A DNA stretch of 64,000 nucleotides from an uncultured Bacteroidales bacterium (GTDB lineage Bacteria; Bacteroidota; Bacteroidia; Bacteroidales; FEN-979). Shown here piece after piece: positions 1 to 64,000 of the stretch; the first letter of the stretch is position 1, and every line of letters begins with the position of its first letter. Made by a program: the position numbers and the translations under genes. Location of the stretch: positions 62,001-126,000 of the forward strand of contig CAIRDP010000020.1 of the NCBI GenBank assembly GCA_903877385.1, read 5' to 3'. The notes below the pieces were generated by a model. The model did not search any database. It was not told where the DNA came from and saw nothing but the letters and a program-made list of their open reading frames with translations.

Positions 1-17
1 TTAAAGTTAAGGTAAAG

Positions 18-49
18 TTTGGTTATTTTAAAACCATTGAGTATATTTG
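18..49 (+). promoter_or_regulatory. Bacteroidota-type promoter of the hybrid kinase gene
   Basis: TTTG at 18-21 and TATATTTG at 42-49 are separated by 20 bp, matching the Bacteroidota -33/-7 consensus TTTG-N19-TAnnTTTG. With transcription starting about 4-5 nt after the box, the GTG at 54 would be at or next to the 5' end of the mRNA, so the transcript is probably leaderless. The TSS is inferred. Confidence 0.6.
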
Positions 50-53
50 TCAC

Positions 54-2732
54 GTGAAGAAGATCCTTGTAATCGAAGATGACCGGCTTATACTTGAAAC
101 GACCTCCGATTTTCTTGCCACCTCAGGCTACGAAGTATTGAAAGCCGCCAACGGAGGCGAAGGTATATCCCTTGCCAAAGTTCAGTCACCCGACCTTATT
201 CTGTGTGATATCCTGATGCCGGGGATTGACGGGCATGAGGTATACAGGATACTCCACAATGACATTACCACTGCTGATATTCCCTTTATTTTTCTTTCAT
301 CTCTTTCCGACAAGCAGGATATAAGGCTTGGTATGCAGATGGGGGCCGACGATTATGTGACCAAACCTGCCGATCCGGCCGAACTTTTAAAAACCGTTGA
401 AACCAGGCTGGAGAAATTTGACAGGCTGCTGAAGCATAAGGAATTACGGTATCACGCTCTTTTTGAACTGGCTTCTGAAGCCATACTGATGATCAAGCCC
501 GGTGAGGGGGAGATCGTTGATGCAAACCAGTCCACCCTCGATCTGCTGGGTTATTCCAAGAATGAGATCATAAAGCTATGCGCAACCGACATACTGCCCC
601 CGGGAACATGGGAAAATATAGTCAAGCTGTTAAATTCAAATACGGGGAACAAAAAGTTTCCGCGACAGGAATCCCGCTGGAAACGTAAAGATCTTGCTGA
701 ATTCCCGGTTCTTCTCAACGGCCAGGCTGTAGAGATCCAGGGTTTGCAATACTTCCTGCTGATAGCCAGGGATATGTCGGATATCCGGTTCAAGGAAAAA
801 GCCCTTAAAGACAGTGAAGAACGGTATAAGGAACTTGTTGAAAATATCGGTGAAGGAATTGGTGTCGTTGATCTGAATGAACGTTTTACTTATGTAAATC
901 CTGCAGCTGCCGAGATCTTCGGCCTCTCTCCTGCCCAGCTTAACGGACAAAAACTCCTGAATTTCATCCATCCATCCTCACATAACGAGATCTTACGGCA
1001 AACCCAGAGCCGTTTACTGGGGCAGAAAAGCATCTACGAGGTGGAGGTGCTGAGGCTCGACGGCCAACGAAGGTGGATCATTGTCACTGCCACCCCCCAG
1101 TACGATACAAACGGTAAATTTTCAGGCACTTTCGGGATCTTCCGCGATATTACGAAGAATAAGCTGGCCGAGGCCCGTATCAAGGAAAGCGAAGAAAGGC
1201 TGAGCGCTATCGTCGATCTTACCAACGATTATATTTGGGAGATAGATGCCCAGTGGAAATATACTTACGTCAGTTCCAAGGTATACGATATCCTCGGGTA
1301 CCGTCCCGAAGAACTCTTAAGCAAATCACCTTTTGCTTTCATGCTTCCCGAGGATGCCGAAAAGGTGCTTGAATCGATCAGGGTTTTTGTACATGATTAC
1401 AAACCCATCAACCTTATCACAAACCGCGCCATTCACCGTGACGGGCATATTGTTTACCTCGAATCTTCAGGTATTCCCGTGTTCGATCCGGGCGGGAAGT
1501 ATAAAGGCTACCGGGGCGCCGACAGGGACATTACCCTTAGGAAGTCATTTGAGAACCAGCTTATTATTGCAAAGGAAAAAGCCGAAGATTCAGACCGTCT
1601 TAAATCCTCCATTCTGGCCAATGTAAGCCATGAACTGAGAACTCCCCTGAACGGTATTCTCGGGTTTGCCGAGATCCTTAAAAATGAGATGAAGGATACC
1701 GAACACGAGATGATGGCCGACAATATTCATTCATCGGGGAGGAGGCTTATGGGGACACTTAACTCCCTGATCACCTTATCGCAACTGGTTGCCGGGAAAG
1801 TTTCCCTTACCTTCAGGCCTGTCCTTATAAAGGATATCATTGGCTCTGTTATTAAATCATTTGAACCCTTTGCAAAGGAAAAGGGCCTCAGCCTCACGTT
1901 CAATACCGATCCTTCTCTTATAATCAATACGGATGAACAGCTCCTGAAACAGATTATCCGCCAGATCCTTGACAATGCCATAAAATTTACCGAAAAGGGT
2001 GGAGTGACCATAGATGTGTCCACTCAAAATACCAGGGGAGAGGGGAACCTGATCATTTCTGTCAGCGACAGCGGGATCGGCATCGATAAAGATTATCATG
2101 ATCTTATCTTCCAGGAATTCAGGCAGGTCAGCGAAGGATTCGGAAGGAAATACCAGGGCTCGGGCATCGGCCTTACCATATGCAAGAAAAGTATTGACCT
2201 TCTCGATGGAAGGATTACCCTTGAAAGCACGAGCAGTAAAGGATCTACCTTCCGCATCTGCCTGCCTCACCATCCCGATATAACTGCAAGTGAAGCAGAT
2301 ATCCCCGCTTTATCGGTTGTGGCCGAACCAAGGATGCCCGAAAAAACGGAACTTCCGTGGGTGCTGCTTGTCGAGGACAACCTTGTCAACAAGGAACTGA
2401 CCGAATTTTTCATTCGGAAGGTTTGCCGGGTCGATTATGCCCCCGACGGTGCAACGGCTATTGAAATGGTCAAAACAAAGAAGTACCATGCCGTGCTTAT
2501 GGATATTAACCTGGGGTATGGGATCAACGGCATTGAAGTTACAAAGGAGATTAAAAAGCTGAAAGGATATAATGATATCCCGGTAATTGCAGTTACAGGT
2601 TATACCATGAGCGGCGACAGGGATATGCTCATTGCCCAGGGCTGTACTCATTATCTTGCAAAGCCGTTTGACCAGGCAAGTATACTGGAGGTTATGAGGG
2701 AAGTTTTGTCAGAAAAAAATAAACACAAATAG
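54..2732 (+). CDS. hybrid sensor histidine kinase with two receiver domains (REC-PAS-PAS-PAS-HisKA-HATPase-REC)
   Basis: This 892-aa cytoplasmic phosphorelay protein starts with GTG. An N-terminal receiver (1-120) has phospho-acceptor D52 in CDILMPG and the conserved K104. Three PAS modules follow, near 130-245, 255-370 and 380-500. The HisKA dimerisation helix carries H526 in NVSHELRTPLNG. The ATPase has an N-box around N641 (DNAIKF), a G1 box DSGIGI near 672 and a G2 box GSGIGL near 702. A second receiver (770-890) has D817 in LMDINL and K870. There is no membrane segment, so input is either cytosolic or arrives by phosphorylation of the N-terminal receiver. No DNA-binding domain or adjacent regulator is present, so output must go to a partner elsewhere. 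The ligands of the PAS domains cannot be read from sequence. Complete gene, no frameshift. Confidence 0.95.
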   Translation: MKKILVIEDDRLILETTSDFLATSGYEVLKAANGGEGISLAKVQSPDLILCDILMPGIDGHEVYRILHNDITTADIPFIFLSSLSDKQDIRLGMQMGADDYVTKPADPAELLKTVETRLEKFDRLLKHKELRYHALFELASEAILMIKPGEGEIVDANQSTLDLLGYSKNEIIKLCATDILPPGTWENIVKLLNSNTGNKKFPRQESRWKRKDLAEFPVLLNGQAVEIQGLQYFLLIARDMSDIRFKEKALKDSEERYKELVENIGEGIGVVDLNERFTYVNPAAAEIFGLSPAQLNGQKLLNFIHPSSHNEILRQTQSRLLGQKSIYEVEVLRLDGQRRWIIVTATPQYDTNGKFSGTFGIFRDITKNKLAEARIKESEERLSAIVDLTNDYIWEIDAQWKYTYVSSKVYDILGYRPEELLSKSPFAFMLPEDAEKVLESIRVFVHDYKPINLITNRAIHRDGHIVYLESSGIPVFDPGGKYKGYRGADRDITLRKSFENQLIIAKEKAEDSDRLKSSILANVSHELRTPLNGILGFAEILKNEMKDTEHEMMADNIHSSGRRLMGTLNSLITLSQLVAGKVSLTFRPVLIKDIIGSVIKSFEPFAKEKGLSLTFNTDPSLIINTDEQLLKQIIRQILDNAIKFTEKGGVTIDVSTQNTRGEGNLIISVSDSGIGIDKDYHDLIFQEFRQVSEGFGRKYQGSGIGLTICKKSIDLLDGRITLESTSSKGSTFRICLPHHPDITASEADIPALSVVAEPRMPEKTELPWVLLVEDNLVNKELTEFFIRKVCRVDYAPDGATAIEMVKTKKYHAVLMDINLGYGINGIEVTKEIKKLKGYNDIPVIAVTGYTMSGDRDMLIAQGCTHYLAKPFDQASILEVMREVLSEKNKHK

Positions 2733-2800
2733 TTTAAAAATACTCGTAATCTTTATAAAATCTTTATACAGACTGATTAGTTCAGGGATCACAAAAACCA

Positions 2801-2808
2801 TACCTTTG
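2801..2808 (+). promoter_or_regulatory. -7 box of the Lys/Ala/Pro-rich protein gene
   Basis: TACCTTTG fits TAnnTTTG and lies 48 bp before the ATG at 2856, leaving a 5' leader of about 43 nt. No clear TTTG -33 element is visible at the expected distance. Confidence 0.5.
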
Positions 2809-2855
2809 TGCCGCCAAAAAAATTCTTAATTAACTAACATAAAAATTTCATCATC

Positions 2856-3122
2856 ATGAAAAAAGTTGTTGTCTTAGTATCAGCTCTCATGCTGTTTGCC
2901 GGTTTAACATTTGCACAGACCACTCCTCAGACCAAGGATCAGAAACCCGCTGAAAAGAAAGAAGCTGCAAAACCAGCAGAAAAAACAAAAGATGCTACAA
3001 AGCCAGCTGCAAAGTCAACTGACAAAGCCGCAAAGCCCGCAGATAAAGCTGCAAAGCCTGCCGATAAAACCGCAAAGCCTGCTGCAAAACCTGCCGACAC
3101 CAAAGCTCCTGAGAAGAAGTAA
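2856..3122 (+). CDS. small exported Lys/Ala/Pro-rich repeat protein
   Basis: The 88-residue product has a clear signal peptide (MKKVVVLVSALMLFAGLTFA, cleavage before QTT). The mature part is almost wholly K, A, P, D, E and T, arranged as imperfect AAKPADK heptads from about residue 45 to 80. It resembles the low-complexity tails of histone H1-like or cell-envelope linker proteins and has no fold that I recognise. It is monocistronic, with its own promoter and a strong downstream terminator, so it is probably a real and well-expressed gene rather than a shadow. Low-complexity repeats of this kind often vary in copy number. Function unknown; a periplasmic, cell-wall-interacting or nucleic-acid-binding role would be guesswork. 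Confidence 0.75.
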   Translation: MKKVVVLVSALMLFAGLTFAQTTPQTKDQKPAEKKEAAKPAEKTKDATKPAAKSTDKAAKPADKAAKPADKTAKPAAKPADTKAPEKK

Positions 3123-3153
3123 TTTTGGAACTTCTGATTGTTCAAAAAGACGA

Positions 3154-3183
3154 AGGCCGTCCCAAAAGGGCGGCCTCGTTTAT
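3154..3183 (+). terminator. Rho-independent terminator
   Basis: AGGCCG(t)CCC pairs with GGGCGGCCT across an AAAA loop, followed by a T-rich run. It ends the 88-aa gene and also lies just past the 3' end of the convergent tonB gene. The TCCCAAAAGG loop region recurs in three other terminators of this window. Confidence 0.75.
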
Positions 3184-3947
3184 TTACCGGGCATCCTGAA
3201 CACTATCGGCATCCTGATAACCACCCTTACCGAACGCCCGTTCCTCCTGGCAGGCTCCCAGCGGGGCATCAGCTTCACAACCCTTACAGCCTCTTCGTCG
3301 CAGCCTCCTCCAATTCCTTTCGTTACTTCAACATTTGAAAGCGAGCCGTCAATTTCAATAATAAATATCACAACCACCACTCCCTGCACTCCGGCTTTCA
3401 ATGCCGTTTCAGGATAACGCACATTCTTCCTCAGGAACCATAGCCTGGCATCATCGCCCCCGGGATATTTCGGGTATACATCGATTACGGCGACCAAACC
3501 GCTGGCATCCCCTTCCCCATGCCCGTTAACGGCATTTCCCAGCCCTTTGCCTGCCGTATCGGCCTGGTGTTCTTCTTCTTCAGGGGGTGGTTTGTCTTCG
3601 ACGGGTTTTAGTTTCTCTATAATGGCCGAATCGGTAACCACAGGCGCCATTTCTTCCGGGCTTGGTGTTTGCAGGGAACCGGCCAGCCTGCTCACATCGT
3701 CTTCGGGCGGCGGCAGAATGCTGTAGTACCGTACATCAGTTATCATATCGCTGTCAATAAGCGGTACTGGTTCAAAATAAAAGAAAAGGAAAGGGCTTAT
3801 CACCGCTAAAACAAATAACAGTATCCCGATAAAGAGCGAAATCAGGAGGTTTCGGGGGTAACGTTTACGAAGCACATACCCGCCATATGCCTGGTTCCTG
3901 CCAGTGAAAACAATGTCGAACAGATCAGGCTGACGGTTTGCCTTCAT
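3180..3947 (-). CDS. TonB-family energy transducer
   Basis: This 255-aa inner-membrane protein would couple the proton-motive force (ExbB/ExbD) to TonB-dependent outer-membrane receptors. The N-terminus has the Bacteroidota TonB signature FDIVFTGRNQAYGGY followed by RKRYP. A single membrane segment spans about 33-57. The periplasmic linker is rich in Pro and Glu (PPPEEEE near 120). The C-terminal TonB domain (about 175-253) contains VRYPETALKAGVQGVVVV and the terminal strand VRVVIRMPIVF. Its ATG overlaps the stop codon of the S4-domain gene (ATGA), so it is the last gene of the era-der-S4-tonB operon. No exbB or exbD is nearby, so it must use components encoded elsewhere. The family is multi-copy in Bacteroidota; which receptors it serves is unknown. 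Confidence 0.9.
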   Translation of the reverse strand: MKANRQPDLFDIVFTGRNQAYGGYVLRKRYPRNLLISLFIGILLFVLAVISPFLFFYFEPVPLIDSDMITDVRYYSILPPPEDDVSRLAGSLQTPSPEEMAPVVTDSAIIEKLKPVEDKPPPEEEEHQADTAGKGLGNAVNGHGEGDASGLVAVIDVYPKYPGGDDARLWFLRKNVRYPETALKAGVQGVVVVIFIIEIDGSLSNVEVTKGIGGGCDEEAVRVVKLMPRWEPARRNGRSVRVVIRMPIVFRMPGK

Positions 3948-4330
3948 TCCCCCAGGTATTTTTTCAGAATTTCTATTTCCCTTCTATGCCGTTTGGTAGG
4001 CCTCCCTGTACCCGGATCACGGTATTCAAAATTCACCTCCCTCATCATTTTGATCTTTTGATATTCGCTTTCGGGAGTAAGATCCTGCATATAACCAGGA
4101 ACCAGGTGGGCGCCTACCCTGTTTTCAAGGAGCCCGATCACTTTGACCGATTTGGTAATGGGTTGCTGCGCAATACTGATCTCATTGCCGGGCTTCACCT
4201 CCCGGGATGGTTTAACAATCTGCCCCTCAATCCTCACCCTCCCCGATTTGCATGCGGCAGCAGCCTGGCTCCGGGTCTTGAAAAGGCGTACCGCCCACAA
4301 CCATTTATCTATCCTGACCCCTTCACTCAT
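3944..4330 (-). CDS. S4-domain RNA-binding protein, Hsp15 (HslR)-like
   Basis: The 128-aa protein begins with an S4 RNA-binding domain: [17 protein letters not shown], then [14 protein letters not shown] and the basic stretch that follows. In E. coli Hsp15 (HslR) binds 50S subunits that carry nascent-chain tRNA after premature dissociation, and related S4 proteins (RqcP) act in ribosome quality control. A basic C-terminal tail ([19 protein letters not shown]) is typical of HslR-like proteins. The gene overlaps the der stop codon by ATGA upstream and the tonB start by ATGA downstream, so three genes are translationally coupled. Its place beside two ribosome-assembly GTPases supports a ribosome-associated role. 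The exact subfamily (Hsp15 or RqcP) is not settled. Confidence 0.88.
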
Positions 4331-5649
4331 TTCTGACGGAAAAAAATCTCCATGGGCGCCCCTGAAAAATCGAAGTGTTCCCTTATTTTATTCTCAATAA
4401 AACGCCGGTACGGATCCTTTAAGTATTGAGGGTGGTTGCAGAAAAAGACAAATGAAGGAAATGCAGTGGGAAGCTGGGTGGCAAATTTAATACACACATA
4501 TTTCCCCTTCACCGCGGGAGGCGGGGTTTGTTCTATAATAGGGAGAATGAAATCGTTCAGTTCCCGCGTTGGGATTTGCCTCATCCTGTTCTTGTACACG
4601 GCGACGGCTGTTTCCATAGCCTTAAGGATGCGCTGTTTTTGCGTTATCGAAGTAAACACTATGGGCACATCCTTGAACGGGGCTGTTTGCTCCCTGATCA
4701 GGTCTTCAAAATCCTTATGGGTATTGGTTTCCTTCTCCACCAGGTCCCATTTATTGACCACGATAACGACTCCTTTATGGTTCCTGTCGATAATGTGGAA
4801 GATGTTAAGGTCCTGGGCCTCGAAACCCCTTTCGGCATCAATCATCAGCAGGCATACATCGCTGTGCTCAATGGAACGTATGGCACGCATCACCGAATAG
4901 AATTCAATGTCTTCCTTTACCTTGCCTTTTTTCCGTATCCCTGCCGTATCTACAAGTAAAAATTTAAGGCCGAAGGAATTGTAAACCGAATGTACCGAAT
5001 CGCGGGTGGTCCCGGGTAACGGGGTCACGATAGTCCTTTCGTTTCCCAGCAGGAAATTGATCAGGGATGATTTCCCTGCATTGGGGCGGCCTACGATGGA
5101 TATTTTCGGCAGATCGGGCAGGTCCTCGTTCTGCTCAGGCGATGACTCGTCAAGGGGAGGGAAAGTCGAGGTTACTGCATCAAGCAGGTCCCCTGTACCG
5201 CTGCCATTCACCGCGGATATCCCGAAGATCTCATCAATCCCCAGGGAATAGAACTCATGCACCATATTGACCTGCTTCACGCTGTCTATTTTATTGGGTA
5301 CGAGGATGGCTTTTTTCCCCGAACGCCTGAGAATATTGGCAACGTCTTCATCCATAATGGTAACACCCTCCCTTGCATCCACCACGAAAAGGATAACATC
5401 GGCTTCATCAATGGCAAGGTTGACCTGTTTCTTGATCTCCGATTCGAAAATATCGCCCGAATCATCCACATACCCTCCAGTATCAATAACCGAAAACTGG
5501 TGCCCGTTCCAGTCCGACATCCCGTAATGCCTGTCGCGGGTGACTCCGCTGGTGGGGTCCACGATGGCCTCACGCTGCCCTACCAGGCGGTTGAAAAGTG
5601 TACTTTTGCCCACATTGGGGCGGCCAACGATTGCTACGATTTTCGACAT
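4327..5649 (-). CDS. der: ribosome-assembly GTPase Der (EngA)
   Basis: This 440-aa protein has the tandem double G domain unique to Der. The first G1 loop is GRPNVGKS (9-16), with DTGG as its G3 and NKID as its G4. The second G1 loop is GRPNAGKS near residue 187, with DTAG and NKWD. A C-terminal KH-like domain (about 355-440) ends in the usual short tail. Der is essential for 50S subunit maturation. It sits directly downstream of era, which acts in 30S maturation, so one operon supplies both assembly GTPases. The 88-bp era-der gap is filled by an ATTG tetranucleotide array. The start ATG ([14 protein letters not shown]) is unambiguous. Confidence 0.97.
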
Positions 5650-5655
5650 AAGTTC

Positions 5656-5732
<77 letters not shown>

Positions 5733-5737
5733 TTCTG

Positions 5738-6634
5738 TCAATCAGTTATTCCTTCATTCAAATTATACCCAAACCTTTTCAACTGGAGCTCATCCTCCCT
5801 CCAGTCTTTCGAAACCTTTACATGAAGCTCAAGGAAAATATGACGTCCAAGAAATTCTTCGATTGATTTGCGGGCCTCGGTCCCCAGTTTCTTTATCGCC
5901 TTGCCCTGGTGCCCGAGGATAATGGCTTTCTGCGATTCCCTGGCGATATAGATCACCGCCCTGATGCGTACCAGGGCTTCATCCTCTTTAAAGGAGTCAA
6001 TAACCACTTCGACCGAGTACGGAACTTCCTGGGAGTAATTCATCAGTATCTTTTCGCGGATTATCTCCGATACAAAAAAGCGTTCGTTGCGGTCGGTGAG
6101 TTCATCTTTTTCATAATAGGCAGGATGCTCGGGAAGCAATTTGATAAGCCTTGTTTTAAGCAGGTCCAGGTTTGACTGGTGAAGAGCCGAAACAGGCAGT
6201 ATCTCGGCCATGGGAAGGAGTTTAGCCCACGACTCAACTTCCTTTTCCAGCTTTGCCTGGTCCAGGGTATCGATTTTATTGACCAGGACTATGACCGGGA
6301 GCTTGGTATTTATAATTCGCTGGAGGATTTCTTCGTGGGTGAACTTCTGGCCCGGTTCTGCCACAAGCAGTATAATATCGGCATCGGATAATGAAGAGCT
6401 TATGGCCGATACCATGGCCTGGTGGAGTTTGTATTTCGGGGTGAGGATGCCCGGGGTGTCGGAAAATACCATCTGGTAATTTTCGTCGTTCAGTATCCCC
6501 AGTATACGGTGCCTGGTGGTTTGGGCTTTAGGGGTAATCCCCGAGAGTTTTTCACCGATAAGAGCGTTCATCAGGGTCGACTTCCCAACGTTGGGATAAC
6601 CCAGTATTGTTATATAACCGGCTTTATGAGCCAT
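5738..6634 (-). CDS. era: GTPase Era
   Basis: The product is 298 aa from the ATG at 6634 (MAHKAGYITILGYPNVGKST). An upstream in-frame extension to 6697 exists but runs through the tRNA promoter region, and Era proteins are about 290-300 aa, so I chose the shorter form. G1 is GYPNVGKST (12-20), G2 lies around TTRHRILG, G3 is DTPG, G4 is NKID and G5 is around VSAL. The C-terminal KH domain (about 205-295) has the RNA-binding signature GHQGKAIKKLGTEARKSIE. Era binds the 3' end of 16S rRNA during 30S assembly. It is the first gene of the era-der-S4-tonB operon. Confidence 0.97.
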   Translation of the reverse strand: MAHKAGYITILGYPNVGKSTLMNALIGEKLSGITPKAQTTRHRILGILNDENYQMVFSDTPGILTPKYKLHQAMVSAISSSLSDADIILLVAEPGQKFTHEEILQRIINTKLPVIVLVNKIDTLDQAKLEKEVESWAKLLPMAEILPVSALHQSNLDLLKTRLIKLLPEHPAYYEKDELTDRNERFFVSEIIREKILMNYSQEVPYSVEVVIDSFKEDEALVRIRAVIYIARESQKAIILGHQGKAIKKLGTEARKSIEEFLGRHIFLELHVKVSKDWREDELQLKRFGYNLNEGITD

Positions 6635-6650
6635 AAATTTTTTATAATTT

Positions 6651-6680
6651 TTTGAGATGCGGCAAAATAACCCTATCTTT
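6651..6680 (+). promoter_or_regulatory. promoter of the initiator tRNA gene
   Basis: TTTG at 6651-6654 and TATCTTTG at 6673-6680 are 18 bp apart, a full match to the Bacteroidota vegetative promoter. The tRNA begins 56 bp further on. The region lies just upstream of era, so the two units diverge here. Confidence 0.65.
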
Positions 6681-6735
6681 GCAGCGCGAAACCTCAATAT
6701 ACCGCATTACAAACGACAAAGGTACGAAAATATAT

Positions 6736-6807
<72 letters not shown>

Positions 6808-6812
6808 CAACA

Positions 6813-6846
6813 AATCCCGATGCGAAAGCATACGGGATTTTTCTTT
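6813..6846 (+). terminator. terminator after tRNA-fMet
   Basis: ATCCCG-ATGC pairs with GCAT-(a)-CGGGAT across a GAAA tetraloop, followed by TTTTTCTTTTT. It starts six bases after the end of the tRNA. Confidence 0.8.
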
Positions 6847-6900
6847 TTCTGCAACGGCTGCAAGCTTGCTTGCAAAGCCGGAGCAGGAAAAGAAAAAGAC

Positions 6901-6982
6901 CGTGTGAGCGAAGCGAACAAAAGGATTGGTTGTTATGCCTCCCCCAAAAGGATCAGCGTAGCTAATCCCGTGTGAGCGAAGC
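6901..6982 (+). repeat. 14-bp direct repeat pair containing GCGAAGC
   Basis: CGTGTGAGCGAAGC occurs at 6901-6914 and again at 6969-6982. Both copies carry the AGCGAAGC core seen in the hairpin repeats elsewhere in the window. They lie in the gap between the tRNA terminator and the peroxiredoxin promoter, which holds no other feature that I can see. Confidence 0.55.
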
Positions 6983-7031
6983 TAACCCTGAGTAAAATTT
7001 CCTCCATAAGTCGGATTCCCTGCTTTTATTG

Positions 7032-7039
7032 TATATTTG
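7032..7039 (+). promoter_or_regulatory. -7 box of the peroxiredoxin gene
   Basis: TATATTTG fits TAnnTTTG and lies 26 bp before the ATG at 7065. It overlaps an in-frame TTG at 7029, which argues that the longer reading frame starting there is not translated. Confidence 0.55.
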
Positions 7040-7064
7040 CTTATTTAATCCAAATCTAAATAAG

Positions 7065-7793
7065 ATGAACCGAATAATATTTATATCAGCTTTACTGATC
7101 CTGCTTATAAACACAGGCCGTTCACAGGACACCCTGAGAAGCAGGATACCCCTTCTCGGTGAAACAGCACCTTCATTTACCGCCGAATCTACCAACGGCA
7201 CGATCACATTTCCCGGTAACAGCAACTCCAAATGGACCATCATTTTCAGCCATCCTGCCGATTTTACACCAGTCTGCAGTTCCGAAATACTGGAATTGTC
7301 GGCCATGCAGGAAGACTTTGAAAAACTCAACACACGTTTGATCGTACTCTCAACCGATGCCGTTTCCAGTCATATCGCCTGGATCAGCTCTCTCGAAAGC
7401 ATCAAATACAAAGGGAGGGAACCCGTTAAAATAAAATTCCCCCTGGTCTCCGATAAAAACCTGGTGATCTCCAGGAAATACGGTATGCTGCAGTCAACAT
7501 CCGGCAGCAGCAGAGACGTAAGGGGGGTTTTTATAATTAATCCTGAGGATAAGATTGCTGCGATATTCTTTTACCCCGTGAATATCGGCAGGAATATGGA
7601 TGAGATCAAACGGACCCTCATAGCCTTGCAGACTGCCGAAAAGAACAATGTCCTCATTCCTGCCGATTGGAATCCGGGCCAGGATGTCATGATCCCCGGT
7701 CCCAAAACCTCGGCTGATGCCGATAAACTGCTGAAGCAGAAGCCCCAGGATCTCCAGTTCGTCGCCTGGTACATGTGGTTCAGGAAATTATAG
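7065..7793 (+). CDS. exported 1-Cys peroxiredoxin (Prx6-type, AhpC/TSA fold)
   Basis: From the ATG at 7065 the protein is 242 aa, with a signal peptide of about 20 residues (MNRIIFISALLILLINTGRS). The thioredoxin-fold body has the peroxidatic motif PADFTPVC, giving catalytic C71, and the conserved Arg region near VRGVFIINP. There is no other cysteine, so it is a 1-Cys enzyme that needs an outside reductant. The C-terminal domain (PADWNPGQDVMIPGPKT, then WYMWFRKL) is the Prx6/YLR109-like tail. Prx6 enzymes reduce H2O2 and alkyl or phospholipid hydroperoxides and are usually cytosolic, so the signal peptide is the unusual part. It is followed by a CDF-like membrane gene after 63 bp. Confidence 0.9.
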   Translation: MNRIIFISALLILLINTGRSQDTLRSRIPLLGETAPSFTAESTNGTITFPGNSNSKWTIIFSHPADFTPVCSSEILELSAMQEDFEKLNTRLIVLSTDAVSSHIAWISSLESIKYKGREPVKIKFPLVSDKNLVISRKYGMLQSTSGSSRDVRGVFIINPEDKIAAIFFYPVNIGRNMDEIKRTLIALQTAEKNNVLIPADWNPGQDVMIPGPKTSADADKLLKQKPQDLQFVAWYMWFRKL

Positions 7794-7856
7794 CACACTC
7801 ATCGATAGCAAAGTCACCCCTGGTCCGGGAAATTATAACAAATTAAGCAACAGCAT

Positions 7857-8546
7857 ATGGAAAACCCTGCTTTGTCAGCATCGGAACAGAAAAAATATTA
7901 TTCTTATGCCTTAATTCTGGCTGTTTCAACCATTCTGATCTCTGCCGCCGAAGCGGGGTTTTCTGTTTATTTCGGACTGGCGGATGAGAGCCTCACTCTT
8001 TTCGGATTTGGTATGGACAGCCTTATCGAAATTATCTCAGGCATTGGCGTTGCAAGCATGGTACTTCGCATCAGGCGCAACCACGGCATCAGCCGGAATT
8101 CGTTTGAAAAAACAGCATTGAAGATCACAGGCTTCAGCTTCTTCTTTCTGGTGGCGGCACTTCTTCTCACAATCGCATACAACCTGCTCACAGCCCATAA
8201 ACCAGAAACCACCCTCAGTGGACTGGTCATCTCTGTTGCATCAATACTCTTTATGCTTGCCCTGCTCCTGGGGAAAAAGTCAGTAGGCGAAAAACTCGGG
8301 TCCAAAGCAATACTTTCCGACGCTGAATGCACCAGGATATGTATCTATATGTCGCTGGTATTGCTTGTTTCGAGCGGGATTTACGCCCTCATCAAGATCC
8401 CTTTCATTGATGAGGCCGGGACCCTTGCCCTGGCCTGGTTCTCGTTTAAGGAAGGAAAGGAATGTTTTGAAAAGACCAGGCACGATACCTTTTGTTCCTG
8501 CGGGCATGAGCAGGGATCAATCCCCTTAAACCTTGGCCAGGATTAA
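7857..8546 (+). CDS. CDF-like (cation transporter-type) membrane protein
   Basis: The 229-aa protein has about five to six hydrophobic segments: 16-38, 46-67, 88-108, 122-140, 163-182 and 187-200. The second segment carries FGFGMDSLIEIISG, like the D-x-x-x-[DE] metal-site helix of cation diffusion facilitators. A later acidic segment with DEAGTLALAWF is comparable to CDF TM5. The cytoplasmic C-terminal metal-binding domain of classic CDF exporters is missing. Instead the tail has a short Cys/His cluster, HDTFCSCGHE. It is best seen as a short CDF/TMEM163-like relative; the substrate is unknown. It probably shares a transcript with the peroxiredoxin, because no promoter or terminator is visible in the 63-bp gap. 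Confidence 0.7.
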   Translation: MENPALSASEQKKYYSYALILAVSTILISAAEAGFSVYFGLADESLTLFGFGMDSLIEIISGIGVASMVLRIRRNHGISRNSFEKTALKITGFSFFFLVAALLLTIAYNLLTAHKPETTLSGLVISVASILFMLALLLGKKSVGEKLGSKAILSDAECTRICIYMSLVLLVSSGIYALIKIPFIDEAGTLALAWFSFKEGKECFEKTRHDTFCSCGHEQGSIPLNLGQD

Positions 8547-8570
8547 TCACATTTCATCCCCGTTAAGACC

Positions 8571-9770
8571 TCATCCCCTTACATAGTACTTCTTCAGTAT
8601 CCCGGCTGCATACCTGAATTGCTCATCCGAATTATAAAGCTGGGCCGATAGCCTCGTGGTGCGCCGCGGAGGCTGTGACCAGTACCATAAAGGCAGCTCG
8701 AGATCATATTCCCTATAGATCCTGTCCTGCACCGCATCCGCGTCTTTATACCCCGGAGGATCAATCTCCCCCATCCGGGGCAGCTCCATGATGCACATCC
8801 CGGCATTCATCTCATCGGGACAGCTTGGTGTTAACCCGAGTTCCCGGCAAAAATAGTCCCTGGCCCTCATACAAACCTCATGGTTGCGTTTCATAATCGC
8901 CTCCCATCCGCCCGGCATCAGCGTGGCCATGTACTCTATGGAATCCGGTACGCAAAGAATTGGCGAAGGATCAGTGGTCCCCGGCCAGAAAAACCTCTCG
9001 GCAAAGGGCTCAGCCTTATGCCCTGCATGGCTTACAACCAGAGGCAGTATCCCCGCCTGCTTGTCCTTTCGCACATGTAGAATGGCAGCGCTTTTGGGCG
9101 TACACAGCCATTTGTGGCAGTTGGCAGTGTAATAAGCGGCCCCTATATTATTAATATCCAGTGGGATGCTCCCGGGCGCATGAGCCCCGTCGACCAGGGT
9201 ATCCACTCCCCTCTTTTCCAGCTCACGTACGATCTCTTCCACAGGCTGTATCAAAGCCGTTGCCGAAGTAATATGGTCAATGATGGCGATTTTTGTTTTT
9301 TTACTCACTGCGGATAGCAGGGCGTCGGTTATCAGGCCGGGTGAAGTTATGGGAATATCATACTGAGCCTCAACCAACACCGCCCCCGTGGCTTCTGCAA
9401 TGTACTCAAGAAGCTGCCTGCAGGCAAAATAAATGTGGTTTGTAAACAGTATCTCATCCCCCGCCTCGAAACGCAGCGACCTGAAAACGGTATTCACCCC
9501 GGCCGTGGCATTCGAAACAAAGACCAGTCCCGATGGATCGGCATTCACAAAAGAAGCTGTTTTCTCCCTAGCGTTGTTGAGCATGCCCTCAAGCTGCCTC
9601 ACCATAAACCGCATCGGCTGTCCTTCAAGCATATCACGGTATTCCTTCTGCTTTTCGAGGATGAATTTTGTACAGGCCCCGAAAGACCCGTGGTTCAGGT
9701 ACACCGTCCCGGGTTCAAGCGCCCAGAGGTGGGAATATTCAGATGGATAGCGGTATGTTTCTGGGTTCAC
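8571..9770 (-). CDS. PLP-dependent class V aminotransferase (isopenicillin-N-epimerase-like)
   Basis: I take the GTG at 9770 as start, giving 399 aa. The frame stays open to a TTG at 9854, but that extra part runs through a CGGCGAAGCCG hairpin and the heptamer repeat, and homologues usually begin a few residues before LEPGTVYLNHGSFGA. Fold-type I features are VYLNHGSFGA near the N-terminus, the cofactor-binding VDGAHAPGSIPLDIN, and NCHKWLC, whose Lys would hold PLP. The class includes isopenicillin N epimerase, cysteine desulfurase and kynureninase relatives. The real substrate cannot be told from sequence. It is not SufS/IscS: the desulfurase active-site Cys loop is not evident. It stands alone between rlmI and the CDF-like gene. 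Confidence 0.88.
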   Translation of the reverse strand: MNPETYRYPSEYSHLWALEPGTVYLNHGSFGACTKFILEKQKEYRDMLEGQPMRFMVRQLEGMLNNAREKTASFVNADPSGLVFVSNATAGVNTVFRSLRFEAGDEILFTNHIYFACRQLLEYIAEATGAVLVEAQYDIPITSPGLITDALLSAVSKKTKIAIIDHITSATALIQPVEEIVRELEKRGVDTLVDGAHAPGSIPLDINNIGAAYYTANCHKWLCTPKSAAILHVRKDKQAGILPLVVSHAGHKAEPFAERFFWPGTTDPSPILCVPDSIEYMATLMPGGWEAIMKRNHEVCMRARDYFCRELGLTPSCPDEMNAGMCIMELPRMGEIDPPGYKDADAVQDRIYREYDLELPLWYWSQPPRRTTRLSAQLYNSDEQFRYAAGILKKYYVRG

Positions 9771-9793
9771 GTCTATATATTTTGAATATCGTT

Positions 9794-9804
9794 CGGCGAA
9801 GCCG
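9794..9804. repeat. GAA-loop mini-hairpin
   Basis: CGGC-GAA-GCCG is a perfect four-base stem with a GAA loop, the same shape as the clustered hairpins at 20936, 22276, 27792 and 54597. It lies just upstream of the preferred aminotransferase start. Confidence 0.5.
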
Positions 9805-9819
9805 TAATGAGCACACAAA

Positions 9820-9959
9820 TGGAATTGACAATTGGTGCGAATAATATTGATCAACGAATGTTGACCATTGAACGGAAAATGTTTGTTAACGTCATTTCAT
9901 GATTTGAAACTATTTACTTCAAAATTCAACGTTCAATGTTCAATATTCGTTATTCATTT
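9820..9959. repeat. heptamer-period repeat (TTCAAnn units)
   Basis: At 9925-9959 five consecutive 7-mers begin with TTC: ttcaacg, ttcaatg, ttcaata, ttcgtta, ttcattt. On the opposite strand 9820-9875 shows the same 7-bp phase (ttcaatg, gtcaaca, ttcgttg, atcaata). The two blocks form an imperfect inverted repeat around the AT-rich centre. The array fills the gap between the end of rlmI and the aminotransferase start and has no coding potential of its own. Confidence 0.6.
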
Positions 9960-9964
9960 CTCCA

Positions 9965-11194
9965 CTATTCCACCTCAAGCACCATCCCCTTAAGGTATTC
10001 CCCTTCGGGATGGTAAATACTCACCGGATGGTCGGGCCCCTGCGAAAGATGATGAAGTATCCGAAGGTTCCTCCCGGTCTCAATAGCCGCCGACTGCAGG
10101 GCCGAACGGAACACCTCCCTGCTGATAGCCTGTGAACAGGAAAAAGTAAAGAGCAATCCGCCCGGCCTGAGATGCCTTATGGCCGTTGCATTCAGCTGTA
10201 TATAGGCATGAAGCGCATTGTTCGTAACCTGGTGGGTCTTTGCGAATGCGGGGGGATCAAGGATGATCATATCGTATTCAGCCCTGCTCTCCCTTAGAAA
10301 CACCTTGACATCAGCCACCTCTTCCGAATGAAGGGAACCCTCCAGCCCGTTCAGTGCAAAATTCTCCCGGGTCCACTCAATAGCCTGCTTCGAACTGTCG
10401 ACCGAATGCACATGCTTCGCCCCTCCTTTGAGGCAATACACCGAAAAGGCTCCCGAATAACAAAACGTATTGAGAACCACCCTGTTCCTTGCATAGAACT
10501 GGGCAAACATCCGGTTGCTGCGCTGGTCGAGGAAAAATCCCGTTTTCTGCCCGTTCACGAAGTCGACCTTGAATGTATGGCCTGTTTCGCTAATCTCAAC
10601 ATTCGGGGTGCTTCCGAAAAGGAACTGGTCGGATGGCAGGAATGAAATCATTTCGCTGTTTCGCCTTTTCGCTATTTCGCTGCTTTGCATTGAGCGAGCC
10701 ATGGTCTCAGCGCTTTTATCATAAACTGCGGATAGCTTTTCCCCATAGATCTCCTTCAGTGCATCAACCAGCAAGGGTTTAATATGATGCATTCCCATCG
10801 AATGGGTCTGTATAACCGCCACTCCATTGTACCAGTCGATGATCAGTCCGGGCAGCTCGTCCCCTTCGCTGAAAACGAGGCGGTAAGCGCTGTTTGAAGC
10901 ACTTTCGGTAAGCCCTGCCGACTTCCGCAGATCGAAGGCTTGCCTGAGCCGTCCAAGCCAGAAATCATACCCGGCTGTCGTCCGCAGGAAAGAAAATATT
11001 TTAATCGCGATGGATCCCTGCAGAAAATGCCCGGTAGCCAGGTAATCGCGCTCGGAAGAGAAAACCTCTACTATCCCGCCTTCCTTAACATCACCATCCT
11101 TGCGGTCAATAGCCCCCGAAAAGATCCAGGGGTGCTTCCTGAGAACCGCAGCTTCCTTGCCCGGCTTTAATATTATTGAAGGGAATCGGCTCAT
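9965..11194 (-). CDS. rlmI: class I SAM-dependent rRNA methyltransferase, RlmI-like (m5C1962 family)
   Basis: The 409-aa protein has an N-terminal PUA domain (1-80; HPWIFSGAIDRKDG), a central linker domain, and a C-terminal Rossmann methyltransferase with QKTGFFLDQRSNR, LNTFCYSGAFSVYCLKGGAK as the SAM-binding loop and MIILDPPAFAKT as catalytic motif IV. E. coli RlmI makes m5C1962 in 23S rRNA. The catalytic Cys of m5C enzymes would be in the FTFSCSQAI motif near the C-terminus. Residues about 169-182 (MQSSEIAKRRNSEM) are encoded by an 8-bp tandem repeat and look like an insertion in the inter-domain loop. The start is the ATG at 11194. Assignment to the family is firm; the exact target base is inferred. 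Confidence 0.9.
   Translation of the reverse strand: MSRFPSIILKPGKEAAVLRKHPWIFSGAIDRKDGDVKEGGIVEVFSSERDYLATGHFLQGSIAIKIFSFLRTTAGYDFWLGRLRQAFDLRKSAGLTESASNSAYRLVFSEGDELPGLIIDWYNGVAVIQTHSMGMHHIKPLLVDALKEIYGEKLSAVYDKSAETMARSMQSSEIAKRRNSEMISFLPSDQFLFGSTPNVEISETGHTFKVDFVNGQKTGFFLDQRSNRMFAQFYARNRVVLNTFCYSGAFSVYCLKGGAKHVHSVDSSKQAIEWTRENFALNGLEGSLHSEEVADVKVFLRESRAEYDMIILDPPAFAKTHQVTNNALHAYIQLNATAIRHLRPGGLLFTFSCSQAISREVFRSALQSAAIETGRNLRILHHLSQGPDHPVSIYHPEGEYLKGMVLEVE
10651..10690. repeat. octanucleotide tandem repeat inside rlmI
   Basis: Five consecutive octamers run in phase: tttcgctg, tttcgcct, tttcgcta, tttcgctg, ctttgcat. On the coding strand they read as AGCGAAAn units. The repeat stays in frame and adds about 14 residues to the RlmI-like protein. 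Confidence 0.8.
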
Positions 11195-11242
11195 AAACCT
11201 GAAAAAATCAAAAAATACTTGACTAAACGGTAAATTTATTAC

Positions 11243-11250
11243 TATTTTTG
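11243..11250 (+). promoter_or_regulatory. -7 box of the coiled-coil lipoprotein gene
   Basis: TATTTTTG fits TAnnTTTG and lies 23 bp before the ATG at 11273. Confidence 0.55.
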
Positions 11251-11272
11251 CTTAAATCTAAAACCAAACCCA

Positions 11273-12127
11273 ATGAAAAAGTATTTTTTGCTTCTTCTGA
11301 TTCCGGTTTTCATCGCATCATGCGGTCGCGAAGCCAAGAAAAAAGCAGCAGAATTGCAGGCACGCAACGACAGCCTGATGACTCAGACCATGCAAAAGGA
11401 TGAGGCAATTAACGAATTCGTCCGTTCAATCAACGATATCCAGGGCACACTGGATACGATCAAGATGAAGGAGAATGTAATCAATCTAAGTACCGAGCGC
11501 GGTGGCGAATTGAAACAAACCGCCAAGGATCAGATCAAAACCGATATCCAGACTATTTACAGCATGATGCTCAAGGATAAAGACCAGCTGGCAAAACTGA
11601 GCAAGAAGCTGAAAGCTGCAAATATGAAGGTTGACGAATTGCAAAAACTGGTTTCCCGCCTCGAAAAGGATATGGCTACAAAATCTGCCGAACTCGAGGA
11701 CATGAGGAGCAAACTGGCCAAGATGAACATCAAGTTCGAGGCTGCCACCCTTAAAATCGACACCCTGAGCAGGACTGTAAACGACCAGGGCCAGAAGATC
11801 AACAACCAGACCCAGACCATTGCCGCACAGGAAGAAGCTCTCAATACCGCTTACTATGTGATCGGCACAAGCAAAGACCTTAAGAAAAACGGTGTTATCA
11901 AGAAAGGCGATATTCTCTCGGATTTCAACAAGGAACTGTTCACCAAGATTGACATCCGCAAGACCACCGAGATCAGCATCCTGAGCAAGAAAGCCAAGAT
12001 CCTCTCGAGCCATCCCAGCACATCTTACAAATTCACTGGCGACAAGAAAGTCATCCAGTCACTGCAGATCCTTGATTACAAGGCCTTCTGGAGCAATTCC
12101 AAATACCTCGTGATTGTGGTTGACTAA
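11273..12127 (+). CDS. coiled-coil lipoprotein
   Basis: The 284-aa product has a lipoprotein signal peptide with lipobox FIASC (lipidated C17). Residues about 20-195 are almost continuous heptad-like coiled coil rich in K, E, Q, L and M (for example LAKLSKKLKAANMKVDELQK). A C-terminal globular region (about 200-284) includes AYYVIGTSKDLKKNGVIKKG and ends in VIVVD. This architecture matches a family of Bacteroidota envelope lipoproteins, some annotated as Cbp1-type collagen-binding; I would not infer collagen binding from sequence alone. The likely location is the inner face of the outer membrane or the cell surface. It is monocistronic, with its own promoter and terminator. Confidence 0.82.
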   Translation: MKKYFLLLLIPVFIASCGREAKKKAAELQARNDSLMTQTMQKDEAINEFVRSINDIQGTLDTIKMKENVINLSTERGGELKQTAKDQIKTDIQTIYSMMLKDKDQLAKLSKKLKAANMKVDELQKLVSRLEKDMATKSAELEDMRSKLAKMNIKFEAATLKIDTLSRTVNDQGQKINNQTQTIAAQEEALNTAYYVIGTSKDLKKNGVIKKGDILSDFNKELFTKIDIRKTTEISILSKKAKILSSHPSTSYKFTGDKKVIQSLQILDYKAFWSNSKYLVIVVD

Positions 12128-12146
12128 ACCAGGATCAACGGATTAA

Positions 12147-12178
12147 AAGAGGGTGTCCCAAAAGGATGCCCTTTTTTT
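12147..12178 (+). terminator. terminator of the coiled-coil lipoprotein gene
   Basis: GGGTGTCC pairs with GGATGCCC (two G-U wobbles in RNA) across a CAAAA loop, followed by seven T. It marks the left edge of the repeat-filled spacer. Confidence 0.8.
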
Positions 12179-12202
12179 GTGCATCCTGGCAAAACGGCCT
12201 TA

Positions 12203-12303
12203 TCAAGCATCGCGGCTGTGCCCAGGTCATTCAGCCAGATCAAGCACCGCGGCTGCACTGAGGTCATTCGGCCAGATCAAGCACCGCGGCTGCGCCCTGC
12301 GCT
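12203..12303. repeat. 37-bp tandem repeat, 2.7 copies
   Basis: Units begin at 12203, 12240 and 12277. Each starts tcaagca(t/c)cgcggctg; the first two end in (a/g)gccaga and are exactly 37 bp. The third unit runs directly into the 94-bp core that recurs at 40 kb. The region has only chance open frames. Confidence 0.8.
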
Positions 12304-12378
12304 ATCACATCTCTCCGGTCCCCGCTGTACAAGCGTTAGGGCCGCGCAGGCCAAGGCCGCTTATGCAGTGACATGGCC
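12285..12378 (+). repeat. 94-bp intergenic element, copy A
   Basis: Starting cgcggctgcgccctgcgctat and ending gcagtgacatggcc, this block aligns without gaps to the reverse complement of 40279-40372. By hand 86 of 94 bases match, and the last 43 match completely. Downstream, to 12470, are further partial copies of the atgcagtg and gggccgc motifs. Both copies lie in GC-rich spacers bounded by strong hairpins and contain no gene. Confidence 0.85.
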
Positions 12379-12473
12379 TTAATCCGCCTGATAAATCTGC
12401 AATTGAGCCAACAGGCCAGGGCCGCTTATGCAGTGCAGGGCCGCATGCCGGGGTGCAAACAAAACCTGGCCTG

Positions 12474-12532
12474 AGCAGAAATAAACGAAATGGGGCAGCT
12501 CAGAGAGCTGCCCCATTTCGTTTATTTCTGCT
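12474..12532. terminator. bidirectional terminator with perfect 28-bp arms
   Basis: Left arm 12474-12501 and right arm 12505-12532 are perfect reverse complements around an AGA loop; the core is GGGGCAGCTC/GAGCTGCCCC with AT-rich flanks. The right arm contains the last codons and the stop of the MORN lipoprotein gene (stop at 12522), so it can end that transcript and also any plus-strand read-through. Confidence 0.85.
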
Positions 12533-12959
12533 GGCCCGAAAAATCCTGCTCGGCCAGGAGCTTTCCCTTCTCATCGTAAAACCTCCACTTCCCAACTCTC
12601 TGGTCATTCTTGTACTCGCCTTCATACCTCACCCGGCCGTTCTCGAAATACGTGATCCTCTTACCCTCGCTCTTACCGTTCTTAAACGTACCCTCGCTCC
12701 ATTTCTTCCCGTTCTCATACCAAGAGATCCATAAGCCGCTGCGCTTCCCATCCTGGAACGCCCCGTCCATCTGCATCTGCTTGTTCTCATAGTACGTGGT
12801 CTCCCTGACCATCTCCCGGTTCTGGCCTTTTCCCTTGTAAATACAAACCCGCTTGGGAGAGCCGTCGGGATAAGTATCTTCAATCACTTTCTGTTCAAAC
12901 CTGCAGGATGTCGACAGGAATAAGAGTAAAACAAGTAATGCTGAGCTTGCGGTTTTCAT
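12522..12959 (-). CDS. MORN-repeat lipoprotein (YwqK-like)
   Basis: The 145-aa protein has a lipoprotein signal with lipobox LSTSC (C19). After a short linker it carries about four MORN-like repeats of some 22 residues, for example GAFQDGKRSGLWISWYENGK, GTFKNGKSEGKRITYFENGR and GEYKNDQRVGKWRFYDEKGK. Database entries often call this family YwqK antitoxin, but MORN repeats alone do not imply a toxin-antitoxin role and no toxin is adjacent. It is the last gene of the fbp-mfd-GT2-pyrC operon, 13 bp after pyrC. It is likely an outer-membrane or periplasmic lipoprotein of unknown function. Confidence 0.85.
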   Translation of the reverse strand: MKTASSALLVLLLFLSTSCRFEQKVIEDTYPDGSPKRVCIYKGKGQNREMVRETTYYENKQMQMDGAFQDGKRSGLWISWYENGKKWSEGTFKNGKSEGKRITYFENGRVRYEGEYKNDQRVGKWRFYDEKGKLLAEQDFSGQQK

Positions 12960-12972
12960 AAGTATGGTATGA

Positions 12973-14340
12973 TTATTTGGTTACTGAATGATCGAACGAT
13001 AGCCTCCGGCCCTTGACAGATTCATTGAACCTGCCGTGGTCAAACACAAGATGCCCGTTAACCCAGGTCATGTTAACCCTCGACCTGAAAGTGACCCCTT
13101 CGAAAGGCGACCATGAGCACTTGTACAAAATATTTTCAGTTTCAACAGTCCAGGGCGCATCCATATCCACCATCACCAGGTCGGCTGCGTAGCCCTTGCG
13201 TATGAATCCCCTCTTCTTGATCCTGTACAATACGGCCGGGGCATGGCACATCTTGTCTACCACGGTTTCCAGGGCGATCTTCCCCAGATGGCATAAACCA
13301 AGCATGGCTACCAGGCTGTGCTGTATCAATGGTCCGCCCGAAGGACAGGATGTGTACGGATTGCTTTTCTCGCTTAACAGATGCGGGGCGTGGTCTGTCG
13401 CGATAATATCTATTTTGCCGCTGATCAGGCCCTCCATCAGGGCCAGCTTATCCTGCTCGGTCTTGATCGAAGGATTCCACTTGATCCTGGCTCCAAGGTC
13501 CTTATAATCCCTGTCGTCGAACCAGAGATGATGTACGCAAACCTCGGCGGTGACCCGTTTTGACTCCAAAGGCAGGGTATTATCCAGAAGCTCCAGTTCC
13601 CTGGCGGTGGAAAGATGCAGTATGTGCAGCCTCGAACGGCTATGCTTGCGGGCAAGGTTTACAAGCATCTCCGAGGATTTGTAACAGGCTTGTTCACTGC
13701 GGATGAGGGGGTGGGCTTCAATTGGGATGTCGTCTCCGTACCTTTCGCGGTACGACCTAAGGTTCGACTGTATGGTGGCTTCATCCTCGCTATGTACCGC
13801 GATGAGCAAAGGGGATTCTTTGAAGATCGCTTCCAGGGCAGCCGGATCGCTTACCAGCATATTTCCAGTGGATGCTCCTGTAAATACTTTAAGCCCGCAG
13901 ATCCCTGAAGGATCGGCCGCTTTTATTTCATCCAGGTTGTCGTTGCTGGCTCCCAGAAAGAAGGAATAGTTTGCCAGGGATTTCGTGGCTGCAAGCTTGT
14001 ATTTTTCCTCGAGGATCTCAAGGCTGATGGCCTTTGGCAGGGTGTTGGGCATATCCATGAACGAGGTAACACCCCCGGCGACGGCAGCCCTGCTTTCGGT
14101 ATACAGATCCCCTTTTTCGGTAAGCCCGGGATCCCTGAAATGCACCTGGTCGTCAATCACCCCTGGCATCAGCAACTGCCCATGGGCATCGATGCTGATC
14201 ATCCCCTCGGGGACAATAAACGAGGCAGGCCTGGGGCCGCTGAAGATCTCTTCGATAAGCCCGTCCTTAATGATCAATGAACCCGGAAATTGCTTTCCTT
14301 CATTGACAATGAGGGCGTTGTGAATAAAATAGGATTCCAT
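12973..14340 (-). CDS. pyrC: dihydroorotase (amidohydrolase family)
   Basis: Dihydroorotase closes carbamoyl-aspartate to dihydroorotate in pyrimidine synthesis. I prefer the ATG at 14340 (MESYFIHNALIVNEGKQFPG, 455 aa) over the ATG at 14367, which overlaps the upstream gene. The amidohydrolase metal-site strand reads GVIDDQVHFRDPG: the usual HxH is QxH. As I recall this is normal for the Bacteroidota branch, which also shares AVAGGVTSFMDMPNT. Other metal and catalytic positions look intact: HSEDEA, HILHLSTARE and ATDHAPH. The C-terminal strand cap includes DLVMVDMDAPW. The enzyme is cytosolic. Lineage divergence makes substrate assignment slightly less than certain. Confidence 0.9.
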   Translation of the reverse strand: MESYFIHNALIVNEGKQFPGSLIIKDGLIEEIFSGPRPASFIVPEGMISIDAHGQLLMPGVIDDQVHFRDPGLTEKGDLYTESRAAVAGGVTSFMDMPNTLPKAISLEILEEKYKLAATKSLANYSFFLGASNDNLDEIKAADPSGICGLKVFTGASTGNMLVSDPAALEAIFKESPLLIAVHSEDEATIQSNLRSYRERYGDDIPIEAHPLIRSEQACYKSSEMLVNLARKHSRSRLHILHLSTARELELLDNTLPLESKRVTAEVCVHHLWFDDRDYKDLGARIKWNPSIKTEQDKLALMEGLISGKIDIIATDHAPHLLSEKSNPYTSCPSGGPLIQHSLVAMLGLCHLGKIALETVVDKMCHAPAVLYRIKKRGFIRKGYAADLVMVDMDAPWTVETENILYKCSWSPFEGVTFRSRVNMTWVNGHLVFDHGRFNESVKGRRLSFDHSVTK

Positions 14341-14359
14341 GATAAAAACAGGGAAAGTC

Positions 14360-15100
14360 TCAGGCATTTTTCCGCCTGTAGGTTTTAAATAGGCTTTTGA
14401 AGCGCAGGGTGATCACCCCGAAAACGGCTTCCTTAAAGATACCCTTGCTCATTTTGGATTCGCCCAGGGTACGGTCGGTGAAAATAATGGGGACCTCAAG
14501 AATTTTAAAGCCAAGTTTCCAGGCCAGGAATTTCATCTCGATCTGGAAAGCATAGCCTGTAAAATGGATATTGTCGAAATCTATGGCCTCGAGTACAGGG
14601 CGTGTGTAACATTTGAACCCGGCCGTGGTATCCCAGATCTTCATCCGGGTTACGAACCTCACGTAAGCCGAAGCGTAATACGACATGAGCACCCTCCCTA
14701 TGGGCCAGTTCACCACATTCACGCCTTTTACGTAACGCGAACCTATAACCAGGTCGGCTCCCTGGTTCCTGGCTGCATCATACAGCTTGAGCAGGTCCTC
14801 GGGATTATGCGAAAAATCGGCGTCCATCTCGAAAATATAATCATATTTGCGGTCGATGGCCCAGTGAAAACCATGGATGTAGGCTGTGCCCAGGCCAAGC
14901 TTCCCCTTGCGCTGCTCCATGAACAGCCGGTTCGGGAATTCTTTGACGAGGGAGGCGACAATTTGGGCGGTACCGTCTGGCGAATTATCGTCAATGATCA
15001 GTACGTGAAAGTCCTTAGGCAAAGAAAATACCGTACGGATGATCCGTTCAATATTTTCCTTCTCATTATAGGTTGGAATTATAACAAGACTATCGGACAC
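14360..15100 (-). CDS. family 2 glycosyltransferase, polyprenol-phosphate mannose/glucose synthase-like
   Basis: The 246-aa GT-A protein resembles Dpm1. Motifs in order are VIIPTYNEKENIERII, LIIDDNSPDGTA, EMDADFSHNPEDL (DxD-type nucleotide-sugar site) and VIGSRYVKGVNV. It lacks the C-terminal membrane anchor of many DPM proteins, so it is a soluble or membrane-associated form. The family transfers mannose or glucose from GDP- or UDP-sugar to polyprenyl phosphate, feeding envelope glycosylation. It lies 49 bp after mfd and 19 bp before the preferred pyrC start in the fbp-mfd operon. The donor sugar is not determined. Confidence 0.9.
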   Translation of the reverse strand: MSDSLVIIPTYNEKENIERIIRTVFSLPKDFHVLIIDDNSPDGTAQIVASLVKEFPNRLFMEQRKGKLGLGTAYIHGFHWAIDRKYDYIFEMDADFSHNPEDLLKLYDAARNQGADLVIGSRYVKGVNVVNWPIGRVLMSYYASAYVRFVTRMKIWDTTAGFKCYTRPVLEAIDFDNIHFTGYAFQIEMKFLAWKLGFKILEVPIIFTDRTLGESKMSKGIFKEAVFGVITLRFKSLFKTYRRKNA

Positions 15101-15149
15101 CTGCGAAAATTTGTGCGAATTTAAGAATTTTCATTATATATTTCAAAAA

Positions 15150-18100
15150 TTACATGGCTTTTGCCAAAGCTTCGAGTTTTTTAAGTCCCTGGGCTATAGT
15201 TTCAGCTTCACGAAAGGTAAGGAAAAGTTTGCTTCCCTCCTGCTTCAGTTTCAATGAGGACGAAGGGTCTTTCACCAGCTCCAGAATGCTGGAGAAAGGT
15301 GCCGACTGGTAGTATGTTGATTCGGGGTTTGAAGGAAAATATGCATTCATCCTGCCCTTCCTCAGGATCAGCTTTTCAAAGCCGATGTTTTTCGCGGTTT
15401 TTCTCAATCGTATGGTCTGCAGTAGTTCATCGGTTTCCCTGGGCACAGTACCGAACCTGTCGGCCAGCCTCGCCCTGAACTCATCCAGCTCGGCCTCAGC
15501 CTCTATGGAGTCAAGTTCTTTATAAAGATTTAATCTTTCGGTGATATTGGTCACATACGCATCGGGGATGAGGATCTCCATATCGGTTTCTATCACGCAG
15601 TCTTTGATATGGCTCTTCGGGGCCTGGTCGTGGAAAAGCTCCCCGAAATCCTGTTCCTTAAGCTCCGAAAGGGCCTCATCCAGTATCTTCTGGTACATCT
15701 CGTACCCTATTTCGGTGATGAACCCGCTTTGTTCGGCTCCCAGTATGTTCCCCGCCCCCCTGATATCGAGGTCGCGCATGGCAATGCTGAAGCCGCTTCC
15801 TAGCTCCGAAAATTCCTCTATGGCCCTCAGCCTTTTCCTGGCTTCGTCGGTAAGCGACGACATGGGAGGGGCGATGAGGTAACAGAAAGCTTTCTTGTTC
15901 GAGCGCCCCACCCTTCCCCTGAGCTGGTGAAGGTCGCTGAGGCCGTAATGGTGGGCATCGTTGATGATGATGGTGTTTACATTGGGGATGTCAAGTCCCG
16001 ATTCAATGATGGTTGTGGCTACAAGCACGTCGAACTCACCCTCTATGAAATCCAGCATCACCTTTTCGAGTTTGGGGCCCTCCATCTGCCCATGCGCCAC
16101 GGCAACCGAAGCCCCGGGCACCAGCCTCTGTATCATCCCCGCAACTTCCCCAATATTCTGCACCCGGGTATTAACTACAAAAACCTGTCCTCCCCTCGAG
16201 AGTTCATTGCTCACCGCTTCCATGAACACATCCTCGTGAAAGGAATGGATCTCGGTTTGCACGGGGAACCTGTTGGGAGGGGGGGTGTTGATGATCGAAA
16301 GGTCCCTGGCTCCCATCAGCGAGAACTGCAGGGTCCTCGGGATAGGCGTGGCCGTAAGGGTGAGAGTGTCGACATTGACCCTCAGCCGCTTCATTTTTTC
16401 CTTTGCAGCCACCCCGAATTTCTGTTCCTCGTCAACGATAAGCAGCCCCAGGTCCTTGAATTCTATATCCTTTCCCAGTATCCTGTGCGTCCCTATGAGG
16501 ATGTCAACCTTACCATCGGCAAGGTCTTTCAGTATCTCGGTCTGTTTCCTGGCGCTCCTGAAACGGTTGATGTATTCAACCCTGCAGGGAAAATTCTTCA
16601 ACCTTTCCGAAAATGTCTTGTAGTGCTGAAGCGCGAGTATGGTCGTTGGCACCAGCACGGCAACCTGTTTTGAGTCGGCAACCACCTTGAACGCAGCTCT
16701 GATGGCGATTTCGGTCTTGCCGAAGCCCACGTCGCCGCATACGAGCCGGTCCATGGGGAAATCAGCTTCCAGGTCTTTCTTCACATCCAGGGTCGACTTG
16801 ATCTGGTCGGGGGTATCCTCGTAAATAAAGGATGCTTCCAGCTCGGTCTGGAGGTAAGTGTCGGGAGCAAACGCCATGCCTTTGGTAGCCCGCCTTTCGG
16901 CATACAGTTTGATCAGGTCGCGGGCGATATCCTTGACCCTGCTCTTGGTCTTTGCCTTGAGCTTGTTCCATGAATCGGAACCCAGCCTGTTCAGGCTAGG
17001 AGCGGTTCCTTCCTTGCCTATGTATTTCGAGATCCGGTGCAGCGAATGTATGCTTACATACAATACGTCTTCATTTTTGTATATAAGGCGGATGGCTTCC
17101 TGTTCCTTCCCGTTGTTTACGATCTTTTCAAGGCCGTCGAACCTCCCCACCCCATGGTCTATATGGGTCACGAAATCCCCGGGTTTCAGGTCGTAGATCT
17201 CTTTTAAGGTAAGCGCCTCTTTGCTCGTATACCCGTCGCGGAGGTGAAAATGCTGGTATCGCTCGAATATCTGGTGGTCGGTATAGCAAAGCAGCTTAAG
17301 GTCGTGGTCCACGAACCCCTCATGTATCACATGAACCAGGATGTTCGTTTCATCCTCCATCCCTCCCAGGTCTTCCAGGATTGCCCTCAGCCGATCCGCC
17401 TGCTTGGGCCCGTCAGCCAGTATGAGGTTCGCATAAGCCTTTTTGGCATGGTCCGCGAGATCCGCCATCAGCAAGTCAAAATTCTTGTTAAAAGAAGGCT
17501 GTGGCGAGGTATTGTAAGATAATTGGGTGGAATTTTTAAAGAAAAACTGCCTGCCGAATTCAACCGACGAAAAGCCGAGCAGAAGGGGAAGGAATTCCCT
17601 GCCGTTCATCAGCAGATCGGAACCCGCGAGCTTGTCCATCTGGTCGGCACAGAATTCGGTATCGTCGAGCCAGACCACCGCATTTTCGGGCAGGAAACCC
17701 AGCAGGGGCTCGTACCCGCTCTGCTTATCGGGATTCACGCGGATGTCGGGGACTATGGTGATGTTTTCCTTTTTCTCGAGCGACAGCTGGGCCGAAGGAT
17801 CGAAGGTGCGGATGGAGGCAATGCTGTCACCGCTGAATTCTATCCTGTAGGGATGGTCGCTGCTGAAGGAATATACATCGATGAGGCCTCCCCTGAGGGC
17901 GAACTGGCCGGGTTCCAAAACAAAATCGGCCCGCTCGAAATCGTATTCAACAAGCAGGTCGAGGATGAAATCCATATTCACTTTTTCCCCGGCGGCGAGT
18001 TTTAAAGTGTTCTTTTCAAGGAATTTACGGTTGACGACTTTTTCGGCGAGGGCTTCGGGATAGGTCACCACGAAAAAGCTCCCCTGCCGGTTGTTCAGCC

Positions 18101-18455
18101 TGTTCAGGACTTCGGTCCTCAGCAGAAGGCCCTGGTTATCCTTGGGCCCGCTCAACACTCCTTTTTTAAAGGAGGAAGGGAAAAACAGTATGCGTTTTTT
18201 TTCCGATTCCAGCGAAGTCTCTCCGAAGATCTGTTCAAGGTCGTTCAGAAAATAGGCGGCCGTTTCCCTGTCGGGCAGTATGGCAAGGTGCACCAGGGAT
18301 GTCTTTCTGAAGACCGAGGCGCAGACGAACGACCTGGACGATCCCACAAGCCCTTTCAGGCCGAAACGTACATTACGCGGTCCTCCCAGGGCTTCCGAAA
18401 CCTCTATGGTCCTGGAATCCCTGGAATATTGTTCGATCAGCTCGTCGGAATTCAA
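15150..18455 (-). CDS. mfd: transcription-repair coupling factor Mfd
   Basis: This 1101-aa protein displaces stalled RNA polymerase and recruits UvrA. Visible parts are a UvrB-like N-terminal region (1-300), the RNA-polymerase-interacting CarD-like domain (about 415-490; KPGDFVTHIDHGVGRFDGLE), and a RecG-like motor with Walker A GDVGFGKT (574-581), DEEQ box (675-678), TATPIPRTL and LRGRVGRSNKKAFCYL. The TRG motif includes GAGNILGAEQSG. A C-terminal D7-like domain closes the protein. Length and motif order match full-size Mfd. It starts 21 bp after the fbp stop and is the second gene of the operon. Confidence 0.97.
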   Translation of the reverse strand: MNSDELIEQYSRDSRTIEVSEALGGPRNVRFGLKGLVGSSRSFVCASVFRKTSLVHLAILPDRETAAYFLNDLEQIFGETSLESEKKRILFFPSSFKKGVLSGPKDNQGLLLRTEVLNRLNNRQGSFFVVTYPEALAEKVVNRKFLEKNTLKLAAGEKVNMDFILDLLVEYDFERADFVLEPGQFALRGGLIDVYSFSSDHPYRIEFSGDSIASIRTFDPSAQLSLEKKENITIVPDIRVNPDKQSGYEPLLGFLPENAVVWLDDTEFCADQMDKLAGSDLLMNGREFLPLLLGFSSVEFGRQFFFKNSTQLSYNTSPQPSFNKNFDLLMADLADHAKKAYANLILADGPKQADRLRAILEDLGGMEDETNILVHVIHEGFVDHDLKLLCYTDHQIFERYQHFHLRDGYTSKEALTLKEIYDLKPGDFVTHIDHGVGRFDGLEKIVNNGKEQEAIRLIYKNEDVLYVSIHSLHRISKYIGKEGTAPSLNRLGSDSWNKLKAKTKSRVKDIARDLIKLYAERRATKGMAFAPDTYLQTELEASFIYEDTPDQIKSTLDVKKDLEADFPMDRLVCGDVGFGKTEIAIRAAFKVVADSKQVAVLVPTTILALQHYKTFSERLKNFPCRVEYINRFRSARKQTEILKDLADGKVDILIGTHRILGKDIEFKDLGLLIVDEEQKFGVAAKEKMKRLRVNVDTLTLTATPIPRTLQFSLMGARDLSIINTPPPNRFPVQTEIHSFHEDVFMEAVSNELSRGGQVFVVNTRVQNIGEVAGMIQRLVPGASVAVAHGQMEGPKLEKVMLDFIEGEFDVLVATTIIESGLDIPNVNTIIINDAHHYGLSDLHQLRGRVGRSNKKAFCYLIAPPMSSLTDEARKRLRAIEEFSELGSGFSIAMRDLDIRGAGNILGAEQSGFITEIGYEMYQKILDEALSELKEQDFGELFHDQAPKSHIKDCVIETDMEILIPDAYVTNITERLNLYKELDSIEAEAELDEFRARLADRFGTVPRETDELLQTIRLRKTAKNIGFEKLILRKGRMNAYFPSNPESTYYQSAPFSSILELVKDPSSSLKLKQEGSKLFLTFREAETIAQGLKKLEALAKAM

Positions 18456-18476
18456 AACAAACGTATTCTTAAATTG

Positions 18477-19496
18477 TTATTCCAGCCTGAATTCGGGTGA
18501 ATATTTCATCATGAACTCCTCGGCTTTGTCAACCATGGTAGTGGGTCCAACAAACAAGGGAGCCCGTTCATGCAGTTCTTTGGGCTGGATGTCGAGCATG
18601 CGGCGGAAGCCGTCGGATGCCTTGCCCCCGGCCTGCTCGGCCAGGAATGCCGCGGGATTGCATTCGTACAAAAGGCGGAGTTTCCCCTGCTTGTTTTTTG
18701 TAGTTGCAGGATAGATGAATATCCCTCCCCTGATCAGGTTGCGGTGGAAATCGGCAACCATCGATCCTATATAACGCGTGGAATACGGCCTTGAAGTGGC
18801 CTTGTCATCCTCCTGGCAATACCTTACATACTGCTTAACCCCTTCGGGGAAATAGATGTAGTTGGCCTCGTTGATTGAGTATATGTTCCCATTTTGGGGG
18901 TATTTCATGTCGGGATGGCTCAGGATGAAGGAGCCAACCGAGGGTTCAAGAGTGAAGCCGTTGACCCCGTAACCCGTGGTATAAACCAGCACCGTTGAAG
19001 AACCGTAAAGCACATAGCCTGCGGCAACCAGGTTGCGGCCGGGCTGCATGAAGTCCTCAATGGTGGCGATTCCCCTGACCGTCCTGCGCAGGTATACCGA
19101 GAACAGGGTGCCAATGGATACATTGCTTTCAATATTCGAACTCCCGTCAAGCGGGTCGATGGCAACCACGTATTTGGCATTCCTGGAATGTACATTGTCG
19201 AGGATGATGATCTCCTCGTTTTCCTCGGAACCTATGGCACAGCATTGTCCCCCGTCGCTAAGGGCGGCAATGAACTGTTCATTGGCAAAAACGTCCAGTT
19301 TTTTCTGCTCTTCTCCCTGTACATTGATCTCCCCGGCGTATCCCATCACGTCGCCCAGCCCTGCCCGGTTCACTTCCCGGTTCACGAATTTTGCTGCCGT
19401 TCCAATATCGTTCAGCAAACGGGTAAGTTCGCCGGTAGCCCCGGGATTCTGAGCCTGCTTTTCGACTATAAATCCTGTTAAGGTTTGAAATTTCAT
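18477..19496 (-). CDS. fbp: fructose-1,6-bisphosphatase, class I
   Basis: The 339-aa enzyme hydrolyses fructose-1,6-bisphosphate in gluconeogenesis. The class I metal-binding signature [17 protein letters not shown] begins at D114, and upstream acidic ligands lie around SEENEEI. Sugar-phosphate contacts appear in [20 protein letters not shown] and [10 protein letters not shown], with [19 protein letters not shown] near the C-terminus. It is the first gene of a five-gene operon (fbp-mfd-GT2-pyrC-MORN). A promoter box diverging from that of aspartate kinase lies 21 bp upstream. The PPi-type phosphofructokinase 1.5 kb away catalyses the opposing step reversibly. Confidence 0.97.
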
Positions 19497-19516
19497 ACTT
19501 TTCTGCTTATTTACTG

Positions 19517-19524
19517 CAAAGATA
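19517..19524 (-). promoter_or_regulatory. -7 box of the fbp operon
   Basis: Read on the minus strand the sequence is TATCTTTG, 21 bp before the fbp ATG at 19496. It faces the aspartate-kinase box, separated from it by 19 bp. Confidence 0.55.
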
Positions 19525-19543
19525 CCTATTTACCCTGTTTTCT

Positions 19544-19551
19544 TATCTTTG
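19544..19551 (+). promoter_or_regulatory. -7 box of the aspartate kinase gene, abutting the start codon
   Basis: TATCTTTG ends two bases before ATGATG at 19554. A start of transcription 4-6 nt after the box would fall on the second ATG, so the mRNA is probably leaderless. Confidence 0.55.
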
Positions 19552-19553
19552 CG

Positions 19554-20915
19554 ATGATGGAAATCAAGGTATTTAAATTCGGAGGGGCATCGGTAAACTC
19601 AGCCCCGGGCTTTCGCAATGTATGCCGTATCCTGAAAAAATACAGGAATACCCCGCTCATGGCCGTGGTCTCTGCCATGGGAAAGACCACCAACGCCTTG
19701 GAAACCGTCCTTAAGCATTACCTCTCCAACGACCCCATCTTCCTCGTCGAATCCTTCAATGCAATTTACGACTCCCATTTCGCCGTGATCAGGGAGCTGT
19801 TCCCCGACAAGAATCACCCGGTGTACGGTGAAGCTGAGTCCCTATTCGACCAGCTCAAGGGCTATATACGCAAAGGACATCTGTACGACAAGGCCCATAA
19901 GACCTACGATTTCGAATATGACCAGGTCGTAAGTTACGGAGAGCTTTTCTCCTCCTGCATCCTTGGCAATTACCTGTCTTCACAGGGCATTAACTGCAGG
20001 CTGTTCGATGCCAGGGAACTCATTATGACCGACGCCTCTTACCGTGACGCCAAAGTCGACTGGGAAAAAACCACGCTAAGGGTCAATGCCGCAATTCTTC
20101 CGTTTTTTTCTGAGGGGGGGAAAGCAGAATTTGGGCTTACCCAGGATAATATAGCACTAAACCGGAATGCCGAACTGCATACCCGGGCTGCCGTGGCCCT
20201 GACCCAGGGTTTCATTGCCTCCGAGCCCTCGGGGAATTCAACCACGCTCGGGCGCGAAGGCTCGGACTATACCGCGGCCATCCTCGCTTATATACTTAAA
20301 TCTACCGAATTAACCATCTGGAAAGATGTGCCCGGTATTTTAAATGCCGACCCGAAATGGTTCGTTAATCCGAAAAAGCTCCCCGTGATTTCTTACCGCG
20401 AAGCCATAGAGCTGGCGTATTACGGGGCTTCGGTGATCCATCCCAAGACCATTCAGCCACTTGAGAATGCAGGCATCAAACTGTACGTGAAAAGTTTTGA
20501 AAACCCCGGCGCCTCAGGCACCCTCATCACCGGCATCGACCAGTGGGATATCAGGTTCCCCGTGTATATCCGGAAGCAAAACCAGGTACTGATTTCCATT
20601 TCCCCCCGTGATTTCTCGTTTATTGTTGAAGAAAACCTCAGCCAGATCTTCAGGATCCTGGCAAAGTACAGGGCAAAGGTCAACGTAATGCAGAATTCGG
20701 CTATCAGCTTTTCGGTTTGCCTCGACCGCAACGAGCAGGTTCTCTCGGAACTGATAGAAGAACTCTCGTTAAACTACGAGATCCGATACAACTATAATGT
20801 CGATCTTTTCACCGTACGGCATTACACCTCCTCTGCCATCCGCCGCCTCACCAAAGGCCGCATTGTTCTGCTCGAGCAAAAGACCCGCCAGACGGTACAT
20901 CTTGTTTTAAAGTAG
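19554..20915 (+). CDS. monofunctional aspartate kinase
   Basis: Aspartate kinase makes aspartyl-phosphate, the first step to Lys, Met, Thr and diaminopimelate. The frame is open from 19485, but the promoter box lies inside that extension, so the start is ATG 19554 or 19557 (453 or 452 aa). The N-terminal amino-acid-kinase motif KFGGASV is followed by SAMGKTTNAL, FIASEPSGNSTTLGREGSDYTA and LTIWKDVPGI. Two C-terminal ACT-like regulatory segments (about 320-450) include VLISISPRDFSFIVEE. There is no homoserine dehydrogenase domain. The ACT domains imply feedback inhibition; the inhibitor cannot be read from sequence. Confidence 0.94.
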   Translation: MMEIKVFKFGGASVNSAPGFRNVCRILKKYRNTPLMAVVSAMGKTTNALETVLKHYLSNDPIFLVESFNAIYDSHFAVIRELFPDKNHPVYGEAESLFDQLKGYIRKGHLYDKAHKTYDFEYDQVVSYGELFSSCILGNYLSSQGINCRLFDARELIMTDASYRDAKVDWEKTTLRVNAAILPFFSEGGKAEFGLTQDNIALNRNAELHTRAAVALTQGFIASEPSGNSTTLGREGSDYTAAILAYILKSTELTIWKDVPGILNADPKWFVNPKKLPVISYREAIELAYYGASVIHPKTIQPLENAGIKLYVKSFENPGASGTLITGIDQWDIRFPVYIRKQNQVLISISPRDFSFIVEENLSQIFRILAKYRAKVNVMQNSAISFSVCLDRNEQVLSELIEELSLNYEIRYNYNVDLFTVRHYTSSAIRRLTKGRIVLLEQKTRQTVHLVLK

Positions 20916-20935
20916 GGAGATACTGCGAGCAAATC

Positions 20936-20980
20936 GGCGCGAAGAGCCATCATCCCGCATCGGCAGCACGAAGTGCTGCC
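20936..20980. repeat. GAA-loop hairpin repeats, cluster 1
   Basis: GGCGC-GAA-GAGCC (imperfect stem) is followed by the linker catcatcccgcatc and the perfect hairpin GGCAGCAC-GAA-GTGCTGCC at 20962-20980. It fills the convergent gap between aspartate kinase and the phosphofructokinase gene and may also work as a transcription stop. Confidence 0.75.
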
Positions 20981-20981
20981 A

Positions 20982-22220
20982 TCATTCCTCCGGCAAAACC
21001 ACCGGGAAATGATACTTAAACTCCGGGTAATCCGGTTTTTCGAGGATATGCGTCAAAAAATTTGCATAGGCATCGGTGAATGCGAAGTTATTGATATCGT
21101 AGTATTCCTCCGACAGCGGCTTATTCCCCACAGCACCCATATCGATGGCTGTAGCATTGAACTCCTCCAGTTCTACAAACGGCACAATGCTTTTCATCAC
21201 CGGCATCATCCCGTAATCTTCGCGCAGAAGCAGATCAACCACCTTATCAGCCAGGGCCGAGGTAAGCCTGCGGTCGTAATGCCGGCAATGCCCCGACCTG
21301 GGGTAATATCCCGAGATCTGCGCCCTGGCTTCTATTCCCAGCTTTGCTGATATCTCCGATGCAACAATTCCGCTAACACCACCAAACCTTGGATGCCCGT
21401 ATTCGTCAAGCTCCGATGAAGCATACACCACATCCACCTTGCCCGTTTTTTCATCGTACCAGCGAATCCCCTCCGAAACCGGGATCACCAGGCATTTCTT
21501 GCGCGAGCTCATATAAGCCTCCCTGACTTTCTCAAAGAAGACTTCCTTTCGCGCTTTGGTTATATCGAATTCAGGGATGAGCCCCAGAGACGCCCCACCG
21601 AAGGTGGCGGTGCCTGTAAGCCAGCCGGCATCCCGGCCCATGACTTCAAGGACCAGTATCCTCGAATGCGATTCGGCAGTCGTCTTGATCTTGGATGTGA
21701 ATTCCATCATGGCTGCTGCGGCCGAGGGAAATCCCGGGCAAAGCACTGCCTCTATGTCTTTTCCCTTGTACAGGTGGCTTGTGCGGGTGCGGAGGTCGTT
21801 GTCGATGGTCTTTGGAAACCCTATCACAGGTATACCTTCGGTTTCGAACAGTCGTTTTGCAGCCCCGTTGGTATCATCCCCTCCAATGGTCACAAGCACG
21901 TCGATCTTATACCTTTCAAAATTTCTCAACACCTGCGGTACCCTGCTTTCGGGGTTCTTTTTTGATGGGAAGGGATTGGTTCGGCTCGAACGCAATGCCG
22001 TGCCCCCGTAATATCCGTCGTACGGCTGGTTGGTGAGATCCACAATGTCGCCATCGCCAAGCAGGCCTTTCCATCCATTCAGCACTCCGTACACCTTAAA
22101 ACCCAGCAATGAAGCCCGGTTACGGATGGCTTCAATGCTTGAATTGATGGCCGGGGTATCCCCCCCGCCCGAAAGAATCGCTAAGGTTTTGCCTTTATAA
22201 AGCTTGCTCTCAAGTTTCAT
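20982..22220 (-). CDS. 6-phosphofructokinase with PPi-type active-site residues
   Basis: From the ATG at 22220 the protein is 412 aa (MKLESKLYKGKTLAILSGGG). The open frame continues to 22280 through the promoter and repeat DNA and is not preferred. PFK-family motifs are SGGGDTPAIN (17-26), TIGGDDTNGAAK (111-122) and FPKTIDNDLRT. Position 116 is Asp (GGDD, where ATP-PFKs have GGDG) and position 137 is Lys (PKTIDND, where ATP-PFKs have PGTIDND). These are the two classic markers of pyrophosphate-dependent PFK, which works reversibly. The call is therefore diphosphate--fructose-6-phosphate 1-phosphotransferase on residue evidence; some PFK-A long forms blur this rule. It has its own promoter. 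Confidence 0.88.
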   Translation of the reverse strand: MKLESKLYKGKTLAILSGGGDTPAINSSIEAIRNRASLLGFKVYGVLNGWKGLLGDGDIVDLTNQPYDGYYGGTALRSSRTNPFPSKKNPESRVPQVLRNFERYKIDVLVTIGGDDTNGAAKRLFETEGIPVIGFPKTIDNDLRTRTSHLYKGKDIEAVLCPGFPSAAAAMMEFTSKIKTTAESHSRILVLEVMGRDAGWLTGTATFGGASLGLIPEFDITKARKEVFFEKVREAYMSSRKKCLVIPVSEGIRWYDEKTGKVDVVYASSELDEYGHPRFGGVSGIVASEISAKLGIEARAQISGYYPRSGHCRHYDRRLTSALADKVVDLLLREDYGMMPVMKSIVPFVELEEFNATAIDMGAVGNKPLSEEYYDINNFAFTDAYANFLTHILEKPDYPEFKYHFPVVLPEE

Positions 22221-22244
22221 GAAACGGGAATTTGAATTTTTTTG

Positions 22245-22252
22245 CAAAGATA
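22245..22252 (-). promoter_or_regulatory. -7 box of the phosphofructokinase gene
   Basis: On the minus strand the sequence reads TATCTTTG, 25 bp before the ATG at 22220. It lies inside the longer open frame, which supports the shorter start. Confidence 0.6.
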
Positions 22253-22275
22253 TGAATTTGGAAACATCCCTCATC

Positions 22276-22334
22276 GGCACGAAGTGCCATCGGCGCGAAG
22301 CGCCTTATCCCGCATCTGCAACGCGAAGCGTTGC
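22276..22334. repeat. GAA-loop hairpin repeats, cluster 2
   Basis: Three perfect hairpins stand in a row: GGCAC-GAA-GTGCC (22276-22288), GGCGC-GAA-GCGCC (22292-22304) and GCAACGC-GAA-GCGTTGC (22318-22334). The second and third are separated by ttatcccgcatct, and another cccgcat follows at 22339. They fill the gap between the dehydrogenase stop codon and the phosphofructokinase promoter. Confidence 0.85.
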
Positions 22335-22344
22335 CCATCCCGCA

Positions 22345-23283
22345 TCACTCCATCATACTCCTGATTTTCTCCACCAGCACCCTCGCCAGCTTCACATTCG
22401 ACTCCACCGTCCATCCGGCAATATGCGGAGTAAGGACCACATTCTCAGCCTCCAGCAGGTACCTAAAATCCTCAGTGATATCGCCCAACAGGGCTTCAAA
22501 CGAGCTGTCTTCAAACTCAAGCACATCAAGGGCAGCCCCCTTTACCTTCCCCGACTTCAGGGCCCTTACCAGATCGGAAGTTTTAACCACCTGCCCCCTG
22601 GAAGTGTTCATAAAGAAAATGTCCTTCCTGAATTTACTAAAAAACTCCCCATCGGCCAGGCCGCGGGTCTCTTCAGTGAGGGGTACATGCAGGCTCACGA
22701 TATCAGCAGTCTCCCATAATTCAACCATGCTGCTCTCCCTGACCAGCTCACCGGAATACCCGACCTTGTATTTATCATACGCAATCACCTCAGCTTCAAA
22801 ACCTTTCAGCCTTTGCGCAAAAGCCCCTCCCATGTTACCATACCCTATGATGCCCACGGTTTTCCCCTTGATCTCCAGTCCGCGATTCCCTTCCCTGATC
22901 CACTTTCCCTGCCGCAACTGTCGGTTTGCCCTGCAGATGTTGTTGAGAAGCGCAAGCAGCATGCCCAGGGCATGTTCCCCCACCGCATCCCGGTTGCCTT
23001 CGGGCGAATTCAAACAGCGCACCCCATGGCTTTCGGCATACGCAACGTCAATATTTTCAAGCCCCGAACCTACCCTTGCAATGAATTTCAGCTTCACAGC
23101 CCTGTCGATGAAAGTTTTATCTATGTTTATTTTACTGCGGATGACAATTCCCGTATACCCCGGCAAAACGGCTTCGTAATCCGCTTTCCCATAACCAGGA
23201 AATTCATCACAGCTAAAGCCCATGGCCGTAAGCTCTTCCCTGATCAGCGGATGCACGGTATCTATAAAGAGAACTTTCAGCAT
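22345..23283 (-). CDS. NAD-dependent D-2-hydroxyacid dehydrogenase (phosphoglycerate dehydrogenase-like)
   Basis: From the ATG at 23283 (MLKVLFIDTVHPLIREEL) the protein is 312 aa; an ATG nine codons upstream is also possible. It has the split catalytic domain and central Rossmann fold of the family. GIIGYGNMGGAFAQRL is the NAD-binding loop. Catalytic residues are Arg in ARVGSGLENID, Glu in the region after ALDVLEFE, and His in LTPHIAGWT. There is no C-terminal ACT domain, as in short SerA forms. It may supply 3-phosphohydroxypyruvate for serine synthesis, but no serC is adjacent, so the substrate stays open. Confidence 0.87.
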   Translation of the reverse strand: MLKVLFIDTVHPLIREELTAMGFSCDEFPGYGKADYEAVLPGYTGIVIRSKINIDKTFIDRAVKLKFIARVGSGLENIDVAYAESHGVRCLNSPEGNRDAVGEHALGMLLALLNNICRANRQLRQGKWIREGNRGLEIKGKTVGIIGYGNMGGAFAQRLKGFEAEVIAYDKYKVGYSGELVRESSMVELWETADIVSLHVPLTEETRGLADGEFFSKFRKDIFFMNTSRGQVVKTSDLVRALKSGKVKGAALDVLEFEDSSFEALLGDITEDFRYLLEAENVVLTPHIAGWTVESNVKLARVLVEKIRSMME

Positions 23284-23310
23284 ATCTGTTTTAATATAAT
23301 TAGCGAGCAT

Positions 23311-23362
23311 TTTACACTAGCGGCTTCAGGTCTAGCGAAGCGGACCGTAGCCGCGGTGTAAA
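23311..23362. repeat. long imperfect hairpin in the divergent spacer
   Basis: TTTACAC-ta-GCGGCT (23311-23325) pairs with AGCCGC-g-GTGTAAA (23349-23362). The loop contains tagcgaagcg, again the GCGAAGC motif. It lies between the divergent dehydrogenase and exporter genes, upstream of both. Confidence 0.6.
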
Positions 23363-23402
23363 GATGCGAGCGAACGCCGCGAGGTAAAATTGCGCGCGAA
23401 TT

Positions 23403-23411
23403 CCCCCCCCC
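23403..23411. repeat. nine-base poly-C tract
   Basis: Nine consecutive C lie 73 bp before the exporter ATG and upstream of its promoter. Homopolymer G/C tracts of this length are prone to length change during replication. Confidence 0.7.
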
Positions 23412-23433
23412 AAAAGTACCAAGGATTTGCTTT

Positions 23434-23469
23434 GAAAGTACGAAATAAGCCAGTATTTTCGTACTTTCG
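23434..23469 (+). promoter_or_regulatory. 12-bp dyad overlapping the exporter promoter (candidate operator)
   Basis: GAAAGTACGAAA at 23434-23445 and its perfect reverse complement TTTCGTACTTTC at 23457-23468 flank an 11-bp spacer. A third AAAGTACC lies at 23413-23420. The right arm overlaps TACTTTCG (23462-23469), a one-base variant of the TAnnTTTG box, 15 bp before the ATG at 23484. The geometry fits a dimeric repressor or activator site. No regulator gene is adjacent. Confidence 0.55.
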
Positions 23470-23483
23470 CAGTTTCGAATATT

Positions 23484-25862
23484 ATGTGGCATTTCCTGGT
23501 ACGCTTCATCCTCAGAAACCGGATCATCATCCTGGTTACCATCGCCCTGCTCACCTCATTTATGGCCTTCAAAGCCATGGATGTGCAGATACAGTATAAA
23601 AGCACCAGCATCCTTCCCGAAACGGATACGACTATAAAGGTTTACCAGAAGTTCATCAGGCAGTTCGGCGAAGACGGCTCGGTGATGTTCATCGGCATAG
23701 TGGAACCGGAGCTTTTCCAGCTTAAGAATTTCAACGCGGTCTTCGATCTCTCCGATTCCCTCAGCCATATTAAAGGGGTTGAAGGCGTTGTTTCGGTGAC
23801 CCGGATTTTCAACCTGGTGAAGAACGACTCCCTGCGCAAGTTCGTTTTTGTCCCCATCAGCCCGAAAAAGCCGGCATCCCAGTCTCAACTCGACTCCCTG
23901 CACAAACTCATACTCTCGCTTCCTTTTTACGAACACCTGCTGTATAACCGCGAGACTTCGGCCTACCTCTTTGCCCTTACCCTCGACAAATCACTGATCC
24001 ATTCCAAGTCCAGGCTCAATCTCATCAACGGGATCACAGCCATGGTCGACCGCTTCGGACAACAAAACAATATAGAAGTGCATTATTCGGGCCTGCCCTA
24101 CATACAGACCCTGATCGCCAAAAAGCTCCAGGACGAGATGAAGTTTTTTGTCATCCTCACCCTTCTCATCGCTGCTTTTTTCCTCTTCGTTTTCTTCCGC
24201 TCATACAAGGCCGTGGTCTTCCCCATGCTGGTGATCATCATCTCGGTCATCTGGGCGCTTGGCTTCATGGGGCTTTTCGGGTACAAGATCACCATGCTTA
24301 CTGCCATCATCCCTCCCCTTCTCATCGTGATCGGGGTCGAGAACTGCATCTTCATCCTCAATAAATACCATTACGAATACGCCCATCACCAAAACCAGGC
24401 AAAATCCCTTTCGAGGGTGATACAGAGGATAGGCATGGCCAACCTGCTTACCAATGCAGCCACAGCCGCGGGCTTTGCCGCCTTTACCATCACCCAGAAC
24501 AAGCTCCTCGTTGAATTCGGGACCATTGCCGCCATTAACATCATGGTGGTTTATGCCCTCTCGCTTACCCTGGTCCCCATCATATTCAGCTTCCTGCCTC
24601 CTCCCGAAAGCAGGCATGTTCAGCATCTCGAAGCCAGCCTTGCCAAAAAGCTCATCGACAAAGCCGTTTTCTGGGTGACCCATTACCGCAAACAGATCTA
24701 CATCTCCATGGGGGTTTGCATTGTGTTCGGGATCATTGGCGCCAGCCTTCTCCATACTTCAGGAACCATAGTCGACGACATCTCCAAAAAAGATCCGATC
24801 TATAAAGACCTTCTGTTCTTCGAGAAGCACTTCAAAGGCATCATGCCCCTCGAGATATCCATAGACACCAAAAAGAAAAAAGGGGTACTCAACCTCTCAA
24901 CCCTCAGGAAGATCGACAGGCTGCAGGATACCCTTGCAAAATACCCCGAACTTTCAAAAGCCCTCAGCGTGGTGGAAGTCATCAAAACGGCCAAGCAGGC
25001 TTTTTACGGGGGAGATCCGCAGTTTTACAGCCTGCCCAATTCCAGCGAGATCGCTTTCATGGCCGATTACATTCCCGATATGAAGCCTACGAAACGAAGC
25101 ATTCTCAAGAATTTCATCGACAGCAACTACCAGATCACCAGGGTGAGCGTGCAGATGGCTAACGTAGGCACCAAAAAGATCGACAGCATACAGAGGAACC
25201 TCAAACCCAAGATCGACAGCATTTTCAACCCCTCCAAATATACCGTGAACATCACCGGCACCTCGGTGGTCTTCCTCAAGGGGACCAATTTTCTCATCCG
25301 CAACCTCTGGGAAAGCATCGCCCTGGCCATAGTGATCATTGCCTGCATACTTGCCTTCCTGTTCACTTCCTGGCGCATGATACTTATCTCGCTCATACCC
25401 AATATCATACCCCAGCTAATGACCGGCGCCCTCATGGGATTTGCAGGCATACCCATTAAGCCATCCACCATCCTTATTTTCAGCATTGCACTGGGTATTT
25501 CGGTCGATAACTCCATTCAGTTCCTCTCGCGTTACCGTCTCCAGCTCAAGTATTCCAACCACAACATCCCCTACTCGGTGATCTCGGCCCTCAAGGAAAC
25601 CGGCTACAGCATGATCTATTCATCTACCGTTCTTTTCTTCGGATTCGGGGTTTTCATCCTTTCCACCTTCGGAGGCACCCAGGCCCTGGGCCTTCTGGTC
25701 TCCATCACACTGCTGGTTGCCGGGCTGCTGAATATGTTCGTCCTGCCTTCCATGCTGCTGACCCTTGACCAGTGGAGCACGACCAAAGCTTTTGAAGAGC
25801 CTATCCTGGATATTTATGAGGATGAGCCTGAGGATAACGATGAGGGGGTGAAAAAACCGTAA
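23484..25862 (+). CDS. MMPL/RND-superfamily membrane exporter
   Basis: The 792-aa integral membrane protein has the two-fold RND layout: one N-terminal helix (8-30), a periplasmic loop (about 35-205), a five-to-six-helix bundle (about 210-370), a helix near 405-430, a second periplasmic loop (about 435-615) and a second helix bundle (about 620-770). Sterol-sensing-domain-like helices are visible in [18 protein letters not shown] and [15 protein letters not shown]; the acidic VEN and VDN positions suit proton relay. The tail is acidic ([10 protein letters not shown]). There is no adjacent membrane-fusion protein or outer-membrane channel, so it is not a tripartite HAE pump. MMPL-type proteins move lipids, hopanoids or other hydrophobic molecules to the outer envelope; the cargo is unknown. 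Confidence 0.9.
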
Positions 25863-25876
25863 CGAATATCAAGCCT

Positions 25877-26755
25877 ATGAAAGGAATCATCCTGGCCGGC
25901 GGAGCCGGAACAAGACTTCACCCTCTTACGCTGGCGGTAAGCAAGCAGCTGATGCCTGTTTACGACAAGCCCATGATCTATTACCCCCTTTCGGTTCTGA
26001 TGATGGCGGGCATACGGGAGATCCTCATTATCTCAACCCCTTACGACCTCCCTGATTTCAGGAAGCTTTTAGGCGACGGACAGGACCTGGGGATGTCGTT
26101 CTCCTATGCCGAACAGCCGGTTCCCAACGGGCTGGCCCAGGCTTTCGTGATTGGGAAGGATTTTATAGGAAAGGATGCCGTGGCCCTTGTACTTGGCGAT
26201 AACATCTTTTACGGGAACGGCTTGTCCCAGCTTGTGCAGGAGAGCATAGATCCCGAAGGCGGGATTGTTTTCGCCTACCATGTGCAGGACCCTGAACGTT
26301 ACGGCGTCGTTGAATTTGACGAACATTTCAGGGCCCTCTCCATTGAAGAAAAACCAAAACAGCCGAAATCGAATTTTGCTGTTCCCGGACTGTATTTTTA
26401 CAACAGCTCAGTGGTTGAGGTGGCAACAAACATGAAGCCCAGCGCGAGGGGGGAATACGAGATCACCGATGTCAACCGCTACTACCTCGAACAGGGGCTT
26501 TTAAAGGTCGGGGTGCTCAGCAGGGGCATTGCCTGGCTGGATACCGGCACTTTCGAATCGCTTTTGCAGGCTTCCAAATTCGTCGAGGTGGTGCAGAACA
26601 GGCAGGGCCTTAAAATCGGATGTATAGAGGAAATCGCTTACCGCATGAGGTTTATCGGCCGTGAACAGCTTAACCGCCTGGCCCAACCCCTGTTAAAAAG
26701 CGGTTACGGAGAGTATTTACTAAAGCTCGATGATCTCCCGGGATTTTCAAAATAA
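25877..26755 (+). CDS. rfbA: glucose-1-phosphate thymidylyltransferase
   Basis: The 292-aa enzyme makes dTDP-glucose, the first step toward dTDP-rhamnose. Signature stretches are [13 protein letters not shown] for nucleotide binding, [27 protein letters not shown] with the metal Asp, and [15 protein letters not shown]. Length and motifs match RmlA/RfbA. It starts 14 bp after the MMPL exporter stop and is followed after 56 bp by polyprenyl synthase, probably in one transcript. The rfbBCD partners are not in the window. The neighbours suggest envelope polysaccharide supply. Confidence 0.96.
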
Positions 26756-26811
26756 ACAACTCAAACTCCAGCCCCTGAAAAGAAGCGGGGCCGGATGCAC
26801 AGTATCCAGGT

Positions 26812-27786
26812 ATGCGCACGAAAAAAGAACTTCAGGAAATAATATCTTCGGCCTTTCATTCGGCAAATTTTCACTTTCAGCCATCATCCCTGTATGATCC
26901 CATTAAATACATGATAGAGCTGGGTGGGAAACGCCTGAGGCCTTCGCTTACCCTGATGTCCTGCGACATGTTCGGGGGAAGGATAGAAAACGCCCTTGCC
27001 CCGGCCATGGGACTTGAGCTCTTTCACAATTTCACCCTCCTCCACGATGACATCATGGACCAGGCCCCCATCCGCAGGGGCAAGGAAACGGTGTTTAAGA
27101 AGTGGAACACGAACTCGGCCATCCTTTCGGGCGACACCCTCTTTGTCATGGCCTATGAACTGGTCACAAAGACCACTCCCGCCCTGCTTCCCCAGGTGCT
27201 CGAGCTGTTCAACGATACTGCCCGCAAAGTCTGCGAAGGACAGCAGTACGATATGGATTATGAGTTCAGGGGCGATGTGTCGATTGATGATTATCTGCTG
27301 ATGATCAGGCTGAAGACGGCTGTGCTGATCTCATGCAGCCTCAAGCTTGGCGCAATCATAGCCATGGCCCCGGCTGAAGAAGCCGGGTTGATCTATGATT
27401 TTGGAGAGAACCTGGGACTTGCTTTCCAATTGCAGGATGATTACCTGGATGTTTTCGGCGAAGTGGATAAATTCGGCAAGGAGATAGGCAACGATATCGT
27501 TACCAATAAAAAGACCTACCTGTACCTCAAGGCGTTCGAACTGGCCGGGGGCGAAAAACTGGAGCTGCTGACCAGGCATTACCGCGACAGGTCCCTGCCT
27601 GCTCCCGAAAAAGTTGCAACCATCACGGGGATTTACCGCGAGCTGGGGATCGACGTTCTGACGCGTTCGCTTATTGATGAGTATTTTGCCAGGGCCCTGG
27701 ATATCATGGGCCGCATCAATATTCCCGAAGAGCGGAAGCAGCTCCTGCTCGAGCTTGCCGCCCAGATGGTGAATCGCGAGAGCTGA
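26812..27786 (+). CDS. trans-polyprenyl diphosphate synthase
   Basis: The 324-aa all-helical prenyltransferase condenses isopentenyl diphosphate with allylic diphosphates. GGKRLRP (38-44) binds diphosphate. The first Asp-rich motif is DDIMD (79-83) with downstream RRG, and the second is DDYLD (209-213). Residues before the first motif (FHNFTLLH) place Phe at about position -5, but I would not fix the chain length (C15 to C40) from that. Products would serve menaquinone or undecaprenyl-type pathways. The gene ends in the GAA-loop hairpin cluster 3, convergent with the ABC-F gene. Confidence 0.93.
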   Translation: MRTKKELQEIISSAFHSANFHFQPSSLYDPIKYMIELGGKRLRPSLTLMSCDMFGGRIENALAPAMGLELFHNFTLLHDDIMDQAPIRRGKETVFKKWNTNSAILSGDTLFVMAYELVTKTTPALLPQVLELFNDTARKVCEGQQYDMDYEFRGDVSIDDYLLMIRLKTAVLISCSLKLGAIIAMAPAEEAGLIYDFGENLGLAFQLQDDYLDVFGEVDKFGKEIGNDIVTNKKTYLYLKAFELAGGEKLELLTRHYRDRSLPAPEKVATITGIYRELGIDVLTRSLIDEYFARALDIMGRINIPEERKQLLLELAAQMVNRES

Positions 27787-27791
27787 TCATC

Positions 27792-27839
27792 GGCGCGCAG
27801 CGCCATCAGCGCGAAGCGCTATCATCGGCACGAAGCGCC
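27792..27839. repeat. GAA-loop hairpin repeats, cluster 3
   Basis: GGCGC-GCA-GCGCC (27792-27804), AGCGC-GAA-GCGCT (27808-27820) and GGCAC-GAA-GCGCC (27827-27839, one mismatch) stand in tandem, joined by atc-rich linkers. They lie between two convergent genes, and the second and third copies are inside the ABC-F reading frame. Confidence 0.85.
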
Positions 27840-29761
27840 ATCTCCTCATGCAGGCTCTCCCATCTCTCCATCTCGGCGCCAAGCCTGGATTTCATCTCTT
27901 CGTATTCTTTGTAAAGGGAGCCGTCCTTGATCCGGTCCTGGTGCTTCTGGGGCTCGGCCAGCTTTGCTTCAAGCAGGACGATGCTGTTTTCTAGGCTTTC
28001 AATCTCATCCTCCGAACGGCTTATCTGGGTCCTGATCTTCCGCAGGTCCCTCTCGCTTTCCTTCTTCTTCTCGTAGCTTACCTTATTATCCGATGCAGCA
28101 TCAGGCTGGGCTTCCTTTTTGGCTGCGGTATTCTTTTCCAGCTCCGAAAGCTCCCTTATCTTCCTCTGTTCCAGGTAATCGTAGATGTCGCCAAGATGTT
28201 CCCTGATGAGGCCGTCCCTGAATTCAAAGACCCTGTTGGTAAGGCCCTGCAAAAAATCCCGGTCGTGAGAGACGATGATAAGTGTGCCGTTGTACTGCAG
28301 AAGGGCGCTCTTCAGAATGTCCTTTGAACGCATGTCGAGGTGGTTGGTAGGCTCATCGAGGATAAGGAGGTTGGCGGGTGTAAGCAGGAGTTTTGCAATG
28401 GAAAGCCTGGAGCGTTCGCCCCCGCTCAGCACCTTGACTTTCTTTTCGGTATCGTCCCCGCTGAAAAGAAAACCTCCCAGTATGCCTTTGATCCTGGGCC
28501 GTATGTCCCCCACTGCTATTTCATCTATGGTACTGAATACGGTGAGTTCGGGGTTCAGGTGCTCACTCTGGTCCTGGGCATAATACCCGATAACCACATT
28601 ATGTCCTTTTTTAAGCTCACCCGAATAGTCAAGCAGGCCGGCAATGACCTTAGAAAGCGTGGTTTTACCCTCCCCGTTACGTCCCACGAATGCAAGACGG
28701 TCGCCCTTGATGACCGAGAAATCCAGTGCATTGAGCACCCTTTTCTGGGGATAGTCCTTGCATACGTTCTTCCCCTCGAGCACGATCTTGCCCGAATGCG
28801 GGGCGGGCGGAAAACGGAAATGTATGGCGGATTCATCGGTGGCTTCCACCTCCACCACATCCATCTTCTCAAGCATTTTGATCCTCGACTGTACCTGTTT
28901 TGACTTGGTGTTCTTGTACCTGAACCTCTCGATGAAACGTTCCACCTGCCTGATCTGCCTTTGCTGGTTCTCGTAGGTGGCCAACTGGCTTTCCATCCGC
29001 TCTTCCCGCATCTCCACGTAGCCCGAGTAGTTGGACTTGTAATCGTAGATCTTGCCCATGGTGATTTCTATGGTGCGGCTACAGATATTGTCGAGGAAAG
29101 CCCTGTCGTGGGAAACCAGGATCACCGCCCCCCTGTATTGCAGCAGGAAGCCCTCAAGCCATTCTATGGCTTCAATATCCAGGTGGTTGGTAGGTTCATC
29201 AAGCAGTATAAGATCGGGCTGCCTCAGTAGGATCTTGGCAATCTCAACCCTCATCTGCCATCCGCTGCTGAATTCCTGCATGGGGCGGTGGAAATCCTCA
29301 CGCGCAAACCCAAGCCCGGTAAGCACTTTTTCCACATCGGCATGGATTGAACTTCCTCCTGTAAGATGAAAACGCTCGTAGATATCCGACTGCTGCCGTA
29401 AAAGCGAATGGTATTCCTTTGACTCAAAATCCTTGCGCGTATGTATCTCCTGTTCAAGCAGTTTGATCTGCTTCTCCATTTCAACGATCTCCGAGAAGGC
29501 CATCGAAGCCTCTTCCAGGACCGATTGCCTGCTCCTGACCTCCATTTCCTGGGGAAGGTAACCAATGGTCTGCCCCTCGGGTACCACCACTTCGCCCTCT
29601 TCGCTGCCTTGCAGCCCTTTGATGATTTTAAGCAGGGTAGATTTACCGGCCCCGTTTTTACCCACCAGCCCTATCCTGTCCTCATCGTTGATGATGAACG
29701 AAACGTGTTCAAACAGGGCTTCCCCTCCGAACTGCACCGATATATTTGATACTGAAACCAT
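27806..29761 (-). CDS. ABC-F family ATPase (ribosome-associated)
   Basis: From the ATG at 29761 (MVSVSNISVQFGGEALF) the protein is 651 aa. It has two ABC domains and no membrane segment. The first has Walker A GLVGKNGAGKST, signature SSGWQMRVEIAK and LLDEPTNHLDIEAIEWLE. The second has FVGRNGEGKTT, LSGGERSRLSIAK and LILDEPTNHLDM. The inter-domain linker is long and charged, followed by a C-terminal coiled coil (about 560-640), as in Uup/YdiF-type ABC-F. These proteins bind the ribosomal E site or act in assembly and antibiotic protection; the subfamily is not certain. The last 10 or so codons (ALRADDSASR) are encoded by the hairpin repeats. Confidence 0.93.
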   Translation of the reverse strand: MVSVSNISVQFGGEALFEHVSFIINDEDRIGLVGKNGAGKSTLLKIIKGLQGSEEGEVVVPEGQTIGYLPQEMEVRSRQSVLEEASMAFSEIVEMEKQIKLLEQEIHTRKDFESKEYHSLLRQQSDIYERFHLTGGSSIHADVEKVLTGLGFAREDFHRPMQEFSSGWQMRVEIAKILLRQPDLILLDEPTNHLDIEAIEWLEGFLLQYRGAVILVSHDRAFLDNICSRTIEITMGKIYDYKSNYSGYVEMREERMESQLATYENQQRQIRQVERFIERFRYKNTKSKQVQSRIKMLEKMDVVEVEATDESAIHFRFPPAPHSGKIVLEGKNVCKDYPQKRVLNALDFSVIKGDRLAFVGRNGEGKTTLSKVIAGLLDYSGELKKGHNVVIGYYAQDQSEHLNPELTVFSTIDEIAVGDIRPRIKGILGGFLFSGDDTEKKVKVLSGGERSRLSIAKLLLTPANLLILDEPTNHLDMRSKDILKSALLQYNGTLIIVSHDRDFLQGLTNRVFEFRDGLIREHLGDIYDYLEQRKIRELSELEKNTAAKKEAQPDAASDNKVSYEKKKESERDLRKIRTQISRSEDEIESLENSIVLLEAKLAEPQKHQDRIKDGSLYKEYEEMKSRLGAEMERWESLHEEMALRADDSASR

Positions 29762-29770
29762 ATGCGCCGG

Positions 29771-29778
29771 CAAAGATA
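29771..29778 (-). promoter_or_regulatory. -7 box of the ABC-F gene
   Basis: The minus strand reads TATCTTTG, only 9 bp from the ATG at 29761. The predicted 5' leader is about 3-6 nt. Confidence 0.55.
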
Positions 29779-29784
29779 GGCATA

Positions 29785-29821
29785 AAAAAAAAAGGTGCCC
29801 TTTTGGGACACCCTTTTTTTA
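29785..29821 (-). terminator. terminator of the 1818-aa T9SS gene, bidirectional
   Basis: On the minus strand GGGTGTCCC, AAAA and GGGCACC form a stem with a one-base bulge, followed by a run of ten T. A-run and T-run flank both sides, so it can act in either direction. It insulates the ABC-F promoter seven bases further on. Confidence 0.8.
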
Positions 29822-29838
29822 GAAAATCTATTGAAAGA

Positions 29839-32800
29839 TTAGCGCGTAACCGTGATCTTGGTGGATACTGTACCCACTTCGGTCGTCAGCTTCACAAAAT
29901 AGATGCCCGACTGCAGGTTCGAAACGTTGAACTGTGTGAGCTTCTGGTTTACAGTGGTATTCCTGTAAACTGTTTGGCCTGTGTAGTTCAGTACTTCGAT
30001 GGAAGTGATAGTGTAATCGCTCTTCACGTTTACATTATCGGTTGCAGGATTCGGGTAAATCATGATCTGGCCGTTGCCGATTTCCATGATGCCTACGTGC
30101 GGGAACTGAACATTGATAGTATCACTGTTCGGTGATTCGCAGAGGAAGGTGTTGGAAATAGAATCATTCATTACAGCAGTAACATTGTACTTATAGGTTC
30201 CCCAACCAACCAAAGGAATAACATCGGTATAAGTTGTACCAGTTACATATGAAATCTTATGGCTTGTGGCCATCAGACCTGTTGAATCGGTACGATAAAC
30301 GTTGTAGCCCTTAAGGATGGATAAGCCTTCAGGTGCATAGGTACCTGTATTATGGATTGCGTTGATACCGCTTGTGGTGGTATGTCCGCTTGATGAGAAC
30401 TTTCCGTTCTGCATTGGCAGAGGATTGCTTGCCAGGATAACCGGCTGGCCAGCGCCCTTTACAGTTTCAACATAACCCTGGATGTTCCAGTTGTAATCAA
30501 GTGCCGGGTTCAGGGAGATTAAGGTAACCCATGCCCCGTTGTAATAAATCATATCACCTGATCCGTCAACTGCGGGTCCTGCATCGCAACCGGCAGGATA
30601 TCCTGCGGAAGCATTTACATCCATACCGATCCACAGATCCTGTGAAACATCGATTAAGGAAGGAGTGCTCAGATCAACTGTATTCCATGCATCGAGGGTA
30701 ATGGTAGGAACGGCCTGGTCAACAATCATGTTGGCGCTGGCGCCCTGCCAGATACGTGCCCTGTAGACGGCGGTTCCGCCGCTGCTTGGGTAGAAAGCGA
30801 TCTTGGTAACTGAACCACCAGATAACTGTGCAATCTGGCTCGGTGTCCAATGGCCTGCGATGTAGAAATCAGTTGCACCGCCAGTACCGATAGATGTATT
30901 GTTTACACCATCATCCCAATGGATCCACTGTGCCGGGGGGCCTGAAGCTTTGCAGCTTGGTACGGTCCAGCTCAGGTTCACGGTATTGTGAGATTCGGTA
31001 TAGGTTAAAGCAGTAGGACGATTACATACTGCATATACAGCGATGTTGTCTACATACCAATGGAGGATGTCGAGTGAATTGGCACCATATGCGCGGAAAC
31101 GGATCTTGAAGGCTTTGCCCATCGTCTGTTTCAGTTCATAATGTTTGCTGGTCCATGCAACGTCGCCATTGTTTGAGAATTCATCAACCTTTTTCCAAAC
31201 ACCGTCGAGTAACTGTTCAGCCCTGAGGTATTCATGGCCTGTATGGTTACGGTCGAGAAGTTTATAATCGAAGTCGAAATAGATCTTAGCACAACTGTAA
31301 GGACCTGCTGAAAGGGTAACCGACTGCAGGGTGTCATTATAGTTGGTAAGACCAGGCTGCCATGAGAAATCAGCACAGGGTGCAGGATTTCCAAGGCCGG
31401 CATTGATACTCCAGTTGCCTGCATGTACCCATGAGTTGAAGTCAAATGTACCCATATCCCATGGTTCGTAGAATGGCAACGGCCTTCCGTAATTGATAGT
31501 AACGATTACCGGGCCTACCTGGGCTGAATTATCGTGCAGAGGCTGGATCGGTGTTACATTCCAGTAACTTGTGAGGAAATAAGTATAAGTTCCCGGGTTC
31601 AGGTTATTGTCATAATAGAACAGAGTATTCGGGTTATTGATGTAAGGCAGGGGAGATCCGTTACGTGTAAGATTATAACCAAGAAGGGTTACAACGTTCG
31701 GTGAATTTGGTGAAGTTGGGGGATCGCCTACGGGTATGCTTACATTCTCGGTAGTTGCCTTACTGGCAGCAGCGGGAGTAGCAACAACATTGTCTTCCTT
31801 AGGTGAAGGACCATACGTCACGAGTTCGCCGGCTTTATCTTTACCGTAAACGAAACAGGTAACACGCTGTTCCCAGGTTTCGGGAGCAGGATAAGCGAAG
31901 GTAGAAACAACAGTTGCCCATGCTCCGTTATAGATAGCCCAACCAAGGCCGTTAGGATCATAGGTTGTTGTTGTTCCGTCGAGACCCATACCGTTCCTGA
32001 TAGGAGCAGATGGTGAGTAATAATCGATCATTGCATAGAAAGGACCTGTGAAAGCCACACCATTGGTAACGGTAACATGTACCCAGGTAAAGGCCGGATA
32101 GGTTGCTGCAGTATTCACAAAAGGATCGGATACACCGATAATGGTGTGTGCAGGATTGTAAATGGTAACCACGCAAGTCTGGGCCGTCCAGGTGCTGTAC
32201 TGTGCGAAACAAATGTCAAATGCCATAATGAGACCGGCAGTTGTTGCAGGAAGCGGGAAGTAGTTACCCATCTGGATATTGTAACCGGCAGTGATGGAAA
32301 CAAAATTCCATGCTACACCGCTGTCAAAGATGTAGTTGATCAGCTGTCCGCCGCATGCGGGTTTGCTCCAGGTAAGATAAGCTGTGCTTTCAAGAGCCGA
32401 TCCGGCAAAGTTTGTCGGGGTGCAAAGCCACCTGTCAACAAACGAAGGAGCGCAGGAAGGATAGGATTCACCGCTTCCGTAAACTGCCTTTACACATGCG
32501 GTATAGGTTGTACCGTAAACGCAATGTGTTCCGGGTATGGTATAGGTGGTATCGGTGGCAACACCGTCGAGGATCCCGTTCAGGTATACATTGTAAGCAA
32601 GTATACAAGGCTTGGGATCGGGAACATTGGTAACCACGGCTACGTTGTCAATATCCCAGTTGTTGATATTAAAGGAATCAACCCCATGGGCATTGAAACG
32701 GATCTTGAACGTGCTGTTGGTATAAGCTGCAAGGTCAATGGTTTCTGAAGTCCAGTCGATATTTCCCTGGTTTGCATAATGCTTCAGGCTTGTCCATGCA

Positions 32801-35295
32801 CCTGCGCCTCCAACCTGGATTTCAACGTCAAATTGCTCATTGCCGTCCCCTGCAAAATCGGAGAGGTAAATGTCATATTTGAGTTTGAAATCGGGTGCGC
32901 CTGAACCTGAAAGAAGAGGTGTGACCAGGGGAGCTACATAATTTGTGGCATAAGTGAGCCATGAGAATTCAGCTGCCGGCACCGGGTTCCCGGTAGTGGT
33001 GGTGATGGCCCAGTAACCTGTGGGGTTCGACCAGCCCATGGTAGCAAAACTGCTGCTTCCGAAATCATCCCTGAAAGCATAGATAATCGGTCCCGGGGGA
33101 GTCCAATGACAGAATAATGATTTATTGTTGACCGTCATGTTCGTGGGAGCCTGTTTCTGCTGCAGAATAGTCACATTATAAATGTGAGGAGCATAGATTG
33201 AAACCGCAGCTGTATATTGCTGATAACCAGAGCGGCTTACAACCAGATTATATGGGGCTTTAGAAACGGCCGGGAAATTTGCAACACCGTTAGCGTCAGT
33301 AGTGGCTGTGTAAGAAAACCAACCCGTAAATGGAGAGAGGGAGGTTAATGTAACAGTACTACCTGCCAGTGAATTGGCAGCACAGGTAAGGGTAACGTTA
33401 ACAGTTACAGCAACAAGCCTGTTTTTACCGAGAACGTTTGAGAAAATAGCGTTTGACCAGCGTGTGCCACCATAATGGGCTTTCACGGCCCAAATATAAA
33501 GACTGTCGGGTAGTGATGGCCATGAATTATCAACAGCGCTGTTTGTTGTAGGTGCAGCTACAGGAATCCAGTTTGCCGGATTGCCTGAATCTTGTCCAAG
33601 GAGACGATAAACCTGGTAACCTGTAACAGATACAGGATTTTCGGGAGGACCGCCGGCTCCGTTGGCTATGGAACGAATCATGAAGTTTCCGCTTGCGGGT
33701 AACCACACTGCTCCGGATCCTGAAACGAATTTCGACCATGACCTCAGGGCGTTGGTTGTTGTATCAACGGCAAGACGGCATGCGGTAGGAGGCGCGCCGG
33801 CTTGTTTCATAACCAGGTAGTAATTGCCGCTGGTGATGTTTACGCCTGCAATGGTGAAGGAATTCCATCCCCAGGTAGTCGGGGTTATGGTAACAGGGGT
33901 TCCAAGAGCGGTACCTGGGGTGCCGCCTGTGCCTGTTGCATCATAAACCTGCATGGTGAAGGGGATGAGTGAAGCAAGGGTTGTGCCGTTGGCATAATCA
34001 TAAGCCTGGCCAATGTTCACGCTTCCGCCCACTACGCTTACAGGGTAAGCAATAGGAGTGAATTTCACAGCATTCAGGTTGTTTGCGCTGGCCCAAACGG
34101 TGTTGGTATCCTGCTTCCCGTCGTCATAAAGGAGTTCGTATTTGCCTGTGGGCACTCCCCAGTTCAGGTTCACTGCGGTTGATGAGCTGTTAAGTGCAGC
34201 AGTAAATGGCTGGTTGGGGGTATTGATACTTTCCCTTAAACACATGTTCAGTGTGGTGGTTACACCGGAGCTTAAAACCACGTTGGCAATGGTAGTATCG
34301 AGGAAACCGGCTTTCTGAATGAGTACATTATAGGTTCCCCCGGGGAAAATGCTGGAGGAATAAAGACCGCCCTGTACCGAATAAGCAAGGGTTGCATTGC
34401 ATGTGATCTTGGCGCCGATGATGGGGGCGTTGTTTGCACAGTCGGTGATCATACCGGCAAGAGTGGCAGGAATCGGCTGCATGCAGAAGTTATAGGTTAT
34501 GGTTTGGCTCCCTACTATGGTTGCAGTACCAGAATAAGATGAAAAACCTGTTTTAGTGGCTGAAACGGGCTGACTACCGGCCGAAATGCCGTTAATCGTA
34601 TAAACACCGGCAGCGCTAGTGGGAACCGGGCCAACTCCGCCGCAACTTACCGATACTCCGGATAAGTTTGTGTTGTCGTAACAGTTCTTTACAGTTCCTG
34701 TAATGTTACCCAGGGGTGCACCTTTTACATGGGCAAGGTCAAGATAAACGTCATACCCATACTGGGAGGTGAAGAGGAAAGCAATATACAGTGTAGCCTG
34801 GTTGTTTGCACCTGCAGGCAATGCCTGTGTGTGAATTACCCAGCCGGCTGTACTTGCATAGTTGGACCAGTTGGTTCCTGCCGAAGTCCATGTGGTGCCA
34901 TTGGTTGACCATTGAATGGTGATGCCATCACCACCTGTGAACACGGTCTGATTGTACTCGGCAAAGTCAACCGTTATAGCTCCATAGCCTGTGGTAGAAA
35001 TAGCCGTGGTCCTATATAACTGGTTCTTGTAACCGGCAGAAGCGTTATAGGAGTTAAAATCGGTCATCTTGGTTCCTTCAAATGGAAGAGCGCTCGGATA
35101 ACTTCCTGATGAAACCCAGGATAACCAGTTACCGTAACCTAATTGGTTCACAGCCCATCCTGCCGGAGGGGTTGTTCCAATGCTAGCTGTTTCCCAGCCC
35201 TCAGTAAATAAAGTCGTCTGGGCCTTGGTTTGAAACGCAAATGCCAACAGTAAAAGTACCATCAACACCTGCAGAGTCTTTGTAACAGTTTTCAT
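29839..35295 (-). CDS. giant T9SS-secreted multidomain surface protein (1818 aa)
   Basis: A signal peptide (1-25, ending in TKAQ) is followed by modular beta-rich domains. Choice-of-anchor-J/MAM-like modules lie near 26-190, 722-888 and 1265-1425 (each with a FKIRF or KIYFDF strand). Carboxypeptidase-regulatory-like domains lie near 195-275 and 276-355 (GTVKNCYDNTNLSGVSVSC; GMITDCANNAPIIGAKITC) and again near 630-710. A domain around 370-560 begins YELLYDDGKQDTN, and Fn3-like linkers connect the modules. The C-terminus (about 1735-1818; IMIYPNPATDNVNVKS, then GIYFVKL) is a type A sorting domain of the type IX (Por) secretion system. No catalytic motif is visible. It is the closest paralogue of the 36153 gene, with the same module order. 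It is probably an adhesin or matrix protein. Confidence 0.88.
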   Translation of the reverse strand: MKTVTKTLQVLMVLLLLAFAFQTKAQTTLFTEGWETASIGTTPPAGWAVNQLGYGNWLSWVSSGSYPSALPFEGTKMTDFNSYNASAGYKNQLYRTTAISTTGYGAITVDFAEYNQTVFTGGDGITIQWSTNGTTWTSAGTNWSNYASTAGWVIHTQALPAGANNQATLYIAFLFTSQYGYDVYLDLAHVKGAPLGNITGTVKNCYDNTNLSGVSVSCGGVGPVPTSAAGVYTINGISAGSQPVSATKTGFSSYSGTATIVGSQTITYNFCMQPIPATLAGMITDCANNAPIIGAKITCNATLAYSVQGGLYSSSIFPGGTYNVLIQKAGFLDTTIANVVLSSGVTTTLNMCLRESINTPNQPFTAALNSSSTAVNLNWGVPTGKYELLYDDGKQDTNTVWASANNLNAVKFTPIAYPVSVVGGSVNIGQAYDYANGTTLASLIPFTMQVYDATGTGGTPGTALGTPVTITPTTWGWNSFTIAGVNITSGNYYLVMKQAGAPPTACRLAVDTTTNALRSWSKFVSGSGAVWLPASGNFMIRSIANGAGGPPENPVSVTGYQVYRLLGQDSGNPANWIPVAAPTTNSAVDNSWPSLPDSLYIWAVKAHYGGTRWSNAIFSNVLGKNRLVAVTVNVTLTCAANSLAGSTVTLTSLSPFTGWFSYTATTDANGVANFPAVSKAPYNLVVSRSGYQQYTAAVSIYAPHIYNVTILQQKQAPTNMTVNNKSLFCHWTPPGPIIYAFRDDFGSSSFATMGWSNPTGYWAITTTTGNPVPAAEFSWLTYATNYVAPLVTPLLSGSGAPDFKLKYDIYLSDFAGDGNEQFDVEIQVGGAGAWTSLKHYANQGNIDWTSETIDLAAYTNSTFKIRFNAHGVDSFNINNWDIDNVAVVTNVPDPKPCILAYNVYLNGILDGVATDTTYTIPGTHCVYGTTYTACVKAVYGSGESYPSCAPSFVDRWLCTPTNFAGSALESTAYLTWSKPACGGQLINYIFDSGVAWNFVSITAGYNIQMGNYFPLPATTAGLIMAFDICFAQYSTWTAQTCVVTIYNPAHTIIGVSDPFVNTAATYPAFTWVHVTVTNGVAFTGPFYAMIDYYSPSAPIRNGMGLDGTTTTYDPNGLGWAIYNGAWATVVSTFAYPAPETWEQRVTCFVYGKDKAGELVTYGPSPKEDNVVATPAAASKATTENVSIPVGDPPTSPNSPNVVTLLGYNLTRNGSPLPYINNPNTLFYYDNNLNPGTYTYFLTSYWNVTPIQPLHDNSAQVGPVIVTINYGRPLPFYEPWDMGTFDFNSWVHAGNWSINAGLGNPAPCADFSWQPGLTNYNDTLQSVTLSAGPYSCAKIYFDFDYKLLDRNHTGHEYLRAEQLLDGVWKKVDEFSNNGDVAWTSKHYELKQTMGKAFKIRFRAYGANSLDILHWYVDNIAVYAVCNRPTALTYTESHNTVNLSWTVPSCKASGPPAQWIHWDDGVNNTSIGTGGATDFYIAGHWTPSQIAQLSGGSVTKIAFYPSSGGTAVYRARIWQGASANMIVDQAVPTITLDAWNTVDLSTPSLIDVSQDLWIGMDVNASAGYPAGCDAGPAVDGSGDMIYYNGAWVTLISLNPALDYNWNIQGYVETVKGAGQPVILASNPLPMQNGKFSSSGHTTTSGINAIHNTGTYAPEGLSILKGYNVYRTDSTGLMATSHKISYVTGTTYTDVIPLVGWGTYKYNVTAVMNDSISNTFLCESPNSDTINVQFPHVGIMEIGNGQIMIYPNPATDNVNVKSDYTITSIEVLNYTGQTVYRNTTVNQKLTQFNVSNLQSGIYFVKLTTEVGTVSTKITVTR

Positions 35296-35575
35296 AAATG
35301 TTTAAGGTTTAAGTTATTACTAAAAAATATAGATAATATGGGGATCAATTTTACAATTGATATATATAGGGATTTGCTTCATAAATAGTTAGTATCATTC
35401 AGGATTTTCGTCCTAAATGACTGATTTTGATTGGGTTAGCACTGTAATTTGTAAAAAAGAAACACTGCTTTTTTACTTACACAGCAAATATAAAACATTT
35501 TATTTACAGGAAAGCAAATTTCTTTCAATTATTTATCAATTTTTTATGCTGGCAGGTCCTGAGTATAAATTTGAT
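35296..35575. other. AT-rich spacer between divergent genes
   Basis: The 311 bp between the 1818-aa gene and the small lipoprotein are strongly AT-rich. The only structures I see are ATCAATT-ttac-AATTGAT (35344-35361), a 7-bp stem, and the lipoprotein promoter at its right end. No exact TAnnTTTG box faces the large gene. Confidence 0.5.
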
Positions 35576-35583
35576 TACTTTTG
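35576..35583 (+). promoter_or_regulatory. -7 box of the 35607 lipoprotein gene
   Basis: TACTTTTG fits TAnnTTTG, 23 bp before the ATG at 35607. Confidence 0.5.
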
Positions 35584-35606
35584 CAAAAGTAAAACAATTC
35601 AGTCCT

Positions 35607-36110
35607 ATGAAAACTATTTCAAAATACTTTATTTTTCTTTTATGCCTATGCTTGTTTTATTCCTGCACAAAAGTCCCCCAGGTTTCCCATTTAAAGGTGG
35701 TTGGGTCATGGAAACTTGGCAAATTGGTTTCGGTAGCTGAAATCACCGACACCGTTGAACTCAAAACGATTGCAGCCCAGCGTTCATCATCGGATCTCTC
35801 GGGCCGCGATCTTAAAACCGTCATGGTGGATGCCGACAAGGGAAATTTTTCAAAATTCGCCAGTTTATTTCCTGATATTAAGAATGTTATGGAGTTCAAA
35901 GCCGATAATACCGCCAGCCTTACCATAAATGGAAAGCCGATCAGCGGAACCTGGAAAATGAATAAGAACAGTATTGTCTTCACCGAAAGCGGTAAAACAA
36001 AAACAATGAAAATCAGTATTGCCAAAGTCGATAATAATACCCTGCTCATCGACGAGAAAACCCGCATAGGCTCCATACGGCTCTTATATAATAAGGACCT
36101 CAAAAAATAA
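35607..36110 (+). CDS. lipocalin-like lipoprotein
   Basis: From the ATG at 35607 the protein is 167 aa, with a lipoprotein signal and lipobox LFYSC (about C20). The mature part begins with the lipocalin-like GSWKLGKLVSV. It then has alternating beta strands, including VMEFKADNTASLTINGKPIS and GTWKMNKNSIVFTESGK, and ends in IRLLYNKDLKK. This pattern fits small Bacteroidota lipocalin-like/DUF4923-type lipoproteins; ligand and role are unknown. It is the only plus-strand gene within the 24-kb T9SS cluster. Its promoter and terminator are both visible. An upstream in-frame ATG at 35571 overlaps the promoter and is unlikely. Confidence 0.8.
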   Translation: MKTISKYFIFLLCLCLFYSCTKVPQVSHLKVVGSWKLGKLVSVAEITDTVELKTIAAQRSSSDLSGRDLKTVMVDADKGNFSKFASLFPDIKNVMEFKADNTASLTINGKPISGTWKMNKNSIVFTESGKTKTMKISIAKVDNNTLLIDEKTRIGSIRLLYNKDLKK

Positions 36111-36132
36111 GGAGGGATTTGCCCTGCTTTGG

Positions 36133-36155
36133 ACCCGCTTATGGCGGGTTTTTTA
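36133..36155 (+). terminator. terminator of the lipocalin-like gene
   Basis: ACCCGC pairs with GCGGGT across a short loop, followed by TTTTTTATT. It also lies at the 3' end of the convergent T9SS gene. Confidence 0.75.
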
Positions 36156-39100
36156 TTGGATCACGCCCAGCTTTACCGTATAACAGCTTTTGCCCGAGAA
36201 TACCTTAAGTACGTAAAGTCCTGTTGAGAGTACAGGAAGTTGTACCCTGCATCCCAACTCCTGCTTAAGCTCCATATCCATCATGACTTTTCCCGGGATA
36301 TCGGTTAAGGTTATCCTGTCAAGCGGGCTGGCCCCTTTTAGCTGAATCCAGTCATGGGCCGGGTTGGGACAAACGCTGATCAGCCCGTTTCCTTTATTAT
36401 TTATAACCGAAGTCACCACATCTATCGTGATGGTATCGCTCGGCAGGGCCTGGGTGCATACGGGGTTCACGATCTGAACGTAATATTTGTACAGCCCTTC
36501 GGGCAGGTTCGCGTCAATATAGGTAGTGTCGTATACAGGGGTTGTATTGATCTTTGAGAAACTGTTCCCCCCGTAATCCTCCCTGTAGATATCGTACCAG
36601 GAGGTATCCTGTGAAAGGGGGATTTTCTTGCCTCCCAGGCTGCAGTCGTCTATAGCCCAGTAATACCATAAGCCCTGGGAGTTGCCGTCGACCGCATGCC
36701 AGGCAATATCAACGGCGTCGCCAAGGAACGACGACATGTCCACGGTATAAGGCTGCTGCCAGTGGTTGTACCCTCCCTGGCCCGGGAAGGGCGGCAGGGC
36801 CGACATATCGAGTACGGTCACCCAGCTCTGCCCCTGGTCTGTGGAGACCTGTACATAATAATGGTCCCCATGGGCCGAGCCCTGGTAGGCAAAACTCCAG
36901 AACTCCAGGTTGCCGTTCACGTAGATGTTATTTGCTATGATCCATTCATCCTGGTGGTAATAGTCCCAGTACAGTCCGGCCGAATAGTTTCCCTGGTGAA
37001 CGCCCATGGGCGAAGTAAGCCCGGTATGGCTCCAGCTCGCCGAAGCATTGGTGATGATCCTGTTCCATCCCGGGGGTGGGAAATCCGTTTCCTCGAACCC
37101 TTCATCCAGGGGGGTCCCCCCCCCGTTGCAATGGGGCGGGCTCCATATAAGATGGTTATCCATCGCATAGGCTTCCCCGCTCAGGTTCTGGGCCGGCAGG
37201 CAGACAGGGTAAACCGAAATGTTATCCACATACCAGCATAAAATATTTGCAGAATTCGACCCGCTGGCACGGAACCTGAATTTGAAGCCTTTTTGTTTTA
37301 CTGCACTGATGTCGATATGGTTATGCGTCCAGTCAAATCCCGCCGTATTTAAAAATTCGGCTTTCTGGTGCCAGCCCCGGTTATAATACACATCCAATAT
37401 GAGCGCTTCGGTTCCCATGGCATTGATGTTGTCGAGCTTAAGGTCAAAATCCAGCCAGATGGCTGCGCAGGAATACATGCTGGCATCCAGGGCGGGGCTT
37501 TCCAGTATCTTATTGTAACCCGATTGCTGGGGAGCTCCTGCAAAGACCGCCGAAGGAGCGGGATTTCCCTTGTTCTGGCTGATGCCCCAGTTGCCCTGTC
37601 CCGAAGGGAAGCTCCAGTTGTTATAGGCAAAACTGCCCTGGTCCCATGGTTCGTAAAACGGAAGGGCATAGCCGTAATGGATCTGCACGTTCACGGGTCC
37701 CGCGGCTACGGAACTCCCCTGCTCACCCGGGTGGCCGTAGGCAGTGAGGTCGTAAACCGCCCTTACCCTGTAGTTATAGCTGCCGGGGTCAAGGGCCGTA
37801 TCGTAGGCAAAAAGCACATTCGCCCCGCTGATGAATACAAGGAGTGAATCATCCCTGAACACATTATAACCCAGTATACCGGGAGGAGTATGATAGGCCG
37901 AATCGGCATAGTAAACGGGTTTTTCCCATTGGAGGCGGGCGCTGTCGCCCATCGCCGTTCCAGTGAGGTTGAGGGGGGGCCATAAAAAACCGGAGGTGAA
38001 TTGCCGGCAGATGCCTGGCGAATACCCGCTGGTATAGATAGCGACCACGCAGGCGGTATAGGTGGAATCATACTTGACCGCGGTTCCGGGGATGGTGAAG
38101 CTGTTCGAACTCACCTGGGCCAGCAAAATGTTGTTGAGGTAAAAGTTATACCCGTATATGCAGGGTGCCAGCAAATGGGCCGATTCGGAGGCATAAACAA
38201 GTACATTGTCTATATACCAGCTGTTGACCTTGTAGGAATCGGCCCCCACCGACCTGAACCGTATTTTGAACGTTTTATTGGCATAAGCCGAAATATCGAG
38301 TTCATCGGTGGTCCAGGCAATATCGGCCCCCGAATTACTCCAGGTTTTCAGGGTTTGCCAGTTCGTTCCGTCGTAAATTTCAACTTTAAGGTGTTCGCTA
38401 CCCGTGGGTGAGAAGTTGTCGAGGGCAAGATCATATTTCAGGCTGAGCAGAGGGCTGTTTTGTCCGGTGATGAGGGGACTTACAAGGCTCTGGCTGTAAT
38501 TGTAAACCCTGGGCGACCAGGAAAAACGGGCGGAAGTGTCGGGGTTCCCATAGCTCGACATGACCCAGTTGCTGCCCCCCTCTATAGTCCAGCCCGGGGG
38601 CGGAAAACTCCCTCCCCAGTTTTCCTGCAGCAGGGTTTGATTGTAGTAAGGGACGTCCCATCTGGATTCCAGGCTCAGGCTGTCGATCACCAGGTTGGTG
38701 GGGGGCGACCTCCTCTGCATGAGGGTAATATTGTCGGTCACAGGCCCCATCACATACAGGCTGCCGCTGTAGTTCTGGTAACCGAACTTGACCGCCGTAA
38801 CGGAATAGGAACCTTTCCAAACTTTGGGGAAAACTACCATTCCCGAACTGTCGGCAAAAGCCGAATACAAGGTATCGGTATAAACCAGGTTCCTCATCTG
38901 CACCAGGGTTCCCGCGGGCGTGGAAGCCGAACAGCTCAGTGTAAGGTCGATGGCAACCCGGGCCGTCCAGCATTTGCCGATCACGTTCGAAAGTACGGTC
39001 GCCGACAGCCTGTTGCCGGGATACCTGGCCGCAACCGCCCAGAGGTAAGGTCCGCAGGGAAGATTGTTCCAGGCCGAATCAACTTTATTGTTCACGCTTA

Positions 39101-40118
39101 CCGGCGTGAGGCTGGTCCAGGCCTGGGGATTTAACTCCTCCCCCTGGTGCAGCCTCCAGAGCTGGTAGTTTGTAAGGCTTTCGGGCGATTTCTTGCTGTC
39201 GGGCGGGCCACCCGGGCCCTTGACGACGGCCCTGATCATAAAGTTGCCGTTGGCAGGCAGCCAGTTACCGCTCCCCGTAACGAACTTCGCGTAACTCCGG
39301 TAATGCGATATGGTCATATCCACCGCCAGTCCAGCGGCATTGGGCGCATTGCCTCCCTGGACCATCACGATGTAGAAATCTCCGCTTGTAATGTTGACTG
39401 CGGATGGCAAAGTGAAATCAACCCATCCGAAGGCGCTTGGTGTAACATCCGCTGGCCCTGCCAGTATGGAGCCCGGACTTCCTCCCGCCCCTCCCGCATC
39501 CATGATCAGCACCTGGAAAGTTACCAAAGGATTGCTGCCCTGGGGGTAATCCGTAGGTTTCCCAATATCGATGGAACCTCCCAGTATGCTGTCGGGGTAC
39601 GAAAGCGGGGTAAACCTCAGGGCATTCATATTGCCGCCCTGGGACCAGATGGTAAAGGAATCCTCGTTGCCGTCGTCATACAGCAGCTCATAATCCCCCA
39701 CTGGTTTCACCCAGCTCAGGAACACCCTCTGAACCGTCGTATCCAGGCTTGCAACAAGCGAGGAACAGGGATTCGTGGTCTGGGAAAGATGGAGGTCGAC
39801 ATTCGTGATCACTCCCGGCTGAAAGCTCACTGCCGCAGATGTATCAGGATCAAACCCTGGTTTGCTGCAGCTTACCGTGTATGTACCGGCGGGGTCGACC
39901 AGTAAAAAGTATTCCCCCAGGATTACCGAATACGTCGAGCTTCCGTTGATCGTGATTTTTGCCCCTACGATAGGATTACCGGTGGCCGCATCGCTCACCC
40001 TGCCTTTGGCTGTGGCGGCTGTTGCCGGTATGGGAGCTGAAATAAGATATTGGCTTGTCAGTAAGAATTCTGCAAGCAGGAGAAAATAAAATGCATATCG
40101 TACTCTCACACAAGCCAT
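36153..40118 (-). CDS. giant T9SS-secreted multidomain surface protein (about 1321 aa)
   Basis: The start is taken as ATG 40118 (MACVRVRYAFYFLLLAEFLL), because a promoter box lies at 40130, inside the longer open frame to 40160. After the signal peptide come a carboxypeptidase-regulatory-like domain (GRVSDAATGNPIVGAKITI), the YELLYDDGNEDSFTIW domain, a second regulatory-like domain, and two or three choice-of-anchor-J modules (FKIRFRSVGADSYKVNSWYI; FKFRFRASGSNSANILCWYV). Another lies near the end (DEGFEETDFPPPGWNRI). The C-terminus (SVCPNPAHDWIQLKG, then GLYVLKVF) is a T9SS type A sorting domain. Module order parallels the 1818-aa neighbour, but base composition is visibly more GC-rich. It is likely a surface adhesin; no enzymatic motif is seen. 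Confidence 0.87.
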   Translation of the reverse strand: MACVRVRYAFYFLLLAEFLLTSQYLISAPIPATAATAKGRVSDAATGNPIVGAKITINGSSTYSVILGEYFLLVDPAGTYTVSCSKPGFDPDTSAAVSFQPGVITNVDLHLSQTTNPCSSLVASLDTTVQRVFLSWVKPVGDYELLYDDGNEDSFTIWSQGGNMNALRFTPLSYPDSILGGSIDIGKPTDYPQGSNPLVTFQVLIMDAGGAGGSPGSILAGPADVTPSAFGWVDFTLPSAVNITSGDFYIVMVQGGNAPNAAGLAVDMTISHYRSYAKFVTGSGNWLPANGNFMIRAVVKGPGGPPDSKKSPESLTNYQLWRLHQGEELNPQAWTSLTPVSVNNKVDSAWNNLPCGPYLWAVAARYPGNRLSATVLSNVIGKCWTARVAIDLTLSCSASTPAGTLVQMRNLVYTDTLYSAFADSSGMVVFPKVWKGSYSVTAVKFGYQNYSGSLYVMGPVTDNITLMQRRSPPTNLVIDSLSLESRWDVPYYNQTLLQENWGGSFPPPGWTIEGGSNWVMSSYGNPDTSARFSWSPRVYNYSQSLVSPLITGQNSPLLSLKYDLALDNFSPTGSEHLKVEIYDGTNWQTLKTWSNSGADIAWTTDELDISAYANKTFKIRFRSVGADSYKVNSWYIDNVLVYASESAHLLAPCIYGYNFYLNNILLAQVSSNSFTIPGTAVKYDSTYTACVVAIYTSGYSPGICRQFTSGFLWPPLNLTGTAMGDSARLQWEKPVYYADSAYHTPPGILGYNVFRDDSLLVFISGANVLFAYDTALDPGSYNYRVRAVYDLTAYGHPGEQGSSVAAGPVNVQIHYGYALPFYEPWDQGSFAYNNWSFPSGQGNWGISQNKGNPAPSAVFAGAPQQSGYNKILESPALDASMYSCAAIWLDFDLKLDNINAMGTEALILDVYYNRGWHQKAEFLNTAGFDWTHNHIDISAVKQKGFKFRFRASGSNSANILCWYVDNISVYPVCLPAQNLSGEAYAMDNHLIWSPPHCNGGGTPLDEGFEETDFPPPGWNRIITNASASWSHTGLTSPMGVHQGNYSAGLYWDYYHQDEWIIANNIYVNGNLEFWSFAYQGSAHGDHYYVQVSTDQGQSWVTVLDMSALPPFPGQGGYNHWQQPYTVDMSSFLGDAVDIAWHAVDGNSQGLWYYWAIDDCSLGGKKIPLSQDTSWYDIYREDYGGNSFSKINTTPVYDTTYIDANLPEGLYKYYVQIVNPVCTQALPSDTITIDVVTSVINNKGNGLISVCPNPAHDWIQLKGASPLDRITLTDIPGKVMMDMELKQELGCRVQLPVLSTGLYVLKVFSGKSCYTVKLGVIQ

Positions 40119-40129
40119 AGGACGTAGGG

Positions 40130-40160
40130 CAAAGTTACGAATAAAACGAGCTTTTGGCAA
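40130..40160 (-). promoter_or_regulatory. promoter of the about-1321-aa T9SS gene
   Basis: On the minus strand TTG (40160-40158) and TAACTTTG (40137-40130) are 20 bp apart. The ATG at 40118 is 12 bp from the box, predicting a leader of only about 7 nt. Confidence 0.55.
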
Positions 40161-40186
40161 TTTTGTTTTTATTTGCCCAGGATAAA

Positions 40187-40215
40187 GGCCCGGTCGCTGC
40201 GGCTGCGGCCGGGCC
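40187..40215. repeat. GC-rich hairpin in the 40-kb spacer
   Basis: GGCCCGG (40187-40193) pairs with CCGGGCC (40209-40215), and inner CGC/GCG pairs extend the stem. It lies upstream of the T9SS promoter and beside the inverted 94-bp element. Confidence 0.6.
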
Positions 40216-40271
40216 AGGTGGCACTGTCACTGCATCGTGGATATGGTCTGCGCTAAAACAGCTTTGCCCAG

Positions 40272-40433
40272 GCTTAGCGGCCATGTCACTGCATAAGCGG
40301 CCTTGGCCTGCGCGGCCCTAATGCTAGTGTAGCGGGGACCGGCGAGATCCTATAGCGCAGGGCGCAGCCGCGATGCAGTGATACGGCCGCATGGACTGGG
40401 CATAACCGCGATGCAGTGAAGGGCCGCTAAGCC
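40272..40433. repeat. intergenic element, copy B, with 12-bp terminal inverted repeats
   Basis: GGCTTAGCGGCC at 40272-40283 and GGCCGCTAAGCC at 40422-40433 are perfect inverted repeats bounding 162 bp. Inside, 40279-40372 is the reverse complement of the 94-bp core at 12285-12378 (86 of 94 matching by eye). From 40373 on there are about two 38-bp units containing cgatgcagtga, comparable to the 37-bp units of copy A. No open frame of substance or transposase is present. Confidence 0.85.
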
Positions 40434-40436
40434 TGC

Positions 40437-40482
40437 GCAAAAACAAAGAAGGCGTCCTTTCGGACGCCTTCTTTGTTTTTGC
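40437..40482. terminator. terminator with perfect 21-bp arms
   Basis: Arms 40437-40457 and 40462-40482 are perfect reverse complements around TTTC; the core is GGCGTCC/GGACGCC, flanked by AAACAAAG/CTTTGTTT. It ends the 1300-aa T9SS gene and separates it from copy B of the intergenic element. Confidence 0.85.
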
Positions 40483-40509
40483 AGCAACCGCTGCAGATGC
40501 GAAGCCGTA

Positions 40510-43500
40510 TTACTTTACAACGATTTTCCTTACAACTTTGCTGCTGCCGTTGCGGATGGTCATTGTATATACTCCCGAAGCAATGGGGCGAAGATCGACC
40601 ACGAGGTCGGCAACTCCGTTCACCATCACATTCGTTTTGGAATAAACGGGCAAGCCGATGGCATTCACGATACTGATATCGTAAGATGCGGCCACGGGTG
40701 AATTCATCTTTAACTTGAACTGTCCGTCGTTGGGAACAGGATATACACTGAAACTTGCTGCATTCGGATCATCCGTTCCTGTTATAATGATATGGATGTT
40801 GTTTGACGAATCAGAAGCACAGGTGTTCAGTATTACCTCATCCCAGTACCAGCCGGTATAATGAGCTACAAAAACCTGGCCGGTTCCGGTCACAACAGGA
40901 GCTCCTTCGTAGAACCACTGGTTGCCATTGGGAGCATTGCTGAAGAGCGTATCCCCGTGATTGGTGATTATCGGGGTTTCGGGTATGGGATTAACAGTTA
41001 CAGGGAATGTTGCCGAAGCCGTGCCGTTTCCGCAGGCGTTGGTTCCGAAAACGGTCAATCCGCCAGAAATTGCATTCATGGCATAATCAACCGTGATGTT
41101 CGGGGTATTGGCCCCTGTAGCTATGGCTGCACCAACAGGCAGGTTCCAGGTATATCCTGTTGCGTTGGTCACCGGTGCAACAGAGTAAGCAACACCTGCT
41201 TCGCCTGCACAAACTGTGGCTGCGCCTGTAATGGCACCGGCTGCAACTGGCAGCTGGGTAATGGTAACCGTGAACGGAGCTGAAACAGGACCGTTGCCGC
41301 AAAGGCTGTTGCCATAGACCGTGATGTCGCCTGAGGCAGCGTTGGCTGCAAAATTCACAGTGATTGAATTGGTAAGGTTGCCCGAAGCAATAGTTGCGCC
41401 TGCCGGGAGGTTCCATACATAAGATATTGCATTGGTGATGGGGGGTACGGTATAAGCTATACCCTGGCTGCCGGTGCAAACCGATGAGGAACCTGAGATG
41501 GAGCCGGGTGTGCCGGGTATTCCATTCACAGTCACGTTAAATACGGTAGGATTCTGGGCCGAACAGTTGGATGCATTGTTATAGTTGACTGTTACGGTCT
41601 GGGGGCCTGCTGTATTCCACATAATCTGGCAATCGGCTGTGCCCTGTCCGCCGGTGATGGTGCCGCCCGAAGAAACGGTCCATACATAAGCGGTCTTCCC
41701 GGTTTCGGTAAGGTAATCATAGTAGCCCGAACCCATGCACATGCTGCTGATCCCGCTGATGGTGGGAACCGGAGCTGCATTGACTGTTACGGGTAATGTG
41801 CCGGCCGGATTTGCAGTACAGCCTGTGGCGGGGTTGGTATACACAACGCTCACGGTTTTTGAACCTGCAGTGGGCCATTTGATGGCAACTATGCTGGGGT
41901 CGGAGGTCGGGGTGATGGTTCCGTCGCCTGCCGTCCATACATAGGCGCTCTGCCCGCTCTGGCTGGTATAGTTATTACTTACATTCTGGCATACCGGTGA
42001 TGCACCTGTGACAGTGGCAACAGGAAGGTTGTTTACAATAACCGGCATGTTCGAAGCAGGGCTGTTGGCACCGCAATCGCTCACGGCAATAACGGAAACC
42101 ACTCCCGAAACTGCTGCATTGGAAACGTCCACGGTCACCGTGTTTGAATGGGCATACGATGAGATGGTGAATCCTGCCGGGAAAGTCCAGTTATACAGGA
42201 AACCGTAAGGTACCTGGGGAACCGTGTACACATACCCGGTGTTGTTTTTGCAAACGCTGGCGGGACCCGTTATGACGCCCGGTGTCGGCGGTATCACGCA
42301 GGTGGTGAAGAAAGTCATATCGTTACCCAGTGTTGTACCGGCCAGGTTGACGCCTTTAGCCCTGAAATGATAGGTGGTGTTGATGGTAAGTCCCGACAAT
42401 ATTGCGCTGAAAGACGTTGCAGTGTTGCCAGTAACGGTACCTGGAACACCGGGGGCCGAAGATCCGTAAGCTATGGTTGTGCCATAATCAAAAGTTACCG
42501 TGGTTGAAGCATTAAAGGCTGTAGCCGAGCCGTTCATTGTTGCAAAAGATGCGCCTACCATGGTTGCTGCTACGGTTGTGACTGAAGGAGGAACTGCAAC
42601 GGTTGTGAATGTCATGACATTCCCTGTGGTTACACCGTCGGGATTGGTTGATACAGCCCTGAAATTATACATGGTATTGGGCTGAAGGCCTATAATGGCG
42701 GCCGAAACCGGTGTGAGCTGGGTGGTAATGTTCCCTGCCACTGTAGCGGTATTGCTGAATGAAAGGTCAGTGCTGTACTGGAATACCGTGGTGGTAGTCT
42801 GGGTATTTGCGCTTATTGTTGCATTGAGCGTGGCTGTTGTACTGCCAACACCTGTGGCTGCGGTAGTAACTACCGTTGGGGCCCTCTGGATGATAGCCTC
42901 AATGCCATATTTGAGTGAGCCTCCGTCGGCTGCGGGAACACCCCCTGTAAGGGCTGCTACATAAAATGCGCCGCCCCTGGCGGGTGACTCGGCATAAGTA
43001 CCAAGAGGATACCATTGAACCGTACCTGCAGTTTGGGCAATACCAATATAGTATATGTCATTTGAGATTGCCGCCGGTGTTGTGAAAGCAAAATATTTAT
43101 TGATTCCAAGGTCGCCCGAAAGCAGGGTGTAGTTGGGTGACTGTGCCACGATGGTTCCTGCGCTGTTAAGCAAAACGGTATACACTGTATTGCCCACATT
43201 TGCGGCATAATTGTAAAGCATCACGTTGGCGCCTTTTATGGTACCTGTACCGGTCATGGAATATTTGGCCAGGAACAGTCCGGTACCGGGATAAGTATAT
43301 CCATAGCCGTTGGGTGCAGGCAGACTATAATTATAGGAGTACCTGTTACAGTTGGCCTCGCCCGAAATGGTCATGGTATTGTTGGCGGTATATGTTTCAC
43401 CTGCAATGACCGAAGTGGTGGCGGTGATGTTTACATTTTCCTCAAGAGAAGGAGATATCCCGGTAAAGTTGATCACAGCTCCGGAGCCTGCTGCGAGGGC

Positions 43501-44412
43501 TGTCACGGCCTGGGTGGATGTGTACCTGGTAGTGTTCGTGGCCACATCTTTTATGGTAAGTGTGAGGTTAAATGTCGATGCTGAAGCCGAAACGTTGGCA
43601 ACCCTTACGCCAATGGTGTTTGGATTGCTGTATGGGATTGGCATTCTTTCGGTTGCGTAAATATTAGTTACTGCGATGATATCCGTAAGGCTGTTATTGG
43701 TGAAAGTGGTTGCCGGGCGGTATGCGGTTACGGTAAGAGCCGTACCCAGTGTTGTTCCCTGGTAGCCGTAGCAGAGGGTCGACTGGTTGGTATTACAATA
43801 AGCGGTGAGGGCTGTTGTTCCCATCACACCCGGGGGGTTAGCGAATTCCCAGGCAACATAAACACCGCCCCCGGTATATGTAAACGCTGTACCGTTCACA
43901 AAGGGAATGGAATAAGCTCCAACAGCTATGGGAACAGTGAAAGCAGGATCGGCGCTGACCTGTGTAAAACCGGTGGTTGTCCAGGTTGTCCCAAGGGTAT
44001 AAGAAACATCAGTCGTGTTTTTTAAATAGATATTCAGGGTTCCTGTCTGGGTTCCGACACCTGCAACGTAAATTAAAAAGCCTATGGCATCGATGGTATA
44101 TCCGCCGGGATATCCCGAGGCAGCCATTTCTGAAGGGAGGATCAGGAATTCTTCGCGCTGGTAATTAACACCGGCGTTTCTCGGAATCCTGCTGTTCCCC
44201 GATGTACTGCTTGTACTGGGCAATACCCATTGGGTCATCGAATTCGGCTGCGGATTAGGGTTCACCTGGATCTGGCCCGTAGAAGCACTGGGCGCAGGTG
44301 CAGCGGCTGAACCGATATCGGTCAGGCCTGAGTTGCAAATCGTCGTAGTCTGCCCGAAACTGTACATCGAGAGAACGACTCCAACCAATAATAAAGTAAA
44401 GATTTTTTTCAT
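40510..44412 (-). CDS. giant T9SS-secreted protein with Fn3-like and PKD-like repeats (1300 aa)
   Basis: The signal peptide (1-20, MKKIFTLLLVGVVLSMYSFG) is followed by a unique N-terminal part (about 21-500) that contains tandem beta domains. Two Fn3-like modules lie at about 510-700 (FDYGTTIAYGSSAPG, then NTTYHFRAKGVN). About six PKD/Ig-like repeats of some 85 residues span 704-1190, each with a pattern like TVCAGEAGVAYSVAPV followed by YTWNLPVGA and NACGNG. The T9SS type A sorting domain begins near 1214 (SVYPVPNDGQFKLKMNSP) and ends in KVVRKIVVK. The whole segment from about 510 on is closely paralogous to the last 970 residues of the 2958-aa neighbour. It is probably an extracellular filament or adhesin. 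Confidence 0.88.
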   Translation of the reverse strand: MKKIFTLLLVGVVLSMYSFGQTTTICNSGLTDIGSAAAPAPSASTGQIQVNPNPQPNSMTQWVLPSTSSTSGNSRIPRNAGVNYQREEFLILPSEMAASGYPGGYTIDAIGFLIYVAGVGTQTGTLNIYLKNTTDVSYTLGTTWTTTGFTQVSADPAFTVPIAVGAYSIPFVNGTAFTYTGGGVYVAWEFANPPGVMGTTALTAYCNTNQSTLCYGYQGTTLGTALTVTAYRPATTFTNNSLTDIIAVTNIYATERMPIPYSNPNTIGVRVANVSASASTFNLTLTIKDVATNTTRYTSTQAVTALAAGSGAVINFTGISPSLEENVNITATTSVIAGETYTANNTMTISGEANCNRYSYNYSLPAPNGYGYTYPGTGLFLAKYSMTGTGTIKGANVMLYNYAANVGNTVYTVLLNSAGTIVAQSPNYTLLSGDLGINKYFAFTTPAAISNDIYYIGIAQTAGTVQWYPLGTYAESPARGGAFYVAALTGGVPAADGGSLKYGIEAIIQRAPTVVTTAATGVGSTTATLNATISANTQTTTTVFQYSTDLSFSNTATVAGNITTQLTPVSAAIIGLQPNTMYNFRAVSTNPDGVTTGNVMTFTTVAVPPSVTTVAATMVGASFATMNGSATAFNASTTVTFDYGTTIAYGSSAPGVPGTVTGNTATSFSAILSGLTINTTYHFRAKGVNLAGTTLGNDMTFFTTCVIPPTPGVITGPASVCKNNTGYVYTVPQVPYGFLYNWTFPAGFTISSYAHSNTVTVDVSNAAVSGVVSVIAVSDCGANSPASNMPVIVNNLPVATVTGASPVCQNVSNNYTSQSGQSAYVWTAGDGTITPTSDPSIVAIKWPTAGSKTVSVVYTNPATGCTANPAGTLPVTVNAAPVPTISGISSMCMGSGYYDYLTETGKTAYVWTVSSGGTITGGQGTADCQIMWNTAGPQTVTVNYNNASNCSAQNPTVFNVTVNGIPGTPGSISGSSSVCTGSQGIAYTVPPITNAISYVWNLPAGATIASGNLTNSITVNFAANAASGDITVYGNSLCGNGPVSAPFTVTITQLPVAAGAITGAATVCAGEAGVAYSVAPVTNATGYTWNLPVGAAIATGANTPNITVDYAMNAISGGLTVFGTNACGNGTASATFPVTVNPIPETPIITNHGDTLFSNAPNGNQWFYEGAPVVTGTGQVFVAHYTGWYWDEVILNTCASDSSNNIHIIITGTDDPNAASFSVYPVPNDGQFKLKMNSPVAASYDISIVNAIGLPVYSKTNVMVNGVADLVVDLRPIASGVYTMTIRNGSSKVVRKIVVK

Positions 44413-44555
44413 GATCGTGTTTTTTTAGCTGCAAAAAATATTGGTTTATCCATATTGATTTTATGCCGCTAAATTAATGAATTATTTTTAAAATAATTTT
44501 CATATTGAATAAAGATTTTGTATTCAAATAAAATACAGCGTTCATTTTAAATTGC

Positions 44556-44595
44556 AAAAGAGGCTGATCCGGGACCCGGATCAGCCTCTTTTTAG
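44556..44595 (-). terminator. palindromic terminator of the 2958-aa gene
   Basis: AAAAGAGGCTGATCCGGG (44556-44573) and its perfect reverse complement (44575-44592) flank a single A, with T or A runs on each side. It lies between the 2958-aa gene stop and the 1300-aa gene start. Confidence 0.85.
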
Positions 44596-44639
44596 TGTTA
44601 GGGCGATCACTTAAGGATCACCGCATATGGGAAGGTGTA

Positions 44640-47600
44640 TTACTGTTTGACAACAATTTTCCTGACAATTTTGCTGTTGCCGTTGCGGATAACCATTGTA
44701 TACACTCCCGGAGCAATGGGGCGAAGGTCGATCAGAAGATCTGCAGCTCCGGTCACCTCTACATTTTTCTTCGTATAGATCACCGAACCGATAGTATTGC
44801 TGATACTGATATCGAACGATTGGGCGAATGGGGAATTCATCTGTAATTTAAACTGTCCGTCGTTGGGCACAGGATAAACTACAAAGCTTGCGGCAGCCGG
44901 ATCAGTTGTTCCGGTCACAAGAATAAAGATATGGTTTGAAGTATCGGATGAACAACCATTGAGGGTTACAACATCCCAATACCAGCCCGTGGTATGGGCA
45001 ACATAAACCTGGCCGTTCCCTGTAGTTATGGGTGCACCATTATAATACCACTGATTACCGGCCGGGGCGCTGCTGTATAAAGTATCGCCATTATTAATGA
45101 TAACCGGGGTGGTAGGAATGGATTTTACGACAACCGGGAAAGAAGGAGATACGGTACCGTTACCGCAGGTGTTGGTTCCATAAACTGAAACCGGGCCCGA
45201 CAGTGCGTTCACTGCGAAATCAACGGTAATGTTAGGTGTATTTGCACCTGAAGCTATGCTGGCGCCTGTAGGTAAAGTCCAAACATATCCTGTTGCATTG
45301 GTCACAGGGGCCACTGAATATGCGACACCCGATTCACCGGCACAAACCGAATCTGTACCTGAAACTGTTCCTGCTGCTACCGGTATCTGGTTGATAGTTA
45401 CCGCAAAAGCAGGCGATGCAGTTCCGTTTCCGCAAACGCTGTTACCGTATACCGATATATTGCCCGACACGGCATTGGCGGCAAAATCCACGGTAATTGA
45501 GTTGGTCCCGGCACCGGAAGCTATAGTAGCACCGGCAGGCAGTGACCAAACGTAAGAAGCTGCATTATTGATCGGGGGTACAGAGTATGCTACACCATTG
45601 GTGCCTGCGCATACTGCAGAGGTTCCTGTAATAGTACCGGCAGCATCGGGTAATCCGCTGACCATCACATTGAAAACAGTTGGTGCGGGAGCTGTACATC
45701 CCGATCCGTTGTAATAATTGACGGTGATAGTCTGTGGCCCGGGTGTAGTCCAAACAATTTGCAGATCGGCAGTGCCCTGGCCTGCTGTAATGGTTCCGCC
45801 TGAAGTAACGGTCCATACATAGCCGGTTTGTCCCGATTGGGTGATATAATCATAATATCCCGAATTTATGCACATGTTGGCCATTCCAGAGATAGTAGGT
45901 ACGGGAGCAGCGTTCACGTTGACGGCAAAAGTAGCGGGAGAGGCGGCAAAACAGCCACTGGCATTGGCGTAGTTAACCGAAACGGTTTGTGCGCCGGTGC
46001 CGGTCCATAAGATGTTGAGCGAGGCAGTTCCCTGTCCGCCGGTAATCTGGCCTCCTGCCGAAACACTCCATATATAACCGCTCTGGCCTGCCTGGGTGGT
46101 GTAATTTACATTAGTAGACTGGCAAACGGTTGCGCTGCCGGCAATAACAGGTACTGGCAGGGCATTTACGGTTACGGATTTCACCGTGGGATTCACCCCG
46201 GGGCAACCTGCAGCATTGTTGTAATTCACGCTGAGGGTCCTGGCTCCGGCTAAGGACCAGGTCACCGTAACTGAGTTGGTGCCCATGCCTGAAGTGATTG
46301 CACCCCCGGCCGAAATGATCCAAGAATACCCGGTGTTCCCTGCTTCGGTAGTATATACATTGTTGACAGATCCGGCACAGGCGGTGGCAGGTCCCGTGAT
46401 CGTGGGAACAGGAGCTGCATTCACATTCACGAGAAGCTGTGAAGGTGAACCGTTTCCGCAAAGACCAAGGCCATAAACCATGACATAACCGGGAACAGCG
46501 GTAGAATTATAGCTCACGGTGATGATATTGGTATTAGCGCCGGCAGTAACTGTACCGCCAACAGGAAGAGTCCAGCTGTATCCAACTGCATTTAAAATAG
46601 GAGGCACGGTATAAACATATCCTGCTCCGCCCTGGCAAGCCTGGATTGGTCCGGTGATCACACCTGCAGGTCCTGCTTGGGTACAAATGGTAAGGAAGGT
46701 GAGGTCGGCCCCGTTCGTTGTTCCGAGGGAGTTCACTGCTCTGGCCCTGAAATGGTAGGTTGTATTAAATACCAGGCCGCTTATCGTAGCGCTCACAGCG
46801 GTAGGAGTATTGCCTGTAACGGTAGGCGGTACACCGGCAACTGTTGTGCCATAGGCGGTTGTGAGTCCGTAATCGAAATAGGTAGTGGTACTAAGGCCAT
46901 TGGCGGTGATAGTTCCGTTAAGCACGGCGCCTGATGTTGAAATACCGGTGGCTACATTGGTGACAACTGCAGGAGCATCGGGAGGTGTGTTAAAAGTCAG
47001 ATCTGCGCCGCTGGCCGATCCGCCTGCATTGGAACCGTTGACCCTGAAATGATAGGTATTCCCTGGCAATAAGCCCGAAAGGACAGCCGATACCGGAACA
47101 GCCGAGACTCCACCTACAGGACTTGGGCTGCCTGCAGCCGTAGAGCCATAGGCTATAGTAAGTCCGTAATCAAATGAAACCGTGGTTGAGGCATTATTGG
47201 CGTTGACCGTACCGTTCACCGTGGCAGTGTATGAACCTACACCGGTAGCTGCTACAGTTACAACCAATGGCGGGATTGCCGAAGTGGTGAATGTAAGATC
47301 GCTGCCGTAATATGGTGTAGCTCCTACAAGGCCTTTGGCCCTGAAGTGATACAGCGTATTCGGGACAAGACCGCTTAGGGCGGCACTTATCGGTGTGGCC
47401 GTGGTGCTTACTACTGTGGCAGGAGAACCGGCCACTGAAGTTCCGTAAGCTACAGTGAGTCCGTAATCAAAGCCCGAAACGGTGCTCTCATTATTGGAAT
47501 TGATGGTGCCGTTGAGTGTTGCAGCGACTGATGTAATTGCAGAAGCAGCAACTGAAACAACAACAGGGCTCAACGAAAACTCGTAAGAACCGATGTCCGG

Positions 47601-50600
47601 GGGATTCGTACGTGTAACGCCGGCATAGTCGGTAGTTACCGCGGGTATGTTTACACCGGTATTATTCAGTGCAGCAACCGTTGTATGCAGGTTGGTAGAC
47701 GAAACGAACTGGGGATCAGTATTCTTCGAGTTGGCATCAAAACCTGTAGCCGATTGATATGCTGCCATATTCGCCTGGTCTAAGGCATTATAATAGGCCA
47801 GGGGGCCGGCGACGGAATAGATGTCATTATTATCGGAGCTGGCCGAACCGGTATTATAAACATACAATGCATAATGTTTCCCTGTACCCCCGGCAGCCCT
47901 GTTATTTGCTATAATATTATTTTTCATATTATAGAACGAATAGGATGGGGCTGAAGCCCGATACATGGCATAGGTCGTAGATGTTCCGGTAGCCGGACCA
48001 CTCACGTAGATGTCATTATAATAAAAATTAAAGAAATCAGAATAGTTCCAGTAATCGTAGTAACCATAGATTGTGGGGTTGGTTGCAGCCCCTCCGTCCA
48101 GTGACACAAGGTTGTTGGAGTATTCATTGGTCGTACCTGCGGTTGTCGGATTATAATTATAGATACCATAGATTGTGGGAGTCAAACCGGCATTGGTACT
48201 GCCAATCATGAAAACCTTGTTTTTCTTGGTATTTGCCGAATACAAATACATCCCCCTTGCGAGAGGCGAGCCGGCAGTATTAGTCAGCGACCAGTTGCCG
48301 ATGATGTTGTTTTCTACTGCATTGGCGGGACTGTTTGACGAAACGTATAATCCATATATTCCCCCGGTTCCTGCGTATGAGATGGAGCCTGCAACGGTAT
48401 TGCTGCCTAGGACATTACCGGTAACATTGCCGATGTTAAGAATACCTGATGTAAATTCCAAAAGGTAAAAATATCCGGTTGATGTAGTACTGGTATAACT
48501 GATCCCGGCAATGGTATTACCCTGGATACTGGAGGCTGCAGTTGCCGACAAAGCTCCATAAATTCCATAAAAATACCCGAGACCAGCATTGCTTAGTGAA
48601 GTAGTTACAGTGGGGCTTCCAATAAGGTTGTTGAGAATATTTACCACGCCGGCTGTAATATAAATACCATACAGGTAGGCTGAGCCAACATTGGTCATGC
48701 TGATATTCTGGAAAGTGTTATTGGAAATAGTTGTGGGAATAATAACACCCAGGGTGAAATAAGCTCCGTAAATGTTAAAAGCGGCTGAATTCGTCCATGC
48801 AGTACCTGCGCAAAGCGGAGCCGAACCACCAAAGTAGTTATTGCTGATAGTATGGTTATTTGAACTCCCGATCAGGTATAAGCAGTATTGTGTAACGGTA
48901 GAAACCGTGGCAGAATTGTAATAGAAACTGTTTCCTGTAATGACTGCTCCATCGGCCACGGTCGTGAAATATAAACCGTAGTTCTTAAAGTTGTAAATGT
49001 TGTTATTAATAACCCTGAGCGAATTTGTAAAGGAAGCATTGTAAATACCGGTGGTTTGAACTCCCATCGTACCGGCCGTTGCATCACGGATATCGTTCCC
49101 GTTGATCTCAACGATGTTTACTCCTGTGCTGCCGATATTGACCGAACCGTAGGTTGTGGTAGTTCCGTTATTCTCAATGGTGCTGTTTTTAAGGAAGCAT
49201 GCCTGGGAACCGTTATTGAACGATATGGTTGGTCCGGTATTGGCTGCAGTGGCGTTGGTATTGCGGAAAGTCAGCAGTTTGCCGGCCTGTCCGTCAATTG
49301 TAAAGCGGCTTGCCCCATTGGTCCTGATCATGGCTGTTCCCGTAGCAACGGCAGTTCCGCTGATCGTGCGCAGTGTTGATGCATCCGGTTTGATGGTGAG
49401 GGTATAGTTTGACCCGGGTATATCCTCGGCCCATGCATTCAATGCAACAGTTCCGGGTTCGGTAAGGTCGGCTGTAATGTTAATGGTTGTATTGCCTACC
49501 AGCACGCCCTGGTTGATCATATCAAACGCTCCGCCTGTACCGGTAAGATTTGCATAGGTACCGGGGACGGTAATGGTGGTTGGAATTGAACCTGAAGCAA
49601 TAGTGTAGGACTGAACGTTTGCAATGGCAGGATTGGCATTGATGTTCTGAACGGGTGGAGGACCACTGGCTCCGGCCATCAATACCCCTGAAGTGAGGTT
49701 ATTGGCTGCATCCTGTGCAACGACAAAATACTGGATGATGTCGGCTGCTGCAACAGGCGCCTGCAAAAGTGCATAATTTATAGTAAAGCTGAAGGGGCTG
49801 GTCGAGTTGCTTGCAACCACATATTTCCAGCCGTTATTTGCAGAGGTGTTGCCCACAAATGCGGCTGCATCGGTTGACTTCTTATAATAGAGTCTCGGCA
49901 GGCTGGCCCCGGTTGAGACACCTACATTATCGGTGATCGTTGCCCAGTTCGAAACAACCCTGGTGCCGGCAACCAGGCCATTTCCCATGGGTACGTAAGT
50001 GATGTTCGGGCCAAATACATCGGCCGAAAGGGTAAAGTTCCCTGCATCTGCACCCACGTCGGGAGGAGTGAGACCGCTGCGTGCCTGGCCGTCAAAGTCA
50101 TCGGCAACACTTGACAGGGCGATCCCTGCTGCTTCAATAGGCGTCGGGCTCAGAATATGCAGGTTTGCAGTTGCCGTATTGCCTGCAGGGGCTATAAAAT
50201 TGGGATCGGCATTGCCGCTGGCCATTTCCAGGCCCGTGGCTCCCTTGTAGGCTGCAAAAGTAGCCTGGTCAAGTGCATTGAAATAACCAAACACCCCGCC
50301 GGTTCCGTTGGCAATGATGAGGTTGTAATTGCTTTTTACACCCAGGGGTGCATAGGTTGTTCCTGCAACTTTAATCCCGTAATGCTCGCCGGTTGAACCT
50401 CCTGAACGGGCATTGTAGAAAATATTGTCGAGGCATACCCTTGGGGTGGACAGTGAAGGCGTAATTACGCTGTTGAAGGCATAAGTACTCCCTGTTGTTC
50501 CTGCTGCGGGCGCTCCGCCTATATAGACACTGTTGTTGAGCACACTGTCGACCGTTGCTCCGCCTTCATAAATACCATCAATAACGCAGTCGGAGGTATT

Positions 50601-53516
50601 GGCTGAACCATCGGGATTGATACCCAGTTGGATCATGTTGTTTTTCACGGTTACATAAGATCCTCCATTGTTCATGTACAAACCGGTCACCTGGGCCGTT
50701 GCAATGCTTGTGGAAAGACCTATGTTATGGATGAAATTTTTCTCGATCAGCAGGTTTCCTGCTGTATGAGCTGTGTAGATACCATGGATTCCCACTGAGG
50801 CTGCGGCAGTTGTGTTGGTGAGGTTATAAATGCTATTGGAACGGATAATGGATCCCGGCACTGCATTTAAGGAGTATATCCCGACCAATGAAGCAATTCC
50901 CGCGATGGTTGTATTTGTTGAAGTGGTGGTAAGGTCACGGATTGTATTCCCGTTGAGCACATTGGGAAGACCTGTACCTGCAGCATAAATACCTACGATA
51001 TGTGAACCATTGTATGAACTCAGGTTGCTGAGGTTGGCCACCGTGTTGTTGGCCACCGACATGGTTCCTGCTCCTGTGGAGGAGATGAAAAATGCCTGGA
51101 TCTGTACAGGAGGATTGGTCATAGCCGGAGTTTGAATGCTGTTGGCCGTGGTAAGGCTTCCCACCAGGTTGCCGCTTACGACATCGGTACCGTTCTGAAC
51201 GGTAGGTGTTACTGAGATCGGCCTTAAGGTTAAAGTGTAGGTTGAGGTTGAACCGGCAGCACCGGTAAGGGTAACTGAACCAAAAGTATTATTGGTGACA
51301 TTTCCGTACATTCCCCTGAAATCGAAGCCTTCAAACGTTGATGCATAAGCTCCGTTACCCACCGAAATCGTTATGGATCCCGTACCGGTTGCAGAACCGA
51401 TCACATTGTTGCTTATGTTTTGAATTCCGACTACCGAAAGTAAGCCTGTAAAGGAGATGGAGGCAGCAGTAGGGTTGGTATACAGCATAATATTGGAAAT
51501 GGTGTTTCCCTGTAAGGTGCTTGGATTTGCCGTGAGTGCACCGGTCTGGAACCTGAGAGCATAAATAAAATTGGCAATGGTTGGAGGGGTGCCGCTCCCG
51601 TTAAGGGTCCATGGGGTGCCACCGCAACTTGGGGCAGAACCGCCAATATAATTGTTAAGAATATTATACCCGTCGCCTGCGGCTATGAAAATAACATTAT
51701 ATCCGTTGGCTACGGTCGGACTCTGTACATTAACCATGTAGAAACTGTTCCCACTGATTGTCCAGGCGGTTGAACCTCCGAACATACCGATACCGATCGG
51801 GTTGCCCCCTGCCGGTGCATAGAAATCATGGATATTGCAATTGGATACAGTATTGCTGCTGTTAAAGGCAGAGGGAACCGTGGAACCCGAGGAATAAATG
51901 GCATACAATGGGTTGGAAACTCCGTCCCTTATTTCGCAGTAATTGATCAGGTTATTGCTGTTACCTGCACTGCCTGTTGTTCCAGCGAAGGTGAGCGTAC
52001 CGTTGGCGCCCGAAGTGCCGGCGCCTTTCGTTATACAATACTGAAGGGCGTTATAGGAAGCTCCGTTCACGAATTGAATCGCATAACCTGTGGTGGATGT
52101 GTTTTCAATGACCAGGCTGTTGGTTGAGCCTGCTTTATTAACACGGCCGTCGAAGATTACATAACTTACTCCGTTCAGGTTGATTGTGCCTGTTGTATTG
52201 GCGCTGGTGATCGAAAGTCCGGTTACGCTTGGATAAACCGTGATGGTATTGGTTGAACTTGCACCGGGTATTATTGTAGCGGGAATCGGGAATGCAGGTT
52301 CAACAGAGCTTACATACGTTGACTGTAGAACAAGATTTAAAGGGCCGTTTACCCCGTTTGAATTAAGATATGCAAATGCCGCGGTCAGGGTAAAGAAATC
52401 CCCTGTGGGCCCCACGGTTTTGGTACCGTTTATGGGAAATAAAGCTAAAGTGGTTGTATTGCCTGTGAGTGGAGCTGTAGTTTTATACAAAGGCCCGCCT
52501 AAACAGGTTGCATCATTTGCCGAGAAGATATAATAATAATAAAGTGTACCTGGTGTAAGACCTATTGACACATAAGTGTTTAATGTGCTGTAATAATCAA
52601 CGACGCCACCTCCAAAGGATGAACCTACGGTATAGGTTGTGCCGTTAACGGGAGTTGCCGAAAGCGTATTGCTTAAACTGCGGATTACCAGATAGTCGTC
52701 TGTTGCGGGTGCAGCTGTAAATGCAACATTTACTGATACGGTGCTGGGGGTGAGAACCAATGCAGTGGGAGATGCTGAAGGAGCAACACAGGGAGGAGGA
52801 GGAGCAAATTTATAGGTTGTTCCGCTTGCAGGTTGATAATCGGTAGCCATTGTTGAGGCCGAAGAATTGGTTACGAGAGGAGCCGTCCATGTTGTGGATC
52901 CGGTGCCCGAAAGAGCCTTGATCTGGGTCGTAGCTGTTGAAGTTCCCCTTAGGCCAACCTGGCAGGTGTAACCTGCAGTCCATGTTCCGAAAGTTCCATA
53001 ATGGATTTCAATATTATTGCTTGTTTCATACAGCCAAACCTGGGCCTGGCCGGTCTCGGTAGAATAACCATACCGGTAAAAATTAAGAGCTTCTATTTTA
53101 AAAATACGGTTTGGCGTTGTACCGGTAGTTAAATAACTGTAAACAGCAGGACCTACGGTATTATCCAAATCCCTGTTGAGAAATGCAATCACATTATTAT
53201 CAGAACCGCCTAAGGAGGAATAATTTGTGATGGATGTCGTTGTTCCGAATAAAAGCCATCCATTGGTATTGACAACAATTGAAGTTTGTGCAACACCGCC
53301 AAAAGTAAATGTAAACGGCAGGGTAATAGGCAATGAATACCCATCATCCAGGGTACCGCCTCCACCATTGGCAACAAAGCTCGTTGCTCCTGAAAGAGGT
53401 GTATAAGCAAGTGTGCTTTGAGTAAAAACATAATTGCCTATCGGCTGTGCCTGGATACCCTTCACAAACAGAACGAGTAACAGGACTACCATTAAAAACG
53501 TAAAAAACTTTTTCAT
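44640..53516 (-). CDS. giant T9SS-secreted beta-helix/PKD surface protein (2958 aa)
   Basis: This is the largest gene in the window. A signal peptide (1-24, ending in GIQAQ) is followed by a nidogen-like N-terminal domain (about 25-240; TFTFGGVAQTSIVVNTNGW) and an Fn3-like stretch to about 350. A long parallel beta-helix (about 360-1150) is rich in N-x-I and NNTI-type turns. A spacer domain follows near 1169-1300 (VFGPNITYVPMGNG), then a second beta-helix (about 1305-1960). Three Fn3-like repeats lie near 1985-2280 and about six PKD/Ig-like repeats at 2280-2800. The type A sorting domain begins near 2872 (VVYPVPNDGQFKLQMNSP). Two beta-helices can indicate glycan binding or cleavage, but I see no catalytic motif. 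One intact frame; no stop or frameshift. Confidence 0.88.
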   Translation of the reverse strand: MKKFFTFLMVVLLLVLFVKGIQAQPIGNYVFTQSTLAYTPLSGATSFVANGGGGTLDDGYSLPITLPFTFTFGGVAQTSIVVNTNGWLLFGTTTSITNYSSLGGSDNNVIAFLNRDLDNTVGPAVYSYLTTGTTPNRIFKIEALNFYRYGYSTETGQAQVWLYETSNNIEIHYGTFGTWTAGYTCQVGLRGTSTATTQIKALSGTGSTTWTAPLVTNSSASTMATDYQPASGTTYKFAPPPPCVAPSASPTALVLTPSTVSVNVAFTAAPATDDYLVIRSLSNTLSATPVNGTTYTVGSSFGGGVVDYYSTLNTYVSIGLTPGTLYYYYIFSANDATCLGGPLYKTTAPLTGNTTTLALFPINGTKTVGPTGDFFTLTAAFAYLNSNGVNGPLNLVLQSTYVSSVEPAFPIPATIIPGASSTNTITVYPSVTGLSITSANTTGTINLNGVSYVIFDGRVNKAGSTNSLVIENTSTTGYAIQFVNGASYNALQYCITKGAGTSGANGTLTFAGTTGSAGNSNNLINYCEIRDGVSNPLYAIYSSGSTVPSAFNSSNTVSNCNIHDFYAPAGGNPIGIGMFGGSTAWTISGNSFYMVNVQSPTVANGYNVIFIAAGDGYNILNNYIGGSAPSCGGTPWTLNGSGTPPTIANFIYALRFQTGALTANPSTLQGNTISNIMLYTNPTAASISFTGLLSVVGIQNISNNVIGSATGTGSITISVGNGAYASTFEGFDFRGMYGNVTNNTFGSVTLTGAAGSTSTYTLTLRPISVTPTVQNGTDVVSGNLVGSLTTANSIQTPAMTNPPVQIQAFFISSTGAGTMSVANNTVANLSNLSSYNGSHIVGIYAAGTGLPNVLNGNTIRDLTTTSTNTTIAGIASLVGIYSLNAVPGSIIRSNSIYNLTNTTAAASVGIHGIYTAHTAGNLLIEKNFIHNIGLSTSIATAQVTGLYMNNGGSYVTVKNNMIQLGINPDGSANTSDCVIDGIYEGGATVDSVLNNSVYIGGAPAAGTTGSTYAFNSVITPSLSTPRVCLDNIFYNARSGGSTGEHYGIKVAGTTYAPLGVKSNYNLIIANGTGGVFGYFNALDQATFAAYKGATGLEMASGNADPNFIAPAGNTATANLHILSPTPIEAAGIALSSVADDFDGQARSGLTPPDVGADAGNFTLSADVFGPNITYVPMGNGLVAGTRVVSNWATITDNVGVSTGASLPRLYYKKSTDAAAFVGNTSANNGWKYVVASNSTSPFSFTINYALLQAPVAAADIIQYFVVAQDAANNLTSGVLMAGASGPPPVQNINANPAIANVQSYTIASGSIPTTITVPGTYANLTGTGGAFDMINQGVLVGNTTINITADLTEPGTVALNAWAEDIPGSNYTLTIKPDASTLRTISGTAVATGTAMIRTNGASRFTIDGQAGKLLTFRNTNATAANTGPTISFNNGSQACFLKNSTIENNGTTTTYGSVNIGSTGVNIVEINGNDIRDATAGTMGVQTTGIYNASFTNSLRVINNNIYNFKNYGLYFTTVADGAVITGNSFYYNSATVSTVTQYCLYLIGSSNNHTISNNYFGGSAPLCAGTAWTNSAAFNIYGAYFTLGVIIPTTISNNTFQNISMTNVGSAYLYGIYITAGVVNILNNLIGSPTVTTSLSNAGLGYFYGIYGALSATAASSIQGNTIAGISYTSTTSTGYFYLLEFTSGILNIGNVTGNVLGSNTVAGSISYAGTGGIYGLYVSSNSPANAVENNIIGNWSLTNTAGSPLARGMYLYSANTKKNKVFMIGSTNAGLTPTIYGIYNYNPTTAGTTNEYSNNLVSLDGGAATNPTIYGYYDYWNYSDFFNFYYNDIYVSGPATGTSTTYAMYRASAPSYSFYNMKNNIIANNRAAGGTGKHYALYVYNTGSASSDNNDIYSVAGPLAYYNALDQANMAAYQSATGFDANSKNTDPQFVSSTNLHTTVAALNNTGVNIPAVTTDYAGVTRTNPPDIGSYEFSLSPVVVSVAASAITSVAATLNGTINSNNESTVSGFDYGLTVAYGTSVAGSPATVVSTTATPISAALSGLVPNTLYHFRAKGLVGATPYYGSDLTFTTSAIPPLVVTVAATGVGSYTATVNGTVNANNASTTVSFDYGLTIAYGSTAAGSPSPVGGVSAVPVSAVLSGLLPGNTYHFRVNGSNAGGSASGADLTFNTPPDAPAVVTNVATGISTSGAVLNGTITANGLSTTTYFDYGLTTAYGTTVAGVPPTVTGNTPTAVSATISGLVFNTTYHFRARAVNSLGTTNGADLTFLTICTQAGPAGVITGPIQACQGGAGYVYTVPPILNAVGYSWTLPVGGTVTAGANTNIITVSYNSTAVPGYVMVYGLGLCGNGSPSQLLVNVNAAPVPTITGPATACAGSVNNVYTTEAGNTGYSWIISAGGAITSGMGTNSVTVTWSLAGARTLSVNYNNAAGCPGVNPTVKSVTVNALPVPVIAGSATVCQSTNVNYTTQAGQSGYIWSVSAGGQITGGQGTASLNILWTGTGAQTVSVNYANASGCFAASPATFAVNVNAAPVPTISGMANMCINSGYYDYITQSGQTGYVWTVTSGGTITAGQGTADLQIVWTTPGPQTITVNYYNGSGCTAPAPTVFNVMVSGLPDAAGTITGTSAVCAGTNGVAYSVPPINNAASYVWSLPAGATIASGAGTNSITVDFAANAVSGNISVYGNSVCGNGTASPAFAVTINQIPVAAGTVSGTDSVCAGESGVAYSVAPVTNATGYVWTLPTGASIASGANTPNITVDFAVNALSGPVSVYGTNTCGNGTVSPSFPVVVKSIPTTPVIINNGDTLYSSAPAGNQWYYNGAPITTGNGQVYVAHTTGWYWDVVTLNGCSSDTSNHIFILVTGTTDPAAASFVVYPVPNDGQFKLQMNSPFAQSFDISISNTIGSVIYTKKNVEVTGAADLLIDLRPIAPGVYTMVIRNGNSKIVRKIVVKQ

Positions 53517-53829
53517 AAACTTTGATTTTGGTTAATGATTATTGACTTTCTGGGATTTTTTTCGTTTTGATTAATATCTATGATTTTATCGAAATTGCAA
53601 ATTTTACTTTTTAATTAATTCAATATCAATCGATTAAAAAAGATATGCACAGCAAATGAGTATAATAAATGGAATGTAGCAGTAAGCAAATATAATTAAT
53701 TATCAATAAAAAAATTAAAAACAATACAGGATAATTCCTGTTTTTCCATCAAATGTAAATAATTTCAGATCAAACCTCAGTAAATGGAAAAAAAAAATCA
53801 CAAAAAACTTGCCGTAAAGTAAAAATTCC
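53517..53829. other. AT-rich spacer between divergent genes
   Basis: About 310 bp of very AT-rich DNA separate the 2958-aa gene from the rplU promoter. It holds several A-runs of seven to nine and no clear hairpin. No exact TAnnTTTG box faces the large gene (the nearest, on the minus strand near 53600, is imperfect). I see no RNA gene in it. Confidence 0.45.
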
Positions 53830-53837
53830 TATCTTTG
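53809..53837 (+). promoter_or_regulatory. promoter of rplU-rpmA
   Basis: TTG at 53809-53811 and TATCTTTG at 53830-53837 are 18 bp apart. The ATG follows 31 bp later. Confidence 0.6.
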
Positions 53838-53868
53838 CACTCCCAAAATTGAATATCAAACACATACT

Positions 53869-54228
53869 ATGTACGCAATTGTTGAAATAGCCGGCCAGCA
53901 GTTCCTGGTAGAAAAGAAGGATGAGATTTTCGTGCACCGGCTTGAAGGTGAAGCAGGTTCAAAGGTAGAATTCGATGAAGTTTTGCTGCTTGACGATAAA
54001 GGCAAGGTCAATGTGGGCACACCCCATGTTGAAGGCAGCAAGGTTAGCTGCAAGATAATCGATCATGTGAGGGGCGATAAAGTTATCGTCTTCAAGAAAA
54101 AGAAAAGAAAAGGTTTTCAGAAAGAAACCGGCCACCGTCAGGATTTTACCAAAATACTCATCGAGAATATCAGTGTAAAAGGCGCTACAAAAGCAAAGAA
54201 AACCCAGGAAGGCGAAGCCGCAGAATAA
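53869..54228 (+). CDS. rplU: 50S ribosomal protein L21
   Basis: The protein is 119 aa, where typical L21 is about 103; the extra length is a charged tail (TKAKKTQEGEAAE). The family signature is YAIVEIAGQQFLVEKKDEI at the start and KVIVFKKKKRKGFQKETGHR near the middle, where the basic loop enters the 50S core. It precedes rpmA by 31 bp, the classic L21-L27 pair. A vegetative promoter lies upstream. Co-expression with ribosome-assembly genes elsewhere in the window is not implied by position. Confidence 0.98.
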   Translation: MYAIVEIAGQQFLVEKKDEIFVHRLEGEAGSKVEFDEVLLLDDKGKVNVGTPHVEGSKVSCKIIDHVRGDKVIVFKKKKRKGFQKETGHRQDFTKILIENISVKGATKAKKTQEGEAAE

Positions 54229-54259
54229 TATTAATAACAGATTATCAGAATAACATACT

Positions 54260-54529
54260 ATGGCACATAAAAAAGGTGCGGGAAGTTCAAGCAACGGGCG
54301 TGAATCCCACAGCAAACGTTTGGGTATCAAGATTTACGGCGGACAGTTCGCCTCTTCAGGTGCGATCATCGTGCGCCAGCGCGGCACGGTTCACAGCCCC
54401 GGCATCAATGTCGGCATAGGCAAAGACCATACCCTGTTCGCTCTCACCGACGGCCTTGTTGAATTTAAAAGGAAACGCCAGGACCGTTCCTATGTTTCCA
54501 TTGTTCCCTTAAAGGAAGAAACCGTTTAA
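54260..54529 (+). CDS. rpmA: 50S ribosomal protein L27
   Basis: The 89-aa protein begins [20 protein letters not shown]. That N-terminus reaches the peptidyl-transferase centre. [20 protein letters not shown] and [19 protein letters not shown] are family-standard. The Gly/Ser region directly follows Met, so there is no Firmicutes-style cleaved N-terminal extension. It is the second gene of the rplU-rpmA operon and is followed by a strong terminator. Confidence 0.98.
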
Positions 54530-54550
54530 GCGTCGCTCGTAAAACCTTGA

Positions 54551-54584
54551 AAGCTGTTCCCTCAAGCCGGAACAGCTTTTTTTT
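54551..54584 (+). terminator. terminator of rplU-rpmA
   Basis: AAGCTGTTCC (54551-54560) pairs perfectly with GGAACAGCTT (54569-54578), followed by a run of T. Confidence 0.85.
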
Positions 54585-54596
54585 TGCATCCCCCAT

Positions 54597-54653
54597 CGGC
54601 GTGTAGCGCCTTATCCCGCATCCGCGCGAAGCGCTCTTATCGGCGCGAAGCGC
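54597..54653. repeat. GAA-loop hairpin repeats, cluster 4
   Basis: GGCG-tgta-GCGCC (degenerate), then GCGC-GAA-GCGC (54623-54633) and GGCGC-GAA-GCGCC (54641-54653). The linker ttatcccgcatc at 54610-54621 is shared with cluster 2. It lies between the rpmA terminator and the serS promoter. Confidence 0.82.
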
Positions 54654-54669
54654 CTCATCCCAAATTTCT

Positions 54670-54677
54670 TACCTTTG
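54670..54677 (+). promoter_or_regulatory. -7 box of serS
   Basis: TACCTTTG lies 20 bp before the ATG at 54697; the predicted leader is about 15 nt. Confidence 0.55.
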
Positions 54678-54696
54678 CACCTAAAATCATCCCAAT

Positions 54697-55968
54697 ATGC
54701 TCCAACTATCAATCATCAGGGAAAAGACCGCCGAAGTCCTGGAAAGGCTTAAACTGAAAAACTATGATGGCGCCCAAATCATCAGCGACATCCTCAGGCT
54801 TGACGATACCCGCAGGGAATCCCAGAAAGCCCTGGATGACCTCCAGGCCCAGAGCAACATCCTGGCAAAAGAGATCGGTATCCTCTTCAAACAGGGCAAA
54901 GCTGACGAAGCCAATGCCCTCAAGGAGAAAACCGCCGATCTGAAGAGCAGGGCAAAGGAACTGGACGAAAAACTTGAATCGGCCCGCAAAGAGCTTGAGG
55001 ATCTGCTGGTAAGGGTCCCTAACCTGCCGCATCAAAGCGTCCCCCCCGGCAAAACAGCCGAAGACAACGAGGTCGTTCTGCTGGAAGATGCCCTAATCCC
55101 TTCTTCGGGAGATTACCTCCCCCACTGGGAGCTTGCAGCCAAATACGACATCATAGATTTTGCCACCGGCACAAGGATTACGGGGGCGGGATTCCCCTTG
55201 TACAAAGGCAAGGGCGCCCGCCTACAGCGCGCCCTCATCAACTTCTTCCTCGACCAGGCCTTGGCCGCAGGATATACCGAGGTGCAGCCGCCCTATATGG
55301 TCAATGCCGCTTCGGCTTTCGCTACAGGGCAGCTGCCCGACAAGGACGGGCAGATGTATTACGCCCAGGTGGATGAGCTTTACCTCATCCCCACAGCCGA
55401 AGTCCCGGTGACCAATATCTACCGCGACAGCATCCTCAAAGCCCGGGACCTGCCTGTTAAAAATGTAGCCTATTCGGCCTGCTTCCGCCGCGAAGCAGGT
55501 TCTTACGGCAAGGATGTGAGGGGGCTAAACCGCCTACACCAGTTCGACAAGGTGGAAATAGTGCAGGTAACCCGGCCCGAAAACTCCTACCAAACCCTTG
55601 AAGAGATGCGCGACTATGTGGCCGGCCTACTGCGCAAGCTTGAATTGCCTTTCCGCATCGTAAAACTCTGCGGTGGCGACATGAGTTTTACCTCGGCCCT
55701 CACTTACGATTTTGAAGTATGGTCGGCCGGACAAAAACGCTGGCTTGAAGTAAGCTCGGTCTCCAATTTCGAGGCCTTCCAGTCGAACCGCCTCAAACTC
55801 AGGTATAAGGACGAGGCAGGAAAGATCCATACGGCTCATACCCTCAACGGCAGCGCCCTGGCTCTTCCCAGGATCGTCGCGGCCCTGCTCGAACTCAATC
55901 AGGTGAACGATGGGATCAGCATCCCTACCATCCTCAGGCCATATTGCTCATTTAAGATAATTAATTAA
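54697..55968 (+). CDS. serS: serine--tRNA ligase
   Basis: The 423-aa class II synthetase charges tRNA-Ser. An N-terminal antiparallel coiled coil (about 28-105, rich in K/E/L) binds the long variable arm of tRNA-Ser. The catalytic core has motif 1 in the helix after GARLQRALINFFLD, motif 2 as CFRREAGSYGKDVRGLNRLHQF, and motif 3 near the C-terminus as NGSALALPRIVAALLE. Serine-binding TAEVPVTN is present. Length and motifs match bacterial SerRS. It has its own promoter after the repeat cluster. Confidence 0.98.
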   Translation: MLQLSIIREKTAEVLERLKLKNYDGAQIISDILRLDDTRRESQKALDDLQAQSNILAKEIGILFKQGKADEANALKEKTADLKSRAKELDEKLESARKELEDLLVRVPNLPHQSVPPGKTAEDNEVVLLEDALIPSSGDYLPHWELAAKYDIIDFATGTRITGAGFPLYKGKGARLQRALINFFLDQALAAGYTEVQPPYMVNAASAFATGQLPDKDGQMYYAQVDELYLIPTAEVPVTNIYRDSILKARDLPVKNVAYSACFRREAGSYGKDVRGLNRLHQFDKVEIVQVTRPENSYQTLEEMRDYVAGLLRKLELPFRIVKLCGGDMSFTSALTYDFEVWSAGQKRWLEVSSVSNFEAFQSNRLKLRYKDEAGKIHTAHTLNGSALALPRIVAALLELNQVNDGISIPTILRPYCSFKIIN

Positions 55969-56030
55969 CAGCCTTAAGCTTCTCGCATAAATTATCGTAT
56001 ATTTATCGCTGTTTTAAACCTCTGAAAAGG

Positions 56031-56651
56031 ATGAGAAAGTTTACAATTGTAACTCTTTTCATGCTGATCTCCGCCTTTACCTTTGCCGGGATTACATTTG
56101 GCATCAAAGCAGGATATAACGCGAACAAGCTTTCGGCAAACATCGATTCCATCAGCTCCCAGTTCAAATCGGGCATGCAGGTCGGGGTGTTTTTAAGGGT
56201 CGGTAAACGGTTTTTTGTCCAGCCCGAATTATATTACACGGTCCAGGGAGCACAGTACGTTTTCAACGATCCCAGCCATACCGGGGCCTGGGACCAGAAA
56301 GTCACCATAGGGTCCATAGATGTCCCCGTTTTGCTGGGTTTCAATATCGTCAACGGAAAAACAATAAAATTCAGGGTCGATTTGGGCCCTGCGGTTTCGT
56401 TTGTCACTAACAAAACGGTGAAGGACATGAATCCCGACTGGCTTGGTCCGCTAACAAAAAGCAGCATCAATTCCCTCAACTGGTACATCCAGGCGGGTTT
56501 CGGCCTCGACTTTTGGCTTTTAACCCTTGACCTGAGGTACCAGGGCGGCCTTAACGAGATGATCAGGACGGTGCAGCAGGGCAGCCAGAACTGGAATTTC
56601 AGCAGTAAAAACAATATATTCCAGCTCAGCCTCGGGTTTAAGATCCTGTAA
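56031..56651 (+). CDS. outer-membrane beta-barrel protein (PorT-type small barrel)
   Basis: The 206-aa exported protein has a signal peptide ending around FTFAG. The mature part opens GIKAGYNANKLSANI, typical of the OMP_b-brl_2 family, and continues as about eight amphipathic strands, for example GKRFFVQPELYYTVQGAQYVF, VPVLLGFNIVN, and the last strand NIFQLSLGFKIL ending in a hydrophobic residue. The family includes PorT, but many members are unrelated small barrels, so no T9SS role is claimed. It is followed 9 bp later by a small lipoprotein gene in the same direction. Confidence 0.82.
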   Translation: MRKFTIVTLFMLISAFTFAGITFGIKAGYNANKLSANIDSISSQFKSGMQVGVFLRVGKRFFVQPELYYTVQGAQYVFNDPSHTGAWDQKVTIGSIDVPVLLGFNIVNGKTIKFRVDLGPAVSFVTNKTVKDMNPDWLGPLTKSSINSLNWYIQAGFGLDFWLLTLDLRYQGGLNEMIRTVQQGSQNWNFSSKNNIFQLSLGFKIL

Positions 56652-56660
56652 TAAAAATGT

Positions 56661-57086
56661 ATGCAGATGAACGATACGGTTAATAACGGCAGATGGCATT
56701 TGATTTACACCAGCCTTTGCGCGATGGCGGTAGTTTGTTTACTGACACTGTCCTGCGCCAAGCACAGCAGTGACACACCGGTCCAGACCTGGGAGGACAA
56801 CGGAGCGGATTCAGCAAGGCTCAACATCCTCCTTCAGACGCCCCAGGGACTCATCCTCATGGGCCAGTATATCAGCCTGGCCCTCAGCAGCGACAGCCTC
56901 AGCAAAAGCCAGCTTTTGCGCAAAACGGCAACCGGCGCGGGGGGGGTGGCTATCTTCCGCAAGCTTTATCCCAGGCGAATATTCTACAACTGTATAGCCG
57001 TGACCAACGGCCAGACGTTCTTCGGCTCAGGTAATGTAAGGCTCAAAGCCGCTTCAACAAAGGATACTATTTTAATAGTCCATTGA
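56661..57086 (+). CDS. hypothetical lipoprotein
   Basis: The 141-aa product has an N-terminal hydrophobic signal with lipobox LTLSC near residue 32; an ATG at 56667 (MNDTVN) is an alternative start. The mature region contains LLQTPQGLILMGQYISLALS and GAGGVAIFRKLYPRRIFYNC. A Greek-key or transthyretin-like small beta domain is possible, but I do not recognise the family. Its stop overlaps the mtnA TTG start, so it is translationally coupled to mtnA. The likely location is the outer membrane. Confidence 0.75.
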   Translation: MQMNDTVNNGRWHLIYTSLCAMAVVCLLTLSCAKHSSDTPVQTWEDNGADSARLNILLQTPQGLILMGQYISLALSSDSLSKSQLLRKTATGAGGVAIFRKLYPRRIFYNCIAVTNGQTFFGSGNVRLKAASTKDTILIVH

Positions 57087-58171
57087 AATTGAAGGTCGGG
57101 GGCAAACAATACCGCACCGTATGGATGGAAGATTCTTCCGTTTTCTTCATTGAACAAAACCTCCTTCCTTTTGAATTCCGCATTCAGCAATCGCTGAATT
57201 ATCGCGAGTCCTGTCAGGCCATCAGGAGCATGCAGGTGAGAGGCGCCGGCGCTATAGGCGCTCTTGCAGGTTTTACCATGGCCCAGGCTTTTCTCGAAGC
57301 CGAAAACATAGCCGATCCCGGCCTGGCCGCAAAAGCCAGGGAGGAGATCGAAGCCACCCGCCCCACCGCCAGGAACCTCTTCCATGCCGTTGAAAAAGTA
57401 TGGGAAGCCGGTCTCATCTCAGCCACTTATGCCCTTTCCGCGGCCCTGGCTCTTGCCGATAAGGACAGCGAAGACTGCAAAAAGATAGGGGAATACGGGA
57501 ACAGCCTGATCAGGGATGGCTTCAGGATAGAGACCCATTGCAATGCCGGCTGGCTGGCATTTGTCGACTACGGCTCTGCCCTTTCGCCCGTTTACCTGGC
57601 CCATTCCAAAGGAAAAAATATTTTTGTGTATGTGGATGAGACCCGTCCAAGGAGCCAGGGCGCCAGGCTCACCGCCTGGGAACTCCATGAAGAAGGCATC
57701 CCCCATACCATCATTCCCGACAACGCAGGGGCCTGGCTGATGTTCGGGGGCAAGGTCGACATGATGATCTGCGGGGCCGACCGCATTGCCGCCAACGGCG
57801 ATACGGCCAACAAGATAGGCACGTTTGAAAAAGCCCTTTCGGCCAAAGCCGCGGGCATCCCCTTTTATATCGCGGCTCCCTTGTCAACGGTCGACCTTAA
57901 CTGCAAAACAGGCAAAGATATTCTTATTGAAGAACGCAGCGAGGATGAGTTGCTGTATGCCGAAGGGCCTGACGAGGAAGGGATTATACGTAAAATCCGT
58001 ACGGCATCCCCCGGCTCCGGGGCTTACAACCCCGCCTTTGACGTGACTCCTGCCGAGCTGATCAGCGGGATCATCACCGAGAAGGGGATTGTAAGAGCTT
58101 CGGGAGAGGGGATAAAAGAGGCGCTGCGCGCCGATGAGGGATACGAGACATTAAAATTAAACATACTATGA
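57083..58171 (+). CDS. mtnA: methylthioribose-1-phosphate isomerase
   Basis: The 362-aa enzyme converts methylthioribose-1-phosphate to the ribulose form in methionine salvage. The start is the TTG at 57083, overlapping the preceding stop codon; a later ATG (57122) would lose the conserved YRTVW strand. Family motifs are MQVRGAGAIGALAGFTMA, RPTARNLFHAV, the catalytic Cys in RIETHCNAGWLA and the catalytic Asp in ICGADRIAANGDTANKIGT. Other mtn genes are not in the window. Its stop overlaps the ATG of the beta-propeller gene (ATGA). Confidence 0.95.
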   Translation: MKLKVGGKQYRTVWMEDSSVFFIEQNLLPFEFRIQQSLNYRESCQAIRSMQVRGAGAIGALAGFTMAQAFLEAENIADPGLAAKAREEIEATRPTARNLFHAVEKVWEAGLISATYALSAALALADKDSEDCKKIGEYGNSLIRDGFRIETHCNAGWLAFVDYGSALSPVYLAHSKGKNIFVYVDETRPRSQGARLTAWELHEEGIPHTIIPDNAGAWLMFGGKVDMMICGADRIAANGDTANKIGTFEKALSAKAAGIPFYIAAPLSTVDLNCKTGKDILIEERSEDELLYAEGPDEEGIIRKIRTASPGSGAYNPAFDVTPAELISGIITEKGIVRASGEGIKEALRADEGYETLKLNIL

Positions 58172-61100
58172 AAAAACACACACTACTAAGCAGTCTGGTC
58201 GCCGTTGTGATCATACTGGGAATTCTGACCACGGGCTTTGCGCAGGACGCGAAGAAGGCCGAAAAACCGGCCAAACCCGATAAGGAAAAGAAAGAGGACA
58301 AAGAAAAAAAGAAGGAGGATACGGTATACAATTCCGGCCTGGTCTCGGGACTGAAATGGAGGAGCATAGGTCCTGCATTCACCTCGGGCCGCATCGCCGA
58401 CTTCGCCGTCAACCCCAAAAACCATAGCGAATGGTTCGTTGCGGTTGCTTCGGGCCACCTCTGGAAGACAGTAAATAACGGCACGACCTTTGACCCGGTG
58501 TTTGACAATAACGGGGCGTATTCCATGGGCTGCATCATCTATGATCCCAACAACACCAATGTATTATGGCTTGGAACGGGCGAACATAACCACCAGCGTT
58601 CGCTAGGATACGGCAACGGCGTTTATAAAAGCCTCGACGGGGGCAAAAGCTGGAAAAACATGGGCCTTAAAGATTCAAGGCAGATAGGCAATATCCTTGT
58701 TGATCCGCGCAATTCTGATGTGGTGTTCGTGGCAGCCGAAGGTTCAGTTTGGGGGCCGGGAGGCGACAGGGGCTTGTACAAAACCACCGACGGTGGCAAG
58801 ACCTGGAAAAAAGTTATAGAGATCAGCGAAAACACGGGGGTGAACAATGTTTTGATGGACCCCAGGAACCCTGATGTGATGTATGCTTCGTCGGAGCAGC
58901 GCCGCCGCCACGTTTTCACCAAGATAGGCGGGGGGCCCGAAACGGCTTTGTATAAATCGACGAACGGGGGCGAAACCTGGGACAAGATGAGCGGAGGCTT
59001 GCCTTCGGCCGATATGGGAGGCATTGGTCTCGCCATATCCCCAATCAATCCCGATATCGTTTATGCCATCATCGAATCCACCCCGGATGCTTCGGGGGTT
59101 TACCGTTCGGCCGACCGCGGTGCTTCCTGGGCCAAAATGAGCAACCACGTAGCCCAGGGACAGTATTACAACATCCTCTTCACCGACCCCAAAGTCCTGG
59201 ATAAGATCTATTCGGTTGAAACTGTTTCTCAGGTGAGCGAGGACGGCGGAAAGACCTGGAAACCGGTCGGGAACAACAAGCGCCATGTCGATGACCATGC
59301 CATGTGGATTGACCCTGACGATTCAAAACATTTTTTCATAGGGGGAGATGGCGGGATTTATGAAACTTTCGACGCCGGCAAGGAATATATTTTCAAGTCG
59401 AACCTTCCCGTGACCCAGTTTTACCGTGTACAGGTGGATAACTCCACTCCTTTCTATTACGTTTACGGGGGCACCCAGGACAACAACAGTTTCGGGGGGC
59501 CTTCGAGGAGCATACGCAGCACCGGCGTCCTGGCCGATGACTGGATTGTTACCCAGGGTGGAGATGGCTTTTGGACTGCCATAGACCCTGTGGATCCCAA
59601 CATCGTTTATTCCGAATCACAGTACGGCGGGATGGTCCGCTACGACAGGAAAAGCGAGGAAGGCGTCGACATCAGGCCTGAACCCCGCAAGGGCCAAGAC
59701 TCCTACAAATGGAACTGGAATGCCCCGCTGATCCTTAGTCCGCATTCCCATACCCGCCTGTATACTTCGGCCAACAAGGTTTTCCGCAGCGATGACCGGG
59801 GGCAGACCTGGCAGGTGATCAGCGAAGACTTAACCCGGAAAATTGACAGGAACCAATGGCCCGTAATGGGAAAATACTGGAGTATAGATGCTGTTCAGAA
59901 AGATATCTCCACCTCGCTTTACGGTACCATCATTTCACTGGACGAATCTCCTGTAAAGGAAGACCTCTTGTATGCCGGTACCGACGACGGCCTTATCCAG
60001 GTTACCCAGGATGCAGGTAAAAACTGGACCAGGATTGATAAATTCCCGGGGGTTCCCGAGTACACTTACGTGAGCGACATCATGGCATCGTGTTTCGACG
60101 AGAACGTGGTGTTTGCTTCATTCGACAATATCCTCAGGGATGATTTCAAACCCTATATCCTCAAAAGCAGCGATAAAGGAAAGACCTGGGTTTCCATGGC
60201 CGGCAACCTGCCCGAAAACGGAACGGTGCATTGCATACAGCAGGATTTCGTGAACCCTGAACTCATTTTTGCAGGCACCGAATTCGGTGTGTACTTCACC
60301 ATAGATGAGGGGAAAAACTGGATCCGCCTTAAATCGGGTATTCCCGATGTACAGATCCGCGATCTGGCCATACAGAAACGCGAGAACGACCTTGTTGCCG
60401 CTTCCTTCGGTCGCGGTTTCTTTATCCTGGATGATTACACCCCCCTGAGGCTGCTCAAAAAAGACAATCTCGACAGGGACGGGTATATTTTCCCGGTAAA
60501 AGACGCCCTGATGTACCTGCAGAGTGATTCCAAGTACGGACAGGGATCAACGGTGTTTGCCGCGAAAAATCCCGATTTCGGAGCTTGCTTTACCTATTAT
60601 ATAAAGGATGTACCGAAGACGAAAAAGGACATCCGCCAGGAAAAAGAAAAGGAACTCTTCAAAAAAGGGGAACCCATTCCTCAACCCAGCGATGCCGACA
60701 TGAGGGCCGAAAAACAGGAGATTGAACCCTTCCTCACTTTCACCATCACCGACGATAAGGGAAATCCAGTGCGCATCATTCATAAAAGCCCTTCAAAAGG
60801 GATAAACCGCGTTTCGTGGGATTTCAGGTACCAGTCGGCCAGGGCTGTGAATGCCGATAAGTATGATCCGCTTGCGGATAACGGTAGCGGGATACTCTGC
60901 ATGCCCGCTAAATACAAGGTGAGCATGAGCCTGACGGCCAAAGGAGAAACCAGTCTGCTCTCAGGCCCTGTGGAATTCACCACCCGGCCTCTCGAAAACC
61001 TCAGCCTCCCGCCTGCAAACAGGCAGGCTGTGGTGGAATTCCACCAGAAGGTTTCGGATCTTACCCGGGTGATGCAGGGGACCGAAGATTATACCGAAAA

Positions 61101-61500
61101 TCTTAATAAGCGGGTTATCAGCATGCTACAGGCCATGAACAGCACTCCTTCAATTCCGGCCGACCTTCTGAAGAAAGCCAGGGATCTGCAGGCCCAGCTG
61201 GATGAGATCCTGAACCAGAAGTTCAACCGCCAGAGCTCCAGGCCCAGCGAGGAGGAAAATCCCCCGGCCCCGGTGACCCTGAACCAGAGGCTGGGAAAGC
61301 TTAGCTGGATCAGCTTCGGAAGCACGGGTGATCCCACCAGGACCCAGCTCGATGCATATAACATCCTGCTCGATGAATTCCCCCCGGTTTACAAACAGGT
61401 GAAACAGATAGGCGAAGTGGACGTTCCCCAGCTCGAGAAAGCCATGGAATCCATAGGCGCCCCAATAACTCCGGGCAGGCTGCCCGAATGGAAGAAATAA
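58168..61500 (+). CDS. exported VPS10/BNR-type beta-propeller protein
   Basis: The 1110-aa protein has a signal peptide (to about residue 26, TTGFAQ) and a Lys/Glu-rich linker. A sortilin (VPS10)/xyloglucanase-like ten-bladed propeller follows, with BNR Asp-box motifs such as SLDGGKSWKNMG, TTDGGKTWKKV, STNGGETWDKM, SEDGGKTWKPV, SDDRGQTWQVI, TQDAGKNWTRI and SSDKGKTWVSM (about 40-760). The last third has Ig-like and helical parts, including VSWDFRYQSARAVN. Such proteins are often annotated as glycosyl hydrolases in Bacteroidota, but no catalytic residues are evident. A periplasmic or surface binding role is as likely. It starts inside the mtnA stop codon. Confidence 0.87.
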   Translation: MKKHTLLSSLVAVVIILGILTTGFAQDAKKAEKPAKPDKEKKEDKEKKKEDTVYNSGLVSGLKWRSIGPAFTSGRIADFAVNPKNHSEWFVAVASGHLWKTVNNGTTFDPVFDNNGAYSMGCIIYDPNNTNVLWLGTGEHNHQRSLGYGNGVYKSLDGGKSWKNMGLKDSRQIGNILVDPRNSDVVFVAAEGSVWGPGGDRGLYKTTDGGKTWKKVIEISENTGVNNVLMDPRNPDVMYASSEQRRRHVFTKIGGGPETALYKSTNGGETWDKMSGGLPSADMGGIGLAISPINPDIVYAIIESTPDASGVYRSADRGASWAKMSNHVAQGQYYNILFTDPKVLDKIYSVETVSQVSEDGGKTWKPVGNNKRHVDDHAMWIDPDDSKHFFIGGDGGIYETFDAGKEYIFKSNLPVTQFYRVQVDNSTPFYYVYGGTQDNNSFGGPSRSIRSTGVLADDWIVTQGGDGFWTAIDPVDPNIVYSESQYGGMVRYDRKSEEGVDIRPEPRKGQDSYKWNWNAPLILSPHSHTRLYTSANKVFRSDDRGQTWQVISEDLTRKIDRNQWPVMGKYWSIDAVQKDISTSLYGTIISLDESPVKEDLLYAGTDDGLIQVTQDAGKNWTRIDKFPGVPEYTYVSDIMASCFDENVVFASFDNILRDDFKPYILKSSDKGKTWVSMAGNLPENGTVHCIQQDFVNPELIFAGTEFGVYFTIDEGKNWIRLKSGIPDVQIRDLAIQKRENDLVAASFGRGFFILDDYTPLRLLKKDNLDRDGYIFPVKDALMYLQSDSKYGQGSTVFAAKNPDFGACFTYYIKDVPKTKKDIRQEKEKELFKKGEPIPQPSDADMRAEKQEIEPFLTFTITDDKGNPVRIIHKSPSKGINRVSWDFRYQSARAVNADKYDPLADNGSGILCMPAKYKVSMSLTAKGETSLLSGPVEFTTRPLENLSLPPANRQAVVEFHQKVSDLTRVMQGTEDYTENLNKRVISMLQAMNSTPSIPADLLKKARDLQAQLDEILNQKFNRQSSRPSEEENPPAPVTLNQRLGKLSWISFGSTGDPTRTQLDAYNILLDEFPPVYKQVKQIGEVDVPQLEKAMESIGAPITPGRLPEWKK

Positions 61501-61530
61501 TCCGTCGGATGGTATTGCCAAACAGATCAG

Positions 61531-61562
61531 GAGGGCATCCCAAAAGGCTGCCCTCTTTTTTT
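61531..61562 (+). terminator. terminator of the beta-propeller gene
   Basis: GAGGGCA-tCC pairs with GG-c-TGCCCTC across a CAAAA loop, then eight T. It shares the CCCAAAAGG loop with the terminators at 3154, 12147 and 29785. Confidence 0.82.
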
Positions 61563-61594
61563 GCGCTCAAGCTCAGCGGCCTGGGCGAAAAATG

Positions 61595-62374
61595 TCAGAG
61601 ACTGATTTTTACCCCGAAATTCAACGCGAAATTATTGAACGGATAGGAATTCTTCAGCTGCTGGTCCGGGGAATTCGGATCGGCCACAAACCCCGAAATA
61701 TCCTTCACAAACTTGGTTTCCTTGTCCTGGGTCGAGAGGTCGCCGAGCTTGTCAGCCCCGTTCTCGGTATATTTTACAAGCTTCCCTTTGGTGGGTGCAT
61801 AGGCCATGGCGTCGTAAGAGAGCTCCACGTAAAGCGAGAGCATATCCGTTATGTCGATATCGCATCCGAGGGCGGCCGACCCGCCAACGGCTACTCCTCC
61901 TGTATACCTGAGGGTTCCAACCCTCTCGGTACCGGCCCTCGTTACATCGAAATTGCATGTGATGCTTGGAAGTACCCCTATCAGCACGCCTACCCTGGCA
62001 TAAGGCGAAACACTGCCAAGATCAAAATCGGGCTGTATCACCACAGCCGGGACCAGCTGCAGCATATTGCCTTTGAATTTATCCCATCCCGAAGAGGTGG
62101 ATGTTGCGACGTTAACTTTTGTGTTAATGCCCATGCGGTAAACAACTCCAAGCTCAACAGCTATAAAGTCGTTGAGGAAAACGCCAGCCCTGATGGCAGG
62201 TCCGAAACTTTTTCCGAGGCCTACAGGATGAACTTTATCTCCGTCCTGGTAAAGATCATACGTACGAGCGGTGTTAATGCCAGCTCCTATGCCAAGAGAA
62301 ACATAAAATGAATTCTGGGCGTAGGTCATCGCCATGCCTAACAGGCAAACAGAAAGTAAAATTGCTCTTTTCAT
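61595..62374 (-). CDS. outer-membrane beta-barrel protein
   Basis: The 259-aa exported protein has signal peptide MKRAILLSVCLLGMAMTYAQ. Amphipathic strands follow, with extracellular loops rich in Asp, Lys and Thr: FYVSLGIGAGINTARTYDLY, PAIRAGVFLNDFIAVELGVVYR, LSLYVELSYDAMAY. The last strand NNFALNFGVKISL ends in a hydrophobic residue, a BAM-type C-terminal signature. It looks like an OmpA-/Omp-like small barrel of Bacteroidota; the cargo or partner is unknown. Only an imperfect promoter box (tagtaatttg on the minus strand near 62419) is visible. It is convergent with the beta-propeller gene. Confidence 0.82.
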   Translation of the reverse strand: MKRAILLSVCLLGMAMTYAQNSFYVSLGIGAGINTARTYDLYQDGDKVHPVGLGKSFGPAIRAGVFLNDFIAVELGVVYRMGINTKVNVATSTSSGWDKFKGNMLQLVPAVVIQPDFDLGSVSPYARVGVLIGVLPSITCNFDVTRAGTERVGTLRYTGGVAVGGSAALGCDIDITDMLSLYVELSYDAMAYAPTKGKLVKYTENGADKLGDLSTQDKETKFVKDISGFVADPNSPDQQLKNSYPFNNFALNFGVKISL

Positions 62375-62452
62375 AACGTTGGGGTTTAAGTTTGATTTGG
62401 TTCACTGAATGCAAATTACTAAAAAAAGAATAATCCGGTTTCACAATCTTGC

Positions 62453-62460
62453 TAATTTTG
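62453..62460 (+). promoter_or_regulatory. -7 box of the flippase gene
   Basis: TAATTTTG fits TAnnTTTG. It lies inside the open frame that begins with TTG at 62449, so translation probably starts later. Confidence 0.45.
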
Positions 62461-62493
62461 TTCACTGGAAAATACCTCAAGCCTCAAGAAACC

Positions 62494-63813
62494 TTGGCCC
62501 GTAAATCGTATTTCAGAGACATACTTTCAGTTTTTGGCAGCAATTTATCCGTTACCATAAGCAACCTTGTTATAGGGGTCATCCTCTCGCGGGTGCTTGG
62601 CGCTGCCGGTTTCGGGCTGTATTCGTCCATCATCGTCGTACCCGTGATCGTGATCGGTTTTACCCAGCTCGGGATCCGCCGCTCCACCATCTACCATATC
62701 GGCCGTAAGGACATCGATGAGAACAACCTGGCCTCGGCCCTCATACTGCTGTGGTTTTACACATCCTTCCTCAGCATCATGATCTGCGGAATGGTTTTCT
62801 TTTTTTCGTACAGCCAGCCCTACGATCCGCTGATGGTTGTGCTGGTTTTGCTCACCATCCCCCTCCTCCTTATGAACCTGTTTGCGGGGGGGATCTTTCT
62901 AGGCAAGGAGGAGATCCTGAGGGCCAATATCATTAACGCCGGACCTACCCTGCTTACCCTGGTGCTGACCATCCTCTTTGTTTGGTTTATGAAACTTTCG
63001 GTGCTTGGGGCATTCATGGGGATTTTCGTAGCGAATTTCCTGATGTTCTTTTTTGTATACCGCACCATCATAGGCGAATACCGTTACAAGATCACCTGGA
63101 AATACCATGAACCCCTCATGAAAAGCATGGTTAAACTGGGCCTGGTCAATGCGGTCGCCATCTTCGTGATGCAGCTGAATTACAGGATGGACGTGCTCAT
63201 GCTGAAAAAACTGTCGACCCTTGAACAGGTGGGGTTTTATTCCGTAGCAATACAAATCGCCGAGCAGGTATGGCATATCCCCTATGCCATCGAAACCATC
63301 ATCCTCAGCCGCAGCGCCAACACCGACGACGATGAGGGGGTCACCCGCATCGTTTCCTCCATCTTCAGGCTTTCAATGCTGGCCAGCCTGGCTGCCTCGG
63401 TCCTGATCTTTTATATAGCTCCCTTCCTCATCCCCCTGATTTTCGGAAAGGATTTCATGCCGAGCGTACCCATGATACAGGCCGTTTTGCCGGGTGTGCT
63501 CATCCTGGTAGGCTTCAGGATCCTCAACAGCCGTCTTACAGGAAAAGGCAAACCCGAAGTTGCCATATATACCTTTGTGCCGGCCCTGGTCGTCAATTTC
63601 ATTGCCAACCTCTTCATGATCCCGAAATTCGGGGGAATGGGGGCCGTATGGTCGACCAACATCAGCTACACCCTGGGGTCCATCGCCTTCCTTATCGTTT
63701 ACTCGAGGAAAATCAAAATGCCAATCTCTGAGATCCTCTTGTTCAAAAAAAGCGATTTTACTTTTTTCCGGAAGATTTCCATCCGAGATCGTAATAATAC
63801 AGCGAAGTATTGA
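62494..63813 (+). CDS. polysaccharide flippase (Wzx/MATE-type)
   Basis: The start is uncertain: the frame is open from TTG 62449 (454 aa), but that codon precedes the promoter box, so I use TTG 62494 (439 aa). The protein has about 12 to 14 hydrophobic helices. It begins RDILSVFGSNLSVTISNLVI, and a long charged loop contains YRTIIGEYRYKITWKYHEPL. The PST/MVF flippase signature region ARSANTDD-like (RSANTDDDEG) is followed by further helices, and the tail is basic. It would move lipid-linked glycan repeat units across the inner membrane. No glycosyltransferases are adjacent in the window. Its 3' end overlaps the convergent TPR gene by 56 bp. Confidence 0.83.
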   Translation: MARKSYFRDILSVFGSNLSVTISNLVIGVILSRVLGAAGFGLYSSIIVVPVIVIGFTQLGIRRSTIYHIGRKDIDENNLASALILLWFYTSFLSIMICGMVFFFSYSQPYDPLMVVLVLLTIPLLLMNLFAGGIFLGKEEILRANIINAGPTLLTLVLTILFVWFMKLSVLGAFMGIFVANFLMFFFVYRTIIGEYRYKITWKYHEPLMKSMVKLGLVNAVAIFVMQLNYRMDVLMLKKLSTLEQVGFYSVAIQIAEQVWHIPYAIETIILSRSANTDDDEGVTRIVSSIFRLSMLASLAASVLIFYIAPFLIPLIFGKDFMPSVPMIQAVLPGVLILVGFRILNSRLTGKGKPEVAIYTFVPALVVNFIANLFMIPKFGGMGAVWSTNISYTLGSIAFLIVYSRKIKMPISEILLFKKSDFTFFRKISIRDRNNTAKY

Positions 63814-64000
63814 CGTCGCCCAGGTCGCTGTAAATCTCGCCTATGGCAAAATATGCCTGCGGATTTCCCGGCTCCAGCACCAGCACTTTCTGGTAGCATT
63901 CAAGGGCCCTTGGGTATTCTCCCAGCTGTCGGTACGTCATGCCTAAATTGCTCCAACCCGGGATCAGCGCGGGATCCACGGCTACGGCCTTCTGGAAACA
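63758..64000 (-). CDS. TPR-repeat protein, C-terminal part (cut by the window edge)
   Basis: Only the last 80 codons are in the window; the frame remains open at 64000 and the start lies beyond. Two and a half tetratricopeptide repeats are visible: ALIPGWSNLGMTYRQLGEYP, RALECYQKVLVLEPGNPQAY and FAIGEIYSDLGDVNTSLYYY. The end is WKSSGKK. TPR arrays mediate protein binding; the partner is unknown. The gene runs tail-to-tail into the flippase gene, sharing 56 bp, with the two stop codons inside each other's reading frame. Confidence 0.82.
   Translation of the reverse strand, partial: CFQKAVAVDPALIPGWSNLGMTYRQLGEYPRALECYQKVLVLEPGNPQAYFAIGEIYSDLGDVNTSLYYYDLGWKSSGKK

Follow-up and report, generated by a model that had tools for sequence, protein, structure and literature searches.

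What kind of non-coding sequence returns almost unchanged, in inverted orientation, in two spacers of one bacterial genome? This question is raised by the window, a 64,000 nt stretch of DNA from an uncultured Bacteroidales bacterium, in which positions 12285–12378 (+) align without gaps to 40279–40372 (-) over 94 bp, with 8 mismatches (at 12306, 12307, 12308, 12314, 12327, 12328, 12331 and 12335 of copy 1) and a longest identical run of 43. In these figures the preliminary description of the locus was exact on recomputation. The match can be extended to 98 nt at 91% identity (9 mismatches over the 98), and since its whole-genome E-value is 1.9e-32, chance is excluded as its source. The spacers are indeed GC-rich (57% and 59%, versus 49.8% for the window) and non-coding, their longest stop-free frames reaching 84 and 61 aa, and the long perfect hairpin reported near each copy was recovered with arms of 28 bp (12474–12532) and 21 bp (40437–40482). 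Copy 1 lies between convergent genes, copy 2 between codirectional ones. In the home assembly (4.3 Mb in 67 contigs) the close 94-bp form exists as these two full copies only; beyond them there are one fragment (12412–12442) and one weak 17-nt match (E 2.28). A covariance model (see below) added two diverged members of the same family, at G000:C20:132042-132155 and at 23307–23368 of the window (G, C and L denote genomes, contigs and loci throughout).

The folded units are slightly larger than the 94-bp core and are accompanied by partial copies and terminators:

12145..12178, + strand: intrinsic terminator belonging to the upstream gene, directly ahead of the inserted block (repeat finding, by eye)
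12197..12270, + strand: two extra left half-copies as a 37-bp tandem upstream of copy 1, the second unit 78% identical to the first
12273..12374, + strand: full copy 1 of the hairpin element (model R2, 74.6 bits, E 1.2e-19 in the window)
12412..12435, + strand: extra right half-copy, 96% identical over 24 nt (E 9.9e-5 in the genome search)
12474..12532, no strand assigned: terminator formed by a perfect 28-bp palindrome, at the 3' end of the convergent gene (repeat finding)
23307..23368, - strand: third copy, a short 62-nt form (R2, 24.5 bits, E 7.9e-5 in the window)
40220..40250, - strand: degenerate right half-copy beside copy 2 (by eye; weak)
40283..40385, - strand: full copy 2 of the hairpin element (R2, 89.3 bits, E 5.1e-24)
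40401..40422, - strand: extra left half-copy beside copy 2 (by eye)
40437..40482, no strand assigned: 21-bp perfect palindrome terminator beside copy 2 (by eye)

The 37-bp units start at 12197, 12234 and 12271, and the last one continues into full copy 1, whose outer arm is partly decayed on the 5' side. The outer arms of copy 2 are intact (TCACTGCA/TGCAGTGA), and all 8 differences between the two copies fall within the hairpin loop. The third copy resembles short forms found in G002 and G003 of the same genus. The two long palindrome terminators are probably not part of the element, because terminator hairpins are seen by eye also in the empty spacers of congeners. A terminator type with GTCCCAAAAGG is repeated in the window (12145–12178, 29786–29819 and 3153–3184) and stands, by eye, directly 5' of many element copies in genus g3. 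Furthermore, the window spacers 22269–22319, 27769–27854 and 54593–54669 hold a second short palindromic repeat family with the core GGCGCGAAGCGCC.

From the aligned copies a common architecture can be read. The element is an imperfect hairpin of about 60–120 nt (62 to 123 nt for the whole element, with a loop of variable length), and its outer stem is variable yet complementary, about 8–11 bp long and 17 bp in one copy. Read 5' to 3', the first half consists of the outer arm (e.g. GTCACTGCA), an unpaired AC, GCNGC, TGC, a G, the inner arm and the loop; the second half is made of the partner of the inner arm, C, AAG, GCNGC, TTA and the partner of the outer arm (TGCAGTGAC). The first internal loop is thus a 2x3 loop, AC/TTA, in which the unpaired AC may be AC, TC or CC. 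A stem of 4–5 bp (GCNGC/GCNGC) separates it from the second internal loop, TGC/AAG, which is closed by a covarying G-C pair and in which T.G is perhaps a wobble. Outside the window's genus, many copies are preceded on the 5' side by a further small GC-rich hairpin, CTCAGGCCGGGCGGCCTCGTC. At a few places a palindrome of the CCTGCC..GGCAGG type was seen by eye, inserted into the element's TTA/TG bulge and into its small 5' hairpin (L047 1590–1612; L067 3268–3292 and 3150–3175).

The stems covary. In alignment A2, double changes occur in 18 of 24 pairs and fill 209 cells, versus 67.1 in shuffled alignments and no more than 39 with a slid partner; in A3 they occur in 20 of 24 pairs and fill 159 cells (46.8 shuffled, at most 41 slid), all these counts coming from alignments that were fitted to the model and include related copies. 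The rows of A3 were collected with a covariance model; 29 of the 47 belong to other taxonomic families, 3 are shared with A2, and one place matched on both strands (L167 2237–2334) as well as two partial rows are included. The 29 rows from other families (26 distinct) alone yield 91 double-changed cells in 20 of 24 pairs, versus 23.7 on average and a maximum of 33 in 500 shuffles. The letters of the loops are constant to 80–100% in A2, except for the first unpaired base (59%), and those of the outer arms to 48–98%. In A3 the loops range over 53–98% and overlap with the outer arms (47–93%), thus the loop letters are not uniformly the best-conserved part.

How far does this hairpin reach? BLAST in 100 related genomes returned short, partly diverged matches, the better ones of one architecture by eye. 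Nine aligned copies (A1) gave the covariance model R1, and 56 matches gave R2. With stricter filters and a subset of candidates scored whenever more than 40 genomes were searched (93–100 candidates per genome at the level of the taxonomic family, 17 for the order and 10 for the phylum), all genome counts are lower bounds: at E<=0.01, R1 detects the element in at least 22 of the taxonomic family's 43 genomes, a figure that R2 raises to at least 24. Copy numbers according to R2 reach at least 57 in G017, 21 in G004, 20 in G006, 19 in G030 and 18 in G033, with 3 in the home genome. In the order, at least 15 of 247 genomes match at E<=0.001, belonging to 11 of 174 genera and 10 taxonomic families, with at least 11 copies in G255 and 9 each in G237 and G128; two of these 15, the home genome and G010, are from the window's own taxonomic family. 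In the phylum sample 3 of 395 genomes match at E<=1e-4: besides the home genome, these are two weak matches from outside the order, of which one shares the class and the other the phylum. With no more than 10 candidates scored per genome, this is only a weak negative. A scan of named genomes with an exact pattern found 19 stretches: one lies in an Opitutaceae MAG, the other 18 belong to Bacteroidales/Bacteroidetes MAGs. Several of the latter are titled Lac Pavin, fen or Chersky, and some of the contigs are those of our G genomes. The element was not found in plasmids and phages, nor, by the exact pattern, in viral contigs. Rfam at the gathering threshold reported only a tRNA in the window, and four element-bearing loci searched at E<=1 gave a single miRNA model with 22.8 bits against a cut-off of 72. 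We found no description of the family in the open-access papers searched. It appears to be an undescribed repeat family, widespread in environmental Bacteroidales, and the dispersed non-coding family that had been inferred from the two window copies is borne out by the many genomes and the covarying stems. In G255 the element lies within tandem units of about 250 bp (L157 103–704) and in G237 within units of 312–329 bp (L165–L169), several of them at contig ends.

Folding was compared for DNA and RNA. As DNA, the stretch 40260–40408 around copy 2 folds with z -3.7 on the - strand and -4.9 on the + strand, and the wider units of window copy 2, L005 and L085 fold significantly, with z between -3.7 and -5.7 (L077 is weaker, at -2.0 and -2.3). 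The short third window copy reaches z -4.2. The bare 94-nt core folded as RNA is without significance (z -1.3 to 0.5). The kind of mismatch tolerated in the stems differs between the strands. With the two outermost pairs and the T-G column, which is constant, set aside, A.C mismatches on the strand as read outnumber G.T by 45 to 11 in A2 and 27 to 7 in A3, by 47 to 18 with every pair type entered a single time per genome, and by 15 to 2 in the other families alone; shuffles predict ratios of about 1.3. The excess of A.C on the strand shown means, therefore, that the complement tolerates G.T or G.U. This suggests that the folded complement strand is the form under selection.

Genomic context can also be informative about the level at which such an element acts. 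Among 99 distinct copies, 84 overlap no ORF of 80 aa or more and 15 do, according to simple calling. For 73 copies both neighbours could be read from simple ORF calls (the other 26 lack one neighbour in the stretch): 23 lie between convergent genes, 19 in sense and 19 in antisense between codirectional ones, and 12 between divergent genes. The orientation is neutral to transcription; therefore, an element acting at the DNA level is favoured.

The two sites of the window were followed through the genus. Orthologues of the gene preceding copy 1 exist in all seven other genomes, and the gene pair is kept in six of these congeners, with stop codons about 30–70 nt apart around one terminator. In the window the same site measures 394 bp and holds the element complex plus a second terminator; by eye, the terminator at 12145–12178 occupies the place of the single one of the congeners. 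In the seventh congener, G006, the next gene was not found in the stretch. The gene pair around copy 2 is kept in four of seven congeners with 91–149 nt between; of the remaining three, G001 shows a partial match, and in the stretches of G002 and G006 the second neighbour was not detected. Even at E<=10, R2 found the element in none of the orthologous spacers of the congeners but only in those of the home genome. A separate short copy is present elsewhere in the G002 stretch (L188 617–678). The presence and absence between species could reflect loss instead.

Copies are frequently nested: in the window and in L083, L084 and L085, halves of one copy flank another by eye, and copies are often seen near terminators. 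Two places in G006 share a 193-bp block, 99.5% identical, that comprises both element and terminator; the moving unit may thus be larger than the hairpin. No target-site duplication of constant length was seen by eye in the flanks of the 56 matches, and the divergence of the empty sites prevents junctions from being placed to the base. The idea that the core inserts into CATG-centred palindromes already present was rejected for lack of enrichment (3 of 23 non-N palindromes across 1.24 Mb of loci). In L163 (G030:C100:73000-90000) four copies in one orientation are located among toxin-antitoxin-like, IS21-like and ATPase genes by eye; one gene of this region (8801–9157) matched no Pfam family.

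Within the window's genus the arms appear to be exchanged as blocks. Three arm types (like CGTATAAATGCA, CGCAACCTTACA and CGCATCCTCRCA) recur across species on similar cores. In a comparison of 24 copies of this genus with gapped arms, L251 and L252, both from G004, differ at 7 of 89 core positions, yet, as read directly from the aligned copies, at 6 of 12 positions of the left arm and at 5 of 10 of the right arm; each hairpin nevertheless stays paired, apart from a single bulge. Point mutation followed by compensation cannot easily be the source of this arm change; template switching within hairpins can, and recombination between nested copies could. That template switching in hairpins creates compensatory changes is described in the available parts of PMC8794818 and PMC7202029. 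Because template switching alone should remove mispaired loops, the loops of the element are probably held by selection for recognition. Outside the window's genus none of 129 copy pairs with cores at least 80% identical had both arms at 60% identity or less, a comparison limited to copies with ungapped arms that pair at 8 or more of 11 positions. Therefore, arm exchange rests on one genus, where it offers a natural test case for palindrome arms which change together without slow compensatory mutation.

If the element moves, an enzyme has to be looked for. Y1 transposase genes (IS200/RAYT-like, PF01797) are present in 32 of the 43 genomes of the family, with 87 matches. We inspected 50 of these 87 loci, 39 of them in element-bearing genomes, with flanks of 1.5–2.5 kb or up to the contig end, and found the element beside none, neither in 30 loci at E<=1 nor in 20 loci at E<=10. 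The link to RAYT genes that had been proposed as a check was thus not found, and within the 50 loci inspected a RAYT or other Y1 protein is rejected as the linked transposase. Y1 genes occur in 20 of 24 element-bearing and in 12 of 19 element-free genomes; the element-bearing genomes G019, G030, G034 and G041 have none at E<=1e-6, a cut-off that also loses weakly scoring RAYTs, so that this absence is not firm. RAYTs with the Bacteroidetes signature (YIHQNP/YIHNNP) at L225 (G017:C93) and L227 (G023:C2) are flanked by another hairpin, GGCGCGCGT..ACGCGTGCC, as seen by eye. The available part of PMC6006769 mentions 'atypical secondary structures' beside this RAYT subclass in Bacteroidetes, and in G017 and G023 such a flanking role seems to belong to this other hairpin. 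A sequence similar to it was also noticed by eye near some element copies in G017.

Integron-integrase-like proteins were found with a piece of at least 113 bits in 11 of 16 genomes, none above the curated cut-off, and matches at E<=1e-5 occur in all 14 control genomes as well; in G017, the genome with most copies, the best piece has only 77 bits. In 158 kb around 15 integron-like integrase regions there was no element at E<=10. L208 (G006:C56:41000-53034) contains at 8531–11549 an integron-like system of an integrase-like gene followed by three attC-like repeats of about 105 nt, which end in GTTAGGT, GTTAGGC and GTTATGT. A related integrase lies near a contig end of the home genome (L214, G000:C23, 7972–9066); its protein is extended at the N-terminus and reaches 232 bits with TIGR02249 (cut-off 265) and 224 bits with NF040815 (cut-off 220). 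Cassette-like genes beside integrases code for a protein with a transpeptidase domain (PF00905), by eye perhaps a class D beta-lactamase (L206, G255:C7, 9116–9928), and for a MazF/PemK-like toxin (PF02452; L216, G040:C360, 8896–9240).

A longer, gene-bearing version of the element was not found in the examined loci; the search for it returned two pairs, one between the tandem copies of L068 and one, chance-like, in the window. Transposase genes of other types stand beside four copies:

L067 230–1282: IS110-family transposase (PF01548/PF02371), 38 bp from a copy in G010
L164 10308–11303: IS110-family transposase (PF01548/PF02371), 59 bp from a copy in G030
L069 3403–4545: IS110-family transposase (PF01548/PF02371), 310 bp from a copy in G017
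L005 1–1467: DDE transposase (PF13751), 36 bp from a copy in G006

The hairpin may be a target for insertion sequences of this kind. As a general source of it, IS110-family or DDE elements are unlikely, because most copies read by eye have no such gene adjacent.

What, then, is the element? A simple old inverted duplication 28 kb apart would agree with the home genome having only two close full copies, but homologous, structure-preserving copies exist in many genomes, and as a full account it is refuted by the family-wide copies and the covarying stems, hence this idea can practically be dismissed. The preliminary description had reserved it for the case of two copies only and no structure-preserving substitutions; what we found are diverged members and double changes. 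Alternatively, the copies might be passive palindromic junk, spread by segmental duplication and paired by template switching, without an enzyme and without a selected function. The tandem half-copies, the tandem units in G255 (about 250 bp) and G237 (312–329 bp) and the arm pairs replaced en bloc would go well with this, as does the compensatory effect of template switching in those parts of PMC8794818 and PMC7202029 cited above. However, asymmetric internal loops persist which template switching should erase, one architecture is kept across 10 taxonomic families of the order, and the mismatches are asymmetric between the strands; such a passive origin therefore seems unlikely to us.

The covariation, strong as it is, together with a G.U-type tolerance on one strand only and the conservation of the internal loops in A2, would also be expected from a structured RNA family, in which the complement is transcribed, the internal loops bind a protein or ligand and the copies spread as passengers. 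Against this speak the neutral orientation (19 versus 19 among codirectional genes, and 12 of 73 copies in divergent spacers), the lack of an Rfam match for the element in the window and in the four loci, its absence from the orthologous spacers of congeners, and the flanks, in which no conserved promoter was noticed by eye. We consider an RNA family rather improbable. The preliminary description had left the choice between a mobile element, a structured RNA and a chromosome-organisation site; with sites empty in congeners and a neutral orientation, the mobile element fits best, and a transcribed RNA is less likely. Could the mobile element be an integron-type recombination site, that is, a divergent attC scattered as single sites? 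Length and topology are similar, integron-integrase-like proteins (pieces of at least 113 bits) are encoded in 11 of 16 of the same genomes, and G006 even has an array with attC-like sites of about 105 nt, but conserved RYYYAAC/GTTRRRY boxes are lacking, the outer stem is variable, the 158 kb around 15 integrase regions are free of the element at E<=10 and the genome richest in copies, G017, has only the 77-bit piece, all of which makes this very improbable.

We prefer to see in the element a dispersed, non-coding, non-autonomous putative mobile hairpin of the REP/ERIC/MITE-like kind that would be moved in trans by an enzyme, and assign to this reading a probability of about 0.6. The conserved mispaired loops would then be what an enzyme provided in trans recognises. 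This enzyme may act during replication or excision, on the element folded as a single strand, probably the complementary one. The arms would be renewed by template switching within hairpins or by recombination, whereby new arm sequences could arise as matched pairs. A bolder version, which we put forward tentatively and regard as doubtful, is a new class of mobile hairpins: the signal would be the pair of mispaired internal loops in one strand, the arms would be interchangeable modules, and the outer stem, including local flank, would be taken up or rewritten as a matched pair on moving, by a putative single-strand recombinase or replication mechanism of Bacteroidales. The search for the enzyme which recognises the internal loops can start from this family, for which a covariance model, empty sites and clear predictions are now supplied.

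It remains to place the element among known systems. attC sites are imperfect hairpins of about 60–120 nt which are read as a folded single strand and carry R''/R' boxes of the form RYYYAAC and GTTRRRY. The element resembles them in length and in the topology of an imperfect hairpin, and no constant boxes of this form were seen by eye in its alignments; membership is rejected by the lack of R boxes and of an adjacent integrase in 15 regions. ERIC, a 127-bp intergenic repeat of enterobacteria, and other small MITE-like repeats (RUP, Correia, BOX) are imperfect palindromes without an ORF whose mobiliser is unknown or borrowed. With them the hairpin shares size, imperfect palindromy, intergenic location and absence of an ORF, but it belongs to an unrelated host group and is set apart from ERIC by description. 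Unlike classical MITE terminal repeats, the ends of its arms vary between subfamilies. A MITE of a DDE insertion sequence, which would have constant terminal inverted repeats in common with an autonomous IS, is not supported, the outer arms differing between subfamilies and no autonomous version being present in the examined loci. Porphyromonas gingivalis has MITE239/464/700 and BrickBuilt, described in the available part of PMC4596501 with TIRs near those of the IS5 family (ACGT.. or GAGAC..). These are small non-coding repeats of Bacteroidales too, BrickBuilt with predicted stem-loops, but the element has no such fixed TIRs and is, as far as that part of the source goes, set apart by description.

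The likeness to REP, REPIN and BIME sequences lies in short intergenic non-coding hairpins in many copies, with nested compound arrangements, and in a hypothesised movement in trans by a host-encoded single-strand enzyme (RAYT, i.e. TnpA-REP, a Y1 HUH protein, in the case of REPs). HUH transposases act on folded single-strand REPs, as IntI does on attC. The element differs in being about 100 nt long, compared with 20–40 for REP, and no constant foot GTAG/GTGG was seen by eye in alignments or flanks. In CGTC-tagged REPs, as far as the available part of PMC3733652 describes them, the CGTC tag ends an 8–9-bp stem with a 4–5-nt loop. The g3/g4 copies have, by eye, a CTCGTC between a small hairpin of about 5 bp and the large hairpin; measured against that description, this candidate is rejected, the g3/g4 stem being too short and the copies of the window's genus having no tag by eye. 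What the element does share with REP and REPIN sequences is that it is a dispersed, intergenic, multi-copy palindrome, with up to 57 copies in one genome and 84 of 99 copies without ORF overlap. A member of none of the families tested, it best fits a new family of the REP/ERIC/MITE kind.
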